A stretch of DNA of 64,000 nucleotides from Myxococcota bacterium (GTDB taxonomy: Bacteria > Myxococcota_A > Polyangia > HGW-17): contig JAHJMN010000002.1 of assembly GCA_018821305.1 (NCBI GenBank), forward strand, positions 62,001-126,000, given 5' to 3'. Below, piece by piece: positions 1 to 64,000 of this stretch (its first letter is position 1; every line of letters begins with the position of its first letter). The position numbers were made by a program, and so were the translations under genes. The notes below the pieces were generated by a model. The model saw only the letters and a program-made list of their open reading frames with translations. It ran no database searches and was not told the origin of the DNA.

Positions 1-241
1 CGTGCTCTGGAGTAAGACGAATTTTTGCAGGAGATCGGACCGTTGCCCAACCGGTAATAGCAGTTTTTTTTATTTGAAACCAGGCAATATTCGCTTCTAA
101 AAGAGCTGCCTGATAAGAAGAAAACAATGTATCTTTGAAATTTCCAGATAAAGGCCTGGAATCCCTGCCGATGATTATTGAATCTTGCACAATGCATGTT
201 TTTATATTTTTAAATCCTATATCAAACCCGGCTGTTATCAC
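1..241 (-). CDS. ASKHA-family CoA-enzyme activase, partial (second activator)
   Basis: This is the N-terminal 80 codons of a gene that runs off the left edge. It begins with GTG at 241, overlapping the TGA of the preceding activase (a GTGA junction), so the two are probably translationally coupled. The visible protein starts MITAGFDIGFKNIKTCIV, and DIGxxxxK is the first phosphate-binding loop of the acetate kinase/sugar kinase/Hsp70 ATPase fold used by BadF/BadG/BcrA/BcrD and HgdC activators. The start codon was inferred from the overlap and this motif. A second activator beside two dehydratase-type subunits resembles class I benzoyl-CoA reductase (BcrA plus BcrD) more than a 2-hydroxyacyl-CoA dehydratase, which needs only one activator. 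The role is inference because the gene is cut. Confidence 0.7.
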   Translation of the reverse strand, partial: MITAGFDIGFKNIKTCIVQDSIIIGRDSRPLSGNFKDTLFSSYQAALLEANIAWFQIKKTAITGWATVRSPAKIRLTPEH

Positions 242-1020
242 GAAACAATCTCCTTGTTTCTTGCAAATATAGCGGCACCAATGGCTCCCATAAGTTGTGG
301 ATCATGATTAAGTTTTGTGAGTTTGAGTTTCAGGATATCCTGAATATCCCTACATACAGCGGGATTTTTTGAAACGCCACCAGAAATACAGATATTATTA
401 CGCAATTCAAGCTTACCAGCGAGTTGAGCGATTCTCCGGGCTGTTGTAATAGTTATTCCCCGGGCAATCTGTGCCGTTTTTTCTCCGTTAAGTAGATGTT
501 GCATAACATCAAGTTCCATAAAAATACTGCATTTATTGGAAACAGGGAGCGACTTTGATGATTTCATAGCAATATATCCAAGTTCGGAGACAGACAAACC
601 AAGAGTCTGAGCCATTATTTCAAGGGAGCGACCTGTTCCTGCTGCACATTTATCATTCATAACAAAATCATCCACAAATCCTCTCTCATCTACGCAAATT
701 ATTTTACAATCTTGCCCACCTATATCTATTATAGTCCTGATTGTACTATTACTGAAAAATGCACCGGCACCATGGCAAGAGATCTCACTTTTATTTATAT
801 CAGCAATTATAATTTCATACCGTCCATATCCCGTTGCACAAACACATGAAATATCATGTCTTTTTAAATCTCTTTTTTCCAGAACTGCTGAAAACACTTT
901 CTCCGCGCTGGCTGATGGGTTTGAAATCCCTGATATTAAAGCAGTTGAAATTATATGATTATTTTTCAACAATACGGCCTTGGATGTATTGGATCCTATA
1001 TCTATACCACAGAAAATCAT
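238..1020 (-). CDS. CoA-substrate enzyme activase, BcrD/HgdC-like ATPase
   Basis: This 260-residue ASKHA ATPase belongs to the BadF/BadG/BcrA/BcrD family. Such proteins form a dimer bridging one [4Fe-4S] cluster and use ATP hydrolysis to push a low-potential electron into a dehydratase or reductase partner. Visible motifs are DIGSNTSK at residues 7-14, DIGGQD at 99-104, cluster cysteines in NDKCAAGTGR (Cys125) and SNKCSIF (Cys164), and the adenosine motif SGGVSKN at 213-219. The length matches BcrD or HgdC and the protein appears intact. Its ATG overlaps the stop of the upstream subunit gene (ATGA), and its TGA overlaps the start of the next activase. The family is secure; which CoA thioester is the substrate is not visible from sequence. 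Confidence 0.9.
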   Translation of the reverse strand: MIFCGIDIGSNTSKAVLLKNNHIISTALISGISNPSASAEKVFSAVLEKRDLKRHDISCVCATGYGRYEIIIADINKSEISCHGAGAFFSNSTIRTIIDIGGQDCKIICVDERGFVDDFVMNDKCAAGTGRSLEIMAQTLGLSVSELGYIAMKSSKSLPVSNKCSIFMELDVMQHLLNGEKTAQIARGITITTARRIAQLAGKLELRNNICISGGVSKNPAVCRDIQDILKLKLTKLNHDPQLMGAIGAAIFARNKEIVS

Positions 1021-2117
1021 TTCAGATTTTTCACTTTCTCATAAAAAGCCTGGATTCTGGTTCTGATTTGGCTCTTCCCACCGCCATAAAGTTCTCGAGT
1101 CAAAAGTAGAAATGGAGTTTCTTCTTTTCGAAATTCTTGACTCATAATCCATCCTTCTCCTGTCATCATTGAACAAAATTCGAGTTTTTCGATGATTACC
1201 GCGTCAACTTGATATTTTTTTACAGCCTCTTTAATTAGTTCAATTCTTTTTTCCGTATCGTTCATTATTCGTGGGCAAGACGGAGATCTCAAGTATCCTT
1301 CAGCAAGCGCGATAACAGGTTCTTCCTCCATTGAAATATCTCGGTCAAAATAACGAGAGCCAAGACAAATATTATCATAAACTATATTAGCTCCAATATT
1401 TTCTATTATTTCAAAGTGTTCAATTTCTTCAACGCAGTTGCCTGTAACCAGAACTCTCAGATTCTTTTCAATTTGTGGAGCGTTTTTTAGTTCTACTATC
1501 AGTTCATCAAGTTTTTCACAGGCGATATCCGGTGGTAACACAGTTGTTGCAATCATAACCATAAGAAAATCAGTTCCACTAAGTTTAATACCTCTGAAAC
1601 TTGAGACATTCCTCAATAGATTTCTTTTCCTCTGGTACAACTTAATTGAATCACGGATCTTTTGTTCTGAAAGTTTCAGTTTATATATAGACTCTATATG
1701 ATTAATTAGTTTTTGTAGTTCATTGATGTATTGATTCAGTGAGGCATCCGTTTTACTGTGAGGCACAAATAGCAAATAAGTCCATGGAGTCTGAATTTGA
1801 GCATAATTCCAATTATCATAGAGTCTCCGATTATGATCACAACCGTTCATAAAAACTATTCCATCTAAAAACCCATATGCACCGGAAAGACCCTTATCAA
1901 GAACTCTCCTCGGAAATGAACAATTTCCAGTTGAAAAATACATATCACCCCTGGATGTCCCCTCACTTTCCACTGCATTCAGCCTCACTGGAGTAAACCC
2001 CGCAGCGTGAATAAGCTCTTCAGGAACATAATTGCACATATATCCTATAGATTTTCCTGGCGAAAGAAACTCTGAGGGATTAAGGATAACCTTTCTAAAT
2101 TCTTCAAGTATCGGCAT
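1017..2117 (-). CDS. 2-hydroxyacyl-CoA dehydratase / benzoyl-CoA reductase family subunit (HgdB/BcrC-like)
   Basis: This 366-residue iron-sulfur subunit is of the HgdA/HgdB/BcrB/BcrC family. The N-terminal GYMCNYVPEELIHAAG (about residues 25-40) is the family's cluster-ligand and fold signature. Further cysteines occur in STGNCSFPRR, NGCDHNRR and the C-terminal EFCSMMTGEG stretch. The C terminus has the LLTRELYGGGKSQIRTRIQAF signature in which Q-x-RTR-x-x-AF is typical of BcrC/HgdB. The protein would form a heterodimer with the adjacent 460-residue subunit and accept electrons from the activase. The ATG at 2117 overlaps the stop of the upstream gene (TAATG). Family assignment is strong; the substrate (benzoyl-CoA, a 2-hydroxyacyl-CoA or another thioester) is open. 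Confidence 0.87.
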   Translation of the reverse strand: MPILEEFRKVILNPSEFLSPGKSIGYMCNYVPEELIHAAGFTPVRLNAVESEGTSRGDMYFSTGNCSFPRRVLDKGLSGAYGFLDGIVFMNGCDHNRRLYDNWNYAQIQTPWTYLLFVPHSKTDASLNQYINELQKLINHIESIYKLKLSEQKIRDSIKLYQRKRNLLRNVSSFRGIKLSGTDFLMVMIATTVLPPDIACEKLDELIVELKNAPQIEKNLRVLVTGNCVEEIEHFEIIENIGANIVYDNICLGSRYFDRDISMEEEPVIALAEGYLRSPSCPRIMNDTEKRIELIKEAVKKYQVDAVIIEKLEFCSMMTGEGWIMSQEFRKEETPFLLLTRELYGGGKSQIRTRIQAFYEKVKNLK

Positions 2118-3499
2118 TATGCAAAACCATTTTCTCTGAAAAAATCCGTCAACTCTTTTTTTAGTTTTTCTTCTGACATTACACGCTTATCAAAAATATC
2201 TGCTTCCATCATAAGACTTGGTATTTTATGTCGGGCACAGACATCCTTTACCATCCTGGACAAAGCCCGGTTATGCCGACAACCCTGATGCCCATTGAAA
2301 ATAACGCAATCGGCACTGAACTGGCTGATTTGCCTTTCGAGATCATCTATGGTTTCGCTTGCTTTTCCATGGGCCTGCTTTATCATTCCTGCATAAAGTC
2401 TATCCCTTGCAACTCCCATCATCATCGACTCACGGGAAGAAGTATCTATTTCCGGATAAATTGCATCACCTATGTAATCACTTACGACAACGCCACCGAA
2501 AGAATTTTCTATCCACTTAAAAAGTTCCGTGAAAACAATCGGCATGTCCGCTACAATAATACGAAATTTTTCTTTGCGGTGTCTGTGTTCAGGGTTTTGT
2601 ATGGATTTCTTTGCAATTTCATATATTTTTCTTGCGTTTTCCATTATATCCGGGTCCCCGGCACAGGGAATTTTGGAAAGCCATGCCGCCTGAAGCGAGT
2701 ACGCCAATCCCGGAGAAGGAATATTTTGATTCATCGCAGTGATTTCGTTTAAATAATAGTTATGCTTATTTAAAATGTGAACCATTTCTTCGAATTTTTG
2801 CCAGTTAAACTTCATTTTTAGTATATCTTCTAGAAATTCAATAGCTTCAAATAGATTTTTTGAATAGAGCATCACATCTTCATCATTTTTTGTATATGAA
2901 GTATTTATGGTAAAGGCAGGTGCCCCCGTCATGTATTCAAGTATCTGATTTGTTGTTCTACCCGCATCACAAGGGTGAGCCACAGCAATAATTGCTGCAG
3001 GGGGAGGAATTTGCTTTGTAAGCCAGGCTCCAATGGTTATCCGATCCATGGCGCAAATATCATCAGCAATTCCCGCTCGTTCGACTGCTTCCAGACAAGC
3101 TACATGACCATCTGTTCCAACGATATTTGCGGCTATCATAAAACTTTCCGGTACATATGCTGCAACATCAAATCCTTTTACAATTTCGATAGGAACAGGC
3201 CAGTCGAGCCAAACAACGGGAGTTTTGTTTTCTGCTGCTTTTAGCAAACGTCCATAAACCCTTGATGTAGCAAGAGAATCATGACGATAAGCATCCAGTT
3301 CTTCAGGAGTCCAGAAAGAAGAACCTATTTTTTGAAATCCAAACCTATTACTCCGGTTAAAAAGAGTTTCTTTTTCATACATAAAAGCGGAGCTTGCTTT
3401 TAGCAACCACCAGGCAGTGCGTGGTGCCTTAAAAACTGTATTGGCAAGCACACTGGCATAATATATTTTTTTAATTATTTCATATGGTTTAAGTTCCAT
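2117..3499 (-). CDS. 2-hydroxyacyl-CoA dehydratase / benzoyl-CoA reductase family subunit (HgdA/BcrB-like)
   Basis: First gene of the four-gene minus-strand cluster, 460 residues, partner of the next subunit. It has the two-half Rossmann-like layout of the HGD-D family, with cysteines in AHPCDAGRTTNQ (about residue 177) and in the C-terminal NGHQGCRHNRALSRMVKD segment, followed by the usual IPSLMMEADIFDKR strand. The size is close to the larger BcrB-type subunit. The start is supported by AGGTG six bases upstream of the ATG. A promoter for the whole cluster should lie in the 312 bases upstream. No ferredoxin or beta-oxidation gene is visible nearby, so the electron donor and pathway are unknown. 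Confidence 0.85.
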   Translation of the reverse strand: MELKPYEIIKKIYYASVLANTVFKAPRTAWWLLKASSAFMYEKETLFNRSNRFGFQKIGSSFWTPEELDAYRHDSLATSRVYGRLLKAAENKTPVVWLDWPVPIEIVKGFDVAAYVPESFMIAANIVGTDGHVACLEAVERAGIADDICAMDRITIGAWLTKQIPPPAAIIAVAHPCDAGRTTNQILEYMTGAPAFTINTSYTKNDEDVMLYSKNLFEAIEFLEDILKMKFNWQKFEEMVHILNKHNYYLNEITAMNQNIPSPGLAYSLQAAWLSKIPCAGDPDIMENARKIYEIAKKSIQNPEHRHRKEKFRIIVADMPIVFTELFKWIENSFGGVVVSDYIGDAIYPEIDTSSRESMMMGVARDRLYAGMIKQAHGKASETIDDLERQISQFSADCVIFNGHQGCRHNRALSRMVKDVCARHKIPSLMMEADIFDKRVMSEEKLKKELTDFFRENGFA

Positions 3500-3811
3500 A
3501 AAGTATCACCTGAAAAAAAAATCTACAGATCATTCAAATATACGTGCTTCATAATAATATTAAACTATTCATCTTTTGCTTTGCCATGAAAAATAAATCA
3601 AGGAGACCTTAACGATTGGTTACTGTTCGAAAATAACTGAATTTTTAACGTCAAGCTCATTTGCAGATTGATCTTTTTCAACCGAAAGCGGCCTTTGCTT
3701 CGACACATTACATATAGTTAATTCAATTGTAAAGATATTGTCTGTATTGTCTGTAAAATGTCAGGGATTATTGAATTTAGATTCGGAATTTGGGGTAGGG
3801 GTAAAGATAAA
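3500..3811. other. Intergenic region upstream of the dehydratase/reductase-like cluster
   Basis: This 312-base stretch lies between the end of the phosphate transporter gene and the start of the HgdA/BcrB-like gene, both on the minus strand. It is AT-rich and must contain the cluster promoter, but I could not pick a convincing -35/-10 pair. Around 3612-3660 there is a weak resemblance to the left half of repeat R1, which I do not count as a copy. No gene or RNA was recognised. Confidence 0.5.
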
Positions 3812-4750
3812 TCAAAGAATTCCGGCTTTCATAACAGCAACTGTTATTCCCCAGGTAAGGGCAAAACTGATTGCAGGCGTGCCTATCCATCCAAAAATAA
3901 TTCTTGCAAGCATGCCAAAATTAACTGTCTTAACTCCTCGAATTATACCAATTCCAAGAACAGCGCCAACAACAGCTTGTGAAGTTGATACGGGAACACC
4001 AATCTCAGCATAAATATGTACAGTAATCGCTTCAGCTAAAACAACAACAAAAGCACTGAACGCATTTAACTTTACCAGACCGGCACCAACAGTCATCATA
4101 ACTGTCCTGGAAAAAGTAATTACGCCCAATCCTATTGATAAACCTCCAATAAGCGCCCCCGTTTGAGGAGTTATTTCTCCACTTGCTACAAAGGGACCTG
4201 TAACATTAGCCACATTATTAGCACCAAGAGCATACGCCCCATAAGAACCAGCTATAATCAAACCCCACCTTAGTACTCGATCATACATAAAAAGTGAAAA
4301 ATCAATCCTGTTAAAAATTTCGCCTACAACATAATAAAGTATGATGGCAATTAACATTGCTCCTACAGGTGTTCCAATCCAACAGAGAACGACTTTTGTC
4401 AAACCACCCCACTCGATAGAATTTCTGAGCATACCCATTGCTACCATAGAACCGACAACAGCCTGAGATGTTGACACAGGTAGACCCCAAATTGTCATTA
4501 CAGTAACAGTCAGAGCACCACTCAGAGAGACAATAAAGGCAAAATTGAGCCCATACGAACTGAGGTTTTTATAAGTATGCATACCTCCGCTTCCCTGAAG
4601 AACGGCTCCCAAAAGTACAAAAACACTGCACAGGATGGCTGCTGTCCAGAATTTGACCATACGACTGGCCACTGCTGTCCCGAACACATTGGAAGCATCG
4701 TTAGCACCCAGGGACCATCCCAGAAAAACACCGGAAATAATCTGCCACAT
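3812..4750 (-). CDS. pit: Inorganic phosphate transporter, PiT family
   Basis: This 312-residue integral membrane protein of the PiT/PHO-4 family imports inorganic phosphate in symport with cations. The family hallmark, an internal duplication, is plain: GANDASNVFG near residue 16 and GANNVANVTG near residue 175 open the two halves, and each half also has a V-P-V-S-T-S-Q-A-V-V-G loop (GLPVSTSQAVVGS and GVPVSTSQAVVGA). Most of the rest is hydrophobic helix. It lies 9 bases downstream of a PhoU-like accessory gene, the standard pairing for low-affinity phosphate uptake. At about 310 residues it is a short, bacterial/archaeal-type PiT. No Pho-box was recognised. Confidence 0.93.
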   Translation of the reverse strand: MWQIISGVFLGWSLGANDASNVFGTAVASRMVKFWTAAILCSVFVLLGAVLQGSGGMHTYKNLSSYGLNFAFIVSLSGALTVTVMTIWGLPVSTSQAVVGSMVAMGMLRNSIEWGGLTKVVLCWIGTPVGAMLIAIILYYVVGEIFNRIDFSLFMYDRVLRWGLIIAGSYGAYALGANNVANVTGPFVASGEITPQTGALIGGLSIGLGVITFSRTVMMTVGAGLVKLNAFSAFVVVLAEAITVHIYAEIGVPVSTSQAVVGAVLGIGIIRGVKTVNFGMLARIIFGWIGTPAISFALTWGITVAVMKAGIL

Positions 4751-4759
4751 GATACTACC

Positions 4760-5410
4760 TCAGATTCTGCGTTTAATTGCAATAATACTCATACGATCCG
4801 CGCTGTCCTGACAACGATCACTGACTTTATTGATTGAACTGATAAAAGCCTTAAGTTGATTTTTATGGGCCAGCTCTAAATCAGATTGAAAAATATCCAG
4901 CAGTATCTTCTGCTGCATCTTATCTGCTTCTGATTCTCTTGAATCTATTTCTTTATCTATATAGAGAGTCTCTCGTGGATTGTTCATGATTGCATCTACT
5001 GCTTTTCTGATGAGGGAATAAGCATGTATATTTACATCAAGGATTTCTGGTATGACTTTCTTGACAAAATCAGGAATAACAGGTCGCTCTATATACAATA
5101 TATTAATTGAGCCTTCTGCTGCCCCTGGAATGGCATCAATTGATTCCAGCATTCCAAGTAAATCCCCTCGACTTTCAGGAAGAAGTGCTCTTCCATAAAG
5201 TTTAAACTCAATTTCCCTGCGGATATCATCCGCTCTGGATTCAGCTACGTGGGCTTTTTTATTAAGGACAACAAATTCCTCAGTGGAACCAACTTCAAGA
5301 TACTTTTCAAGACCTTCTCGAAACGCATCTATGCATTCATCAACACTGAGCATGTAACTTTCGATCATCTCTTCAATGGATTTGGATTTGTTCCAGAAAA
5401 ATGGTGACAT
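4760..5410 (-). CDS. PhoU-like pit accessory protein (DUF47 family)
   Basis: This 216-residue all-helical protein is of the DUF47/TIGR00153 family, predicted to form a PhoU-like metal-binding bundle that modulates the neighbouring PiT transporter. It is rich in charged helices with Asp/Glu pairs, for example DIRREIEFKLYGRALLPESR and SRESEADKMQQKIL, of the kind that bind metals in PhoU. The length equals the usual family length. The start is well supported by GGAGGAG just upstream of the ATG at 5410. It is the first gene of a two-gene unit with the transporter (9-base gap). Family recognition rests on the overall pattern and on the neighbour. Confidence 0.82.
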   Translation of the reverse strand: MSPFFWNKSKSIEEMIESYMLSVDECIDAFREGLEKYLEVGSTEEFVVLNKKAHVAESRADDIRREIEFKLYGRALLPESRGDLLGMLESIDAIPGAAEGSINILYIERPVIPDFVKKVIPEILDVNIHAYSLIRKAVDAIMNNPRETLYIDKEIDSRESEADKMQQKILLDIFQSDLELAHKNQLKAFISSINKVSDRCQDSADRMSIIAIKRRI

Positions 5411-5509
5411 TATTCTCCTCCGGGCGAAACCGAAAATTTAACATAGATAAAGAAATATTCAATATTTCACGATTAGTCTTTATTCGAAAAAGATAAAAAG
5501 TGGCGGGAG

Positions 5510-5556
5510 CGCTATAGGATTTTTAATAAAATTCTAACAGGACATTAACTAAACAC
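5510..5556 (+). repeat. R1 repeat remnant (right end)
   Basis: The stretch keeps the R1 hairpin GGATTTTTAATAAAAT followed by AACAGGACA and an ACTAA end. The internal TTCGC-type hairpin is lost. It lies in the plus orientation between the Nudix gene and the PhoU-like gene. Because it is short and decayed, the call rests on similarity to the intact copies at 20491 and 61674. Confidence 0.5.
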
Positions 5557-5561
5557 TACAG

Positions 5562-5987
5562 TCAGACTATGGGGTAACTGGAATTTTCGACAAACCAGAG
5601 CTCGGTTTGATTTTTTAAAAACTCTATAAAGTCGGAATCGGGAGGGGGAAAATCGAAATTGTCCAATTCATTGATACCAATCCATTTTATCGCACTATGA
5701 AAAGCAGGAATCATTGGATATTCAACCCATTTGGACATAAAAAACTTCAGTTCAACTTTTTTCTCAGGATATGTAAAATCTTTAGTTGATAGAAGAACAC
5801 CCGTTTGGGTCTTTATTCCGAGTTCTTCAAACAGTTCGCGCTCAAGGGCCACTTCAGGTAACTCACCTACTTTTATTTTACCTCCTGGAAATTCCCAGAA
5901 ACCTTCCATATGAGAACCTGTTGGACGTTTTGCAATTAAAATTTTTGAATTTATTATTATCAAACCCGCAACAACGTTAATTTTCAT
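5562..5987 (-). CDS. Nudix hydrolase, MutT-like
   Basis: This Nudix hydrolase has about 141 residues. The full catalytic box is present at residues 35-58: GGKIKVGE, then seven residues, then RELFEELGI, matching G-x5-E-x7-R-E-U-x-E-E-x-G-U. The preceding GFWEFPGG is typical of MutT-type enzymes that clean the nucleotide pool, so hydrolysis of an oxidised (d)NTP is a reasonable but unproven substrate. I take the ATG at 5987, one base after the TAA of the upstream gene. An in-frame TTG at 5999 would add four residues and overlap that gene. It is probably cotranscribed with the upstream exported protein, although there is no obvious functional link. Confidence 0.88.
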   Translation of the reverse strand: MKINVVAGLIIINSKILIAKRPTGSHMEGFWEFPGGKIKVGELPEVALERELFEELGIKTQTGVLLSTKDFTYPEKKVELKFFMSKWVEYPMIPAFHSAIKWIGINELDNFDFPPPDSDFIEFLKNQTELWFVENSSYPIV

Positions 5988-5988
5988 T

Positions 5989-7299
5989 TTATTCTTCAAG
6001 ATCCAGGTACTGAAACCCTGAATCGTAATCTGAAGACCCCCATAGATTATTTTTCTTTATAATACCCATAAAAACTCTTTTTCTATCCGGCGAGGAAATC
6101 ATTGATTCGGCAGAAAGAAATGATTTAATTCCAGGACAAAGATTTGTGACAGGAAAAGAGTATAACTTTTTAAGAGTTTTTACTGAAAAAGTATCAAAGC
6201 TACTTTTGTGAAAAATGTAAATATACTTTCCCGAAGCACTTATTGCCATATGGAATACACCTCGTGGGATAGATGTTTTCCGAAGTATTTTACCGGTATC
6301 CGCATTGTAAATATGGAGCAATCCTTCTTGATTCGAAGCCACAGCCACCATTTTTGTCTTATCGTGAATATCATATCCATAAGGCGTCATGGGTATTCTT
6401 AAGAATTTATGTTTTTTTGTTTTTAAATTAACAACGATGCCTTGGGCAGCAGGATTTTCAAGAAATCCTATTTTCTTTTTGGAATCTGAATACTCATCAT
6501 ATTCTAAAAATATTAAATAATTCCCGTCTTTTGATATGCCTGCCCTGAGGCCACCATTTTTAATCCTGTATGTCAGAGGAATATTGATTCCGCTGAGATT
6601 TTTCCCCTGATCATAGTTAAAACTACCTATTCTCAGATTTCTCTTTTTGTTATTTTTATCAACTTCATCCCGAAACCAGTAGAAAATATTATTATTAAAA
6701 TCATTAGCTATTTCGTACACCCAATCATCATATAATTTAAAAAGAGAACTCTGATTCTTCTTAAGATTTATTTTAGCATAGTATGACATATACGATGACT
6801 TCACCAAAGCACTTGAAGAAAGATATCTGCGACAGCCTGGACAATAATATTTACCGGTTTTATGGAAAATTGAGGCTTCACCTCCACACTTTGGACAACG
6901 AGGATTTTGTATGGGAGAATGCTGTTCTTTTATCAGGATAACTCCAGTAGTATTGCTGTCATAAAATACCAGTTCTGCTTTTCGCCATTCATAATATTTT
7001 CCTGACATACGTGCTTTCAGCCAGTCTTTTCCGGTATATCTTGGAAGACGACGAGGTATTGTCCCATACTCTACCGGATCCTTCATCACAGTTTTTTGAC
7101 CACTGATTAAATCATAAATCACAGGTTTATATGGCCATACTCCCGTTCTGGAAACAAAAAATCTTGAATTATTTACTACAAATGGTCTGAAACCCTTAAT
7201 ATTATCATTAAATTGCTTTCCCATAGAAATAGGGTTTTTCCCATTAGCAATTGAGACGGAAAAAAAAATACAAGCCGTAAATAACATTGAATATTTCAT
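5989..7299 (-). CDS. Exported beta-propeller-like protein with a zinc ribbon, function unknown
   Basis: I do not recognise the family. The protein (436 residues from the ATG at 7299) opens with a signal peptide, MKYSMLFTACIFFSVSIANG. The start was chosen because AGGTG lies five bases before it; a GTG three codons upstream falls inside that ribosome-binding site. Residues 135-156 hold a C-x2-C-x14-C-x2-C zinc ribbon (Cys135, 138, 153, 156). The rest is made of repeating beta-strand segments with motifs such as SISASGKYIYIF and ISKDGNYLIFLE, which resemble WD40/YVTN propeller blades. The zinc ribbon in an exported protein is unusual. It overlaps no neighbour but sits one base upstream of the Nudix gene. 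Confidence 0.65.
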   Translation of the reverse strand: MKYSMLFTACIFFSVSIANGKNPISMGKQFNDNIKGFRPFVVNNSRFFVSRTGVWPYKPVIYDLISGQKTVMKDPVEYGTIPRRLPRYTGKDWLKARMSGKYYEWRKAELVFYDSNTTGVILIKEQHSPIQNPRCPKCGGEASIFHKTGKYYCPGCRRYLSSSALVKSSYMSYYAKINLKKNQSSLFKLYDDWVYEIANDFNNNIFYWFRDEVDKNNKKRNLRIGSFNYDQGKNLSGINIPLTYRIKNGGLRAGISKDGNYLIFLEYDEYSDSKKKIGFLENPAAQGIVVNLKTKKHKFLRIPMTPYGYDIHDKTKMVAVASNQEGLLHIYNADTGKILRKTSIPRGVFHMAISASGKYIYIFHKSSFDTFSVKTLKKLYSFPVTNLCPGIKSFLSAESMISSPDRKRVFMGIIKKNNLWGSSDYDSGFQYLDLEE

Positions 7300-7425
7300 A
7301 TTTATCACCTGTTTGAATAAAAAATTTATCAGGAAAAATTGAAATTAAAAGTCTTTTTGTTCCAAACTGAATTTTGGTTATCTGGATGGCTTCTTATTAA
7401 AATATAGACCTTAAAACTATTATGA

Positions 7426-8820
7426 CTATTTTCGGATGAGATACTGAAGATTCGATTCGTTTTTGTACATACGATATCCGATACCAAAAGGTAGCCGTTG
7501 TATTTTGTTCTTTTTATTGCCGTATATAGCGGCCATATCCTTCTGGCCAAACTGTTTAAATAATTTAATCGGCTGCTGGAAAGTACCATAGAATTTAATA
7601 TCAAACTTGTCATTAGGCATATATTTGATTGGCATTCCAGAGTCGTCCTGAAGATAATATTTTGTTTTAGCCAGAATGAAATTTCGTATCTTCGAAAAGA
7701 AATCCCTGTGCATTAGATAAGATGCCGATTTTACATAAGTCGTAACAATCGGAAGATTGTTAAGGAAAGTCATAAGATCTTTCCTTTTTTTCAACCCCGC
7801 AAGACCAAGGAAGGTTGAATCCGAAAGATTCATCCCAAAATAGGTTACTATATGTTTTTTTCCTTCCGGCGTTTTATATGTAATTCGATTACCATAAACA
7901 GGCTCTGCCCGAAAAAACTCCCGTTTTCCCTTTTTTCTCTTTTTCTTCACCTGATAAAGAGCTTCTTCTTTTGTCCATTTTAATTCTTTTTCAGGAACAA
8001 CTTTTCCATCAGAATTAATAACAACGCGCTCAATCTTTTCAATTTGATTCCCTAATCTTACCATAAAAAACACCAGTGTAGACAGTGTTCCATTAATTAA
8101 TTTTGCATCTTTATTGAACATTTGCTTTCGCATAATTTTTGTACGGAAAAATGAGTTTTTAAGGATGGATTCAAGTGTAGCTTCAAGCTTGAGAAAATAA
8201 TTTTTTCCTGTTTTCTGGATTTCATCAAACCCTGGAATAGTACCAATTGGTTCAAGTGCTATCATAACAATCTCAGGATTACTCGGAAAAAGGATTTGAG
8301 CGTGAAGAAAATCCGGACCGGAAAACGGATAAAAAAGTAATCCTGCGTCCTTGTGAACCCCAACTAACTCATCTTTTGACCATTTGGTCATAATTCCACT
8401 CTTGGGACCAATGGTTTTATCCCAGTATTTGCTGACTCTTTCAGCATATTTAATCCAGTCAGGATCTTTCATAAGTACAGCATGCTTACTTTTTGCGTCA
8501 ATTTTAAGGCCAGCAATAAGTCTTGCTATTTCATCAAATTCAGAAACAGCCGTAACTTCCGGGAGTTTCTGTTTTTCTCCCGGTGTGAGATTCAATTGTT
8601 CCGTTTTAGTTGCATCAGTCGTTGGCTTTACAACGTCTGTTTTCATGTCTGATACCATGGGAACAGCAGGCTTCATGGAATCAGGAGTAACTTCGGGTGC
8701 CATCACTTTTGCCATAACAGGATTTTTTGCAGGAGAATCCTGTTTAATGGCTTTATTTTCTGATTTTCCCCCACAGGAAGCAACAATAGCCAGTGAAAGT
8801 AGAATTAAAAGTGTCCTCAT
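7426..8820 (-). CDS. Lipoprotein of unknown function
   Basis: This 464-residue protein has a lipoprotein signal: MRTLLILLSLAIVASCGG, with the lipobox cysteine at residue 16. A 70-residue Lys/Pro/Thr-rich tether follows, then a globular region with no motif that I recognise. The mature part is Lys-rich and contains GIIPGFDE-like and TYFGMNLSDSTF stretches. AAGGG lies nine bases before the ATG. It is divergent from recC across a 275-base gap and is followed by the exported propeller protein 126 bases downstream, so the two may share a transcript. It is probably anchored in the outer membrane or inner-membrane outer leaflet; no +2 Asp retention signal is present. Confidence 0.7.
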   Translation of the reverse strand: MRTLLILLSLAIVASCGGKSENKAIKQDSPAKNPVMAKVMAPEVTPDSMKPAVPMVSDMKTDVVKPTTDATKTEQLNLTPGEKQKLPEVTAVSEFDEIARLIAGLKIDAKSKHAVLMKDPDWIKYAERVSKYWDKTIGPKSGIMTKWSKDELVGVHKDAGLLFYPFSGPDFLHAQILFPSNPEIVMIALEPIGTIPGFDEIQKTGKNYFLKLEATLESILKNSFFRTKIMRKQMFNKDAKLINGTLSTLVFFMVRLGNQIEKIERVVINSDGKVVPEKELKWTKEEALYQVKKKRKKGKREFFRAEPVYGNRITYKTPEGKKHIVTYFGMNLSDSTFLGLAGLKKRKDLMTFLNNLPIVTTYVKSASYLMHRDFFSKIRNFILAKTKYYLQDDSGMPIKYMPNDKFDIKFYGTFQQPIKLFKQFGQKDMAAIYGNKKNKIQRLPFGIGYRMYKNESNLQYLIRK

Positions 8821-9095
8821 AGGAAAAACCCTTTCTTGCGGGAGAGAACATACTAATGATTTTTTAGACTATGGATTTAGAATCCAAGAATTTCTATCCC
8901 GACTGACAGTTTATATATCGTTTTAATGTTTGTGCATATATAGAAAATAATGATCACAAAAAACTGTTTGACAATCTGGATTATATATTATTTTTTCAAA
9001 CAGGACTCTCAAAGAATAATAAAAATCTTGCGAAGGTACCAAATCCTTTTGAAATTAATATAGACTGAAAAGAAAAATTTATTTAAAGTCATTTT
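8821..9095. other. Divergent intergenic region between the lipoprotein gene and recC
   Basis: This 275-base AT-rich stretch must hold promoters for both directions. A TTGACA occurs at 8968-8973 on the plus strand, but no TATAAT-like box lies 16-18 bases downstream, so I do not call a promoter. No repeat copy or RNA was seen. Confidence 0.45.
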
Positions 9096-12000
9096 ATGAA
9101 CTTAACTAATAATGTAAAAATTATAATAACAACGGAAATTCATCATCTTGTGGATGCTTTATCCGAAAATATTTCAATAAAAGATAAAGAACGGGATCTA
9201 ACACTGGATGATCATCAAATCATTGTTCCTAATTACAGTGTAACACGTTGGCTTAAATATGAAATTGCTCGTAGACAGGGAATCTATCATAATATTAAGT
9301 TTGCCACTATGGAGCCGTTTTTTCTGAGTTGCATATCCCCTGATAATAAAAAGAAGATATGGAATACACAGGATCTTAAAATTCAGATTTTGCATTATTT
9401 ATTGCAAAACAAGGCAATATTTGAATCCCTTGGATGCGGTGATTTTGAAGAGAAAAATGTTTTTTCCGTTTCTTCTGAACTTGCTTTAATTATAAACAAA
9501 AAACTCAAAGATTATCCCGATTTGAAGGTGGATACTCCAGAAGATGAACCTTTTTATAAGCCCCTTACTGTCGTTTTTAACTATCTTTTAAATCTAAGAA
9601 AAAAATCTGGTATCTACTTTTCCGTACACGATTATATCGCTGCAGGAGAAGAAATCCTTCTGCCGGATTTATTGCATATATTTGCACCGGGGTTCATCAA
9701 TAAAAATATATATTCTGATATTGATAAAATATCAGATACTTCAGAAATTATTATTTACAGTAATACTCTCCAGTTATTCGAACAACAGCAGAATCAATTT
9801 TTATCAACTTATGGTAGAGCCTATGTTTTGAATAGCAGCAATTTAATAAAATATTCTGAATTTGATAATGCCGGAAACGTCACCGCAGTGAATCCAGTTT
9901 ATTCCAATGAAGACACATTGAGCGTCCTAAAGAATTGTTTAGTTAACGATGAAGTTTTCAGTAAACCCAAGTCAACATTTAATGATCTACCCCTTTTTGA
10001 AAACATAGTTTCAGAAATTCCAGATCAGACCATTCACTTTATTTCCGGCCCTGGCCTTGTCAGGGAATGCGAGACAGTCAAAGACCTTATAATTACTTTG
10101 ATGGCAGAAGATGAAAATGCCAGATTGTCGGATTTCTGCGTAAATATTGCTGATACTAGTAAAAAGAGCCGTTATTTTACGGTACTTAATTTCTTTCTCC
10201 TGAATGCAGGTATTCCTGTTACTACCATTGATACCGTAAGGGAAAGTGCATCTGGAGTACTTGATTTAACTGAAAAATTAGTAAAATTAACCGGGAGTGA
10301 ATTTTCCTATCAAGCGGTTAAAGAAATTATTTTTCATGAATCATTTTGTTCTTTAGATTCTTCTCACAAAAAACTATTGGAAAAAATTATAGGAAATGCT
10401 GGTATCTATCGAGGAATGACAAAACAGGATCTTAGTGATACCTATGTTAAAAACGATCTTTTAACCTGGAAACAGGGCCTTTTTAGAATAATCTGCAGTT
10501 GTTTCCTGGATCCTGAAGACCCTGGAGTTTTTGAAACTTCGGAAGGTAGATATCTTGGAATCAAAGGTCTTAGCGAAAGTGATTCCATTCTATCATTTAT
10601 TGCGCAGATACTTGACTTACTCAATAAATTAGAAGTTGTCGGAAAAATCGGAAAACAATCAATTAAAGATTGGGCCGAAATTTATTCGATCCTTTTATCG
10701 GAAAGCACATTTACTCCAGATATTTCCGATTCAACTCTTCTCAAGGATATAATTCATACAATTCTTCAGGTTGGACAACACAGTATAGAAGATCTTCTAG
10801 TCAGTGGTAATATTGCAAGAGAGCTAATATTAACTGAGCTTTCTGGTTTTCGTGAGAAAGGTGGTCAATACACCGGTAGGGGAGTAACTATCTCTTCAAT
10901 GGGAAGCCTCAGACCCATACCATTTCGTTATCGGTTTGTAATTGGACTGAATGAAAAAGGATTTCCACCATCGGAAACCGTATCCATACTGGATCCGGAA
11001 AAAGGCAGACTATTCAACGAAACCTCAAAATCCTTCGGGTATTTTATTGAGGCTATTTTGGGAACTGAAAAACAGTTATGGCTATCTTATCAAAACCGGG
11101 AATTAAAAAAATCATCTCCTTTGAATCCATCAAGAATCATGTCTGAACTTCACGGATTTCTTGAACTCCAAACTGGAGTAAAAATAGACGTTCTCGAAAT
11201 TCCTTTACTCAGAACAGATCCAAAATACCTCTTTTTTCCTGGAAGATTTAATAAAGAAGCCTTTTTTGAGGTTAAGACTGCTTCCGAGCAGGATACTGAC
11301 AATATTGAGACAACAATTCATAAGTACAATGGAAAAAAATTCCATGATATCAACCTTAAATTGTTGGAATTATTTATTATCAAACCCTGGGAAGCATGGA
11401 TTAAACTTTACGGTGGCATGACAAAATCAAAACCCGAAGAGGAAGTAGATTATTTTGAACCAGTTATCGGAGCGGGTCTATACCATAATCTACTTTTGGT
11501 GGATCTATTCGCTGCAATGGTTACTGAAGATGGATCAATTGCAGAAATAGTTGAAAGAAATACCAGAAATATTGATTTGAATGGACAGTTACCATCAGGC
11601 ATTTTTTTAGATATTTACAAAAAAAATCTTGTGAAGATTCTGGAAAATTACAAACTTGCTTTCACCAACACTTTCCCGCAGGAAACAATAAAAAATATTA
11701 CTTTTCCCTGTTTAGGCAGGCAAAGATACTATAAATCTTACTATAAAATTATTAATGAAGCGAAAGTCAATATTGATAAGTATGAGATTACCGGGTATCT
11801 GGGGCCAGTAATTGAGGATAAAAATACAATAATAAAACTGAAAAGAGGAAAACCCGGAAAACCAAGTGAGTTAGATATTGCCAATATTTTTATACGCGGT
11901 CTTCTGCTTACAATACTAACTGAACAAAAATCCTGGAACGCGGTTTTTTTGTATTCCGAAGGTCAAACTGAATCCTTTTTTATTAATCTACCGGAATCAC

Positions 12001-12269
12001 CAAATCTTTTTCTTTCAAATATGGTGAATTCTCTTACGGGGCAGGTTTTTGATTATTTCATAAAAATAATTTCTCTTGCAGGACTTAAACCGGATAAAAT
12101 GAAGGAGAGCCTTCATAGAATGTACGCAACCCCAGAAAGAAATGATTATAATTCATATATATATAATCACTTTATATTAAATTTGCCTGAAAATCCGGAA
12201 GATCTTTTTAAAGAAATTACTGGATTTGAAAAACTTGAGGGTATTTTAAAAAAAAATGATTCAATCTAA
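9096..12269 (+). CDS. recC: Exodeoxyribonuclease V gamma chain, RecC
   Basis: This 1057-residue RecC subunit belongs to the RecBCD helicase-nuclease, which processes double-strand ends and loads RecA. RecC lacks the active motifs of its SF1-like fold and serves as scaffold and Chi reader. Recognition features are the N-terminal PNYSVTRWLKYEIARRQGI, and the segment VTISSMGSLRPIPFRY followed by VIGLNEKGFPP near residue 620, which corresponds to the RecC 'M-R-S-I-P-F ... L-G-M-N-D-x-x-F-P' signature. The length is close to E. coli RecC. The gene overlaps recB by 14 bases and starts the operon. Divergence from E. coli RecC is large, so Chi specificity cannot be predicted. Confidence 0.9.
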   Translation: MNLTNNVKIIITTEIHHLVDALSENISIKDKERDLTLDDHQIIVPNYSVTRWLKYEIARRQGIYHNIKFATMEPFFLSCISPDNKKKIWNTQDLKIQILHYLLQNKAIFESLGCGDFEEKNVFSVSSELALIINKKLKDYPDLKVDTPEDEPFYKPLTVVFNYLLNLRKKSGIYFSVHDYIAAGEEILLPDLLHIFAPGFINKNIYSDIDKISDTSEIIIYSNTLQLFEQQQNQFLSTYGRAYVLNSSNLIKYSEFDNAGNVTAVNPVYSNEDTLSVLKNCLVNDEVFSKPKSTFNDLPLFENIVSEIPDQTIHFISGPGLVRECETVKDLIITLMAEDENARLSDFCVNIADTSKKSRYFTVLNFFLLNAGIPVTTIDTVRESASGVLDLTEKLVKLTGSEFSYQAVKEIIFHESFCSLDSSHKKLLEKIIGNAGIYRGMTKQDLSDTYVKNDLLTWKQGLFRIICSCFLDPEDPGVFETSEGRYLGIKGLSESDSILSFIAQILDLLNKLEVVGKIGKQSIKDWAEIYSILLSESTFTPDISDSTLLKDIIHTILQVGQHSIEDLLVSGNIARELILTELSGFREKGGQYTGRGVTISSMGSLRPIPFRYRFVIGLNEKGFPPSETVSILDPEKGRLFNETSKSFGYFIEAILGTEKQLWLSYQNRELKKSSPLNPSRIMSELHGFLELQTGVKIDVLEIPLLRTDPKYLFFPGRFNKEAFFEVKTASEQDTDNIETTIHKYNGKKFHDINLKLLELFIIKPWEAWIKLYGGMTKSKPEEEVDYFEPVIGAGLYHNLLLVDLFAAMVTEDGSIAEIVERNTRNIDLNGQLPSGIFLDIYKKNLVKILENYKLAFTNTFPQETIKNITFPCLGRQRYYKSYYKIINEAKVNIDKYEITGYLGPVIEDKNTIIKLKRGKPGKPSELDIANIFIRGLLLTILTEQKSWNAVFLYSEGQTESFFINLPESPNLFLSNMVNSLTGQVFDYFIKIISLAGLKPDKMKESLHRMYATPERNDYNSYIYNHFILNLPENPEDLFKEITGFEKLEGILKKNDSI

Positions 12270-15225
12270 AAACAAAATTGTTGAGCAAATTTTTAATAAT
12301 CAGACCTGTACAAATGCAAACTTTTTCCTGATCGAAGCATCTGCAGGGACAGGAAAAACTCACACTATGGAAAATATTTTTACTGAATTTATACTTCAGG
12401 GTGTAAATATTCAATCCATTCTTGCAGTAACTTTTACTGAAAAAGCCGCGTCTGAGCTTTCCCTTCGGATATATGAAAACCTTAAAAAAACTTCTGATCC
12501 CAACGGATACCTGGAGAAAGCGCTAAGGGAATTTCAGTTTAATTCTATTTTTACTATTCATGGCTTTGCTAATAAAATAATAAATGAATTCAGAGTTCTT
12601 GCTGGCATCGGTGGAAATACAACTCTTATTGAAAGAAAAAAAGCATACAATTATGCTTTTAATTCGATGATCCGAAGCGAAAGCACGGCCACGGATCCCC
12701 TTCTTGAATCTGTTCTGGAAGTTATAAGTATTAACGATCTTGAAAATATTTTTATACGCATGATTGAGACAAATAATCAACTCACGAGGAACAATTGTAT
12801 TAATCCCGACTATATCATTTCAGCGTTTTTATTAAAATATATAGATGATTTTGAAAGTCGTGTATCTCAATATATAAAGGATGGTTCTTTTTTTACTTAT
12901 GATGACATGATTAGTGTTGTAGCGCTGGCTTTAAATGATTCTTCGAGCCCTTTATTGCGTGCACTAAGAGGAAGGTACAACATAGGTATTATTGATGAGT
13001 TTCAGGACACTGATTCAAAACAATGGGATATTTTCAGAAACTTGTTTTGCGGTTCTGAAAATATGGCAGGTGATAAAAAACTCTTTCTAGTTGGAGATCC
13101 AAAGCAATCTATCTATGGATGGCGGGGAGCAGATCTGGATACATATTTCGAAGCTAAAAAACTCATTTCTAATCATAAGAACGGAAAGATTCTATCACTG
13201 GATACTTCTTATCGCTCCACGAAATCAATGGTTCAAGCGACAAATAAATTTTTTAATAATTTTTTTACTTTACCTAATGAATACCCGGAAAATATTCAGT
13301 GTGGAAATCCAGAAATGAAATTTGAGACATCAAATTCAACAATGGAGTTAAAAAGCGTTAATGTTCCTGTTTTTATTGGGTCAACGAAAAACAAAGTTCT
13401 CGACTCTTTTACCGATGAGCTCAGTGAACTCTTAAAAGGTGAATACTATTTTAAAAAAAATTCAGTTAAAAAACGGATTACTGCTGGAGATATTTTTTTT
13501 CTGGTTCGATCCGCTATGGATGCCAATGTAGTAGAAAAATTGCTCAGGGAAAAAAACATTCCCTGTTTTATATACAAAAACAAAGGACTTTTTCAATCTC
13601 ATGAAGCTCTTGGGGTTTTAGATGTACTCAATGCTGTTTCTAATCCAGAACCTCAATTCCTAAGGAAAGCATTTATTAGTGATATTTTCAATATGCCCCT
13701 ATCTGCAGTAATGGCAGATAATCCAGGAGTTTTATATGAAAATAATTCAGAAACAATTCGACGATGGAGCCTGCTTTCAAAAGAACGACGATTTTCTGTT
13801 CTTTTTCATGAGATTATAGAAAAACCTGATTTTGTTGATAGAATGATTAAAAATAATAAAAAACATCTCCTCGATAACTATCATACTATTATCGAAACCT
13901 TGCTTATACAAAATCCAACATCCAGTCTCGATTCTCATCTCAAAACCCTTAAAAAGTTTTATGTGGAAGATTACCGTTCCTCCGACGAAGATGTCAACTT
14001 AACAGAGAACATGGGAGTTTCTGACTCCGTTCAAATCCTTACTATTCACAAATCCAAAGGTCTTGAAAATAAAGTAGTATTTCTTTTTGGAGGTTATTCT
14101 TCGGGAAAGGATGACTCTTACTTGAGATATTTTAAGAAAAAACCTGATGAACAAAAATGGTGGATTACTGAAAACTCAACGAACTCTGATGAAAATCCAG
14201 AAAAGAAAGCACTTTTCAATGACCTTGAAAGTGGTGAAAATGAATATCTCAGATTGGAAAAGCAAAGACTGAGTTATGTAGCATTCACAAGATCTTCTGC
14301 AGCTCTATTTGTACCACTTATTCTCAATAAAGACAAAAGTCCAAGAAAGATTTTCCTTAATGATTTAAATGAAAAGCTCTTCAGTCTTTACAGAAATCCT
14401 ACTGAGGATTTCAGATTTTACGAAATAAAACAAAATTTTAAAGAAAGACACGAAATCAAAGAAATTAAGGAATCTGAAGAACAAACAGAGATGAAATTTC
14501 CTCAAATCATGGAGGTTCCTGATTTTAAAAACAGACTCGGAGAGACCGTAAACTCTTATTCCAGTCTTAAAAAACTACTGAAACCTTATGATCTTACAGA
14601 AACTCATTCACTACAAAGAGTAGATGAAGATCGTGGTAGCGCATATGGTACTCTTGTTCATGAATTCATGGAAAGAGTAGATATATCAGAAATCATGAAA
14701 GCAGAAAGTTTTGAAAATTGGGCTGAAAAAGAAAGTGTTAAAAATCTCATTCTGGAACTGAATTTCAAAGAAACATGGTCTGGCGATACTATTAATAAAG
14801 CACTACTAATGTGCTACTCCGGTTACACAACACTTATAAATATGGGCAATTCGTCTATCGCCCTTGGTAATGCCGAGCAGATCAGCAGAGAAATGGAGTT
14901 TCTCGAATTGATATCAGACGAGTTTCCCGGGAAATCTTTGCAAAATGTAAAAACTGGTGACTGGATAAAAGGAATCATTGACCTGGCTTTTTTACATGAA
15001 GGAAAGTTGTGGATAGCAGACTGGAAAACTGATTTTCTCGAAGATTATTCACAGCCATTTATTGAAGATATTGTATCAAAACAATACGAAATCCAATTAT
15101 TACTTTATAAAAACGCAGCGATACGAATGCTTAGCCGATTCAGGAAAGCAGATTTTGGTGGGATTATTTATATTTTCTTAAGAGGATTAGATAATACAGG
15201 AAATGGAGTATGGATTGATGGATAA
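12256..15225 (+). CDS. recB: Exodeoxyribonuclease V beta chain, RecB
   Basis: This 989-residue UvrD-type helicase with a C-terminal nuclease is the 3'-5' motor and the only nuclease of RecBCD. SF1A motifs in order: Walker A ASAGTGKTHT (about 28-37), TFTEKAASEL, IIDEFQDTDSKQW (motif II), FLVGDPKQSIYGWRGAD (motif III), SYRSTKSM (IV), ILTIHKSKGLE (V) and LSYVAFTRS (VI). The RecB-family nuclease is intact near residues 906-927: GIIDLAFLHEG then LWIADWKTD, with the D-x(n)-D-x-K catalytic set, followed by KQYEIQLLLY. It is shorter than E. coli RecB (about 1180). It starts inside the end of recC and overlaps recD. Confidence 0.95.
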   Translation: MIQSKNKIVEQIFNNQTCTNANFFLIEASAGTGKTHTMENIFTEFILQGVNIQSILAVTFTEKAASELSLRIYENLKKTSDPNGYLEKALREFQFNSIFTIHGFANKIINEFRVLAGIGGNTTLIERKKAYNYAFNSMIRSESTATDPLLESVLEVISINDLENIFIRMIETNNQLTRNNCINPDYIISAFLLKYIDDFESRVSQYIKDGSFFTYDDMISVVALALNDSSSPLLRALRGRYNIGIIDEFQDTDSKQWDIFRNLFCGSENMAGDKKLFLVGDPKQSIYGWRGADLDTYFEAKKLISNHKNGKILSLDTSYRSTKSMVQATNKFFNNFFTLPNEYPENIQCGNPEMKFETSNSTMELKSVNVPVFIGSTKNKVLDSFTDELSELLKGEYYFKKNSVKKRITAGDIFFLVRSAMDANVVEKLLREKNIPCFIYKNKGLFQSHEALGVLDVLNAVSNPEPQFLRKAFISDIFNMPLSAVMADNPGVLYENNSETIRRWSLLSKERRFSVLFHEIIEKPDFVDRMIKNNKKHLLDNYHTIIETLLIQNPTSSLDSHLKTLKKFYVEDYRSSDEDVNLTENMGVSDSVQILTIHKSKGLENKVVFLFGGYSSGKDDSYLRYFKKKPDEQKWWITENSTNSDENPEKKALFNDLESGENEYLRLEKQRLSYVAFTRSSAALFVPLILNKDKSPRKIFLNDLNEKLFSLYRNPTEDFRFYEIKQNFKERHEIKEIKESEEQTEMKFPQIMEVPDFKNRLGETVNSYSSLKKLLKPYDLTETHSLQRVDEDRGSAYGTLVHEFMERVDISEIMKAESFENWAEKESVKNLILELNFKETWSGDTINKALLMCYSGYTTLINMGNSSIALGNAEQISREMEFLELISDEFPGKSLQNVKTGDWIKGIIDLAFLHEGKLWIADWKTDFLEDYSQPFIEDIVSKQYEIQLLLYKNAAIRMLSRFRKADFGGIIYIFLRGLDNTGNGVWIDG

Positions 15226-16831
15226 AACGTCTGTTTTAAATGAAAATGCACCTCTACCAGGTCTCCATGAATGTATTGAGTTTTTAGTAGGATACACAAA
15301 ACCTTCAGAACGTGTTGATTTAACTATTGTTTCGTTGCTTGAAAAAACTATCATTGCAGAAAAAAACGGAGATTACGGTTATGACCTTTCTGATGATGAC
15401 TTGTATACAGTTAAAAAGTTTTTTAACAATAATGATGGGTTATTCAAAGCAAGCGTTGGTCTAAATGAACCATTTGCCCTGTGTGGCTCTACCCTCATGA
15501 CCCACCGGATGAAAAAAGCCATCGAAGATATAAATACCGTTTTAACAGATAAAGCCTGTAAATCTGGTTTTGAAATTTTATCCAAGCACGACAATCTATC
15601 CCCTGAACAGAATAATGCGGTAAAAAATGCTCTTGAAAACAGAATTAGTATAATAACAGGCGGTCCTGGAACAGGAAAAACCAGCGTTATTGCTCAAATT
15701 GTCCAAACCTTTGTTGAAATTACAGGTAATACAGAAAGTATTGCAGTGTGCGCACCAACAGGAAAAGCTGCAAACCGTGTTGGCGAAGTTCTTTTCCGAT
15801 ATCCTGACATTAAACCTCAAACGGTTCACCGGTTATGCGGGTACTCTCCCTCCGGGGGATATTACTTACATAATTCAGAAAATCGACTGGCTTATGACCT
15901 CGTTATTGTAGATGAATCTTCGATGCTTGATTTGTACACAGCCAGACAACTTGCTGTGAGCCTTAAAACTGACTGCATACTTGTTCTGGTGGGAGATGCC
16001 TTTCAGTTACCACCAGTGGGAAGTGGTAGGTTTTTCAATGATATTGTCGATTTCAGTGATAAACACCAAGTTCCAATTTCAAAATTGACAAAAAATTTCC
16101 GTTCGGAAGGGGTATCCCTTGGACACTTTGTTGAAAAATGCAGAACAGGAGATTTTTCCCCGGATGATACTTTCAAAGATGTTCATTTTGAACAGGTCAT
16201 GATTGAAAAATTTACACAGATTACTGATTATAAAATTAATCCTATCTGGACACGACCGGTTGCTATTCCAGATGACCTTAAACTAAAAGATCCTATATTT
16301 TTAGATGAATGGAAAAAACTTAACTCACAGATTATACTTACTCCGGTGAATTCAGGGCCTATGGGCACTGAGGAAATCAACAAGCGAATTTTTGTAAAGT
16401 ATGGAGACTTTTTTGCCGGAATGCGAATAATTATGAATAAAAATAATTATACATGGAATATTTTTAACGGTGATATGGGTATAATTATTCCTGGGATTTA
16501 TCAAACAAATGAAACATTATGGGCTGCTTTTCCGGAAAATGATTATTTTCGAACTATTCCAGTCAGTGAGATTTCCACATCAATCTCTGGCGCACACGCA
16601 GTTACAGTGCATCGCAGTCAGGGAAGTGAATTTAACGAAGTAATACTCCTTTTGCCACCAAATGCAGCTAATTTAACTCCTCAATTAATTTATACAGCTG
16701 TATCCAGAGCACGAAAAAAAGTAACTGTTTATGGAGACATCAATCAATTTTCCGCTATACTTAAAGTCAGACAAAAAAGAAAAACATCCCTGTTTTCCTT
16801 CTCCAATAATTCAAAGGATGACTTGTTATGA
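15218..16831 (+). CDS. recD: Exodeoxyribonuclease V alpha chain, RecD
   Basis: This RecD subunit (about 537 residues) is the 5'-3' SF1B motor of RecBCD. Motifs: Walker A GGPGTGKTS (about residue 150), APTGKAANR, VDESSMLDL, LVGDAFQLPPVGSG, VTVHRSQGSEF and YTAVSRARKKV. An N-terminal region of about 140 residues precedes the helicase core, as in RecD1. I choose the ATG at 15218, which has GGAG nine bases upstream and overlaps the recB stop by 8 bases. An in-frame ATG at 15203 would add five residues but lacks a spaced ribosome-binding site. The last codons overlap the next gene through ATGA. The recC-recB-recD order is compact and implies one transcript. Confidence 0.94.
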   Translation: MDKTSVLNENAPLPGLHECIEFLVGYTKPSERVDLTIVSLLEKTIIAEKNGDYGYDLSDDDLYTVKKFFNNNDGLFKASVGLNEPFALCGSTLMTHRMKKAIEDINTVLTDKACKSGFEILSKHDNLSPEQNNAVKNALENRISIITGGPGTGKTSVIAQIVQTFVEITGNTESIAVCAPTGKAANRVGEVLFRYPDIKPQTVHRLCGYSPSGGYYLHNSENRLAYDLVIVDESSMLDLYTARQLAVSLKTDCILVLVGDAFQLPPVGSGRFFNDIVDFSDKHQVPISKLTKNFRSEGVSLGHFVEKCRTGDFSPDDTFKDVHFEQVMIEKFTQITDYKINPIWTRPVAIPDDLKLKDPIFLDEWKKLNSQIILTPVNSGPMGTEEINKRIFVKYGDFFAGMRIIMNKNNYTWNIFNGDMGIIIPGIYQTNETLWAAFPENDYFRTIPVSEISTSISGAHAVTVHRSQGSEFNEVILLLPPNAANLTPQLIYTAVSRARKKVTVYGDINQFSAILKVRQKRKTSLFSFSNNSKDDLL

Positions 16832-18342
16832 AAATATCAATAAACCAACTCGTTCTTCTATCAATTTTATTTTTCTTTTCCTGTAGTGGTTCAACCAAGA
16901 AAAACAATAATAATATAATTAATAATATCAATCCTCCTCCCGCTGTTTGTGAAGAGGGAATTCAACCTCTTGATACAACTAACCCTGATCATATTATCGG
17001 AGATGGAACACCAAATAGTTGTACAGAAGATGCTCTCGTTGAAGCTGCTGAATCAGGTGGTATAATCAAATTTAATTGTGGAGCAGACCCCGTCGAAATT
17101 TCTTTATCTAACACTATAGTTTTTGACTCAGAAACCGTGATCGATGGGGGTGGTCTTGTAACTTTAAATGGACATCATAATACGAGGATTTTTTATCTGG
17201 ATTCAGATTATAACACTACAACACCCACACTAACCGTACAGGGTATTACTTTTGTTAATGGATCTTCTGGATCCGATGGTGATGATACTGCTCAAGGTGG
17301 TGGAGCTATCTACCGGGATGGTGGAAGTCTTCAGGTAATCAATTGCAATTTTATAAACAATACTGCTCCATCGCCTGGACAGGATATTGCGGGTGGTGCA
17401 ATTTATGCGTTTGGTGGAGGTTTTACTACAATCGCTGGCAGTACATTTACAGAAAACACTGCTTCAAATGGTGGAGCAATTGGTAGTTTAAATGGTGATC
17501 TTACAGTTATAAACAGTGTTTTCAGCGAAAATGCGGCAACCGGTCGCGATGGAAATCCAGGAAATGGAGGCTGTGGTGGGGCAATATATCAGGATGGCAG
17601 GGATGAAATCACCACTTTTTGTGGTGTTTTAATAAGCAATAATTCCGCTGGTGCCATTGGTGGCGGTGTATTCCGTGTTTCAAATGATAATTCCGGAACA
17701 TTTATTATGGACAAAACAACCGTTGATTCAAATGTAGTTACGGCTTCTGGAGAAGGAAACGCTGGTGGTCTCTATCTTCAGGGTTTAGATATGAGTATCA
17801 CAGCAAGTACAATCAGTAGAAACTCCGCACACTATAACGGGGGAATATGGATACATACATCTGTGGTACACTGGATAAACGTAACCGTCGCGGAAAACCT
17901 TGCCACAGGCAGCAATGGAGGTGGCTTATGGCTTAGTGGTGATCCAACGGGAGTCTTATTAAATTGCACAATTGCAAACAATCATGCCGATGCTGATGGT
18001 CAAGGAGCCGGTGCTGTTTTCGGTGGAAACACCAACTTAATTCTAAAAAACACTATAATCAGTGGAAATACTGGATGGTGGGGAAGCGGTTGCCAGAATA
18101 AACTCGGAGGAGCCGGTGGAAATTTCCAATGGATTGATGCCGCACTTTGTACGGATGATGTAACTGTTGCAGATGTACATCTAGGGCCCTTGACAGATAA
18201 CGGCGGTTCTACGGAGACTATGCTTCCTGCAGTGGATAGCCCGGCTGCAGTGTCTGTAACTGATTGCCCAACCACAGATCAGCGAGGCGAAGCCCGACCT
18301 GAAATATGTACCGCTGGAGCTACAGAAGTATCCAGCAACTGA
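16828..18342 (+). CDS. Right-handed beta-helix surface lipoprotein
   Basis: This 504-residue lipoprotein begins MKISINQLVLLSILFFFSCSG with the lipobox cysteine at residue 19, then an Asn-rich tether (KKNNNNIINN). A CSLREAI-like entry segment (SCTEDALVEAAESGG) follows. Residues about 90-420 form pectate-lyase-type beta-helix coils, with repeats such as GGAIYRDGGSLQVINC, GGAIYAFGGGFTTI and GGGLWLSG. The C-terminal TDNGGSTETMLPAVDSPA and TDQRGEARPEICTAGATE match the choice-of-anchor Q pattern. It is probably displayed on the surface; no catalytic residues are evident. Its ATG overlaps the recD stop (ATGA), so it is coupled to the recombination operon. Downstream lies a repeat cluster starting about 15 bases after the stop. 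Confidence 0.85.
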   Translation: MKISINQLVLLSILFFFSCSGSTKKNNNNIINNINPPPAVCEEGIQPLDTTNPDHIIGDGTPNSCTEDALVEAAESGGIIKFNCGADPVEISLSNTIVFDSETVIDGGGLVTLNGHHNTRIFYLDSDYNTTTPTLTVQGITFVNGSSGSDGDDTAQGGGAIYRDGGSLQVINCNFINNTAPSPGQDIAGGAIYAFGGGFTTIAGSTFTENTASNGGAIGSLNGDLTVINSVFSENAATGRDGNPGNGGCGGAIYQDGRDEITTFCGVLISNNSAGAIGGGVFRVSNDNSGTFIMDKTTVDSNVVTASGEGNAGGLYLQGLDMSITASTISRNSAHYNGGIWIHTSVVHWINVTVAENLATGSNGGGLWLSGDPTGVLLNCTIANNHADADGQGAGAVFGGNTNLILKNTIISGNTGWWGSGCQNKLGGAGGNFQWIDAALCTDDVTVADVHLGPLTDNGGSTETMLPAVDSPAAVSVTDCPTTDQRGEARPEICTAGATEVSSN

Positions 18343-18356
18343 CGAGTTTGTTGATT

Positions 18357-18777
18357 CAGTCACTTCCCCGAAATACAGTTTTTCAAATTTTTCGTCGATT
18401 TTTACTTAAGGACAGTAACCCCAGTGCTTACGCTTTCGCGTTTCGCTACTCAAGAGCGCTATAGACCGCTTGCGGAATAAAAGGATCGAAATGGGAAAAG
18501 TGAATGTTTTCATTCTGCCATCTGTAATTATGCTTTGATGTTGAATGGTTATGCCCTGTTTCTGATCCTGTTTACCTGATTTCCTGAGTTACTGTATAAA
18601 ATTTCAGAGAAACAGGAAATCAGTAGCAGGAACAGGAAAACAGGGGGCTCTTTCCTGAAGCATTTTATTTATAATAACTCACAATCGTATTACTCCGCAA
18701 GCGCTATAGTTGAATTTATTGTAGCAATCTGTTTGAATTTTTAATCCTTCGCAAAGCAAATTACGAGATACTAACTA
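18357..18777 (+). repeat. R1 repeat copy split by an inserted R2 element
   Basis: The left half (18357-18420) has the AAATACAGTTTTTCAAATTT block followed by AGGACAGTAACC. The right half (about 18710-18777) has TTGAATTTATTGTAG, TTTTTAATCCTTCGC and a TACTAACTA end. Between them lie an unaligned stretch (18421-18458) and the 251-bp R2 element. Together this is one R1 in plus orientation interrupted by R2. It begins 15 bases after the beta-helix gene stop. Confidence 0.75.
18459..18709 (+). repeat. R2 element, 251 bp, with terminal inverted repeats and a long internal hairpin
   Basis: The ends are CTATAGACCGCTTGCGGAAT (18459 onward) and CTCCGCAAGCGCTATAG (18693-18709), an imperfect inverted pair of about 20 bp. 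Inside, 18552-18645 forms a CCTG-rich imperfect hairpin: CCCTGTTTCTGATCCTGTTT on the left arm pairs with ACAGGAAAACAGGG on the right. A related but diverged right part occurs at 20757-20850. It has no coding capacity, so it is a MITE-like candidate. Confidence 0.65.
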
Positions 18778-18861
18778 TTTTCTAAACAAAGACCAATCAT
18801 CAAAATACTGGCATTATATAATTATATATCATATAAGTTTGATTTCAACTCTTCTTATGAT

Positions 18862-19977
18862 ATGTATCGACATGTTATGATTGATACAGTCAAAATAATT
18901 TTAAGTCGCATAGTTCTGATTCTGAGTGCAGGGGTTCTAGTATTTCCTTTATATTTTTTTATAAAAGGTCATACACGTAAATTTCAACCCGTTAAAATAT
19001 CGGAAAATTTTGAAATACAAGACAAGTCTGTTGAAAAAGAGATAGCGTCTGTTGCAAAGAAAACTGAACCTGATGTCTCCAGTCCACCCGTTAAAGTAAA
19101 AAAATTGCCTTCCAGTTGTGAACTTAACAAGTATCTCAATGCACCTGCCTTTAATTATATAATCCCACTAAATCCGGATGGGATCATTTCCACTTCTTTT
19201 TCTCCAGAACCTGCTGGCATTAACTTTAAAATAAAACCTGACAAAAATAAAGCGGAACGATACCACCTTGCAGGTTCAATTTGTCTTGGAAAAGCACTTA
19301 TTCTAAAATCTTTTTTTGAAACAAAAAAATGGCCGGAAAAACTTCCCTTTAACAAACCGGATCCTGGAAATGAAGATACTGCTTTTAAAACTTATATTGA
19401 ATGTGCAATCAACTGGTTTACTGCTCTCCGCCCCCTACCTCCATATAAAAAATGGAGTGAGGCAATGTATTTGAATGCCTGGGCTTTGTCTCTCTTGAAT
19501 AGACATGAGGAAGCAAAGAAATTCCTCACTATTCCCGCAAAAACTCAATCTAAATCGTTCCCTGCAAAACTTTCACGATTTGCACTTGAGATAATTAATG
19601 CCAGAAATGGCTTAAAACCAATCATTCCTTCGGATTTTGTTGAGTTTAAAAATTACTCAACTTTCATAAATTACTACAACACCCTTTATTTTCATAAAAA
19701 CGATCGTGCTAAAAATATACAAACAATCAGTTTTGAAATCGAGCGTTTCCATACAATAAACAGGGATGTTTTTGGTTCCCTCATTTCTGAACTTACAACA
19801 ACATGCTTACCAGGGGATCACTTTGAGACCTGCATGAAATCAATACTAAATTATTGCAGAACTCCTCTTTGCAGATCTACTGCCTTCTGGTATTCAGTTG
19901 GTTTTATTACCAGATCTGAAACTTCAAAAAAGCAGGAATTGCTTTCTATAATGTGCCGATTGAAAGGAAAAATTTAA
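18862..19977 (+). CDS. Membrane-anchored protein of unknown function
   Basis: I do not recognise this 371-residue protein. One N-terminal membrane helix (about residues 10-32, ILSRIVLILSAGVLVFPLYFF) would leave the rest in the periplasm. Residues 110-330 are helical with a TPR-like feel (for example EAMYLNAWALSLLNRHEEAKKF), and a Cys-containing segment near the C terminus (TCLPGDHFETCMKSILNYC) could form disulfides. The start is uncertain: ATG at 18862 and ATG at 18877 are both in frame and neither has a strong ribosome-binding site. Its TAA overlaps the ATG of the next gene (TAATG), so the two are coupled. The gene lies between two repeat clusters. Confidence 0.6.
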   Translation: MYRHVMIDTVKIILSRIVLILSAGVLVFPLYFFIKGHTRKFQPVKISENFEIQDKSVEKEIASVAKKTEPDVSSPPVKVKKLPSSCELNKYLNAPAFNYIIPLNPDGIISTSFSPEPAGINFKIKPDKNKAERYHLAGSICLGKALILKSFFETKKWPEKLPFNKPDPGNEDTAFKTYIECAINWFTALRPLPPYKKWSEAMYLNAWALSLLNRHEEAKKFLTIPAKTQSKSFPAKLSRFALEIINARNGLKPIIPSDFVEFKNYSTFINYYNTLYFHKNDRAKNIQTISFEIERFHTINRDVFGSLISELTTTCLPGDHFETCMKSILNYCRTPLCRSTAFWYSVGFITRSETSKKQELLSIMCRLKGKI

Positions 19978-20489
19978 TGAAATTCAATATAAATCAGATA
20001 TTTGATTATCCTGTAGAAGTTATCGAGGAAGCTCTTTTTATGGATGAAAATATTGGAGAGTTTCTCGTAACAGAAATGCCTTCTCTTCTTCAACTCGAGA
20101 AAATTGAAATCGTAAAAGAAGAAAATACAGTAAAAAGGCGCATACGTTATCTACCAAAGCCACTTATTACAAAAGTAGGTCCCAAGAAGATTCCACCTGA
20201 AGCAATGGAATGGATTGAAAATTCAACTTATGAGATAAAAACTCATAAACTTAGTTACAATAATATTCCAACCCATCCTAGAATTGGAAAAATGTTTAGT
20301 AATTCAGGCGAAATAGTCCTTATTCCTCGCGGCAATCAGACTGAAAGAATCATTTCTGGCGTACTGAAAATACATGTTCCTATTTTTGGTGCAATTGCTG
20401 AGAGAATAATCTTTAAAACTGCAAAAACAGTTCTTGAAGAAGAAGCACAGGCCCTCATAAAATACATTGAAAAAAAACAGACAAAATAA
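19977..20489 (+). CDS. DUF2505-like / START-fold protein
   Basis: This protein has about 170 residues from the ATG at 19977, chosen because AAGGA lies eight bases upstream and because the ATG overlaps the upstream TAA. A longer in-frame start at 19953 lacks these supports. The sequence starts MKFNINQIFDYPVEVIEEAL, the usual opening of SRPBCC/START-like proteins in which a first strand and short helices lead into a ligand cavity. It ends with a long amphipathic helix preceded by the GAIAERIIFKTAKTVLEEEA segment, which resembles the DUF2505 family. The function is unknown; a lipid or polyketide ligand would fit the fold. The stop is one base from a complete R1 repeat. Confidence 0.65.
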   Translation: MKFNINQIFDYPVEVIEEALFMDENIGEFLVTEMPSLLQLEKIEIVKEENTVKRRIRYLPKPLITKVGPKKIPPEAMEWIENSTYEIKTHKLSYNNIPTHPRIGKMFSNSGEIVLIPRGNQTERIISGVLKIHVPIFGAIAERIIFKTAKTVLEEEAQALIKYIEKKQTK

Positions 20490-20490
20490 T

Positions 20491-20644
20491 TAATTAGTTA
20501 CTGTCCTGAAATACAGTTTTTCAAATTTTTCGACGATTTTTTGCTCAGGACAGTGAACGCAAGGTGTTGAATTTACTAGTAGTGGCCTGTTAGGATTTTT
20601 AATAAAATCCTTCGCGAAGCGAATTACAGGACACGAACTAATTA
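20491..20644 (+). repeat. R1 repeat, complete 154-bp copy
   Basis: This is a reference copy. The left end TAATTAGTTACTGTCCTG and the reverse complement of the right end (TAATTAGTTCGTGTCCTG) match at all but two bases. Hairpin 1: ACTGTCCTGA (20500-20509) with TCAGGACAGT (20545-20554). Hairpin 2: AGGATTTT (20592-20599), loop TAAT, AAAATCCT (20604-20611). Hairpin 3: TTCGC GAA GCGAA (20611-20623). An outer stem pairs GTGGCCTGT with ACAGGACAC. It starts one base after the TAA of the DUF2505-like gene. Confidence 0.88.
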
Positions 20645-20690
20645 ATGTCCTGTAATATGATCTTTTCAAGTTTTCTCCCAAGACCCACTG
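20637..20690 (+). repeat. R1 repeat, truncated left end abutting the complete copy
   Basis: The shared ACTAATTA junction is followed by ATGTCCTGTAATATGATC and TTTTCAAG, matching the R1 left half with the hairpin 1 right arm lost. It suggests that a second R1 was joined tail to head, as in the array at 61490-61827. Confidence 0.5.
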
Positions 20691-20756
20691 TTGATCGGCT
20701 AGTAAATGTCTGAAGTAAATAATCTATAAATACAACATTATAAATTAATTACAGGT

Positions 20757-20850
20757 AAACAGGAAATTAGTACCAGTAACAGGAAAACAGGGGGCTCATT
20801 CCTGAAGCATTTCTTTAAACCGAGTTACAATCATATTACTCAGGAAGCAG
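20757..20850 (+). repeat. R2 element, partial copy
   Basis: AACAGGAAATTAGTACCAGT, AACAGGAAAACAGGGGGCTC and TTCCTGAAGCATTT align in order with 18610-18665 of the R2 reference, and ATTACTCAGGAAGCAGTATA resembles its right terminal repeat. The left arm is not recognisable, so this copy is truncated or decayed. It lies 70 bases upstream of the regulator gene. Confidence 0.6.
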
Positions 20851-20921
20851 TATAATTGAAAAAAAATCGTTTTCTTTGCAACATTTCTGACCATCTGGCG
20901 ATAAAAAGTCAGGAGGTTCAA

Positions 20922-22157
20922 ATGAATACTGCAAGTATAACCATGGATTTTTCCCTTCACCGGAGCGAAAAACAAAAAAATAAAAAAATGTATTTATGGG
21001 ATGCCCTTCGAGATCAATTCATTCCTTTATCAGGATCTTCTTGCTCAATTGGAGCATCTGACGCCTGCGATATACAGCTCGATTATCCTGGAATATCAGG
21101 TCGCCACTGCAGAATATCTCATTATTTCAATGGATTTCAAATTGAGGATACTGGATCAAAATACGGTATATATTTTAATAACAAAAAGCAACAGCAGTTT
21201 AATTTAAACGAAGGAGATGTTTTCTTTCTTGCTAATATTCCTTTTGCCATAACTGGAAAGCCGGAAGATTCATCTGCGGATTTTATAATAAGTCGTAATA
21301 TAAATATCAAACAGATTCAAGAAACAATAATTAGAATTTGCGATCAGGAAATTCCTGTACTCATTCACGGAGAAAGCGGAACAGGAAAAGAACTCTTTTC
21401 AGAATATATTCACAGAGTCTCAAAACGACACGCTGGTTTAATGGTTTCTCTGAACTGTGCAGCAATTCCACCACAACTAGTTGAGTCTGAATTATTTGGT
21501 CATGTAAAGGGTAGCTTCAGCGGTGCAGCTGGCAGTCGTGATGGAGTGATAATGAAGGCAGATAAGGGCACTCTATTTCTTGACGAAATTGGCGAATTAA
21601 GAGCAGATCATCAAGCAACATTACTACGATGGATTGAAAATCGAACATTTCGCCCCGTTGGAAGTGACAAAGAAAAAGCATCCAACTGCAACATTGTTTC
21701 AGCAACTCATAGAGACTTATCCAAAGATGTCGATTCTGGAAGATTCAGACAGGATTTGTATTACCGATTATCTGCAGGGATTATTAAAATACCTCCTTTA
21801 AGAAAACGACCTGAAGATATCCCATTACTTATAAAACATTTTAATGCCCCACCATTAACAGATCGTATTTTAAAAAATCTCCTTTCGTGGCATTGGCCAG
21901 GAAATGTTAGAGAACTTAGAAGTCTTTGTATTATCGCACGCTATTCTGGTTGGGAAGAAGCTATTAACACAAAATTATTGAAAGACCATTCAAAAATTGT
22001 TGTACCTCAGGATGATGATAATTGGACTCAAATCCAAATTACTGTTTTACAATCAGCTCTTCTAAAACATGGAGGAAATATCGCTAAAACAGCAAAAATG
22101 TTGGGGCTTCCTCGAACAACGTTGATTGGAAAACTTAAAAAAGTAGGTCTATATTAA
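20922..22157 (+). CDS. FHA-domain sigma54-type enhancer-binding regulator
   Basis: This transcription factor has about 411 residues with the order FHA, AAA+, Fis-type HTH. The FHA domain (about residues 25-110) has CSIGASDACDIQLDYPGISG then RHCRI and SKYGIYFN, so it should read a phospho-threonine from a Ser/Thr kinase. The AAA+ domain has Walker A GESGTGKE, Walker B GTLFLDEIGEL and the FRQDLYYRL arginine finger. The sigma54 loop reads GSFSGA rather than GAFTGA. The C-terminal helix-turn-helix is NIAKTAKMLGLPRTTLIGKL. The start at 20922 is set by AGGAGG five bases upstream; an in-frame ATG at 20856 would add 22 unlikely residues. The targets are unknown. Confidence 0.92.
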   Translation: MNTASITMDFSLHRSEKQKNKKMYLWDALRDQFIPLSGSSCSIGASDACDIQLDYPGISGRHCRISHYFNGFQIEDTGSKYGIYFNNKKQQQFNLNEGDVFFLANIPFAITGKPEDSSADFIISRNINIKQIQETIIRICDQEIPVLIHGESGTGKELFSEYIHRVSKRHAGLMVSLNCAAIPPQLVESELFGHVKGSFSGAAGSRDGVIMKADKGTLFLDEIGELRADHQATLLRWIENRTFRPVGSDKEKASNCNIVSATHRDLSKDVDSGRFRQDLYYRLSAGIIKIPPLRKRPEDIPLLIKHFNAPPLTDRILKNLLSWHWPGNVRELRSLCIIARYSGWEEAINTKLLKDHSKIVVPQDDDNWTQIQITVLQSALLKHGGNIAKTAKMLGLPRTTLIGKLKKVGLY

Positions 22158-22175
22158 CAATTTGCATTTTTATAA

Positions 22176-23159
22176 CTAAATTTCGAGATTTAAGAGATAT
22201 TTTCCAGCAGATAAGTCTTTTTTGTATTCCGAAACAGCAAGAAAAAAATCATCTATTGACCTGATACCAATTACTTGAGTTTTAAGTGAGGTTTTAATGT
22301 GTTTCTGTATCTGAAATGCTTTCCAGGCAATTGAAATACCACTGTTTGCATTAATATAATTTTTCAACCAGAAACCCTCAACGGATACTCCTTTAAAAAT
22401 ATAATCAGATGGAAAAACAGACATGGGTTCCCTATCCATAGCTCCATAAATAATAACTGAAGTATTTCCAGGACAGTATTTAAGTAAATTACCAGTTGAA
22501 AACCCACCATTTCCGTCAACAATTACATTTTTTCTGAATTTGATGTTTCTTTCTTTTATTAGATTGAATGCTTCCGGTTCTCCGATAGATACTATATCTT
22601 GCCTTTCGTTCTCTGGCCAACTCAATAGCCCTTTAACCGAACGAGTAATTCCAGTTACAGGAATTGATCTTTCTCGACAAAGTCTTACAAGCATATGACC
22701 CAGAGCACCAGAACTCTGAGTAACTATAATATGATCAGCACCCAAATCAATTGCTCTTTCCACAAGACCCCAGGCTGTAAGAGGGTTTATTAATAGTGTA
22801 GCACCATCCTCCCAGCTCAGATTTTTCATCAATGGAACACATCTGGACGCTTCCGTTACCATGTAATTTGCAAAACTTCCTCCTTTTTCAGGTATCGCAG
22901 TACAGGCAACCCTCCTACCCACCAACAATTTTCCATAGCCATTTCCTTCAATAACAGTTCCTGTGCCTTCAAGACCTGGTATGAAAGGTATTCTTCCCTT
23001 GATTCCGTACTGCCCTTTGGCATAAACTATATCTGAAGGATTTATCGGAGCATAAACCATTCGAATAAGAACTTCATTTGAAGAAAGCTGTGGAATTTCT
23101 ACTTCCTCTATTGACGCATCCTCAAACCCATTACTACCTCTAACAACAACAGCCTTCAT
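22176..23159 (-). CDS. Zinc-independent quinone oxidoreductase / enoyl-reductase-like MDR protein
   Basis: This 327-residue medium-chain dehydrogenase/reductase is NAD(P)H-dependent. The N-terminal catalytic domain has APINPSDIVYAKGQYG and PFIPGLEGTGTV. The Rossmann domain has TQSSGALGHMLVRLCRE where the usual GxGxxG nucleotide loop would be. No structural or catalytic zinc cysteines are present. The FKGVSVEGFWLKNY segment resembles mitochondrial-type trans-2-enoyl-CoA reductase (MECR/ETR) and quinone oxidoreductases. The reaction is therefore reduction of a quinone or 2-enoyl thioester, not resolved further. AAGGTG precedes the ATG. The gene converges on the regulator gene with only 18 bases between stops. 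Confidence 0.83.
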   Translation of the reverse strand: MKAVVVRGSNGFEDASIEEVEIPQLSSNEVLIRMVYAPINPSDIVYAKGQYGIKGRIPFIPGLEGTGTVIEGNGYGKLLVGRRVACTAIPEKGGSFANYMVTEASRCVPLMKNLSWEDGATLLINPLTAWGLVERAIDLGADHIIVTQSSGALGHMLVRLCRERSIPVTGITRSVKGLLSWPENERQDIVSIGEPEAFNLIKERNIKFRKNVIVDGNGGFSTGNLLKYCPGNTSVIIYGAMDREPMSVFPSDYIFKGVSVEGFWLKNYINANSGISIAWKAFQIQKHIKTSLKTQVIGIRSIDDFFLAVSEYKKDLSAGKYLLNLEI

Positions 23160-23319
23160 ATTTCACCTTTTATAAAATAGTCTGTCTAGTAATTTACTTC
23201 AAGAAAACGAATATGGTCTTTATGAAAAATCCTGCCAAACCGAAAACGGTCATAGATCATCATTTCATTGATAGTTTATTACAGATGGGAATAAAAGTCA
23301 GGTTATAAAAAGATTAGAA

Positions 23320-24444
23320 TTATTTCTTTTCAGATTTCTTTTCTTCTTTTTTATTAGAAAGCTTAAGACATTTGTCTTCTTCAAACGGAAGATAGAACGG
23401 ATCAGGATCCACTGTTACAGTGATTTTATTTGGAACGAAACCAATACAGGCGCATCCATTATTAAAAACATCTGTTACATATTTAGGACAGTATTTAAGT
23501 TCTGGATATTTTTTGGATACTTCCTCGGCATCAAACTGCTTATGTTCACCAAAAGTTTTCTCATCAATTGGATTGTAAGCCCATACATCAACAAGGTATG
23601 TCCCTGGATTTCCAGTTAAATAGGTAAGTTTTGCTTTTGAATCCTTATCCTTTTTAAGTTGATCTGACTTGAAAGGATACAGGTAAACTGTATATGTATA
23701 GTACGGTGTGTTTAACTTTTCAGTACCATTGCATTTAAAGTGAGCTTTTGAATCTTTAACTTTTGGATCCGGTTCAACAAAAGCACAGTCTTTGTTTTTC
23801 CAGAAATGGAAAGTTACAAAACCGGAGAATTCTTCTTTTACTCGGACTTTTACTCTTGCCTTACAACCAATACGATGGAGAGCCATTTGCTTTATTTTTA
23901 CTTCAGGGAATTCTTTGGGGTTTTCACCCATTGAAGCCTGTTCAGTAGTTGCACTGACAATTTCCACCGCGTCGGCAGAAACTTTTTTCGCATTAGGAGG
24001 CATTGTCTTGGTTTCGCCAAATGCCGATCTCGTCCAGTACCAACTGTATCCAATTCCCAATTTAGGAAATTCACACTGTGTTATACGAGAACATTCTTTT
24101 GGAGGAAGTCCATTGCTGAAAGCCTTAAAAATTGTTGCAGCATTTGTTGGTATTGCGGAAACAATATCCATATCATAAGGGAAATCTTTCCCCTTCAACA
24201 GTTCTTTTGGATTTGATTCCATCAAAGCTTTTGAAGCCTTACCAACAAACTGGCATTCAGGAGAATTACCGGAAAGATCCTGACATTTACCAAAATAGCA
24301 TTTGAGACCGGCAACACATTTAACACTTTTGCTGCACAATTCACCTTCTTTTGCAATTTTTGCTTTCTTTTTACAGGATGCACTCACAATGGCAATAAGA
24401 GATACAACCACAAAAAGTGTGAATATTCTGCTTTTTCTTGACAT
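23320..24444 (-). CDS. Lipoprotein with Cys-rich N-terminal region, function unknown
   Basis: This lipoprotein has about 374 residues from the ATG at 24444. GGAGGAGG just upstream fixes this start; a longer frame to 24555 would add 37 Arg/Lys-rich residues before the signal and is unlikely. The signal is MSRKSRIFTLF with lipobox VSASC, cysteine at residue 24. A small disulfide-type module (GELCSKSVKCVAGLKCYFGK) follows, then a 300-residue body with mixed beta character, several Cys and a Lys/Glu-rich tail (NKKEEKKSEKK). No family was recognised. The Cys module resembles the Dickkopf-like knots seen in myxobacterial surface proteins, which is inference. Confidence 0.7.
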   Translation of the reverse strand: MSRKSRIFTLFVVVSLIAIVSASCKKKAKIAKEGELCSKSVKCVAGLKCYFGKCQDLSGNSPECQFVGKASKALMESNPKELLKGKDFPYDMDIVSAIPTNAATIFKAFSNGLPPKECSRITQCEFPKLGIGYSWYWTRSAFGETKTMPPNAKKVSADAVEIVSATTEQASMGENPKEFPEVKIKQMALHRIGCKARVKVRVKEEFSGFVTFHFWKNKDCAFVEPDPKVKDSKAHFKCNGTEKLNTPYYTYTVYLYPFKSDQLKKDKDSKAKLTYLTGNPGTYLVDVWAYNPIDEKTFGEHKQFDAEEVSKKYPELKYCPKYVTDVFNNGCACIGFVPNKITVTVDPDPFYLPFEEDKCLKLSNKKEEKKSEKK

Positions 24445-24589
24445 ATTTCTCCTCCTCCGGTGAGAGATAATTTGACCGGTGTATCTTTTTAACATCATTT
24501 TATTTATTTTATCAATTATATTTTTCCTGTAATTGGTTTCTATATGGAAATTCAATTCAAAAACGATAGATTCAGGTTTTAAAAGAAGT

Positions 24590-24952
24590 TTATGTTATAT
24601 AAACAGGAGTATCAGAAATACTACAATTCTCCAACCAATGGAAAACGGTTTCCGGTAGATGTTCAAAAACCGCAACACTTTGCTGGGTTTTACCATCATT
24701 GGTTTTTACTCTAATTAACTTTGATGGTATTGTTATTTTTTCAACTATACCTGGTAGCGTAAATTCAAGAATTACGCTGGAATCAGGAGATCCAGCTCCT
24801 GCTCTTTTCAAGCCCATGCCAGAAAAACTTATATCTGTCGCAATACAAAGTGTTTTTCCCGCGGGGGATTTTTCAATGACACTGAAAACGATGGGGATCC
24901 GGTGTTCTTTTCTCCGGTCCCAGGGCATTTGAATATTTTCTCCGGGATTCAT
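24590..24952 (-). CDS. PilZ-domain protein, putative cyclic-di-GMP receptor
   Basis: This 120-residue single-domain PilZ protein carries both c-di-GMP motifs: the arginine motif WDRRKEHR (Arg13, Arg14, Arg18) and DISFSGMG (Asp40 to Gly45), which matches D/N-x-S-x-x-G. It should bind cyclic-di-GMP and act on a partner, since it has no effector domain. GGAGGTG precedes the ATG. No diguanylate cyclase or phosphodiesterase lies in the window. A PilZ with this RRxxR spacing is likely functional, although binding is not shown. Confidence 0.87.
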   Translation of the reverse strand: MNPGENIQMPWDRRKEHRIPIVFSVIEKSPAGKTLCIATDISFSGMGLKRAGAGSPDSSVILEFTLPGIVEKITIPSKLIRVKTNDGKTQQSVAVFEHLPETVFHWLENCSISDTPVYIT

Positions 24953-25014
24953 TTTTCACCTCCACATCACACTTTATACTACAATGTAGGATAAATGTCA
25001 AATTAGAGGTGTTT

Positions 25015-25126
25015 TTATATTTTTTACCGATTTTTCGCTCAGGGTAGTGACCGCAAGGTGTTGAATTTATTTCAGTGCCCTTTTAGATTTTTTTTTGCGA
25101 AGCGAATTATAGGCCACGAACTATTT
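25015..25126 (+). repeat. R1 repeat, copy lacking its left end
   Basis: CCGATTTTTCGCTCAGGGTA, CCGCAAGGTGTTGAATTTAT, GCGAAGCGAATTATAGG and the CCACGAACTATTTTA end align with the intact copies. The terminal bases overlap the last codon and the TAG stop of the convergent DnaK-like gene (stop at 25121-25123 on the minus strand). Confidence 0.78.
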
Positions 25127-27379
25127 TACAAGGCGCTCGATAATGGATCGGAACATACCCAGCGTTCTCTCAAGATTCTGAATACAAGAATTCTCTTCAA
25201 CGGGATCAGGTGTTGAAACAGAGAGCAGATCTCTTGCTTTTTCAAGATGCTGTTTTGCTCTATTTAAAGCTTCTGGACCATAATTAGTTGTTTTTATCAG
25301 TTCTTCAACTCTCGTAAAAAGAATCTCAACTTCAGAGGATACCTCTTTAAGTTTTGCGGACTTAGAGCTTTCCTGCATGGCAAAGCCTGATTCTGCTCCA
25401 AAACCCATTGAAGTAATTGGTACCGTATGTCCACTTTTTTGAGCAGGATTAACAAAATTTGTCTTAAATTCATAAGAAGAGCCATCATTTGCTTCAATGG
25501 CGATAAGTTTTTCCCCAGGAATAACGTGATTTTTGTTCAGTTTCTGAGTCTCACCAGGACTTGCAACATTGAATTTACTTGTTTCAATTGCATCTGCTAT
25601 GGCACCGGGTTTTATTTTTACAGATTCTGCAAAAGTTGATTTTGTAACCGGCGCTTTAAGTGGATCATCATTTGTAACGATCAATGCTGGAGCCGATGGC
25701 GTTTTATGTGATGAAAATGGCGCGAAAGGTGCTCTCGGAGCTGCCGCCGGAGAGGCAGGTGCAGTTGGAGCAATTGGAGCTGGAGCCGGAGTTGGGGCCG
25801 GAGCTGGGGCTGGTGCCGCAATTCCTGAATTTTTCCGAATTATAGATTGAATTTCATCCTCAGAAAGCTTACTTGATGAAGATATGGTTATCGCCTGCTC
25901 TTTTCCTGTTGCTTGATCTTTTGCCGTGACCTTCACTATACCATTAGAATCAATGTCAAAAGAAACTTCTATATCAAGCTCACCCTTCGGAGCTCTTCTG
26001 AGACCGTAAAGGGTAAATTCACCCAGCAGATCATTGTTGTCTGCCACATCATCTTCACCCTGAAAAACAACAATATTTACAGCATCCTGATTATCGCGAA
26101 CATTGGTGAATATTTGTTTTGAACTGGTTGGTATGGTGGTGTTGCTTTCAATAATTTTGAAAAAGCCTCCACCGGACATTTTTATACCAAGGGAGTGTGG
26201 AGTAACATCAAGAAGAAGGATATCGTCCTTTTTGTCCCCTAAAAGAGCATGTCCCTGTATTGCAGCGCCAAGTGCAACTACTTCATCAGGATGAACCCCC
26301 TTGCTGGGCTCCTTTTTAAAATATTCCATAACTTTTGCTTGAACTATAGGCATCCTTGTCATTCCACCTACAAGTATTATGGAATCAATGGAATTAAGGT
26401 CTATTCCGCCTCTTTTAAGACTTTCGTCACATATCCGAATAGTTCTATCGACCAAATCACTGGTAAGTTGTTCAAGTTTATCTCTGGAAAGTGTTGTTTG
26501 CAGATGGAAAGGATCGGATTTTCCCGTTGAAATAATAAATGGAAGATTTATCTCAACTTCTTTCAGTGTGGAAAGATCGCATTTTGCTTTCTCGGAAACG
26601 TCCTTTAAACGTTGAAGAGCCATTTTATCTTTACGAAGATCTATATGGTTTTCTTTTGCAAAGTTAAAAACCAACCAGTCCATAATCCTACGGTCAAAAT
26701 CCTCACCACCCAGAAGAGAATCACCGGCAGTAGTTATTACTTCAAAAACGCCATTACCTATGTCCAGAACTGAAATATCAAAAGTCCCTCCTCCAAGGTC
26801 ATAGATGGCAACTCTTTTTTCGATATCTTTTCCAATTCCGTAAGCCAATGCAGCAGCTGTAGGCTCATTGATGATTCTTATTACATCAAGTCCGGCGATT
26901 TTTCCTGCATCTTTGGTAGCCTGTCTTTGGGCATCGTTAAAATAAGCAGGAACAGTAATAACTGCTTTTGAAATCTTTTCACTTACGTAATCTTCTACAA
27001 CTTCTCTCATAGCCTGAAGTATGAAGGCACTGAGTTCACTTATAGAATATTCAACATCTCTCAGGACTAATCTTACATCACCATTGGGACCACCTGTAAT
27101 TTTATATGGGAGTGTTGTACCAAGATTTTTAACTTCCTGACTATCCCATTTTCGCCCTATAAGGCGTTTAAATGCAAAGGCCGTATTGGCCGCATTTGTT
27201 ATTGCTTGCCTTTTAGCCATATGACCTACAAGTCGTCTGCCGGTTTCGGCAATTGCTATCATGGATGGAGTAGTGTCGTAACTTCCTCGATTGGGAATAA
27301 CTTTAGCTTCTCCGTCTTCTACGATGGCAACGCAACTATTTGTAGTACCGAGGTCTATACCAATAACCCTTTCAGGCAT
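25121..27379 (-). CDS. DnaK-like Hsp70 paralogue with a replaced C-terminal region
   Basis: This 752-residue Hsp70 has a canonical nucleotide-binding domain (1-375: GIDLGTTNSC, IINEPTAAALAYG, DLGGGTFDIS, LVGGMTRMP). A substrate-binding beta domain (about 376-500: LLLDVTPHSLGIKM, NTTIPTSS) comes next. Then, instead of the usual lid, an Ala/Pro linker (about 525-560) leads into a 110-residue disordered segment and a short C-terminal helical bundle (about 670-752). It lacks the EEVD-like DnaK tail. AGGAG precedes the ATG. It lies 151 bases downstream of a J-protein gene. This is probably a specialised chaperone rather than the housekeeping DnaK. The stop codon falls in an R1 terminal repeat. Confidence 0.9.
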   Translation of the reverse strand: MPERVIGIDLGTTNSCVAIVEDGEAKVIPNRGSYDTTPSMIAIAETGRRLVGHMAKRQAITNAANTAFAFKRLIGRKWDSQEVKNLGTTLPYKITGGPNGDVRLVLRDVEYSISELSAFILQAMREVVEDYVSEKISKAVITVPAYFNDAQRQATKDAGKIAGLDVIRIINEPTAAALAYGIGKDIEKRVAIYDLGGGTFDISVLDIGNGVFEVITTAGDSLLGGEDFDRRIMDWLVFNFAKENHIDLRKDKMALQRLKDVSEKAKCDLSTLKEVEINLPFIISTGKSDPFHLQTTLSRDKLEQLTSDLVDRTIRICDESLKRGGIDLNSIDSIILVGGMTRMPIVQAKVMEYFKKEPSKGVHPDEVVALGAAIQGHALLGDKKDDILLLDVTPHSLGIKMSGGGFFKIIESNTTIPTSSKQIFTNVRDNQDAVNIVVFQGEDDVADNNDLLGEFTLYGLRRAPKGELDIEVSFDIDSNGIVKVTAKDQATGKEQAITISSSSKLSEDEIQSIIRKNSGIAAPAPAPAPTPAPAPIAPTAPASPAAAPRAPFAPFSSHKTPSAPALIVTNDDPLKAPVTKSTFAESVKIKPGAIADAIETSKFNVASPGETQKLNKNHVIPGEKLIAIEANDGSSYEFKTNFVNPAQKSGHTVPITSMGFGAESGFAMQESSKSAKLKEVSSEVEILFTRVEELIKTTNYGPEALNRAKQHLEKARDLLSVSTPDPVEENSCIQNLERTLGMFRSIIERLVK

Positions 27380-27530
27380 AATAAACTCCTGGGGAAAGTG
27401 TTAAAAACAGATTGTAATATTGTCAGTAAAATTAGCTTATTGTCAATAAATTTAAAAGGATTTTCACAAATGAATAAAAAAGAAGAGATTTTTCAAGTAA
27501 AACACAAGAGATATCAATTAAAAATCATTC

Positions 27531-28856
27531 TCAATGATGATCGGCAATTTCCTTTTGAAGACGTTTGGCTTCACGATTAAATGGAGCCTGTTCAAGTATT
27601 TCCTTTAGAATTGAATTTGCACGATTATATAGATTTGCCGCAATATATGTTTTTACAAGTAAAATCTTAAGATCTACGCATTTTTCATCTTTCGAAATTG
27701 CTTCGAGAAGTAAATCTCTTGCTTCCGACGTTTTTTTCATTTTAATCATGCATTCAACATACTTGATAACGGTTTGCGTTGAAGGATTTGCTTCGTGAGC
27801 AAGTTTAAAAAGATTCAGCGCCCGGTCACCATTTCCCATATTTTCTTCAATGGTACCCCGTGTAAGATATGTGTTTGAAATAACTTCAGAGGCCTGCTTT
27901 GAAATATCTTTATGCCATTTTTTATACTCTTCATTTTCAGGATCAAATGTCATAGCCAGATTAAAATGAGATGCTGCACCAGGGTAATTCTTCACCCCCA
28001 ACTGTTTTTTACCTTCTTCAAAGTGGATTTTTGCTTTGTTTATCCGCTCACGAATTCCATCTTCAAAGAATTTAAGCCTTTCAAGCTTTTTGGGTTTTTC
28101 CCTGATACCGGTAGGTTTTTCAGGTGGCACTTCTGCAGGAAGTTTTGAATTTTCACGAGTTATTTTAACTATACTATCTCTTATACGTCTTCTTCTTGCA
28201 TCTTTTTTATCTGGATCCATTTCTCCAGGAGCAACCATTTCATTGTCTTTTTTGAAATAATCAGCATAAACTTCCCCAAGTTTTGCTCGTTTCTCATCGG
28301 AATTCACAAGTTCATAAACTTCATTAATTGATTTGAAGAGATCTGTAAGAATTTCTTTAAAATGACTAATTTTTTTTCCGAAATACCTGTCCGGATGATA
28401 GATCAGAGTCATTTTCTGAAAACTGCGCTTAAGATCTCTGTCTGTAGATTGTGGAGTTATCCCGAATATTTCAAATGGGTTCAATTCATTGATGTGAGAT
28501 TTAAGAAAAAGTATTTCTTTTTGAAGCTCAACATCAATATCCAGAGAATGATCAATAAGTCTTTGATCTCTTTCTGATATTATTTTAGTAGTGGAAGATT
28601 CTTTTACTTTAACTTGATCAGGAGTGGAGCTTTTTTGCTCAGGAGGGTTTAGCTGTTTTAAAACACCCAGAGATTCTAGCCTTGTAATAATTTGATGGGT
28701 TTCTGCAACAGACTTTGCAATAATAAGAGAAATATCTTTTACCGTTTTAGTCCCATTACAATGACTTAAAATAAGCAATTCAATGGGATCCTGAGGTATT
28801 TTCTTCCAGAGTTTCTGATCCTGTAATTGGGGTTTTTGGGTTTCTGGGCTTGTCAT
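27531..28856 (-). CDS. J-domain/TPR co-chaperone with N-terminal winged-helix-like domain
   Basis: This protein has about 441 residues from the ATG at 28856, which has GAGG six bases upstream; an in-frame GTG at 28871 adds five residues. Domains: an N-terminal DUF4388-like helical domain (about 15-70, KDISLIIAKSVAETHQIITRL), a J-domain near 125-190 with the catalytic HPD at 154-156 (LIYHPDRYFG), a charged linker, and C-terminal TPR-like helices (about 270-441, GDRALNLFKLAHEANP). It should stimulate the ATPase of the adjacent DnaK-like protein. The layout (winged-helix-like, J, TPR) is typical of myxobacteria and relatives; the client is unknown. Confidence 0.86.
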   Translation of the reverse strand: MTSPETQKPQLQDQKLWKKIPQDPIELLILSHCNGTKTVKDISLIIAKSVAETHQIITRLESLGVLKQLNPPEQKSSTPDQVKVKESSTTKIISERDQRLIDHSLDIDVELQKEILFLKSHINELNPFEIFGITPQSTDRDLKRSFQKMTLIYHPDRYFGKKISHFKEILTDLFKSINEVYELVNSDEKRAKLGEVYADYFKKDNEMVAPGEMDPDKKDARRRRIRDSIVKITRENSKLPAEVPPEKPTGIREKPKKLERLKFFEDGIRERINKAKIHFEEGKKQLGVKNYPGAASHFNLAMTFDPENEEYKKWHKDISKQASEVISNTYLTRGTIEENMGNGDRALNLFKLAHEANPSTQTVIKYVECMIKMKKTSEARDLLLEAISKDEKCVDLKILLVKTYIAANLYNRANSILKEILEQAPFNREAKRLQKEIADHH

Positions 28857-28952
28857 GTATTCCTCAATCACTGAGATATTAACTTTTATTAAACATTAAA
28901 ACAAGTGCTTATTTTACAAATTAGACCGTATTCAAGGTATAGTGAATAAATA

Positions 28953-30077
28953 TTACGATTTCCGGAGAGTCCACAACTCTCTCGATAATCTCCTTATACA
29001 GTTTCTCAATTTTTCCTCAAATTCTGAAAGTGATGAAGGCGCCTGTTCTTCCGGGGGATCAATATTGAAAACTGGGAAACCATGTATTGCTTCACTCCCC
29101 CTCCCGGATATTATTATCATTTTTTTTCCTGCTTTTTCTGCTCTCTTAATAATTTCTCCGGTTATTTTTCCTGATAGAGACTGCAAATCAAAACAACCTT
29201 CTCCAGTAATTACCAAATCCGCCCATTTTAAATATTCATCGTATCCAAGCCAATCAAGTATAAATGGTGCTCCATGATACATATCCCAACCCAATATCCC
29301 GTTAAAAAGAATACAAATTCCTCCAGCGGCTCCATACCCAGGTTTATCTACAAAATCAACTCCTGTGGTCATACTTACTATTCTGGCAAGATTCTTAAGA
29401 CCCAGAGAAAAAAATTCTATCTCACCTGTTCTGGCTCCTTTCTGAGGACCAAATATCTCCGCTGCTCCGCTTTTTCCCATCAGTGGATTAAGGACATCAT
29501 GCAAAATTTTTACTTTCCTGCTTGCCAGATAATCGAAACTTTCAGGATAACTTAAAGATGAAAGCCCCGGAAGTGAGCCTCCTCCTCGAGATAAGTAATT
29601 TCCTTCAAAATCTCTGAATTCAAATCCTAAAGCCGACATCGCATCTTTACCGCCATCTATTGTTGCTGTTCCCCCCAGAGCGCAGATAACATCCATTTCT
29701 TCATGTCTATCGAAAACAATGGATAAAGCACGCCCCAACCCTTCGGAGCTTGTGATAATTGGCTTTCGTTCAAAACTTTTTAAAAGTTGATAACCAATTG
29801 TGTCTGCAGAGTCCAGAATGACAGTTTTTTGAGTTTCATTAACATAATAGCTTAAATTTATATCCCGGCGTAAAGGATCAACAGTGTTAAGATGATGAAT
29901 TTCATAACCACCACTTATACTTAGAGCTTTGGATGTTCCTTCACCCCCATCAGCTACGGAAACTCTTACAATTTCAGAGTCAGGCTGTAGTTTTTTTATT
30001 TCGTCTCCAATAATATCATTTACGATTTCAGAAGAGGCTACTGATTTAAACGAATCAGAAGAGATAAGGATATTCAT
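28953..30077 (-). CDS. Glycerate kinase (GlxK/GarK family)
   Basis: This 374-residue class I/II glycerate kinase phosphorylates D-glycerate with ATP to 2- or 3-phosphoglycerate. The family opening is clear: SSDSFKSVASSEIV and VSVADGGEGTSKAL. The middle has ALGGTATIDGGKDAMSALG and LHDVLNPLMG, and GAAGGICILFNG occurs near residue 250. Length and order fit PF02595. AAGGGG precedes the ATG. It has no metabolic neighbour, so its source of glycerate (glyoxylate or glucarate pathways) is unknown. Confidence 0.93.
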   Translation of the reverse strand: MNILISSDSFKSVASSEIVNDIIGDEIKKLQPDSEIVRVSVADGGEGTSKALSISGGYEIHHLNTVDPLRRDINLSYYVNETQKTVILDSADTIGYQLLKSFERKPIITSSEGLGRALSIVFDRHEEMDVICALGGTATIDGGKDAMSALGFEFRDFEGNYLSRGGGSLPGLSSLSYPESFDYLASRKVKILHDVLNPLMGKSGAAEIFGPQKGARTGEIEFFSLGLKNLARIVSMTTGVDFVDKPGYGAAGGICILFNGILGWDMYHGAPFILDWLGYDEYLKWADLVITGEGCFDLQSLSGKITGEIIKRAEKAGKKMIIISGRGSEAIHGFPVFNIDPPEEQAPSSLSEFEEKLRNCIRRLSRELWTLRKS

Positions 30078-30456
30078 TTTACCCCTTAGATATCCCGAAA
30101 AGTTTCCGGAATAAACTTTTTACTTTGCATTAAAAATACTCTTTTCAGTTTTTTTTTCAAGAGGGCAATTTATTTTTTTTATGAAAACTTAATCTAAAGC
30201 AAATAATATTGAATTAATTATCTTTTATCTGAAAAATAAAATAAAATATTTATTATATTGCAAATACTTACCTTGTTGATTTACTTAGTTACTGTCCTGA
30301 AATACGGTTCTTTCTTTTTTTCGAATGCTTTTCGCTTCAGGACAAAAACACACTTTGTCACTGTGCAGAATAAGGGTTTTTATTTTCGACCCATTTCTGC
30401 TCCAGAACTTTCACTAATTGGTAGAGGTTTAATGCTTTTACTTATGGAGTTAATTT
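30078..30456. other. Intergenic region between glycerate kinase and M16 protease genes
   Basis: This is a 379-base, very AT-rich divergent region. It holds promoters for both genes and an R1 left half at 30281-30345. The bases 30160-30260 are almost purely A/T. No tRNA, riboswitch or short gene was recognised; an 85-codon frame starting at 30258 overlaps the protease start in another frame and lacks support. Confidence 0.5.
30281..30345 (+). repeat. R1 repeat, left half only
   Basis: TACTTAGTTACTGTCCTGAA and AATACGG match the left terminal repeat, and TTCGCTTCAGGAC matches the hairpin 1 right arm. The whole right half is missing, so only hairpin 1 (about 9 bp) remains. It lies in plus orientation about 110 bases upstream of the protease start. 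Confidence 0.7.
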
Positions 30457-33033
30457 ATGGAAAAAAAATCTGTAATTACAGAAATAGCCTCAGGAATTCA
30501 TTCAAGCATCCTTGATTGTGGACTTGAGATAACAGTTGAGACAATCCGAAGCAACCCTGTTGTTGCAGTTTACGCCCTTGTAAAAGCTGGAAGTGCCTGT
30601 GAGGAAACTCCTTCGGAAGCTGGGATTTCTCATGTTATAGAGCATATGCTTTTCAAAGGTACTCCTTCAAGAAAAACAGGGGAAATAGCTTCGGAAATTG
30701 AAGGAGCTGGCGGAGATCTGAACGCATGGACGTCCTTTGATGAAACAGTATTTCATATGACACTCCCTTCAGACAGTGTTTTTAAGGGAATAGATGTTGT
30801 TTGTGATGCCCTTTTTAATTCACTTTTTGACTCAGACGAACTTGAAAGAGAAAAAGAGGTTATCATTGAAGAAATACGACACGGAGAAAACAGTCCGGGT
30901 CATCTTACGAGTGATACTTTATTCAGAACATCTTATGGTAAGTTTCCATATGCTAAACCAATTATCGGAACAAAAGACTCAGTTTCCGCAATGACGGTAA
31001 AGGATTTAAAGAGATATCATGCCAGATGGTATCAACCCTCAAATATACATCTAGTTATAGTAGGAGATGTTGATCCTGTTGAAACTATTGAATTTACAGT
31101 TAAATTGTTAAGTAAAGTTAAAAATACAAAGACTAAGTCTGTTAAAAATCCTATCTTCACGGCTCCTGAATCAAGTGTAGTCGTAAATAAATCCAAGTTT
31201 AATCAGGCATATCTTAACATCGGATTTCCCGTTAACGCCTTTGATATGAATAAAACACCTGTTCTTGATCTATTAAGTATGATTCTTGGTGAAGGAGAGA
31301 GCAGCATAATTCAGAAGAGACTTAAGTACACAGAAAAACTTGTCCTTGATAGCTATGTTTGGAGCTTTACTCCAAAAATGGAAGGTCTTTTTATAGCTGG
31401 AGCACTTCTTTCCCCGGAAAATGTCATTGATACTGTAAGAATAATTATTGAAGAACTCAGTTCTTCTGAAAAAATTACAATTCATGATTTAAATAAAGCA
31501 CGAACAACACTGAAAAGCGAAGAAATTTCCCAGATGCAAACAGTGGGCGGAATTGCCAGAAAACGCGTTTACTTTCTTTCTATAAATAACAAATATCTTG
31601 GAGATCATGAGTATTTTAAAGCTATTGACTCCGTCACTTTAGAAGACATTAAACTTGCAGCCAGAGAAATTGCTTCTGCACCTGTATTTATTTCAGTTAC
31701 AGTGCCTGAAGATGCTTCCATTTCCGAAAAAGAAATATTTAAAGTTTTAAACTCAAAAACTCGGACAACACCAGCCATCATCTCACAAAAGAATCGCTCC
31801 GTTACCCGGACTCTCAGCAACGGTATCCGAATTGCTTTTATTGAAGACAAGTCTATTCCTTTTATAAGTATGAGAGGCGGTTTTACTGGGGGCCTTCTCA
31901 GTGAGACTCCTGAAATTTCAGGAATTTCCCCCATGCTTTCATCTCTACTTGTTAGAGGTACTCACTTGCATACTGGGGACGAACTACATGAATTTATTGA
32001 AAGTTCAGGTGGAACGATTCTAGGTTTTTCCGGGAGAAGCTCTCTTGGCGTCAGGGTTGATATTCTTTCTGAAAACATGCGAATTGGACTTAAATCTCTC
32101 ATCGAATGCATCAGATTTCCATCTTTTGATATGGATGAAATTTCAACGGAGAAACAGCGAATATCAATGAGCCTTGATGCAGAAAAAGATCGTCACAGCA
32201 TTCAGGTTTCCCGTCTATTTGAACAGTCTATTTATCCTGAAGATCACCCATATTGGCTAAATATTAATGGAACAAAAACTACAACATCAAGAATCTCCAG
32301 AAAAAAACTGCTTGAGCATTTTGCTGAGAACTATCCCGTTTCTGAACTTGTATTCGCTGGCTGTGGGGATGCTGACGGTGAAGAATTTGCCGATATGATT
32401 GAGAATTCTTTCCGTGACTGTCGACCGAAAAAAAGAAAGTTACAACTTCCAACAGAAATCGAAAATAAAGTCAGTGCAAAAACAGTGACTGCATATAAAG
32501 ATATCACTCAGAATCACATTATTGTCGGTACTCTGGGTGTCGATATCAAATCGGAAGACCGTTTTATCCTCGACGTAATTTCACGTATTTTATCAGGACA
32601 ATCAGGCCGACTTTTCCTGGATCTGAGAGATCGTGAAAGTCTGGCATATCAAGTTTCTTCATGGTCCATTGAGGGTCTGGCTCCTGGATTTTTCGGTTCT
32701 TATATCGTAACAAGGCCCGAAGAGAGCCAGCGGGCTATTGATGGTATTTACAAACATTATAAAATGTTAAGGCAAGATAAAGTTCCTGCTGAAGAACTTG
32801 CTAGAACGATAATTCATATGAAGGGTACTCATAAAATTGCTCTCCAGAAAAGAAGTTCCATAGCAGCGGCGGCCTTTTTCGGTGAATTATATGGTATCGG
32901 GTTCGATTCTTATCGAAACCTTACGCAAAGACTTGAAAGAGTGACCGCAAATGATATAAAGAGAGTAGCTGAGCAGTACCTGAATGAAGACCGACTTGTT
33001 ACTGCAATATATGGCCCATGGATAAAGTGGTAA
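30457..33033 (+). CDS. M16 family zinc metalloprotease, two-module
   Basis: This 858-residue insulinase/pitrilysin-family protease has two M16 halves. The N-terminal half has the inverted zinc motif HVIEH (residues 59-63) and, about 75 residues later, the downstream glutamate in EEIRHGEN. The C-terminal half (about 430-858) keeps the fold (GGLLSETPEISGISPM) but not the zinc ligands, the usual arrangement. There is no clear signal peptide. GGAG lies seven bases before the ATG. The neighbouring Ser/Thr kinase begins five bases downstream, so the two are cotranscribed. The substrate is probably a peptide or secreted protein; this is inference. Confidence 0.92.
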   Translation: MEKKSVITEIASGIHSSILDCGLEITVETIRSNPVVAVYALVKAGSACEETPSEAGISHVIEHMLFKGTPSRKTGEIASEIEGAGGDLNAWTSFDETVFHMTLPSDSVFKGIDVVCDALFNSLFDSDELEREKEVIIEEIRHGENSPGHLTSDTLFRTSYGKFPYAKPIIGTKDSVSAMTVKDLKRYHARWYQPSNIHLVIVGDVDPVETIEFTVKLLSKVKNTKTKSVKNPIFTAPESSVVVNKSKFNQAYLNIGFPVNAFDMNKTPVLDLLSMILGEGESSIIQKRLKYTEKLVLDSYVWSFTPKMEGLFIAGALLSPENVIDTVRIIIEELSSSEKITIHDLNKARTTLKSEEISQMQTVGGIARKRVYFLSINNKYLGDHEYFKAIDSVTLEDIKLAAREIASAPVFISVTVPEDASISEKEIFKVLNSKTRTTPAIISQKNRSVTRTLSNGIRIAFIEDKSIPFISMRGGFTGGLLSETPEISGISPMLSSLLVRGTHLHTGDELHEFIESSGGTILGFSGRSSLGVRVDILSENMRIGLKSLIECIRFPSFDMDEISTEKQRISMSLDAEKDRHSIQVSRLFEQSIYPEDHPYWLNINGTKTTTSRISRKKLLEHFAENYPVSELVFAGCGDADGEEFADMIENSFRDCRPKKRKLQLPTEIENKVSAKTVTAYKDITQNHIIVGTLGVDIKSEDRFILDVISRILSGQSGRLFLDLRDRESLAYQVSSWSIEGLAPGFFGSYIVTRPEESQRAIDGIYKHYKMLRQDKVPAEELARTIIHMKGTHKIALQKRSSIAAAAFFGELYGIGFDSYRNLTQRLERVTANDIKRVAEQYLNEDRLVTAIYGPWIKW

Positions 33034-33037
33034 AGTT

Positions 33038-35173
33038 TTGACCAGAGATAACGATAATAACAATCTGGAAACCGGCAAAAAAGGGCCGGTAAATTCTGAA
33101 CCACGACCGGAAGGGTCCATGGACAATTCTATTCATTCTTCTTCAACCTCGATAATTAATGAAAAGCCTTTACTAAAAACATCGGCAAACATTGAAGAAA
33201 GAGTTCCGACTGTAGAAACGGCTGGAATAACAACATCTTCAGAAAACAGGATTTCCAGGGAAGGCCCTTTAAGCGGATCCCTTTTTGAAGGAAAGTACAA
33301 AGTAGGTGAATTGATTGGCGAAGGCGGAATGGGTCAGGTTTACAAAGCGACCCACGTAATGATGAAGAAAACCGTTGCTCTAAAAATTCTTCAGAGCGTC
33401 CTTAGTTCCCAGATTGACATTGTTGAAAGATTCCGCAGGGAAGCGGAGTCTGCAGGAAAACTTAGAAATCCTCATATAATTAATGTTCTTGATTTCGGTC
33501 GTAATTCTGACGGCATTTTTTATCTTGTAATGGAATTTGTGGAAGGAATTCCTCTTTCAAATTATCTTTTTGAAGGACCTATGGATTGGCGAAGAGCCTG
33601 TAGAATCATGATGCAGATTCTTACCGCCCTCGAAGAAGCTCATAAAAACGGAATCATCCACCGGGATCTTAAACCCGACAACATAATGATCAGTACCGAA
33701 GAAGGTGGCGAAGAATTCGTAAAAATTTTGGATTTTGGTATTGCCAAACTTGCAGAAGGCGAAGAGCGTGGAATGCAAGTTACCAGAGCTGGAATGATTT
33801 TCGGAACCCCCTCCTATATCAGTCCGGAGCAGGCAAAGGGTCAAAGTGTTACTGGATCCAGTGATATTTACAGTGCTGGAATCATTTTCTTCCAGATGGT
33901 CACTGGAAAACTGCCTTTTACTGCTAATTCAACCATTGACCTTATCAATAAGCATATTAAAGAACCCCCACCATCTCCACGATCTTTACGTCCGGATCTT
34001 CCACCAGATATTGAAATTCTCATTTTACGTGCCCTTGCAAAAAAACCAAAGGATCGCCCTAAAAATGCTTTTGAAATGAAAGCTATTATTGGGAATGCTC
34101 TTCATCTCACAAAGTTTATAGAAACACAGTCTATTGGTGTTAGCGGTAAAGTTTCCGATTTTTTTGTATCCACATTCGGAAAAGTGGTTATGTCCATTAG
34201 TACGATAAGTATTTTAGCTGGTCTTTTTTATTTTATGTTTCTTAAAGATTCTCCAGAAGATAGCAAAAATACCACCGATACAGATAAAAAAATAATAACT
34301 AAGCCTATAGAACAAGTTAAAACTGACAATCCAAAAACAGATATCGATGTGATTGAGCTTCTTATTAAAAAAGATAAATTAACGGAAGCTCTTTCCATTG
34401 CTGATGAGGATATAAAAAAGAATCCTGGTAATAAAAAAGCTATTGAAAACTTACAAAAAGTCAGAAAGCTCTTTGTTGAGAAAGCAAAAAAGACTGTTCT
34501 GGTAGAACTTGCAGCAATAAATGAACCCATACTACTCGATCAGTATATAGTTAAACTAAAAAAATGGCTTGACTGGCTACCTACGGATGGTGATCTTAAT
34601 TATTTCCTCGCAATGGCTTACTCCCAACAGAAAAATCATTCCAAAGCCATAAACCATCTGAGTAAATCTCTTCTCCTCAAACCAACACTTAAAAACCAGA
34701 AGGAAATAAAAGCGTTTATAGGAAAATATATAAGGGATAAACACCAATGGATCCGATCCCTCATTGTAAAAGTAATAAAAGAATCCTATGGCGGCGCCAA
34801 CGTTGGAGATCTTGCGTTTCTTATTCCAATAATTAATGACAATAAAATTGATGTTGATGAAAGATATGAAATTTACAAGTTTGCCCTTCTTAGAGGAATT
34901 TCCAGTGGTATTGACGAACGAGGTTTCTGGGAATACCAATTGAAGTGGTCCACTAGTTGTAAAGTCAGACAGGAATCATGCAAATGGTTTGAAAATCATG
35001 GCATTAGAACAGATGTTAAATTTCTCCAGAAGGAATTTAAAGTTAAGTATTTCAAAACTGGCGGAGGCGTCAGGGTTAATGCAAATTGTTATCGTAAAGA
35101 ATTAACCTCAGCTATTGTCGCAGCAGGAAAACGCAAAACACCCCCAATGAAATCTGAGCCTGTAATGAATTAA
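33038..35173 (+). CDS. Ser/Thr protein kinase with one membrane segment and helical sensor region
   Basis: This 711-residue Hanks-type kinase has its kinase domain at about 85-350, with GEGGMG loop, VALKIL lysine, HRDLKPDN (about 206), DFG (about 231) and GTPSYISPEQAKG. All catalytic residues are present. A membrane helix follows (about 383-402, ISTISILAGLFYFMF). The extracytoplasmic part contains TPR-like repeats (LNYFLAMAYSQQKNHSKAI) and a HEAT-like C-terminal region. The N-terminal 80 residues are Asn/Ser-rich and disordered. The TTG at 33038 is used here, 4 bases after the protease stop; an ATG at 33119 would shorten only the disordered part. Its targets may include the FHA proteins in this window. 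Confidence 0.93.
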   Translation: MTRDNDNNNLETGKKGPVNSEPRPEGSMDNSIHSSSTSIINEKPLLKTSANIEERVPTVETAGITTSSENRISREGPLSGSLFEGKYKVGELIGEGGMGQVYKATHVMMKKTVALKILQSVLSSQIDIVERFRREAESAGKLRNPHIINVLDFGRNSDGIFYLVMEFVEGIPLSNYLFEGPMDWRRACRIMMQILTALEEAHKNGIIHRDLKPDNIMISTEEGGEEFVKILDFGIAKLAEGEERGMQVTRAGMIFGTPSYISPEQAKGQSVTGSSDIYSAGIIFFQMVTGKLPFTANSTIDLINKHIKEPPPSPRSLRPDLPPDIEILILRALAKKPKDRPKNAFEMKAIIGNALHLTKFIETQSIGVSGKVSDFFVSTFGKVVMSISTISILAGLFYFMFLKDSPEDSKNTTDTDKKIITKPIEQVKTDNPKTDIDVIELLIKKDKLTEALSIADEDIKKNPGNKKAIENLQKVRKLFVEKAKKTVLVELAAINEPILLDQYIVKLKKWLDWLPTDGDLNYFLAMAYSQQKNHSKAINHLSKSLLLKPTLKNQKEIKAFIGKYIRDKHQWIRSLIVKVIKESYGGANVGDLAFLIPIINDNKIDVDERYEIYKFALLRGISSGIDERGFWEYQLKWSTSCKVRQESCKWFENHGIRTDVKFLQKEFKVKYFKTGGGVRVNANCYRKELTSAIVAAGKRKTPPMKSEPVMN

Positions 35174-35222
35174 TTTCTATTCTTTCAATTGCAGGTTTCC
35201 GGACAACAACCGAATTTAAGTT

Positions 35223-35999
35223 ATGAATCAAATCATTGCAGCATTCCTACTTGGTCTTAGTTTTAATAACTTATGGATTTGTGCCATTCTTGTTTTTACT
35301 TTGCAAACTACAGGAACAAAAACTGTAATCGGATATATTATTGGTCGAACTGTCATAATATTGGTTATTTCACTTGTTTTAGGTTTTTTAGGTACGCATC
35401 TCCCTGTGAAACCATGGTTTTTTAACTTTATCAGTGGACTATTACTTATTCTTTTTGCTGTTTATATGCATGCGACAATAGTTGCAGGCTGGATTCCTTA
35501 CTGGCGAAGGAAAACTCTTCAAGGGTCCTCACCTGCGTCTTGCCATGGCGACTGCAGCAGTTGCGGTATTAAAGAAACCGCTGAATATCGAAATGCGTGC
35601 AAAGACTGTAATGACTCCGGCGAATGTCTTGCAGGTTCTGCTGAATTTGCGGATATCACCAGAAATTCAAGACAAAAATGGAATCATGATGTTCAAGAAA
35701 ATCCATCTCCAGAAGGATTCTGGTTTGGTTTTTCCGTTGGTGCATTCAGAGGTGGTGCCGTTTGTGCAAAACTTGCGGTTTTATTGCCATTGTTTTTAGA
35801 AAGCGGGGTATTAAAAGCCGGGTTAATGGCTATCACTTTCAGTATATCTTCATCTATTTATCCGATAGCTGGATTTTTCATTGGTAAATATGCTCTTGGA
35901 CTTATGAAATACCGTAAACCACTCTTTATTGCAGGGAATATCTCATTGATTTTTCTTGGTCTTTTTTATCTATATCGCAGCATCAGTCACGTGCTTTAA
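35223..35999 (+). CDS. Six-helix membrane protein with a cysteine-rich loop
   Basis: This 258-residue protein has about six predicted membrane helices, three on each side of a roughly 70-residue hydrophilic loop. The loop holds six cysteines (107, 111, 114, 126, 129, 135), spaced C-x3-C-x2-C-x11-C-x2-C-x5-C, which could bind iron-sulfur or zinc. The helices pack small residues (GFWFGFSVGAFRGGAVCAK) in the manner of CcdA/DsbD/TauE-type transporters. I do not recognise the family; a redox or metal-handling membrane protein is a reasonable guess. It begins 49 bases after the kinase gene and converges on the giant helicase gene. Confidence 0.6.
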   Translation: MNQIIAAFLLGLSFNNLWICAILVFTLQTTGTKTVIGYIIGRTVIILVISLVLGFLGTHLPVKPWFFNFISGLLLILFAVYMHATIVAGWIPYWRRKTLQGSSPASCHGDCSSCGIKETAEYRNACKDCNDSGECLAGSAEFADITRNSRQKWNHDVQENPSPEGFWFGFSVGAFRGGAVCAKLAVLLPLFLESGVLKAGLMAITFSISSSIYPIAGFFIGKYALGLMKYRKPLFIAGNISLIFLGLFYLYRSISHVL

Positions 36000-36001
36000 T
36001 T

Positions 36002-39000
36002 TTATGCATTCGTGACAATAATAAATCTATCTTCCTCTATTTTGCACATTTCCATTTCGATTAGAATTTTCTCCACTTTTTCAAAATGTTCCTGAATCTT
36101 CTTATTTAATCGAACATATCCTGACTGTTTAGCTGATTCCTTTATAAGATCAGCCTTCAAAATTGAAACTGAGTTTTTAACAATATTTAAGCAACCCAAA
36201 GCAAGTTCTTGAGGAAAAATATCATCATACTCTCTCTGGGCTGGAACAGAAACTCTGAATTGTTGAATCTGATCAAATGATTTCATTGAATAAAAACTAT
36301 CTTCTTTATAAACATATCCTGACTTCACATCATTCTCTAAAAGAGTTTCTATCCGGGAAATAACTTTTTTCGTAACTCTTGAAATTTTCCAGGGAGCGGA
36401 AAATCTTCGGGCTAGTGTATTCGTATTTACAGGACCTTCAATTTCGATAACTTTTATCAATTCATTTCGTAGAAGCTTTTCAAAAGCAGAATCATATATA
36501 TTTTCAGGTAAATCCAGAGTTACTTCTGGCATGAATATCTTATATGTATTTATTGTTTTCTCTGTTATGGTGTTAATATCTTTATTTATTTTATTTTCTA
36601 TCTCCTCCGTTTTGCTGGAAATCATAACTTCTGAAGAAAAATTTGTTTTTAAAAGTTGAGGTAAAGCTTCCTTAAGGGCATGTTCATCAACAATTTCTTT
36701 TAATTTTTTAAAAAAATGTTCAGGATTCGTTTGAAAGTCCATGATATTCAGCCGATAATAGCTCCACCCAAGCCCCGCCAAAACAGATGGTCGTATTCTT
36801 TCGCGGTCATCGGCAGAGTGAATTGAACTCCAGGAATATCCTTCCAGATCAAAACCCATGAAAAAATGTTCATCTTCTAATTTTTTTACACCATACTCCA
36901 GAGGTGCAGTCCCACGGCCAGTATTTTCAACAACCTCAAAGGGAGCTAATTTTTGGGATATTATCGATGCTATGGGAGAACTTTCCGTTTTTGATGAAAT
37001 ATTACCGGAGGAGGAGGAGGATTCAGCAAACTCCAGAAATGCTCGAAGATGAGCAGGTCCCGTAGAGTTAATTTTGGAAACGTCAATCATGAAGGGAGAC
37101 ATTGACGTATAGACGATCATCTTTTCACGTGCTCTTGTAATTGCAACGTTAAGTCTTCGCTCACCACCTTCCCGGTTCAGGGGACCAAAATTCATAGAGA
37201 AATTTCCTTTTTCATCCGGACCGTAACATATGGAGAAAAGCATTATATCTCGCTCATCTCCCTGTACACTTTCCAGATTCTTAACAAATACAGGTTCTTT
37301 TACTGAAGCATTGAAAAAAACTGAAATCGAAGGATTTTCTGCAATTGCGTCTTCAAGAAGATCTTCAATGAGTCTTTGCTGAGCAATACTGAATGTGACT
37401 ATCCCGATGGAACGCCATTTTTCTTTCTCATCTTTTAAAACACGCAATACTTCATTTACAACGGCCTTTGCTTCACCCTGGTTTGTCCTTGAATGACCTT
37501 TATCATAGTATGCCCCTTCAACTTTCACAAGTTCTATACCAGAAAGTTTATTTTTTATTCCTGGTGCCGGGAAGGTAACAAGATTGTTCGCATAATAATT
37601 TTTGTTTGAAAATGATATAAGGGATTCATGTCGACTGCGATAATGCCAGCGGAGCATTTTTGAAGGAAATAATCCGGCATTACACTCATCCAGTATACTT
37701 TCAAGCTCCTCAGTATCGTCTTCTGAAATAACGACTTCATCATCCGTTTTACTGAAAAAAGCGGTAGGCGGTAGTTGTTTTGAATCACCTACTACGACAA
37801 GTTGTTTTGCCCGGGCGATAGCACCAATTGATTCGTGGACAGTAATCTGAGACGCTTCATCAAAAATGACTATATCAAAAAACGTGTTGTCTGGGTCTAT
37901 AAATTGCGCCACGCTTAGAGGGCTCATTAAAATACAGGGTTTTAAAGTTCCTATAAGTCTTGGTACTGTCCTGAAAAGATTCCTTACAGACATCTGACGT
38001 CTTTTTTTCTTGATCTCCCTGACTAAAATTCCTGCTTCAGAAGCAGAGGGTGCATCCAGTGATATTTCAGATGATTTTGAAAAAAGTTTATTATTTATCG
38101 CACAAACGGATGATTTTGTTTTTAAATTTTCCAGATTGTTGAATTTCTCTACGTCAGATAACAGTACTTTCGAATTGTAATCCCTTAGGGCTTGCTTTCT
38201 ATAAGAATACTTTTCAAATAACCACGATAAAAATGTTTTTTTAAATACAGAAACAATACTTTTTGCTAAAAACTCGTCATTCTCATAAGCTGCTGATATT
38301 TGACGACAATTTATAAAAGACATTTTTTCTTTGCATAAATTGTAAAATGCATGATCTCTAAGCAGATCTATATTTTCAATCATAGGGATACAGTCATTTT
38401 CCAACGCTCCAAAAATATCTTTGTTGTTTCGCAAATATGAGTCGTCGAAATGTAGTATTTTATTCAGTGTGTTTACAGCATCAAGAAATTCACTTGTAAT
38501 GCCTAGTTTTTCACTTAAATTTTCCCAATTTACAGGTTTTACCCACTCCTTCTCTTCCCTGCGACAAGCAGTTTTAATTATCGTATCGGAAACAGCAGAA
38601 CGATCTTCAGGTGAAAATCCTGAAACAAGCCAATTTCTCAGGGCTATTCGAAAATCACCGGCCCATTGCAAAACTGCTCTGGACTTATCCGTTGTATTAC
38701 TTTCAGGATAATATCCCAAGTATAAATAAATTTCATCTCTTGATTGAGCAATTTTCTCTCTAAGTAAATTTACTTTTATTGCTTTATCAATATGTTGTGG
38801 TAATTGTCGATTGGGAAGAAGTTCACCTTTTGCCACTTTTTTCAATTTCCATCTTGTAAAAAAAAGCATAATAAACGCAAAAAGGAAAAAGGAATTCATC
38901 CATTTTTCAATAACGGACTTAAAAGAAGGAAGGTTAAGAGAAAAAAGATCTTCTTTAAAATCAGTTAAAACTTCTTCAGATAAACGATATTCCTCATCTA

Positions 39001-40738
39001 TATCATCAAGATATTTTTCTATTTCAATTCTTGCTTCTGGAAATCGTTCCTCGGTGCATAATTTTTCTGTAGCGGGTAAAAGCTTTTCAGAAAGTGAGCC
39101 CAAACTCTTCAGTGCCGCGAGGGATTCCATATTATAAAAATGTTTTGGTTTTTTATACTCTCCAGCGTAAATTGCCTCCACAAGAGATGTTGATGCTGCA
39201 CGTGAAACAGTTATTAACTCAGATACTTTCTTAAGTTTATCCAGTGCTTCAATTCGGATGTTTTCCATTGGAAGGGCATTACATAAACGAAAAGGATGAA
39301 CACTGAAAAGACCTTCTTTTTCAGCACTGAGGGCATAGGTTTCTACTATTTCAAGCATCTCAGTATATCTGGATCCGGTTATTAATTCAGGATCCGATCC
39401 GAAATTAATTGCAACAAAAGGGATCTCCAGTAAATCAGCAAGTTGCTCAATTGTTTGAAAAAGACTGAACCCACATGGTGTTTTTTCGTGAAGTGCATTA
39501 ACAAAAGCATTCAGTTTTGTCTCAAGTTTCCGACCTGCCTCATAATGCTGGTCGAATTCCTCTGTGGCTTTTTCCGGCTGTTTTGTTAATACATTTTCAA
39601 ATTGTTCGAGCACTGTTTTTCGACTGGCATTATTTGAGTGGAGTTCCAGACACCAAGTCCCAAGACCTGCATCCCGCAAACGTTTGTAAACAACTTCCAG
39701 AGCCGCTTTTTTCTCTGAAACAAAAAGAACCTTCATGCCATTGCCAATACAATTTGCAATTATATTGGTTATTGTTTGAGATTTTCCCGTTCCCGGGGGT
39801 CCTTCTAAAATAAATGTATTTCCTGATGTAGCCTCTACAATGGCTTCTTTTTGTGAGGAATCTGCGCTGAGAGGTAGATACAGATTCATTGAAGTCTTTT
39901 TGTCAGCAGAATTTAAAAGAGGAATTTTGCCAGCAGATGCAATTGCAGCGACAACATGGTTATTTAAAAGTTCAGATGTTCTTGATTCGAGATCTTTCCA
40001 CATTAGAAATTTAGAAAAAGAGAAAAAACCCAGTGCTGTTGATTCCTCAACTATCCAACCCGTAACACTAAGCTTTTGTCTGAACTCACCTATTATTGCA
40101 TTTACGTCTACACCTGCTTCATCCATGGGAATTTCAGGAAATGAGATATCTATACCGTACTCTTTGCGAAACTTTTCGAGGAGTGTAATATTTATCTCAC
40201 TGTCTCCTTCATATATTTTTATTTCAAAGTTCCCACGAACAGAAGTACGGCTGATGCTTACTGGAATTAAAATAATTGGAGCGCGACGTTGTTGTTTTTC
40301 AGGATCCAACCAGTTAACGAATCCGCAAGCTATATATAAAGTATTAACACCAGTTTCCTCAAGTCCGCTGCGATATAAGCGGTAAATTTCTTTTAAGCGC
40401 TTTTCCAATTCGGTTTCTGATAATCGAATATAAATCTCATTTTTTCCAAGACCATGTATTTCAATCGATTCATCCGTACATTTCACATCCCCACATGGTT
40501 GCATATATTTATTTTCTTGAGTTTCAAGCAAATCACTCGGCCATGGGAGTAGTTGGAGCGCCTGAGAAGAACTCAGTTTGTCCTCTAAGAGATTTATTTT
40601 ACTGATTTCCAGTTTCAGAGCGGTTTTAGTTTCCCTGAAGTTCAATAATCGGTTCCGGAGAGAGAGATCGAGCAGTTTTTCTTTCCATTTCGCAATACGT
40701 TTTTCCTGAATATCTATTATTTCAACATGTTCTACCAT
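36002..40738 (-). CDS. Giant DUF4011/SF1 helicase/Vsr-like nuclease/DUF3320 protein, putative defence factor
   Basis: The gene encodes a 1578-residue multidomain protein. The N-terminal DUF4011 domain has KLLDLSLRNRLLNFRETK. The SF1 helicase core has Walker A GPPGTGKS (about 312-319), DIVIFDEASQI, VVGDSKQLPP, the HYRSRH motif IV and LNVAITRAREKM. A Vsr/MTES-type endonuclease-like region follows (about 1280-1345: FDLEGYSWSS, ARDR-like DDRERIRPSVLAGLGW). A DUF3320 domain is at the C terminus. Single-gene proteins with this order have been reported among prokaryotic anti-phage systems; defence here is inference. The nuclease positions usually acidic (ID-x-AV, ExD) read LEYGV and DLE, so activity is uncertain. 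An R1 remnant lies 58 bases upstream of the start. Confidence 0.9.
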   Translation of the reverse strand: MVEHVEIIDIQEKRIAKWKEKLLDLSLRNRLLNFRETKTALKLEISKINLLEDKLSSSQALQLLPWPSDLLETQENKYMQPCGDVKCTDESIEIHGLGKNEIYIRLSETELEKRLKEIYRLYRSGLEETGVNTLYIACGFVNWLDPEKQQRRAPIILIPVSISRTSVRGNFEIKIYEGDSEINITLLEKFRKEYGIDISFPEIPMDEAGVDVNAIIGEFRQKLSVTGWIVEESTALGFFSFSKFLMWKDLESRTSELLNNHVVAAIASAGKIPLLNSADKKTSMNLYLPLSADSSQKEAIVEATSGNTFILEGPPGTGKSQTITNIIANCIGNGMKVLFVSEKKAALEVVYKRLRDAGLGTWCLELHSNNASRKTVLEQFENVLTKQPEKATEEFDQHYEAGRKLETKLNAFVNALHEKTPCGFSLFQTIEQLADLLEIPFVAINFGSDPELITGSRYTEMLEIVETYALSAEKEGLFSVHPFRLCNALPMENIRIEALDKLKKVSELITVSRAASTSLVEAIYAGEYKKPKHFYNMESLAALKSLGSLSEKLLPATEKLCTEERFPEARIEIEKYLDDIDEEYRLSEEVLTDFKEDLFSLNLPSFKSVIEKWMNSFFLFAFIMLFFTRWKLKKVAKGELLPNRQLPQHIDKAIKVNLLREKIAQSRDEIYLYLGYYPESNTTDKSRAVLQWAGDFRIALRNWLVSGFSPEDRSAVSDTIIKTACRREEKEWVKPVNWENLSEKLGITSEFLDAVNTLNKILHFDDSYLRNNKDIFGALENDCIPMIENIDLLRDHAFYNLCKEKMSFINCRQISAAYENDEFLAKSIVSVFKKTFLSWLFEKYSYRKQALRDYNSKVLLSDVEKFNNLENLKTKSSVCAINNKLFSKSSEISLDAPSASEAGILVREIKKKRRQMSVRNLFRTVPRLIGTLKPCILMSPLSVAQFIDPDNTFFDIVIFDEASQITVHESIGAIARAKQLVVVGDSKQLPPTAFFSKTDDEVVISEDDTEELESILDECNAGLFPSKMLRWHYRSRHESLISFSNKNYYANNLVTFPAPGIKNKLSGIELVKVEGAYYDKGHSRTNQGEAKAVVNEVLRVLKDEKEKWRSIGIVTFSIAQQRLIEDLLEDAIAENPSISVFFNASVKEPVFVKNLESVQGDERDIMLFSICYGPDEKGNFSMNFGPLNREGGERRLNVAITRAREKMIVYTSMSPFMIDVSKINSTGPAHLRAFLEFAESSSSSGNISSKTESSPIASIISQKLAPFEVVENTGRGTAPLEYGVKKLEDEHFFMGFDLEGYSWSSIHSADDRERIRPSVLAGLGWSYYRLNIMDFQTNPEHFFKKLKEIVDEHALKEALPQLLKTNFSSEVMISSKTEEIENKINKDINTITEKTINTYKIFMPEVTLDLPENIYDSAFEKLLRNELIKVIEIEGPVNTNTLARRFSAPWKISRVTKKVISRIETLLENDVKSGYVYKEDSFYSMKSFDQIQQFRVSVPAQREYDDIFPQELALGCLNIVKNSVSILKADLIKESAKQSGYVRLNKKIQEHFEKVEKILIEMEMCKIEEDRFIIVTNA

Positions 40739-41092
40739 TAATTCATATCTCTTTATAATATATTATTTTTAAACCATACTTTTTAGAAAAAAATACAGTA
40801 TCCGCAATGTTTTGAATTTATTGTAGTGCCCTTTTAGAAATTTTAATAAATTTCTTTGTAAAGCGAATTTCAAACACTACTTACTATCTCACTAAGAACT
40901 TTTCAAATCAACAATTGATCCTTTTCAATTTCATTTTTTGTACTTGCGCCTGATATTCCAAAAAGGAAATAAACATAAATCAAATACACCTTGAATTATT
41001 TAGTAAAAGAGGTAAAAAGAACATGGATTCTTATATAGAGATTTTGCTTTGCTCTTTTTAGAAATTTAATAGCAAAAAACAAGGAGAACTAA
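40739..41092. other. Divergent intergenic region upstream of the giant helicase and the Cys-repeat lipoprotein
   Basis: This 354-base region must provide promoters for both genes and contains an R1 right half at 40796-40888. AAGGAG lies seven bases before the lipoprotein ATG (41093). No RNA gene was recognised. Confidence 0.5.
40796..40888 (+). repeat. R1 repeat, right half only
   Basis: CCGCAATGTTTTGAATTTAT, then GTAGTGCCCTTTTAG, then AGAAATTT-TAAT-AAATTTCT (hairpin 2 in its AT-rich form) and AAAGCGAATTTCAAACACTA align with the intact copies. The left half is absent or unrecognisable. Confidence 0.7.
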
Positions 41093-43666
41093 ATGAAAAA
41101 ACTTGCAATAATTTTAAGTATGTTAGCAATTACATCATTGTCATCTTGTGATGATGATCCATCCAGTGGCACTTGCTCTGATGGTGACACTCAGGAAGGC
41201 ACAACCGTCTGCGGTTTGAACGACGAAGGTGTACTCATTCAAAATTGTGTAGATGATACCTGGGTTGATTCAACCTCCTGCACTGGTACAGATGTGTGCG
41301 TAAACGAGGCAACGCAGATTGGTACAACGGTTTGTGGTGATAACAGTGAAGGATTCTTTATGCAAAATTGTACAAATGGTCAGTGGATTGACGACACTAC
41401 CGATTGTCATATTGAACCAGCCTGCACAAATGGTGACACCAGAAACGGAACAACCGTTTGCGGTCTCAATAATGAAGGTTTTGTCATCGAAGAGTGTCAG
41501 GAAGGTGAATGGACTGAAACAACAGATTGTTCAGGAACGGATGTATGTGTCAACTTAGCTGAAAGAAATTCCGATACTCCCTGCGATCCCAACGGCGTGT
41601 TTATAGAAAGATGTGTAAACGGCGCATGGGAATTAACTGATGAGTGCAATTCAACACCGGAATGTACAACTGGAGAAAATCAACCTGGAACATCAGCTTG
41701 TGGTTTAAACGGCAGAGGTCTTTATGATCAGGAATGCATAAACGGTTTCTGGCAGGATACAGAAAACTGCGTTGATCCAGACGAGTGTATTGATAATGCC
41801 TCTCAGACTTTGAATAATGCTTGCGGCTTTAACAATCATGGTTCACTTGAACAAAACTGCGTTTTGGGCGCTTGGGTTGATGGTACCTGTACTGAAACCG
41901 ACGACTGTCAAGATGGTACTTCTCAGACTTTGACTAACGCTTGTGGCTTTAATAACAATGGCTCACTTGAACAAAACTGCGTTTCGGGCGCTTGGGTTGA
42001 CGGTACCTGTACTGAAACCGATGACTGTCAAGATGGTACTTCTCAGACTTTAAATAATGCTTGCGGCTTTAACAATCATGGTTCACTTGAACAAAACTGC
42101 GTTTCAGGCGCCTGGGTTGACGGTACCTGTACTGAAACCGACGACTGTGAAAATGGTACTTCTCAGACTTTGAATAATGCTTGCGGCTTTAACAACAATG
42201 GCTCACTTGAACAAAACTGCGTTTCGGGCGCTTGGGTTGATGGTACCTGTACTGAAACCGACGACTGTGAAAATAGTACAACGCAAACCGGGACAACACC
42301 TTGTGGATATAATAATTCAGGAAGGATTGAACAACTCTGCTCTGACGGAGCTTGGGTTGATACGGCAAATTGCATTAATGAAGGTTTTATTTTCCTGAAC
42401 GAAGTAGTCACCGGAGCTACCGGCTGGGTTGAACTTCACAATGGAAATTCATCTGAAGCGGATATTTCTGGTTGGATTATTAATGTAGGAGGTACTGATC
42501 ACACCATTCCAGCATCTACAACAATTCCAGCAAATGGTTATTATGTATTTGAGAACATTAATATAAACCCCGACAACGATATGGTTACTCTTTATGTTGG
42601 AACCACTGAGATCGACAGCACTGACTGGACAACGAACCAACCAATATGGGGACGATTCCCCAATGGCACTGGAAATTTCCAGACACTTTATATAAATACT
42701 ATGGCTGCTGAGAACACTGATTTACAACCTGTCAGCATTGGTTGGTGTGGAAATATTTATCCTGTTGCAATAAATGAAACTGTAGGTTATTCCACAGATA
42801 TTTATGGCAAACTTTATATTTCTGGTTATACAGACACATATTCTGATGCTATTTCTCAGGTCCGATCACGAATGTGTTGGACAGATGGAACAAACAGCGA
42901 ATGTGAAAATGCTTCCTTTGCTGGAACCGAACCTGGAGTACCAAATAATGATCAGTATATGGTAAACTTTACATTTGAAAATGTTGGAACTTATACTTAT
43001 TGGTATGAATTCTCTGGTGATATGGGCAATACATGGACTTCATGTATTGATTTCGGTGCTACGGGAGGCGGAGTCGCAAATATAACAAACGGCTCTGTTA
43101 CTTGGGAAAGCAAGTTATATCTCTGGGAAGTTGATTCTGATACCCCAGGAACAGATGTTGCTGAATTTATCGAACTCTGGAACAATACTGGTTCAACCAT
43201 TGATTTTTCAACAGAAAGTTATTTTCTTATTTTAATTAATGGCAGTAATGATCTGACATACGCTACAATTCAACTTTCAGGTACTTTAAATGATGGTGAT
43301 ATTTTCACGATTGGGTCACCATCAATGACAGGGATTAATCAATCTTTTTCACTTGCTTCTAATTTTCTTCAAAATGGTCAGGATGGCGTTATTCTTATAA
43401 GATGTGATGGTTGTACTGCTGCAGAAATACCCATCAATACAGTTATCCCTGCGACAACAACTTTTTCAGTAGGTTCAAATACAGCAACAAAAGTTGATGG
43501 TATTGCTTACGATACTGCTGATGCTGACGATGCTAACTTGATGTCAATATGCGGTGTGACAACCCAGTGGAATGAGTCTGAAAACGCAACACCTGAAACA
43601 GATTCTCTACATAGAACTTCTCCCGATACCTGGTCAACAAGCCCGTCTACTCCTACAGTTAAGTAA
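41093..43666 (+). CDS. Surface lipoprotein with ten Cys-rich repeats and lamin-tail-like domains
   Basis: This 857-residue lipoprotein starts MKKLAIILSMLAITSLSSCD, lipobox cysteine at residue 19. Residues about 27-430 are ten tandem units of about 40 residues, each with four cysteines in the pattern C-x(12-13)-C-x(12-14)-C-x(8-10)-C (for example NACGFNNHGSLEQNC), so they probably fold as small disulfide modules. Residues about 435-500 (FLNEVVTGATGWVELHNG) and 670-745 (VAEFIELWNNTG) resemble lamin-tail beta-sandwiches. The central part is beta-rich and unrecognised. Units 6-9 are almost identical in DNA. The start has AAGGAG upstream. It is probably cell-surface adhesive or structural; the function is unknown. 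Confidence 0.83.
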   Translation: MKKLAIILSMLAITSLSSCDDDPSSGTCSDGDTQEGTTVCGLNDEGVLIQNCVDDTWVDSTSCTGTDVCVNEATQIGTTVCGDNSEGFFMQNCTNGQWIDDTTDCHIEPACTNGDTRNGTTVCGLNNEGFVIEECQEGEWTETTDCSGTDVCVNLAERNSDTPCDPNGVFIERCVNGAWELTDECNSTPECTTGENQPGTSACGLNGRGLYDQECINGFWQDTENCVDPDECIDNASQTLNNACGFNNHGSLEQNCVLGAWVDGTCTETDDCQDGTSQTLTNACGFNNNGSLEQNCVSGAWVDGTCTETDDCQDGTSQTLNNACGFNNHGSLEQNCVSGAWVDGTCTETDDCENGTSQTLNNACGFNNNGSLEQNCVSGAWVDGTCTETDDCENSTTQTGTTPCGYNNSGRIEQLCSDGAWVDTANCINEGFIFLNEVVTGATGWVELHNGNSSEADISGWIINVGGTDHTIPASTTIPANGYYVFENININPDNDMVTLYVGTTEIDSTDWTTNQPIWGRFPNGTGNFQTLYINTMAAENTDLQPVSIGWCGNIYPVAINETVGYSTDIYGKLYISGYTDTYSDAISQVRSRMCWTDGTNSECENASFAGTEPGVPNNDQYMVNFTFENVGTYTYWYEFSGDMGNTWTSCIDFGATGGGVANITNGSVTWESKLYLWEVDSDTPGTDVAEFIELWNNTGSTIDFSTESYFLILINGSNDLTYATIQLSGTLNDGDIFTIGSPSMTGINQSFSLASNFLQNGQDGVILIRCDGCTAAEIPINTVIPATTTFSVGSNTATKVDGIAYDTADADDANLMSICGVTTQWNESENATPETDSLHRTSPDTWSTSPSTPTVK
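41786..42265 (+). repeat. Tandem repeat, four near-identical 120-bp units inside the lipoprotein gene
   Basis: TCTCAGACTT recurs at 41801, 41921, 42041 and 42161, exactly 120 bases apart, and the flanking sequence differs by only a few bases per unit. Each unit encodes 40 residues with four cysteines. The other six protein repeats are diverged, so these four are recent duplications. Confidence 0.93.
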
Positions 43667-43815
43667 TTATTTATTCTAAAAGTACAACAATCCGGAATTT
43701 TGCAAAAGGCTCATTGCAGGTATATATTTTTCTCCAGAAGTGACCTTCGATTTCTGTTTATTTTTTTACGTTAAGTATCAATTACTTAAATAAAAATGGA
43801 ACTTCGGAATAGAAA

Positions 43816-45207
43816 ATGAAAATACTGGAAAAAATTGCCTACAGTCTGTTTTTACGAGGAATTATCTCCCGAAATCAGATGAAAAACTTTATAAAAGACG
43901 GATTTATAAATTATATTTCTTCCTACATGTATGATCCAATGGAAAAAGAACTTTCCGGCCTCACGGGGGATGATGCATCGTGGGAGTATGAAAACTGGGA
44001 AAGTGATTTTTCCCAGAAAGAAAAATTTGCTGGCGAAAATCTTGATCTTTTTGCTTCCCGTACAGGAGCAAAGACAACAGAGGAACTGGAAGTCAGAAGA
44101 AAACCTGAAATAATAGAGGTAAAAACACTTCAAAAAAGTCTGCGAAAATCCCTTGATGACAATTCTTCTCTTTTCCGGGATGCCCTGAGTGGGTTGCTTG
44201 GAAAAGGAAAAAGCTGGTTTGAACTTGCTTCCCGTATGAATCTTATGGATATTCGCGGAGTTCACTCAAAACTTGAAGAATCACTTAAAAATGAACAGGG
44301 CCTTTTCAGGCTTCTATGGGATTTTGTTGATTTTGATGGCTACGTTTTTCCCAGATACAGCGGGCCGGTGGTTTCTGCTTATAAAAAAATAACTCAGGGC
44401 CTTACCACAGAACATCTTGGACAATACCATTGGTTGATGGATCATAACGAATTAAGCGAAGTTTATGTTTTAATTCAGAGTCAAATTAAAATAATAAAGG
44501 CTTTTGGAATGATAATAAAAGATAATCCTGATCTGTTTTCTCAAAAACTATCAGAGAATTTTCATCCTCTCGCCTACTGTGGAGCTACAATTTATTACAG
44601 TGCCCTTCGATGGAAAGAAAAGCCCTGGACAGATATTGAACTTTCTGAACAGATTCCACTCTGGACAAATATTTATGAAGTAGCTAACGACAAAGCTTTT
44701 ACGGTTAGTTTTTTCATAAATAGCACCCTTACAATGGATTTTCTCGGGCATTATTTCCGCCTCAGTCTGGAACGGAAAAACTCCCTTGCCCAAATCATGC
44801 TGAAAATACTTTTTTCACGGACACAATCATTCAGTACAGATCTTGAAAAAATGGAGTATATCGAAAATCATCAGGATTTGATTCTTACGGATATTAAAAA
44901 TTTGAAGATTGATGTGTTTGCAGCCCAGAAAGAAACCGCTTTAACTCACCCATACTGGGGCAATTTTTTCAAATCTGTTGATGACAGCCGGGTGAACGAG
45001 TTTATCCGAACATGGTGGGACAGCCTTACCTGGAACATTGAAGCGTATGGCAGCCAGTGGCTTTTTGAAGAGCGTCGCTGGAACCGACGGGTAATAGGAT
45101 TCGAAGCGTACAATAACGAACAAAAATTCCATGATCTCAGTGATCCTCTCATGCGAATTTTTCATGCGATTTTCCTTCCGGCTTCATGGAATGGTGTAAC
45201 GCAGTAG
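43816..45207 (+). CDS. Unknown protein opening a putative envelope-complex operon
   Basis: I do not recognise this 463-residue soluble protein. It has no signal peptide or membrane helix. It is Trp- and Tyr-rich (DASWEYENWESDF, TWWDSLTWNIEAYGSQWLF) and predicted mostly helical, with a Glu/Lys-rich segment near residues 85-115. The gene lies 7 bases upstream of the FHA gene and is therefore likely part of the FHA-channel-barrel set. A cytoplasmic adaptor of that complex is a guess from context only. The ribosome-binding site is weak. An unrelated ordinary gene is the alternative. Confidence 0.6.
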   Translation: MKILEKIAYSLFLRGIISRNQMKNFIKDGFINYISSYMYDPMEKELSGLTGDDASWEYENWESDFSQKEKFAGENLDLFASRTGAKTTEELEVRRKPEIIEVKTLQKSLRKSLDDNSSLFRDALSGLLGKGKSWFELASRMNLMDIRGVHSKLEESLKNEQGLFRLLWDFVDFDGYVFPRYSGPVVSAYKKITQGLTTEHLGQYHWLMDHNELSEVYVLIQSQIKIIKAFGMIIKDNPDLFSQKLSENFHPLAYCGATIYYSALRWKEKPWTDIELSEQIPLWTNIYEVANDKAFTVSFFINSTLTMDFLGHYFRLSLERKNSLAQIMLKILFSRTQSFSTDLEKMEYIENHQDLILTDIKNLKIDVFAAQKETALTHPYWGNFFKSVDDSRVNEFIRTWWDSLTWNIEAYGSQWLFEERRWNRRVIGFEAYNNEQKFHDLSDPLMRIFHAIFLPASWNGVTQ

Positions 45208-45214
45208 GTGAACG

Positions 45215-45580
45215 ATGGGATACAGATATAAACTTGGAAGATCATATAGTTGTAGTCTTCAGATACTTGATGAATCCGTATCTTTAGAGCACGCTATTTT
45301 TATTGATGCCGGCGAAAATTTTAAAATTGAGGATATTTCACATAATGGAACTTATATTGAACGAAGAGGTGCGAAAAGGCGCCTTCAGAGGCATTTCATT
45401 GAGGAACTGAAACCCGATGATGTACTTTATTTCGGTTTCAACGAAGAGCCTTTTTATGTAACAGATATAATTAATGAAATTAAAATATTAAAATTACCGG
45501 TGGGAAGTCAGAAAGTTCGTTGTCCAATTCATGGAATAATCCATCTTGAAGGTAACGGATGTCCTATGTGTCCTCAATAG
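45215..45580 (+). CDS. Stand-alone FHA-domain protein with C-terminal zinc knuckle
   Basis: This 121-residue protein has an FHA domain at about 1-90 with the phospho-threonine pocket residues: GRSYSC (Arg9), SLEHA (His26) and SHNGTYI (Asn44). The C-terminal 20 residues hold CPIH...CPMC (Cys103, His106, Cys116, Cys119), a small treble-clef or zinc-knuckle type site. It should bind a phosphorylated partner, possibly a substrate of the kinase at 33038. AGGTGA lies five bases before the ATG. The stop codon (TAG, 45578-45580) lies inside the left end of an R1 copy. Confidence 0.84.
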   Translation: MGYRYKLGRSYSCSLQILDESVSLEHAIFIDAGENFKIEDISHNGTYIERRGAKRRLQRHFIEELKPDDVLYFGFNEEPFYVTDIINEIKILKLPVGSQKVRCPIHGIIHLEGNGCPMCPQ

Positions 45581-45753
45581 TTGATGTCAAGAAATACAGG
45601 TTTTTCATGTTTTTAACAAAGAACATTAAGAATGAAAACCTGAACTTATCGTAGCGTTCTGAATAACATGTTTTTTTATACATGCTCAGTTTTAATAAAA
45701 ATTGAACTTCAGTAACGCAATTTTGAAGCGGATTACTAGAGATGAACTCTATA
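45576..45753 (+). repeat. R1 repeat, diverged full-length copy
   Basis: ATAGTTGATGTCAAGAAATA with CAGGTTTTTCATG matches the left end, and TTTTAATAAAAATTGAAC and GAAGCGGATTACTAGAGATG match the right part. It is more diverged than the copies at 20491 and 61674. It separates the FHA gene from the ExbB-like gene in an otherwise tightly packed operon. Confidence 0.55.
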
Positions 45754-45763
45754 AGGAACAAAA

Positions 45764-46630
45764 ATGCAGTTGCCAGAATATTTAAAGTTTGAAAAAAACC
45801 GAATGTTTTTTATACTATGTGGTGTGGGGGGTGCACTTTTTTTCATTCTTCTGCTTACAATTCTGCTAACGGCGGGATCCACTGCAGCAAAACTGTTCCT
45901 GGATTATCATGCAGATAGCTCATCAAGTGTCCTTCCCTACCCTATCACCATCCAGAATATCATGTGGATCATGCTCGGTATTGCCATAGGTGACAGTGTT
46001 TTTCGGTACCGAAGTGCAGAAAAAGAAAGAAAATCCATTGAACTGGAGCTATTACCTGAGCGCTCAAACAGCATTCTTACAAGTGAAACACTTCCAGAGG
46101 TCATGGAAAAAGCATATGTTCATATTCGAAGGGAAAATTTGTTTCTTGCTCGCCTGATTCACAGTGCCGGAATGAGTTTTCAGACTCATGCGAGCGCGCA
46201 GCAAAGTCACGAAGTTATGTCATCTCAAGTGGATCTAGAACTCCATCGACTGGATCTTCGTTATACCTTAATCAGATATATAGCCTGGCTTTTACCCACA
46301 CTTGGATTTATTGGAACAGTCATCGGAATATCCAGTGCTTTAGCATCAATTGAAGTAAGTATGCCAAATCAGACTGCGGAAGTCGCTCCCCTGCAATCCG
46401 AAAAAAAAGAAACAGGAAGTGAAAAAGCTTCCGTAAAAAAGAATTTGTCAAGGGAAGTTACTAACAAGCTTGGGCTTGCTTTCAATACAACTATTATTGC
46501 GTTATTGCAGAGTGTTCTGGTGGTTTTAATGAGTCAATTTCTGCAAAAAAAAGAAGAAGAAATTATTAATGAGCAGAGTGAGTACTGCCTGAACAATTTG
46601 ATTGTTCGTCTATATAACCCGGACAGGTAA
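45764..46630 (+). CDS. MotA/TolQ/ExbB-type proton-channel protein
   Basis: This 288-residue inner-membrane protein is of the MotA/TolQ/ExbB superfamily, which converts the proton-motive force into movement. It has four membrane segments: about 15-40 (ILCGVGGALFFILLLTILL), 65-80, 165-190 (WLLPTLGFIGTVIGISSAL) and 238-262 (LGLAFNTTIIALLQSVLVV). The last two hold the family's P-T-L-G-F-x-G-T-V and F-N-T-T motifs. The cytoplasmic loop between segments two and three is long. AAGGA precedes the ATG. It should pair with the next gene product, whose start is 3 bases downstream. Confidence 0.85.
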   Translation: MQLPEYLKFEKNRMFFILCGVGGALFFILLLTILLTAGSTAAKLFLDYHADSSSSVLPYPITIQNIMWIMLGIAIGDSVFRYRSAEKERKSIELELLPERSNSILTSETLPEVMEKAYVHIRRENLFLARLIHSAGMSFQTHASAQQSHEVMSSQVDLELHRLDLRYTLIRYIAWLLPTLGFIGTVIGISSALASIEVSMPNQTAEVAPLQSEKKETGSEKASVKKNLSREVTNKLGLAFNTTIIALLQSVLVVLMSQFLQKKEEEIINEQSEYCLNNLIVRLYNPDR

Positions 46631-46633
46631 GGC

Positions 46634-47662
46634 ATGAGAGCTCGAAAAAATCGCGAAATTATGGTTTTCTCCATTTCTTTTCTGGATGTCATTGCATCTG
46701 CACTTGGAGCAATCTTAATACTTTTTATTATTCAGTATCAGAAAACAATGACTGCAAAAGCCCAGGCAAGCCAGACAGAAATGAGACACACGCAGTGTAC
46801 CGAAGTCCTGCAATGGGCGTTTGATCAGGAAGTTATGGCTGTAAATAATACAGTGCATCCAAACATTGTTCAGGAAGAAAAACTTGTGGATAACTCAGTA
46901 AAAGAACTTGAAAAAACTGAACTGGCAGGACTTGGGTTTAAAAAGGATGCCGGTGAGGCTGAGAACAAGCCCAAAGTCCGAATTTATGCTGATCCTGAAA
47001 AACTTGTTGTGAAGAAACCTTTAAAACCATCAGAAACTCTTCCGCTAACTAAAAATCGTAAAGATTCAATGATTACCCCCATGGATGCGGCAGGCCCCGA
47101 AAAGGATGGACCTTCGGAAAAAACCCCGATGAGTGCTGACATTAAAATTGACAATAAAATTCTTAATATAGCCCCAATGATGCAGGAGACTATTCCCGGG
47201 CCGAAAATTCCTTTAAAAACGTCCATGTCCCCTGGAAAACAGACAGAAAAATCTGTTCAAAATAAAAATAGAAAAACGCCTGAAGAAAAAAGCGATAAAA
47301 AAGTACTTCCGAAAATAAAAGATCTTCCCAAAGTGCCTGCGGCTGCAACCCTCGCCACCTGTATAACCACCCAAAGCCGCGTAAGCATTCAATTTTATGA
47401 TCATGATGAGCCTGATGGAGATACAATTCTAGTCACTTTTAACGGTCGCAACGCTACCAAAATACGTCTTGAGAAAAATCCAACACGGGTTTTCCATTTT
47501 ACACTTCAAAAAGACAAATATAATATTGTAGTTATTAAAAACCTTTCCAATGGCTTTTACCCCGTAAATACAGCCTATGTGCAGGTTTCAGGATGCGGTA
47601 GAGCCCGCTGGCAGATAAAAGAAGTCGGTGCATCCAGAGCTATTTACATCTACAGGAAGTAA
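46634..47662 (+). CDS. MotB/ExbD-like channel partner with unusual C-terminal beta domain
   Basis: This 342-residue protein has one N-terminal membrane helix (about 10-33) containing SISFLDVIASALGA. Its Asp18 sits where the proton-carrying aspartate lies in MotB, TolR and ExbD. A 200-residue Lys/Pro-rich periplasmic linker follows. The C-terminal 95 residues form a beta domain with DHDEPDGDTILVTFNG, a D-x-x-x-x-D-G-D pattern, and end in GCGRARWQIKEVGASRAIYI; this is not the OmpA peptidoglycan-binding domain. Together with the ExbB-like gene it makes a plausible energised stator. The start has GGTAAGG upstream; the next gene begins one base after its stop. Confidence 0.7.
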   Translation: MRARKNREIMVFSISFLDVIASALGAILILFIIQYQKTMTAKAQASQTEMRHTQCTEVLQWAFDQEVMAVNNTVHPNIVQEEKLVDNSVKELEKTELAGLGFKKDAGEAENKPKVRIYADPEKLVVKKPLKPSETLPLTKNRKDSMITPMDAAGPEKDGPSEKTPMSADIKIDNKILNIAPMMQETIPGPKIPLKTSMSPGKQTEKSVQNKNRKTPEEKSDKKVLPKIKDLPKVPAAATLATCITTQSRVSIQFYDHDEPDGDTILVTFNGRNATKIRLEKNPTRVFHFTLQKDKYNIVVIKNLSNGFYPVNTAYVQVSGCGRARWQIKEVGASRAIYIYRK

Positions 47663-47663
47663 C

Positions 47664-48464
47664 ATGAATATATTTATTTTAATTACATTAATATTTACAC
47701 AAACGGGCGCAGTTGAAACAAAATCACCTGAAGGTTTACCACCCGTAAAAGTTGAAAAAACTACCCCAACAAAAACTGACAAGACAGATCCATCTTCACC
47801 AAAACCAAAACTAGAAGAAAAAAAACCGACATCTAAAAATGCTACCGAAGGTTTAGAGTCCAGTGGTTTTGAAACAGATTCAAAGAAAGTTAAAAAATTG
47901 GTAGATGATCGCGGGGAAGGTGAATATGTACCAAATTGGATGGTCGAAGGAACTATTGGTATCTCATCGCTGACGGATATTGCTGTAAAAACCGGCCCCG
48001 CAGTTACAGCAAGCCTTTTATATCGTCCACGCAGTGATTTCTGGGTTGGCTGGGGATTTGATACCCGATACAACAGTGGGGAGAATATGAACGACAATAC
48101 CCTCAGTGGATCTATGGGTATACTTATTAGATATTATTTTATGCCACATCGTGAGGCTAATAGGTTTATCATGGCTTGGGTTGGAGGGGAAATGGGTCTC
48201 ACATTGATGAAAAGTTGGGGCACAAATGGAGCAGGAAATGATATTAAAACTGAAACTTCAGGTGGTTACTTTGGATTCAGTTTCGGAATTGCCAGAGCTC
48301 TTTCTACGAGATCTTATATTGGTGTTGTAATAAAATATTATTTAAATCTCTGGACGGATTTCTGTACGACTCCCGATGGTGGATCAAAAACCTGCCTCGG
48401 AGAATCCCACGACTTTGAATCTCATACACTACAGACTTCTCTTGTCTATACCTACAGTTTTTGA
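47664..48464 (+). CDS. Outer-membrane beta-barrel-like protein
   Basis: This protein has about 266 residues from the ATG at 47664, supported by AGGA upstream and by the end of the previous gene two bases before; an upstream frame start at 47628 overlaps that gene by 35 bases and is not preferred. The signal peptide is MNIFILITLIFTQTGAVE. A Thr/Lys/Pro-rich tether (about 20-90) precedes a C-terminal barrel of alternating strands such as TASLLYRPRSDFWVGWGFDT and GGYFGFSFGIARAL, ending in a terminal aromatic SLVYTYSF, the BAM insertion signal. It is likely the outer-membrane end of the ExbB/MotB-like apparatus. It converges on a lipoprotein gene with a 13-base overlap. Confidence 0.75.
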   Translation: MNIFILITLIFTQTGAVETKSPEGLPPVKVEKTTPTKTDKTDPSSPKPKLEEKKPTSKNATEGLESSGFETDSKKVKKLVDDRGEGEYVPNWMVEGTIGISSLTDIAVKTGPAVTASLLYRPRSDFWVGWGFDTRYNSGENMNDNTLSGSMGILIRYYFMPHREANRFIMAWVGGEMGLTLMKSWGTNGAGNDIKTETSGGYFGFSFGIARALSTRSYIGVVIKYYLNLWTDFCTTPDGGSKTCLGESHDFESHTLQTSLVYTYSF

Positions 48465-49030
48465 TCATACCTTTTCAGGTGTTTTTTTATAGATGAAACA
48501 AGTTTATTAAAAACTATAGCCTGATTTTTATCCTCAGGAACATACAAATAGCCAATCAGATAGCTATGGAGGCAATCATAATATTCAGGCACAGGCTTAA
48601 ATCCTGCTTTTTTAAGTTTTTCCTTATTTTCTTTCAGGCAAGATTTTGCCTTGCATTCCGGAACTTGCTTTTGAGCTTTCTCATTGTTTTCAACAATTTT
48701 ATTGAGTTGCTTCGGTGGTGTTCTTTCAAGTATGCGTATCCAGATAGAAACATTTCCAATTCCTCCAGGTCCAGAAGAATCCGAACTGAAAGAATTTAAT
48801 TTACCAGGTCCAGAACTATTTTTGTTAATATATCTAATTGACGGAGTTTTTATTGTAATTCCATTTTTTTCACAATGAATTGTATACCCGGGTGGCAATT
48901 CTGATTTGATTCCATCACAGGTAACTGCAGGTTTACATATTTTTTCTGGTAGATTTTCATTGGTTTTTTCAGTTTTTTCTGGACTGCAACCACAAACAAT
49001 AATTATACTTAAAAAAACAAATTTACCCAT
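48452..49030 (-). CDS. Small lipoprotein of unknown function
   Basis: This 192-residue protein has the lipoprotein signal MGKFVFLSIIIVCGCS, with cysteine 15 as the likely acylated residue (lipobox IVCGC). The mature part has several cysteines (KICKPAVTC, PECKAKSCLKE) and a Gly/Ser/Pro stretch. No family was recognised. AGAGGTC precedes the ATG. Its 3' end overlaps the beta-barrel gene on the opposite strand by 13 bases, and glnA lies upstream on the same strand. Confidence 0.6.
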   Translation of the reverse strand: MGKFVFLSIIIVCGCSPEKTEKTNENLPEKICKPAVTCDGIKSELPPGYTIHCEKNGITIKTPSIRYINKNSSGPGKLNSFSSDSSGPGGIGNVSIWIRILERTPPKQLNKIVENNEKAQKQVPECKAKSCLKENKEKLKKAGFKPVPEYYDCLHSYLIGYLYVPEDKNQAIVFNKLVSSIKKHLKRYDQKL

Positions 49031-49215
49031 TTATATGACCTCTTTCAATATTATGTACAATAAACCTCTTCATGAGTAATAAGATAGTGATTAATATACA
49101 AGATAAAGCCTCGGAAGAAAGACCCTGACTGTCCTGCTGCTGATTGCCTGTGTTCCTGATTTTTTAATATGTGATTAGGAACTCAGGAAAACTGGATTCT
49201 GGCCATGATCAATTT
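49031..49215. other. Intergenic region with CCTG-rich hairpin downstream of glnA
   Basis: Between the glnA stop (49216) and the lipoprotein start, the sequence at 49128-49190 has CTGTCCTGCTGCTGATTGCC, TTCCTGATTT and ATTAGGAACTCAGG, an imperfect hairpin (TTCCTGAT pairing with ATTAGGAA). The CCTG spacing recalls the R2 internal arm, but I cannot align terminal repeats, so I list it as a possible glnA terminator or decayed R2 part. Confidence 0.4.
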
Positions 49216-50526
49216 TTAGTAGCGACTGAGATACTGCTCTGTTTCCCATGGGTGTACCCTTAATATATATTCTGACCACTCAGCACGTTTTGCACGCAGG
49301 AAATTTGTATGAATATGTCCACCAAGGGCTTCCTTTGCAATATTACTATTTTCAAACTCATCCAGCGCTTCTGCAAGCGAACCAGGAAGATGAACAAGGC
49401 CCCTTTTGCGCTCTTCGTCCAGTTTATATATATTTTCAGCAAGCGGAGATCCAGGATCACGTTTGTTTTCGATGCCTTCAAGACCTGCTGCCAGAATACA
49501 TGCTATTGCAAGATACGGGTTACAGGAAGGATCCGGACTGCGGAGCTCGATTCTTGTACTATTTCCACTTGCTTCTGGCACTCGGATTAGAGGAGAACGA
49601 TTTCGACGAGCCCAGGCAATTGTTGTGGGCGCTTCATAACCAGGAACTAATCTCTTGTAACTGTTAATAAGAGGATTTGTAATTGCCGTAATACCACGGA
49701 TATTATGCATGAGTCCACCGATGTACCACAGGGCTTCCTGACTGAGTCCCTTTCCGTCTACAAAAACATTTTCTTCTCCACGGAAAAGGCTCTGGTTAGC
49801 GTGCATCCCGCTTCCAAGTTCACCATAAATCGGCTTGGGCATAAATGTAGCATGAAGGTTATGATCCATGGCTATCTTTCGGACTACAAATCTGAAGGTA
49901 CATATATTGTCTGCTGCTCTTAGAGCTTCAGAATACTTAAAATCAATCTCATGCTGTGCTGGAGCTACTTCGTGATGAGATGCTTCTATCTCAAACCCCA
50001 TCTTTTCCAGATCTTCCACAATCCTGCGACGAGCTTGCTCACCTCGATCTACTGGAGTTAAATCAAAATAACTTCCTCGATCATGAGTTTTAATAGTAGG
50101 TTGTCCATTTCCATCCCGTTGAAAAAGGAAAAATTCAACTTCTGGTCCCACCATCATCCGATATCCCTTGTCCGCGGCTTTTTTTAGCATGCGTTTAAGT
50201 GCACCTCTAGCGCATCCTTCATATGGAGTACCATCGGGATTGAATATGTCGCACATAATGCGAGCTTCTTTACCGTAAACAGGATCTGACCATGGAAGTA
50301 TCTGAAAGGTATCGAGATCTGGTACTAAAAGCATATCGGATTCTTCGATTCTTGCAAAACCTTCAATGGAGCTACCGTCAAAATAACATTGGCCACTTAA
50401 TGCTTTTTCAAATTGACTGGAAGGAACTTCCACATTTTTATTCATGCCCAGAATATCAGTAAACTGCAGTCTCAGATAATGCACGTCATTTTCATTGCAA
50501 ATGTTTATTATTTCTTTTATTTCCAT
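49216..50526 (-). CDS. glnA: Glutamine synthetase, type I (GSI-alpha)
   Basis: This 436-residue glutamine synthetase condenses glutamate and ammonia with ATP. Family motifs are complete: FDGSSIEGFARIEESD, the latch and catalytic region GPEVEFFLF, EVAPAQHEIDFKYS, HATFMPKPI and NRSPLIRVPEASGNSTRIE. It has the shorter GSI-alpha form; the NLYDLPPEE adenylylation tyrosine segment of GSI-beta enzymes is replaced by NIYKLDEERKRGLVHLP, so it should be feedback-inhibited rather than adenylylated. GGAGG precedes the ATG at 50526. It is divergently oriented to the gene at 50635. No GlnB or NtrC partner is visible in the window. Confidence 0.95.
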   Translation of the reverse strand: MEIKEIINICNENDVHYLRLQFTDILGMNKNVEVPSSQFEKALSGQCYFDGSSIEGFARIEESDMLLVPDLDTFQILPWSDPVYGKEARIMCDIFNPDGTPYEGCARGALKRMLKKAADKGYRMMVGPEVEFFLFQRDGNGQPTIKTHDRGSYFDLTPVDRGEQARRRIVEDLEKMGFEIEASHHEVAPAQHEIDFKYSEALRAADNICTFRFVVRKIAMDHNLHATFMPKPIYGELGSGMHANQSLFRGEENVFVDGKGLSQEALWYIGGLMHNIRGITAITNPLINSYKRLVPGYEAPTTIAWARRNRSPLIRVPEASGNSTRIELRSPDPSCNPYLAIACILAAGLEGIENKRDPGSPLAENIYKLDEERKRGLVHLPGSLAEALDEFENSNIAKEALGGHIHTNFLRAKRAEWSEYILRVHPWETEQYLSRY

Positions 50527-50634
50527 TATTAATCCTCCAACAAGTTAAAAGTCTTTTTCTTTCTCAATATGGGTTGGAATTTACTCTTTTCTGAATTAAA
50601 CTCAACGTAAGAAAACAAATAAACCTCAGGAAAG

Positions 50635-51684
50635 TTGAATTTTCAGTTGAAAGAAATTTACTCAAAATACGAAAACGCGGTTATTAACTATCTGGAAAAT
50701 ATCTACTGGTCTGTTACCCCTGAGTCAGAAAAATCAACCTATACTGCTTTAAAAAATAATTTCAGTTGCAGGTTCAGGTTTTACTATGAAAATGCCGGTA
50801 CAGAAATGCCACGAATGCTGAGAATTGATTCCGGTGAAAGACAACCTGAAAACCACGTTAAGAGGTGGAGGTTCTATAACGAAGCTCTTTCCGGTGCATC
50901 CGACGGAGATGACACACTTCTTGGATTCCAGTTGGCTAGCGGAAACAATTGGAACACCGCCATTTTTATAATTAAAGATAGCGAACTGTGTGAAAGTGAT
51001 TTTGTGAAATACGGGTGCCCACTTTTTGAAGAGTTTACAGCAGATGATTTCAGTTGGTCAACAGATATCCCAAGAATTGATTCTTTTATCCAGACAGATT
51101 CTTTGAGAAATACTTTTAAGCGTATTTCTCTCTTTATGTTTGGACTGGGATTTATTATTACAGTTGCTTTATGGGAAGATAAGGGTAGAAGTCAGGCTAT
51201 AATTGCTGCAATAATTACCTTTATAACATATATTTTCCTTCTCATTTACTTTACTTATGATCATTTAAAAAATAAGACCGAGTCTAAAAATTCACCACTG
51301 AGAGAAAAATATTTATTTTTAATTGAACAGGCGGATCCTTCAATAGTAATGACCCTGAAAAAAGAAAAAAGTGGTCTTTTTTGTCATTTACCCTGCCTTA
51401 TTCCATACGGAGATGAATTCAGAGTCTCCTCATTACCTGTTTATCATTATACATTTACAATCGGTGAAGGTCTGAGAACAGTAATCGTCCAATTTTTCTG
51501 TTTCAATATTTCAAATGGAATAATTGTAGACTCAGTTATAATACCTGATGAATCTGCTTCAATAATGGTTTCTAATATTTCTATTAATGGAACTCCAGCT
51601 ATTTTTGATTCTTTTGTATTTAATAACCATAGTATAATAAATGGTGAGTTTTCCACAAAATTGAGCGAAATTTTAAATAGTTAA
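50635..51684 (+). CDS. Two-helix membrane protein of unknown function
   Basis: I do not recognise this 349-residue protein. A hydrophilic N-terminal domain of about 160 residues precedes two neighbouring membrane helices (about 163-181, RISLFMFGLGFIITVALW, and 187-209) and a second soluble domain of about 130 residues rich in beta strands. The start is a TTG at 50635 with AGGA nearby; no ATG is available that keeps the N-terminal domain. The gene is single, divergent from glnA and convergent with the gene at 51750. The soluble domains both face the same side if the hairpin is simple. Confidence 0.55.
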   Translation: MNFQLKEIYSKYENAVINYLENIYWSVTPESEKSTYTALKNNFSCRFRFYYENAGTEMPRMLRIDSGERQPENHVKRWRFYNEALSGASDGDDTLLGFQLASGNNWNTAIFIIKDSELCESDFVKYGCPLFEEFTADDFSWSTDIPRIDSFIQTDSLRNTFKRISLFMFGLGFIITVALWEDKGRSQAIIAAIITFITYIFLLIYFTYDHLKNKTESKNSPLREKYLFLIEQADPSIVMTLKKEKSGLFCHLPCLIPYGDEFRVSSLPVYHYTFTIGEGLRTVIVQFFCFNISNGIIVDSVIIPDESASIMVSNISINGTPAIFDSFVFNNHSIINGEFSTKLSEILNS

Positions 51685-51695
51685 GGCATGTAATA

Positions 51696-51713
51696 CCTGA
51701 TTCAGGCTTTTTT
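51696..51713. terminator. Weak hairpin plus T-run between convergent genes
   Basis: CCTGATTCAGG (a 5-bp stem) is followed by CTTTTTTG on the plus strand, after the stop of the gene at 50635. The stem is short, so termination efficiency is doubtful; its position between convergent genes is the main support. Confidence 0.35.
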
Positions 51714-51749
51714 GATCCTTTTATTTTCAAAGTAGTTCATATGTCAAAT

Positions 51750-53639
51750 TTAGTCATCTAGAATATACATTGGGGCTTTTTTACGAGTATCTTTACCTGA
51801 AAGAATGTGAAAATGTCTCGTTTTTCGAAGAATATCTGGTGGTAGAGTACCCAGGGGCAGGTACACTATCTTAAGCCCCATCCGCCCTGCCAGTCGTTTG
51901 ATTGAGGGGTCCGGTGGTGACGGGGCAGCATAGACAACAATCCGCTCCTGAGTAAGCTGGAGGGCTGCTGCCAGCAGAATTGAGGATTTCTTCCCAAAGT
52001 ATGCAAGCCAGGGATCCTCCCATACAGGCCACATGCGAAGCGGAGGCCAACTTAAAAGCATTCCGCCATATTCACAGCGAGTTATTCCCGGCCCAACCAT
52101 TGTCTCACCTGGCATAGTAGCATAAAAGGCCATATCTGATTCCTGATTATGCTCTCCAAGCCAGTGCATCCTATACGGATATTTTTCTTCAGATCCATCA
52201 TCTGTATCATAAACAAGAACTACCGCTCCAACTTTTCCTTTTCCACTGAAATTTTCCTCAACATAAACACGCCCCTCATGCCAATTCCGAAGGGTTTCCT
52301 TGATATTTATTCCATCAAGAAGACTAGCAGAAAAAGGATACGTCCTTTTTCCAAGATCTCCCATCAGTGTTCTACCCTTTTCCGCAAGATTGCCACCAAA
52401 ATTTTCAATAACTACATCTTCCGGTTGGTAAGAACATATATAGTCTTCATCAGAAATATTTCCCCACTCTCCAGGAAACTTTTCTTTGGGTCTGGTTCTA
52501 ACGACACTGAGCATTCTTGAACGACGTTGAAGAACCCGTCGGTGAAATTGAATAGTTCTTGAACTCTTGCCTAATTGCTCAGGGGTTAGCTCGGCCTCCT
52601 CAAGCGCGGCAGCGGTAGTATTCATCTCTGAAAGATCCGTCATTACTCCATGAAGAATATAACCGAAATCATGATCTACTACCCCGTTTGCGGCGGTAAT
52701 AATGTCCCAGGGTTCAGGGAAAAGACTACCGGAAAGCAATGCAAGATTTCGCGAGTATTTAATAAGCATGCGCAAAGATGCGAGTCTAACATCTATCTTA
52801 AACTCATCTTTATATTTGATTGCCGACTGTACAAGCAAACTTGAAAAAAATTCATATCTCGAAGGAAACGGTTCTGTACTTAATCTAAAACTTTCATATT
52901 CTTTTCGAAACCATGCTGGTGTTTCCGAAACTACGGAACTTATCTCTTCACTTATTTTCAATATCTCAACATTATCTCTGCGTACTCGTCCCAGAGGGCG
53001 TACTGGATCTGTTTCAAGAGCTTCAAGGACGTCATTTATGTGTGAAAAGCCACAAATAAATAAAACATTTTTATATTCCTCTTTTTTTTCACTAAGATGC
53101 CATGCCATCGTTTTGCATCTTTGCTCGTCTTCTCGATTCAATATTTCCAGTTCAGGCCGCTCGGTTACAAAATGTTTCACAAATTCATTAACATTTAGAT
53201 TCTGTTCAAGTAAAAGAGAGGAAAAAACATTTGTTTCTACACTGCTTAGGGCAGATGTGTCGGGAACGGGCTGAAAAACCGCAGGATAATCTTCTGTATC
53301 CCTGTCAATACAGGCACAATCAATATTTTTCTCTAAAGCAGATCTGATGCCTTCAAGGAATGGATCAGTATTTTCACCAACAAGCCAGTTATATCCACCT
53401 TCGGAAGAAGGATACCTTAATACAACATGGGCTGGAAGGAATCTCACAAGTTTTTTAATCTGTGAATTTAAGGATTCCGGAAGCTCTACAGCAATGAAGT
53501 CATATTTACCGGAAACTACCTCTCTTCGAACAAGATTCGCAAATTCCATACTGTAGTGTATCGCTGGAAAAAGCGTAATATTGTTCCACTTAATGTTAGT
53601 TTCTTTACGCTCAATAAAGTTTTTAACCACAATATGCAT
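51750..53639 (-). CDS. TraB/EreA-like superfamily protein of unknown function
   Basis: This 629-residue protein appears soluble. The N-terminal 260 residues have features of the TraB/ChaN/EreA-type fold: AIHYSMEFANLVRREV with a strand-end histidine, FIAVELPESL, CACIDRD and LFICGFSHINDVLEAL. These are respectively analogous to GTxH, VEL, DRD and GxxH in that superfamily. The remaining 370 residues are unrecognised. Its ATG overlaps the trpS stop (TAATG), so it is translationally coupled to trpS. The catalytic role is unknown; the superfamily link is a pattern-based inference. Confidence 0.55.
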   Translation of the reverse strand: MHIVVKNFIERKETNIKWNNITLFPAIHYSMEFANLVRREVVSGKYDFIAVELPESLNSQIKKLVRFLPAHVVLRYPSSEGGYNWLVGENTDPFLEGIRSALEKNIDCACIDRDTEDYPAVFQPVPDTSALSSVETNVFSSLLLEQNLNVNEFVKHFVTERPELEILNREDEQRCKTMAWHLSEKKEEYKNVLFICGFSHINDVLEALETDPVRPLGRVRRDNVEILKISEEISSVVSETPAWFRKEYESFRLSTEPFPSRYEFFSSLLVQSAIKYKDEFKIDVRLASLRMLIKYSRNLALLSGSLFPEPWDIITAANGVVDHDFGYILHGVMTDLSEMNTTAAALEEAELTPEQLGKSSRTIQFHRRVLQRRSRMLSVVRTRPKEKFPGEWGNISDEDYICSYQPEDVVIENFGGNLAEKGRTLMGDLGKRTYPFSASLLDGINIKETLRNWHEGRVYVEENFSGKGKVGAVVLVYDTDDGSEEKYPYRMHWLGEHNQESDMAFYATMPGETMVGPGITRCEYGGMLLSWPPLRMWPVWEDPWLAYFGKKSSILLAAALQLTQERIVVYAAPSPPDPSIKRLAGRMGLKIVYLPLGTLPPDILRKTRHFHILSGKDTRKKAPMYILDD

Positions 53640-54616
53640 TAGTAGATATTTCCTACAAGGCCCATTTTCTTTTTAATCCGTTGAATTTTAGGTATAGCAA
53701 CAGCGCGGGCTTTTTCACTCCCTCTTCGCAGGATTTCCGCCACTTTCGCAGGATCTGCTGCAAGGTCTTCTCGTTTTTTGCGCGCTGAATCAAAATAGCG
53801 TTTAACAGCTTCAAAAAGCTCAAGTTTTGCATGTCCGTATCCATAATTTCCGGCACGGTATTTTGCCTTCATATCATCTACTTCAGATGTGGACGCGAAA
53901 AATTTAAAAAGTTTTACAACATTGCAGGTTTCCGGATCTTTAGGTTCTTCAAGAGGCGTTGAATCCGTCACAATACCCATTATTTGTTTTTTCAGGGCCT
54001 TTTCCGGAGCAAACATCTCTATGGTATTTCCATATGATTTGGACATTTTTTGACCATCAGTACCAGGTATCAAAGCAACTTCTTCTAAAATAATTGGTTC
54101 AGGAAGTATAAAAAAATCATCGTCATATAATTCATTGAACTTTATAGCTATATCTCTTGTAATTTCCAGATGCTGCTTTTGATCTTTTCCCACTGGAACA
54201 TAATTTGAATCATAAAGAAGAATATCTGCTGCCATAAGTAGTGGATAATAAAAGAGTCCCACATTGGGCAGGTTTCCTTTTGCCTGCTGATCTTTAAAAG
54301 AATGAGCACGCATCAAAAGCCCCATGTTGGTTACATTTGAAAGAAGGAATGCAAGTTCTAAAACTTCTGGAACCGCACTTTGAAGAAAAATCGTACTTTT
54401 GTCGGGATCCAGTCCAAGTGCCATATAATCAATGATTATATCCTTAGTAAACGAAGTTAATTTTGAACTTTCTGGATTGGAATTAAGACTATGATAATCT
54501 GCAACAAAATAAAAACCATCATATTTCTGCTGAAGTTCAACGAATTGTCTTATCGCTCCAAAATAGTTTCCAATATGAAGAGTGCCGGTGGGTTTAACTC
54601 CTGATAATACACGCAT
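53639..54616 (-). CDS. trpS: Tryptophanyl-tRNA synthetase
   Basis: This class Ic aminoacyl-tRNA synthetase (about 325 residues) charges tRNA-Trp. The HIGH motif is in PTGTLHIGNYFGA and the KMSKS motif in GQKMSKSYGN. Middle landmarks LLSNVTNMGLLMRAHSFKDQ and DQKQHLEITRDIA are typical. I chose ATG 54616 (MRVLSGVKPTG), which has AGGAG seven bases upstream; an in-frame start at 54652 would add twelve residues without support. The length suits a bacterial TrpRS. The downstream gene overlaps its stop. No trp leader or T-box was noticed upstream. Confidence 0.96.
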   Translation of the reverse strand: MRVLSGVKPTGTLHIGNYFGAIRQFVELQQKYDGFYFVADYHSLNSNPESSKLTSFTKDIIIDYMALGLDPDKSTIFLQSAVPEVLELAFLLSNVTNMGLLMRAHSFKDQQAKGNLPNVGLFYYPLLMAADILLYDSNYVPVGKDQKQHLEITRDIAIKFNELYDDDFFILPEPIILEEVALIPGTDGQKMSKSYGNTIEMFAPEKALKKQIMGIVTDSTPLEEPKDPETCNVVKLFKFFASTSEVDDMKAKYRAGNYGYGHAKLELFEAVKRYFDSARKKREDLAADPAKVAEILRRGSEKARAVAIPKIQRIKKKMGLVGNIY

Positions 54617-54888
54617 TGTTAACTCCTGATTATTCTTAACCGTTTTCGGCAACTACTTGATTGTCTAAACTTGAAAAAAACCAGTAACCACTAGTTATTT
54701 AACGTTCTTTTAAACCGAAAACCTTTTTATAAACCAACTGAAATATATCCGGTCACTTGAATGGTACCGGATTTGAACAAGTGGCATGTTTATACCTTTT
54801 TTCTGGGGTTTTTCATCACAATTTCAATCAAATCAATTTTTCTATGATACACTTACTACAAATTCTTTTTTTAAGAGAGGCATATATC

Positions 54889-55758
54889 ATGAAGTTATTT
54901 ATTTTTTCTATTTCCTTCTGCCTTCTAGTATCTGGTTGTGGAAGTAGCGATAATCCAAACAATAATAATAACAATCAAAATAACACTTCTAACAATACTA
55001 ATAATAATACAAATAATACAAATAATACTCTGGGTGAATATACCATCCCAGTAAATACAACGTGGAACTGGCAACTCTCTGTCACTCCGCCCGATCTTTC
55101 TGATGATTTTGAAATGTATGACATTGATTTATTTGAAATTACACCCAATGAGATTCAGACCATTCATGAAGCAGGAGCACTTGTTATTTGCTATTTTTCA
55201 GCAGGTAGTTTTGAAGAATGGAGAGAAGATGCGAATGATTTCACAGTTTCAGATATTGGTAATGAACTGGATGGATGGGATGGAGAAAACTGGCTGAATA
55301 TTTCCAGTGATACTGTAAAAAATATTATGGAAAACAGATTGGATCTTGCGGTGGAAAAGGGTTGTGATGGCGTTGAACCAGACAATATTGATGGATATAC
55401 AAACGACTCCGGATTTGATCTTTCCTATGAAGACCAACTTCTTTATAATATATGGCTCGCAAATGAAGCTCATTTAAGAGGATTAAGCATTGGTTTAAAA
55501 AATGATGGAGATCAGGTAGTCGACTTGATAAATTATTTTGATTGGGCTTTAAATGAAGAATGTGTTTACTATAATGAATGCCATCTTTACAGAGCATTTA
55601 TTGAAGCTGGAAAAGCAGTTTTTCATGTGGAATATGTTGATAACGAAACTGAGGGTAATTCTCTTGCTGATTCGGTATGCAATGATTCTCAAAGACAAAA
55701 CTTTTCTACACTAATTAAAAAATGGGATTTGGATTACTGGTTCCTGACTTGTAATTAA
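54889..55758 (+). CDS. GH114-like (endo-polygalactosaminidase/TM1410) lipoprotein
   Basis: This lipoprotein has about 289 residues from the ATG at 54889, supported by AGAGAGG eight bases upstream; a longer frame from 54757 is unlikely. The signal is MKLFIFSISFCLLVSGCGSS, cysteine 17. An Asn/Thr-rich tether follows (about residues 23-48). The rest is a TIM-barrel of the GH114/TM1410 type: TTWNWQL, YDIDLFE, VICYFSAGSFEEWR, KGCDGVEPDN, LSIGLKND and DWALNEEC. The conserved Asp/Glu in those strand ends could be catalytic. It is predicted to cleave an alpha-1,4-galactosamine-type exopolysaccharide. It stands alone between trpS and lepA. Confidence 0.82.
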   Translation: MKLFIFSISFCLLVSGCGSSDNPNNNNNNQNNTSNNTNNNTNNTNNTLGEYTIPVNTTWNWQLSVTPPDLSDDFEMYDIDLFEITPNEIQTIHEAGALVICYFSAGSFEEWREDANDFTVSDIGNELDGWDGENWLNISSDTVKNIMENRLDLAVEKGCDGVEPDNIDGYTNDSGFDLSYEDQLLYNIWLANEAHLRGLSIGLKNDGDQVVDLINYFDWALNEECVYYNECHLYRAFIEAGKAVFHVEYVDNETEGNSLADSVCNDSQRQNFSTLIKKWDLDYWFLTCN

Positions 55759-55871
55759 TTTGCCTACAAGACCCTCTTTTTGTATTTATTTTACATCACC
55801 CACATCGAATACTCTGAAAATCATTGACTTTATAAAAGAATCAGATAGTTTCCATTGCTGAGGATGGCAGT

Positions 55872-57671
55872 ATGGATTCAAAATTCATCAGAAACTTCAG
55901 TATTATTGCACATATAGATCATGGAAAAAGTACCCTGGCTGACCGGATTCTCGAAAAAACCGGCTTAGTCAGTGAGCGAGATATGAGAGCCCAATATCTG
56001 GATCGAATGGATCTGGAACGTGAGCGTGGAATCACTATAAAAGCTCAAAGTGTACGTATTCCATACAAATACAAAGGTCAGGATTATATTATTAATTTAA
56101 TTGATACTCCTGGTCATGTCGATTTCAATTACGAGGTATCAAAAAGTTTAGCGGCCTGCGAAGGTGCTGTTTTAGTAGTGGATGCAACTCAGGGTGTTGA
56201 AGCTCAAACTCTCGCAAATGTTTATCTGGCTATAGATCAAAATCTTGAAATTATTCCTGTTCTTAACAAAATAGATCTTCCCAGCGCCGATCCGGAAGGT
56301 GTGGCAGAAGAAATTGAAGAAATAATTGGTATCGGAGCCAAAGATGCGCCACTGGTAAGTGCAAAGGAAGGCATCGGTATTGATGAGGTTTTAGCTCAAG
56401 TTATTGAACGAGTACCGCATCCTGTGGGAGATCCATCCGCTCCACTTCGAGCTTTGATTTTTGATAGTTGGTACGATAGTTATGTTGGAGCTATTGCTCT
56501 TGTTCGAATAGGCGAAGGTACAATTAAAAAGGGAGATCAGATTTTATTCGTTGCCTCAAAAGGAGTATATGAGGTTACCAAAGTTGGTGTATTTATTCCG
56601 GATGCTGTTGAAGTTTCTGAACTTACTGTTGGCGATGTTGGCTATATTATTGCTAATATTAAAGAAATCAGCGATATTCATGTTGGTGATACAGTTACTC
56701 ATAAAAGTCGTCCGTGTGTAGAACCTTATCCTGGGTTCCGTAAAATTCTTCCCATGGTCTATTCGGGTTTATATCCAGTTGAAAATGAAGATTATGGAGA
56801 TCTGAAGGATGCACTTGAAAAGTTGACTTTAAATGATTCCAGTTTTCAGTTTGAACCGGAGACTTCAGTTGCTCTGGGGTTTGGGTTCCGTTGCGGTTAT
56901 CTCGGACTTCTTCACATGGAAGTTATTCAAGAACGTCTTGAGCGTGAATACGATCTAAATCTTATTACTACAGCTCCTACAGTTACTTATAAGATTGTCA
57001 TGAAAGATGGGGAAGAAATTTGGATTGACAATCCAGCAAAACTTCCCAACATTATGAAAATTGAAAGTATTTATGAACCTTTCATAAAAGCTGATATCCA
57101 TGTTCCTGAAGAATATGTGGGACCAGTTATGAAACTGGCTCTGGATCGACGAGGAGAACAACTGAATCTACAGTATCATGGTCACAAACGAGTCATTATT
57201 ACCTATAAGTTACCCTTGGCAGAAATTATTTTTGATTTTTATGACAAACTCAAAAGCAACACTCGAGGTTACGCATCAATGGATTATGAACCCATTGATT
57301 ATGAGCCATCTGATTTGGTAAAGGTTGATATTTTAGTTAACGGAGATCCCGTTGATGCCCTATCAATAATAACTCATAGAACCAAATCATACGATCGATC
57401 TTTTGCCCTTATTCGGAAAATGAAAGAATATATTCCCAGACAACAGTATGAAGTTGCTATTCAGGCGGCAATTGGAACTAAAATTATCGCAAGAGTAACA
57501 GTAAAGGCATTTCGTAAGAACGTCACAGCTAAGTGCTATGGCGGCGATATTTCTCGAAAAAGAAAACTACTTGAGAAGCAGAAACAAGGTAAGAAACGTA
57601 TGAAAATGGTAGGAACCGTTGAAATTCCACAGGAAGCTTTCCTTGCTGTTTTGAAAGTAGGGGACGAATAG
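55872..57671 (+). CDS. lepA: Elongation factor 4 (LepA), ribosome back-translocase GTPase
   Basis: This 599-residue translation factor with GTPase motifs [21 protein letters not shown] and NKIDLP binds ribosomes and promotes back-translocation or assembly. The C-terminal LepA-specific domain is present ([20 protein letters not shown]), ending [13 protein letters not shown], so the protein is complete. The length matches the family exactly. The gene lies 113 bases after the GH114-like gene and converges with the repeat lipoprotein; no operon partner (such as lepB) follows. Confidence 0.97.
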
Positions 57672-57933
57672 TTCCTGACTGCCTGACTCACTGTGTCTGC
57701 GTTAAAAAAGTCATTCCCATAAAAGCTTCTTTTCAATAATATTCTAAACCTTTTTCGGTAATATGATATTGACTTATTTTCAAGAAATTTTTCAAGAAAA
57801 AGACTGCTACTGCTTGCCTTTATTCCTGAGGTTTTTACAGGAAATCTGGAAATCAGGCAAAGCCCCTTTTGTAACATAGTACATATTTTGCTTTATTGAA
57901 TTGTTAGATATTTTTATGATTCTTTGCGAAGAA
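57672..57933. other. Convergent intergenic region with CCTG-rich hairpins
   Basis: This 262-base stretch lies between the lepA stop and the stop of the repeat lipoprotein. TTGCCTTTATTCCTG at 57816-57830 can fold with CAGGAAAT and CAGGCAA at 57838-57863 to form a bidirectional stem, plausibly the shared terminator. The CCTG-type words recall R2, without proof of common origin. No gene is seen. Confidence 0.4.
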
Positions 57934-59346
57934 CTACATGCAGATTCCATAAGTATCCCAACCCATACAACTTCCACCGTTCGAGCAATTAGGAGCATCA
58001 AGATAACAAGCCTGATAACAAACGGGTTCCCCAAAACCTGTTGACATACACACATTTCCAGGCTGACAATCCGTAGAAGAACCACATGGGCTACCTGTAG
58101 GCAGATTTCCTGCTGGTGCATAACAATAGGGTTCACCTATAGACATATTGGAAACATCTACATAACAATGCTGATTCGGCATAGGACATCCTTCGTCAAA
58201 TATTGGATCGCAAAGTATCTCGCCACATTCTGGCGTCCCCATACAGTCTTCGTCTTCGCAGTCTATAAGACCATCGTTATCATTATCATAACCATCACCA
58301 CAATCCATTTCGTAGTCATTATTGCAATACCAATAGCAATCATCGATATCTTCGCAATCTATAAGACCGTCATTGTCATCATCCACGCCATTTGAACAGT
58401 CATACTCATAATCACTGTTACAATATTCATAACAATCCATATCATCACAGTCTACGAGCCCATCACCGTCATCATCTAAGCCATTCCAACAGTCTTCTCT
58501 GTTTACCTGGCAGGCAGGATGCTGGAGACATTCCTGATCAGTGCAGTCAATATAGCCGTCACCATCGTTATCAAGGCCATCATCGCAGATTTCCTGATTT
58601 TCAAGGCAGTATTCGTTTAAACGACAATCAACATCAGTACAGTCAACATAACCGTCACCGTCATTATCTATGCCGTCATCGCAAATTTCCGGGATTATGT
58701 TACATCCTGAAATACCAAAACATTCGGAATCAGTGCAGTCAATATAGCCATCGCCATCATTATCAAGACCGTCATCGCAGATTTCGCCCTCTATCTGGCA
58801 CTCTGGTAGATCCGCACAGGCAGGATCTTTACAATCAGTTAATCCATTGGCGTCATTATCAATGCCATCTCCGCAAATTTCTTCTTCAGTCGTGTTACAA
58901 ACTTGATGTCTCTGGCAATCCTGATCGGCACAATCAATAAATCCATCACCGTCGTTATCTTCACCATCGTCACAGACTTCAAGATATTCGCATTCGGAAC
59001 TACAGTCATTATCGTTACAATCAACAAAACCGTCCCCATCGTTATCAAGACCGTCATCGCAGATTTCATCTTCAATTTGACATGTTGCACTATTCATACA
59101 GTCCTGATCGGCACAATCAATATATCCATCGCCGTCATTATCTTCACCATCATTACAGATTTCCCCATTGCAAGCCGGTTTATCCATACAGTCCTGATCG
59201 GCACAGTCAATAAATCCATCGTTGTCGTTATCAAGACCGTCATCACAGGCACTTTCAACATATGGATTTGTCGTAGAGTCATCATCACAGGCTGCAAGGG
59301 ATGTGGCTGCCGTTAAGGCACAGATATAAATAAGTTTTTTCAGCAT
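57934..59346 (-). CDS. MopE-like calcium-repeat lipoprotein
   Basis: This 470-residue lipoprotein has the signal MLKKLIYICALTAATSLAAC (cysteine 20), preceded by GGAGGT before the ATG. Residues about 33-390 hold eleven copies of a MopE/EF-like calcium-loop repeat with the consensus CDDGxDNDGDGYIDCxDxDC. Each has two to four cysteines and Asp-rich DxDxDG loops. The C-terminal 80 residues are a Cys-rich domain (GSPCGSSTDCQPGNVC, GGSCMGWDTYGICM). It is likely a surface-exposed protein stabilised by Ca2+ and disulfides. It sits alone, convergent with lepA. The function is unknown; adhesion or copper/calcium binding is speculative. Confidence 0.88.
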   Translation of the reverse strand: MLKKLIYICALTAATSLAACDDDSTTNPYVESACDDGLDNDNDGFIDCADQDCMDKPACNGEICNDGEDNDGDGYIDCADQDCMNSATCQIEDEICDDGLDNDGDGFVDCNDNDCSSECEYLEVCDDGEDNDGDGFIDCADQDCQRHQVCNTTEEEICGDGIDNDANGLTDCKDPACADLPECQIEGEICDDGLDNDGDGYIDCTDSECFGISGCNIIPEICDDGIDNDGDGYVDCTDVDCRLNEYCLENQEICDDGLDNDGDGYIDCTDQECLQHPACQVNREDCWNGLDDDGDGLVDCDDMDCYEYCNSDYEYDCSNGVDDDNDGLIDCEDIDDCYWYCNNDYEMDCGDGYDNDNDGLIDCEDEDCMGTPECGEILCDPIFDEGCPMPNQHCYVDVSNMSIGEPYCYAPAGNLPTGSPCGSSTDCQPGNVCMSTGFGEPVCYQACYLDAPNCSNGGSCMGWDTYGICM

Positions 59347-59670
59347 TTGTATTTACCTCCGTGCTGTAAGCGTACCTTTATTTTTCCCTTTTTCAATTGG
59401 AAAAATGAGGCTTTTTGCAGAAATCGTTAATATGGATAACAATAAGTAGTTAGTCGCTGTCCTGAAATAACATATTATCTAGTTTTCGCCTGATTTTTGA
59501 TCTGGACACGGACTGCAAGTTGTTGAATTTATTATAGTGGCCTGTCAGAGTTTTTAATAAAATCCTTCGCGAAGCGAATTTCAGGACACGAATTGGATAG
59601 TTATTGGATTTTTTGCCTCTTGTGCAACGCAAAAGGCTTTTGATGTGTCTTCTACAGAAAGGTTTTTTCC
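59347..59670. other. Divergent intergenic region upstream of glmS
   Basis: This 324-base region contains a complete-length R1 copy at 59444-59598. The 72 bases between that copy and the glmS ATG contain no glmS-ribozyme-like signal that I can recognise. AGGTTT-type bases lie before the ATG but no strong ribosome-binding site. Confidence 0.5.
59444..59598 (+). repeat. R1 repeat, full-length copy
   Basis: AAGTAGTTAGTCGCTGTCCT opens the copy, GGACACGGACTGCAAGTTGT and TTGAATTTATTATAGTGGCC follow, and hairpins TTTTTAATAAAATCC and TTCGCGAAGCGAA lead into TTTCAGGACACGAAT. It lies 72 bases upstream of glmS. Confidence 0.85.
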
Positions 59671-61485
59671 ATGTGCGGAATTGTTGGATACACAGGAAGC
59701 AAGAATTGTTCATCCATTTTATTTGAGGGCCTCAGCAAACTTGAGTACCGTGGATACGATAGTGCCGGTATTACTGTAATCGAAAATTCAAAGGCTATAA
59801 CAATTAAAGCTCAAGGAAAATTAAGTAATCTAAAGCCTGAACTTGACAAATCAGGATTTACTGGTACTTGCGGAATTGGGCACACCCGTTGGGCAACTCA
59901 TGGGAAACCATCTGTTGAAAATGCGCATCCACATACTAGTGGACGAGTAACCGTAGTCCATAATGGAATCATTGAGAATTATGTTGAACTTAAATCACAT
60001 CTTATCTCAACTGGTCGAATATTTTCTTCTGAAACTGATACTGAGATAATAGCCCATCTTATTGATATCGGATTATCAAAAGGGAAAACTCCTCTCGAAG
60101 CAATTGCTGCCTGTACAGTTTCTTTAAAAGGAACGTGGGCTCTTGGTATATTAATAGATGGGTATTCTGATACTCTTTGGGCTGCAAGGAATCAGAGCCC
60201 TCTTATCCTTGGCACAAGCTCTGGAGAGAATTTCATTGCTTCTGATATTCCCGCCATAATGAGCCTCACAAACAGCGTTATTTTTCCAGAGGACAATGAA
60301 ATTATTGAAGTCAGTCCTGATAAAATCAGTATTTTCAATGAACAACTTGAAGAAATAAGAAGGACCCCTCAGACTATTCTATGGAATCCCGTTACTGCTG
60401 AAAAGGGTGGTTATAAGCACTTTATGCTTAAAGAAATTTCTGAACAACCAAGAGCCCTCAGTGACACAATTGCCGGGCGAATTACCAGCGAAGATCTTAT
60501 TTACTTCGACGGTATCGAACTTCCTTTAAATATAAAAAGAGTTCTCATTATTGCTTGTGGAACCAGTTATTATGCAGGCCTTATAGGTAAGTATATGATT
60601 GAAAATACAGCAAGAATACCCGTTGAAGTAGATTTTGCCAGTGAATTCAGGTATCGAAATCCCGTTTTAGATGCAAACACATTAATAATAAGTATTTCAC
60701 AATCCGGCGAAACTGCTGATACATTAGCAGCAGTAAAAGAAGCTCGTAAATCTGGTGCCTTCACTCTTTCTATAAGCAATGTAATTAACAGCCAGATTCC
60801 GAGGGTTAGTTCAAGTAGTTTCTATACGCATGCTGGACCTGAAATAGGTGTTGCCTCTACAAAAGCATTTACATGCCAATTGGGCGCCCTTTTTATGACA
60901 GCTGTTCACCTTGGCATTAAAACAGGATCTCTCGAACAAAAAGAAGCTATTCGACTGGTTGGTGAACTTCGAACAATTCCTTCTAAAATGCATTCGATTA
61001 TTGACCAGGGTGCTCAAATTAAAGTTATCGCAAGAAGATACATGTCATCGACGGGGTTTCTTTATATTGCTCGTGGATTAAACTATCCTATTGCTCTTGA
61101 AGGTGCTTTAAAATTAAAAGAAATCAGTTACATCCATGCTGAGGGCTATCCTGCGGGCGAAATGAAACATGGACCAATTGCGTTGATCGATGAAAATTTA
61201 CCTGTTGTTTCAATTGTTCCCAAGAATGGATACTATCAAAAGGTTGTCAGCAATCTTGAAGAAGTTCGTGCTCGCGGTGGCAAAATTATTGCTATTGCAA
61301 CTAGAGGAGACTCAGAAATTGCCGATATTGCAACAGATCTTTTTCAGATACCGGATACGGATCCTCTTCTCGAACCGTTGCTGACTGTCATACCCGTTCA
61401 ACTACTTGCTTATTATATAAGCGATTTTAAAGGCACAGATGTAGATCAACCTAGAAATCTTGCAAAATCTGTTACCGTTGAATAA
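59671..61485 (+). CDS. glmS: Glutamine-fructose-6-phosphate aminotransferase
   Basis: This 604-residue enzyme makes glucosamine-6-phosphate, the first step to UDP-GlcNAc and cell wall. Its N-terminal glutaminase (Ntn) has the catalytic Cys2 in MCGIVGYTG and TRWATHG and HNGIIENY landmarks. Two SIS isomerase domains follow, with CGTSYYAG, SQSGETADTLAA and SKAFTCQL-type motifs (residues about 290-600), ending with DQPRNLAKSVTVE. All parts are intact. The stop at 61485 is followed within about 5 bases by the first R1 fragment. An upstream R1 copy is the only special leader; a GlmS riboswitch was not seen. Confidence 0.97.
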   Translation: MCGIVGYTGSKNCSSILFEGLSKLEYRGYDSAGITVIENSKAITIKAQGKLSNLKPELDKSGFTGTCGIGHTRWATHGKPSVENAHPHTSGRVTVVHNGIIENYVELKSHLISTGRIFSSETDTEIIAHLIDIGLSKGKTPLEAIAACTVSLKGTWALGILIDGYSDTLWAARNQSPLILGTSSGENFIASDIPAIMSLTNSVIFPEDNEIIEVSPDKISIFNEQLEEIRRTPQTILWNPVTAEKGGYKHFMLKEISEQPRALSDTIAGRITSEDLIYFDGIELPLNIKRVLIIACGTSYYAGLIGKYMIENTARIPVEVDFASEFRYRNPVLDANTLIISISQSGETADTLAAVKEARKSGAFTLSISNVINSQIPRVSSSSFYTHAGPEIGVASTKAFTCQLGALFMTAVHLGIKTGSLEQKEAIRLVGELRTIPSKMHSIIDQGAQIKVIARRYMSSTGFLYIARGLNYPIALEGALKLKEISYIHAEGYPAGEMKHGPIALIDENLPVVSIVPKNGYYQKVVSNLEEVRARGGKIIAIATRGDSEIADIATDLFQIPDTDPLLEPLLTVIPVQLLAYYISDFKGTDVDQPRNLAKSVTVE

Positions 61486-61489
61486 ACCT

Positions 61490-61827
61490 TTTTCCTGAAA
61501 TTATTCGTGAAGCGAATTTGCGGAACGAAATATATAGTTAGCGTCCTGTAATACCGAATTTTCAAGTTGTACCATTTTTTTTTGTTCAGGACATTAACCC
61601 AAAGATACTGAAAATATTATTTGTTGCCTGATATTTTTTTTACCCTTCGCGAAGCGAATAAAAGGGCACGAAATAATTAGTTACTGTCCTGTAATACCGG
61701 AAATCAAATTTTTCGCCGATTTTTTGCTCAGGACAGTAACCGCAAGGTGTTGAATTTACTAGTAGTGGCCTGTTAGAAATTTTAATAAATTTCTTCGCGA
61801 AGCGAATTACAGGACACGAACTAATTA
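61490..61827 (+). repeat. R1 array: one partial and two full copies head to tail
   Basis: 61490-61533 is a right-end fragment (CCTGAAATTATTCGTGAAGC). 61533-61676 is a diverged full copy. 61674-61827 is an intact 154-bp copy with left end TAATTAGTTACTGTCCTG and right end ACAGGACACGAACTAATTA. Neighbouring copies share the TAATTA junction. All are in plus orientation. The last base lies 17 bases before the TTG start of the ABC exporter gene. Confidence 0.88.
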
Positions 61828-61844
61828 AGAAAGGAATACGATTT

Positions 61845-63305
61845 TTGTTTAAGATTATCAAAGAAATACTTAAACAATACAAGATTACTATTGCTGCAGG
61901 CTTGTTTATCAGTCTACTGCATGTTTTTTCTGGATTATTTATTATTTACCTCATTAAAGTCAGAATACTCATTGGATTTCCTGCAATAATATTAGCTTTT
62001 TTAACAGGAAGCATTCTCTCTTTTTGTCAGGACTTTCTTTTTCATTCATTGAATAATCACATTACTTTGAAACTCAGGAAAGAAGCTGTTAAAAATTCTA
62101 TTTTTAATATTGATAAATCAAAATCACTTCATTACTTTATAGAGCACTCCCAATGGATAAGTAGTGCAATAACCTCCATTACTCGCACCGCAGGAAGGCG
62201 CGTTCCTCAGGTTCTTTTTTTTACCAGTATTCTCTTTTACATAAACTGGAAATTATCACTTATTTTCATACTTTTCCTTCCAGTTTATGCAGCAGGAGTA
62301 ATCTTCGCAGGAAGACTTTCGTCTAAATTCAGACAAAAATTTTACGAAACTGACAATGAATTCTATAAACTTGAAGAAAGTATTTTCAATAATTCGGACA
62401 ATCTAAAACTAAATTCATCCCCTGCTAATATTTTATCTTTGCTTGATAAAGAAAGTATTGAATTAGAATCAGTTGGGTTACTTTATCAAAGGGCTTTTGG
62501 AATAACATCCCCATTCAGTCTGATTTTTTTTGCAATAATTATATTTGTTATAAACCTGCTTAGTATTAAGTTTCAACTTGATAGCAATTCTTTATTCGCT
62601 TGGATTACTGTAACAGTACTTCTTTATGCTCCTGTCAGCGGTAGCGGTTCTGATGCTGTTCTTATAATTAATTTTCTTCGATCCGATAAAAATATTTTTA
62701 ACAATAACTGGTCGACAATTCCAAAGACTGATTTCCAATCTCTATCTATTTCTAATCTCTCATTTTCATATGGAAAAACTAAAATATTTAAAAATTTGTC
62801 TATTAATTTAAACCGGGGAGAAAAAATATTTATTACTGGAAAAAACGGTTGTGGAAAAACCACTTTACTCCGCCTTATTTCTGGAAACCTGATAACTGAG
62901 CAGATTGCTTTTAATAATAATTTAGAATCTAAAAATATCTCAATTGAATTTGTTAATGCAAATCCTGAAGTAATATATAAAAATTTAAACTTTACCCTGA
63001 ATCCTGGAAATAAACGCTACCCAATTGATTTCTTTCATGATTTTTACAATCCAGAACATCTACCAAAAAAACAGTTTTCAACTGCCCTTTTATCTTCCGG
63101 TGAAAGGAAAAAGATATGTATTACCAGGGCCCTGAGAAGCGAGAGTAAACTTATACTCCTTGATGAACCTTTTTCTGGACTTGATTTTAAATCTATTGAA
63201 TGGTTATCAGACTATATTTTATCTGATAAAGATAGATCCTATATTTTAACTGGACACTTTATCCCAGAATCGCTGGAAAAGCTCAAAAGTATTTCATTGT
63301 CATGA
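61845..63305 (+). CDS. ABC exporter, fused permease-ATPase
   Basis: This 486-residue half-transporter has a type IV permease of about 270 residues with six membrane helices, then an ATPase domain: Walker A TGKNGCGKTT (about 330), signature LSSGERKKI (about 415), Walker B LILLDEPFSG (about 434). The nucleotide domain is short, about 190 residues. It should act as a homodimer; the substrate is unknown, but the following glycosyltransferase suggests a lipid or glycan. The TTG start is inferred from AAAGGA about nine bases upstream and from no better ATG. The gene starts just after the R1 array and its TGA overlaps the next ATG (ATGA). Confidence 0.85.
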   Translation: MFKIIKEILKQYKITIAAGLFISLLHVFSGLFIIYLIKVRILIGFPAIILAFLTGSILSFCQDFLFHSLNNHITLKLRKEAVKNSIFNIDKSKSLHYFIEHSQWISSAITSITRTAGRRVPQVLFFTSILFYINWKLSLIFILFLPVYAAGVIFAGRLSSKFRQKFYETDNEFYKLEESIFNNSDNLKLNSSPANILSLLDKESIELESVGLLYQRAFGITSPFSLIFFAIIIFVINLLSIKFQLDSNSLFAWITVTVLLYAPVSGSGSDAVLIINFLRSDKNIFNNNWSTIPKTDFQSLSISNLSFSYGKTKIFKNLSINLNRGEKIFITGKNGCGKTTLLRLISGNLITEQIAFNNNLESKNISIEFVNANPEVIYKNLNFTLNPGNKRYPIDFFHDFYNPEHLPKKQFSTALLSSGERKKICITRALRSESKLILLDEPFSGLDFKSIEWLSDYILSDKDRSYILTGHFIPESLEKLKSISLS

Positions 63306-64000
63306 AGTTACAACTAAATCATTCTTATTTAATTGCTTCTGGTCTCTTTTTACTTCTCTCATTAGTTTTCTTTTTAATTATCTTTTTTCAGCAGCACGGT
63401 TTCACTTATCCTCTTGATGATCCATATATACACCTCAGTATTTCAGATAATTTTGCTCATAGAGGAATCTGGGGTATCTCCGGCGGAGAGTTTTCAGCTT
63501 CAAGCTCCTCACCGGTATGGACTTTAATATTAAGCTTTTTTGCACTTTTCCCCATTAATTCTCTTTTTGTTCCTCTTGTCATCAATATATTCGTAGTCTT
63601 GGGGCTTGTCTATTTTTTAAAAAGTAAAAAGATTGAAGACCCCATCATTTTTTCAATTCTCTTTCTTACTCCACTTATTCCCCTCGTCTTTACTGGTATG
63701 GAGCATATTATTCAAGTATTCATTTCTCTGTTCCTTTTTTTGTTTCTTTTGGAAAAAAATTCATCAACACCCAGGTTTGTTTATTTATTATTGTTTATAT
63801 CCGGTGGTATACGATATGAATTTCTCTTTTTTGCAGTATGTCTGGGTTTCTTTCATAGTCTTCAGACTAAATCTTTTTTACCACTCATTACATTTATCTT
63901 TACTGTAGCACTTATCCCGATTTTTTTTGGAATTATTCATATAATGAACTCATGGGATTTTCTACCTTCCGGTGTAATGATTAAAGGAAATCATCTGTTT
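63302..64000 (+). CDS. GT-C glycosyltransferase-like membrane protein, partial
   Basis: The first 233 codons run off the right edge. Six or so hydrophobic segments are already visible (for example ASGLFLLLSLVFFLIIFF near residue 12). The first extracytoplasmic loop has YPLDDPYIHL, a D-D pair like the catalytic acidic motif in the first loop of ArnT/PMT-type GT-C enzymes, and SSSSPVW. It should use a lipid-linked sugar. The ATG at 63302 overlaps the stop of the ABC exporter, so the two are cotranscribed and may act together. The call is based on the visible part only. Confidence 0.72.
   Translation, partial: MKLQLNHSYLIASGLFLLLSLVFFLIIFFQQHGFTYPLDDPYIHLSISDNFAHRGIWGISGGEFSASSSSPVWTLILSFFALFPINSLFVPLVINIFVVLGLVYFLKSKKIEDPIIFSILFLTPLIPLVFTGMEHIIQVFISLFLFLFLLEKNSSTPRFVYLLLFISGGIRYEFLFFAVCLGFFHSLQTKSFLPLITFIFTVALIPIFFGIIHIMNSWDFLPSGVMIKGNHLF

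Follow-up and report, generated by a model that had tools for sequence, protein, structure and literature searches.

The bcr1 repeat of the Bacillus cereus group is a structured intergenic sequence of ~155 bp with mobile-element features, and in these respects it resembles R1, the repeat described here; it differs from R1 in sequence, in host and in its 5-bp target duplication. A further comparison is with the prokaryotic MITEs in general, including type II elements and the Correia, Chunjie and QMITE elements (reviewed in PMC10969869). R1 is short (below ~500 bp), has terminal inverted repeats and target duplications, occurs as dispersed, mainly intergenic copies and shares its ends with an insertion sequence (IS) of the same genome. 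On the strength of the terminal repeats, the 6-bp duplications, the copy number and the IS with matching ends, we interpret R1 as a 142-bp MITE which is moved in trans by an ISNCY_1-like DDE transposase and inserts at TANNTA (probability about 0.93).

R1 and related elements in the window

The window, by which we mean the whole 64-kb stretch of DNA analysed, contains two intact copies of R1. Both were found on rereading the sequence, with the ends and the positions (20491 and 61674) given in the original prediction. The length of 154 bp assigned to them there agrees with these coordinates, but the element proper is 142 bp and the TAATTA at either border belongs to a target-site duplication. 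The features of the two intact copies are as follows.

20491..20496, no strand: left target-site duplication, TAATTA
20497..20638, + strand: intact copy of R1, the probable MITE, 142 bp, GTTACTGTCCTG...CAGGACACGAAC, with hairpin-2 form AGGATTTT/AAAATCCT
20497..20509, + strand: left terminal repeat, also the 5' arm of hairpin 1; the right end (IRR) of the IS is matched exactly by the first 17 bp of R1
20592..20611, + strand: hairpin 2, AGGATTTT-TAAT-AAAATCCT
20627..20638, - strand: right terminal repeat, GTTCGTGTCCTG; 12 bp equal the left end (IRL) of the IS
20639..20644, no strand: right target-site duplication, TAATTA
61674..61679, no strand: target-site duplication TAATTA, common to the copy at 61680-61821 and an older tandem copy at its left
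61680..61821, + strand: intact copy of R1, the probable MITE, with hairpin-2 form AGAAATTT/AAATTTCT
61775-61794: hairpin 2, second form, AGAAATTT-TAAT-AAATTTCT
61822..61827, no strand: right target-site duplication, TAATTA

Hairpin 1, the outer stem with its one mismatch and the TTCGC-GAA-GCGAA hairpin are all present in both copies, as had been described. The two hairpin-2 base pairs said to be changed on both sides between 20592-20611 and 61775-61794 (G-C to A-T and T-A to A-T) were read again and are correct, as is the partial copy at 40796 with the second hairpin-2 form. The terminal inverted repeats GTTACTGTCCTG and GTTCGTGTCCTG are identical at 10 of 12 positions, and the hairpins of the interior combine short AT-rich palindromes with terminal-repeat copies in inverted orientation. 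The z-scores of the predicted fold lie between about -4.1 and -5.0 on either strand. No promoter-like sites were found inside the R1 elements, and terminator-like sites were limited to one weak site per copy.

The R1 family extends well beyond these three copies, and the window also holds remnants and a sister subfamily, R2:

18359..18426, + strand: remnant of the left half of R1
25019..25122, + strand: degenerate R1 copy without the left end
30287..30336, + strand: isolated left-end module
40795..40872, + strand: R1 fragment (model positions 55-133) with hairpin AGAAATTT/AAATTTCT
45579..45713, + strand: partial element of the R2 sister subfamily, with the same ends and another interior (R2 model, E 7.9e-22)
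59452..59592, + strand: diverged R1 copy (E 1.3e-29)
61536..61672, + strand: degenerate R1 copy in tandem with 61680-61821 (nhmmer, E 8e-16)

Several other repeats were noted in the same genome. A dispersed repeat, AACAGGAAATCAGTA.CAGGAACAGGAAAACAGGGGGCTC, lies near R1-type elements (18600-18665 and 20747-20812, 89% identical). The GC-rich palindrome CTTACGCTTCCGCGCTTCGCTTCGCGAGAGCGCTATAG is inserted in the R1 copies L049 and L063, and a similar one lies beside the left-half remnant at 18425-18450, which points to a second family of small palindromes. The minus-strand open reading frame (ORF) at 57934-59346 has some 11 repeats that are rich in Asp and look like thrombospondin type 3 repeats, and an 857-residue ORF (41093-43666) includes tandem 120-bp repeats at 41773-42372.

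Abundance and target sites

The original prediction had proposed a search for R1 in the complete genome and in relatives. This search gave 51 matches in the genome itself (5.22 Mb in 216 contigs), the best 40 of which are ~89-100% identical, and none in 77 other genomes, one of them from the same genus; viral contigs were also searched for relatives and gave none. The terminal motif AGTTNNTGTCCTGNAAT occurs in 589 exact copies genome-wide compared with two for the reversed control, from which we infer about 290 elements, if most of them keep two ends.

A set of 97 two-ended elements, 120-260 bp long and with few end mismatches, was taken from 2.17 Mb of the genome. They sort into R1 (about 142-143 bp), R2 (about 153-155 bp, with the same ends and a different interior), R1/R2 hybrids and R1 copies with extra small insertions; tandem copies in the family have one TANNTA in common. 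A sequence of ~65 bp, TCTCACTGTTTTC...GTTTTAGAC, is inserted in the R1 copies L100, L114, L063, L104, L044 and L130 (208-247 bp), mostly at one identical point in hairpin 1 and with GAC at either flank. It may be a further small mobile palindrome, or it may mark an old subfamily.

Target duplication was assessed by comparing the runs of bases directly outside GTT...AAC. Within the 2.17 Mb, an exact 6-bp duplication was present in 42 of 96 two-ended elements, while shuffling gave a mean of 6.1 and a maximum of 14. When the TAATTA cases were removed the count was 27 of 74 compared with 3.2 on shuffling. The consensus of the duplicated target is TANNTA, and there are two 7-bp cases, TATTATA and TAAAATA. 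The duplication is exact in only 44% of the copies; age and recombination would explain the remainder. A search for empty sites within other repeats returned many cross-matches among the repeats themselves.

The elements lie entirely outside long ORFs in 84 of 97 cases, whereas 84% of random positions fall within such frames. At 18 of the 97 elements a neighbouring ORF ends on a stop codon that lies in the duplicated target or is created by it: either the first three bases of the target (TAA, TAG or TGA) or TA joined to the first G of the element. Since the target can contain TAA or TAG, and TANNTA followed by the G of the element gives TAG, the R1 family may be able to insert at gene ends with little harm.

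The partner insertion sequence

There is a single DDE_Tnp_1 match in the genome, a transposase on contig C216, and about 170 bp beyond its gene CAGGACAGTAAC is followed by TATTTA. Six contig ends consist of the left part of the same IS, each starting with GTTCGTGTCCTGAAATTAAG directly after TAACTA or TATTTA, and right ends of the IS were found on other contigs. The six ends with the same left part indicate that the IS is multi-copy and has collapsed in the assembly. Its length is 1679 bp when the body is extended to the left end by way of contig-edge copies that overlap it identically; no complete copy with both junctions within one contig was found in the genome. Because the copies collapse at contig edges, an attempt to reach the transposase by way of ORFs present in several copies found no such ORFs. 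Within the 2.17 Mb there was also no clear candidate for a long element with an R1-type end on either side. At some borders of the IS (L179, L180 and L181) there are (AACT)n runs, which probably arose by slippage where the terminal AAC meets the target TAACTA. At the edge of contig C172 (L184), the TAACTA of an IS copy lies on the stop codon of a gene that, by eye, looks like a flagellar rod gene (flgG-like), so that the end of the reading frame is kept.

The transposase has residues Asp150, Asp355 and Glu407 in DDE-like motifs and matches PF01609 with E 5.6e-13. Its best family is NCBIfam NF033593, ISNCY_1 (E 1.2e-87), and as the score of 294 bits is below the curated cut-off of 325 bits, we describe the IS as ISNCY_1-like (ISRm17-like) and not as a strict member. 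Relatives of the transposase, some of them annotated ISNCY or ISRm17, are 27-31% identical, can be aligned over nearly the whole length and are found on plasmids of Sinorhizobium, Microvirga and Marinobacter; the three that were scanned all exceed the ISNCY_1 cut-off. In five of seven elements examined, the IS of the relatives duplicates TAGCTA, TAGGCTA, TAGACTA or TAGTCTA beside ends of the form GTGCCC(A/G)TCCA, and in the other two no exact duplication was seen at the borders. The hosts of the duplicating elements are S. meliloti, S. medicae, S. fredii and Marinobacter. As the borders of these elements carry the same duplication pattern, the TA-N2-3-TA target is a property of the transposase group which was found independently of R1, and it gives a little-described group of insertion sequences a common target rule.

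The two ends of the IS differ at positions 4-5, which are CG on the left and AC on the right. The left end of R1 is the same as the IRR over 17 bp and matches the IRL for only 3; its right end is the same as the IRL over 12 bp and matches the IRR for only 3. The right (CG) end of R2 equals the IRL over 17 bp. The likeness of R1 to the IS is confined to the ends, so that R1 is a type II MITE as PMC10969869 uses the term. Inside R1 the terminal repeat recurs in inverted orientation, a feature absent from the ends of the IS. We propose that the ISNCY_1-type (ISRm17-like) DDE transposase of the ~1.68-kb IS would recognize the GTTNNTGTCCTG ends and that it most likely moves R1 in trans. R1 would enter TANNTA, which is duplicated upon insertion; transposition, whether cut-and-paste or copy-and-paste, would have multiplied the copies, and a small number of hairpin alleles would have been reshuffled between them. 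What appeared to be an unknown structured RNA thus becomes a well supported pair of MITE and IS.

Hairpin covariation, alternative readings and known systems

Over 34 pairs in 71 full-length copies of R1, 94.8% of the cells are paired. Eight pairs are changed on both sides, giving 73 such cells compared with 21 in shuffles (0 of 500) and at most 19 when the structure was slid along the element. The covariation claimed for this structured interspersed repeat therefore exceeds both controls, and it extends to hairpin 1 (including T-A to C-G and G-C to A-T) and to the outer stem (including T-A to G-C and T-A to A-T). Hairpin 2 has three main forms, present in 37, 13 and 11 of the 71 copies. On a poorly resolved tree of the remaining element these forms require 19 changes compared with 22.1 for random labels. 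The form is strongly associated with the variant of the outer stem (p = 4e-12) and has no detectable link to the left half of R1 (p = 0.09). Since the three main forms are scattered over the tree, the covarying cells are not independent; a few hairpin alleles, shuffled by recombination, probably account for most of the doubly changed cells. This pattern is most simply read as the result of modular recombination or gene conversion among copies with a handful of alleles. G-T cells are in modest excess over A-C cells (15 and 7, respectively, of 2258), and so there is no strong sign of a selected RNA strand. The covariation is statistically real, but neither an RNA nor a function follows from it. 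The original conclusion that the folded form matters accordingly lacks support, given few alleles scattered almost at random and a modest G-T excess, although a functional role for the fold is possible. Strong pairwise covariation that arises in a dispersed repeat from a few scattered alleles calls for caution in covariation-based RNA discovery.

Two accounts of the hairpins can be added to the MITE interpretation. Paired changes can result from template switching when DNA is replicated (PMC8794818). Correction of quasi-palindromes in this way, combined with recombination between copies, would leave hairpins with no function when folded. We give this account an even chance: every main hairpin-2 allele is perfectly paired, the alleles are scattered over the tree, the four unpaired cells at pair 102/117 are two A-C, one A-A and one G-G with no G-T intermediate, and such switching has been documented in other stems (PMC8794818). 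It sits less easily with hairpin 1 and the outer stem, which contain the transposase-end motif and may be under selection for binding. Alternatively the fold itself may have been selected, as hairpin or cruciform DNA in transposition or as a transcribed hairpin that stabilizes or terminates mRNA, in which case the covariation would be true compensatory evolution. The excess of doubly changed cells over both controls, the high proportion of paired cells, the involvement of three stems and the low fold z-scores on both strands are consistent with selection. Set against this are the small number of independent events, the scatter of the three main alleles (most simply through recombination), the lack of a strong excess of G-T over A-C, the single weak terminator-like site and absence of promoter-like sites within the elements, and the ability of template switching to yield double changes without selection. 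We consider a selected fold a tentative suggestion, less probable than not. A narrower form of it, in which the two-hairpin ends are selected because the transposase or host factors recognize them when folded (cruciform or single-stranded), seems improbable to us; if it were true, R1 would be a folded-DNA-dependent DDE MITE with an advantage over its own IS, which would account for the high copy number.

The remaining alternatives would replace the MITE interpretation. If R1 were a structured RNA (an sRNA, riboswitch or ribozyme) that had spread in another way, the stable predicted fold and the covariation would be accounted for, but an Rfam scan of the window gave no match at the gathering score, and no RNA is needed to explain the distribution, given the duplications, the tandem copies, the IS with matching ends and the interchangeable interiors (R2); we regard this reading as very unlikely. 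It is more doubtful still that R1 is of the REP/BIME type and owes its movement to a RAYT (Y1 HUH) transposase. The genome has three Y1_Tnp genes and R1 holds paired hairpins, but R1 ends do not border the Y1 genes, and the ends of R1 match those of a DDE IS. HUH transposition is not known to make the terminal inverted repeats and 6-bp duplications seen in R1. With the Y1 genes unlinked and the target duplications clear, we rejected RAYT as the mover. As a separate observation, one IS200-like Y1 transposase gene (L173, contig C8) lies beside a CRISPR-like array of regularly spaced repeats.

We return to R1 as a MITE with a partner IS. R1 shares with REP/BIME sequences and their RAYTs a high copy number of intergenic palindromes and tandem clusters, and differs from them in its terminal inverted repeats, 6-bp target duplications and DDE partner. 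The partner IS is like the ISRm17 type of ISNCY (NF033593) in its DDE transposase, in ends that begin with GT and in the TA-N2-3-TA duplication. It is set apart by its protein identity of 27-31%, by a score below the NCBIfam cut-off and by its terminal sequence, which is GTT(CG/AC)TGTCCTGAAAT compared with GTGCCC(A/G)TCCA in the ISRm17 type. The original prediction knew of no named element with this layout; this agrees with the Rfam result, but the kind of element is a known one, a MITE with an IS partner in the genome. Like the prokaryotic MITEs, R1 is below 500 bp, AT-rich and intergenic, has terminal inverted repeats, can form stem-loops, outnumbers its IS and resembles it at the ends alone, and its target duplications fade with age. 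It is distinguished from the known MITEs by its ends, its 6-bp TANNTA target, its ISNCY_1-like partner and an interior built from a pair of hairpins, both of which are closed by a terminal-repeat copy in inverted orientation.
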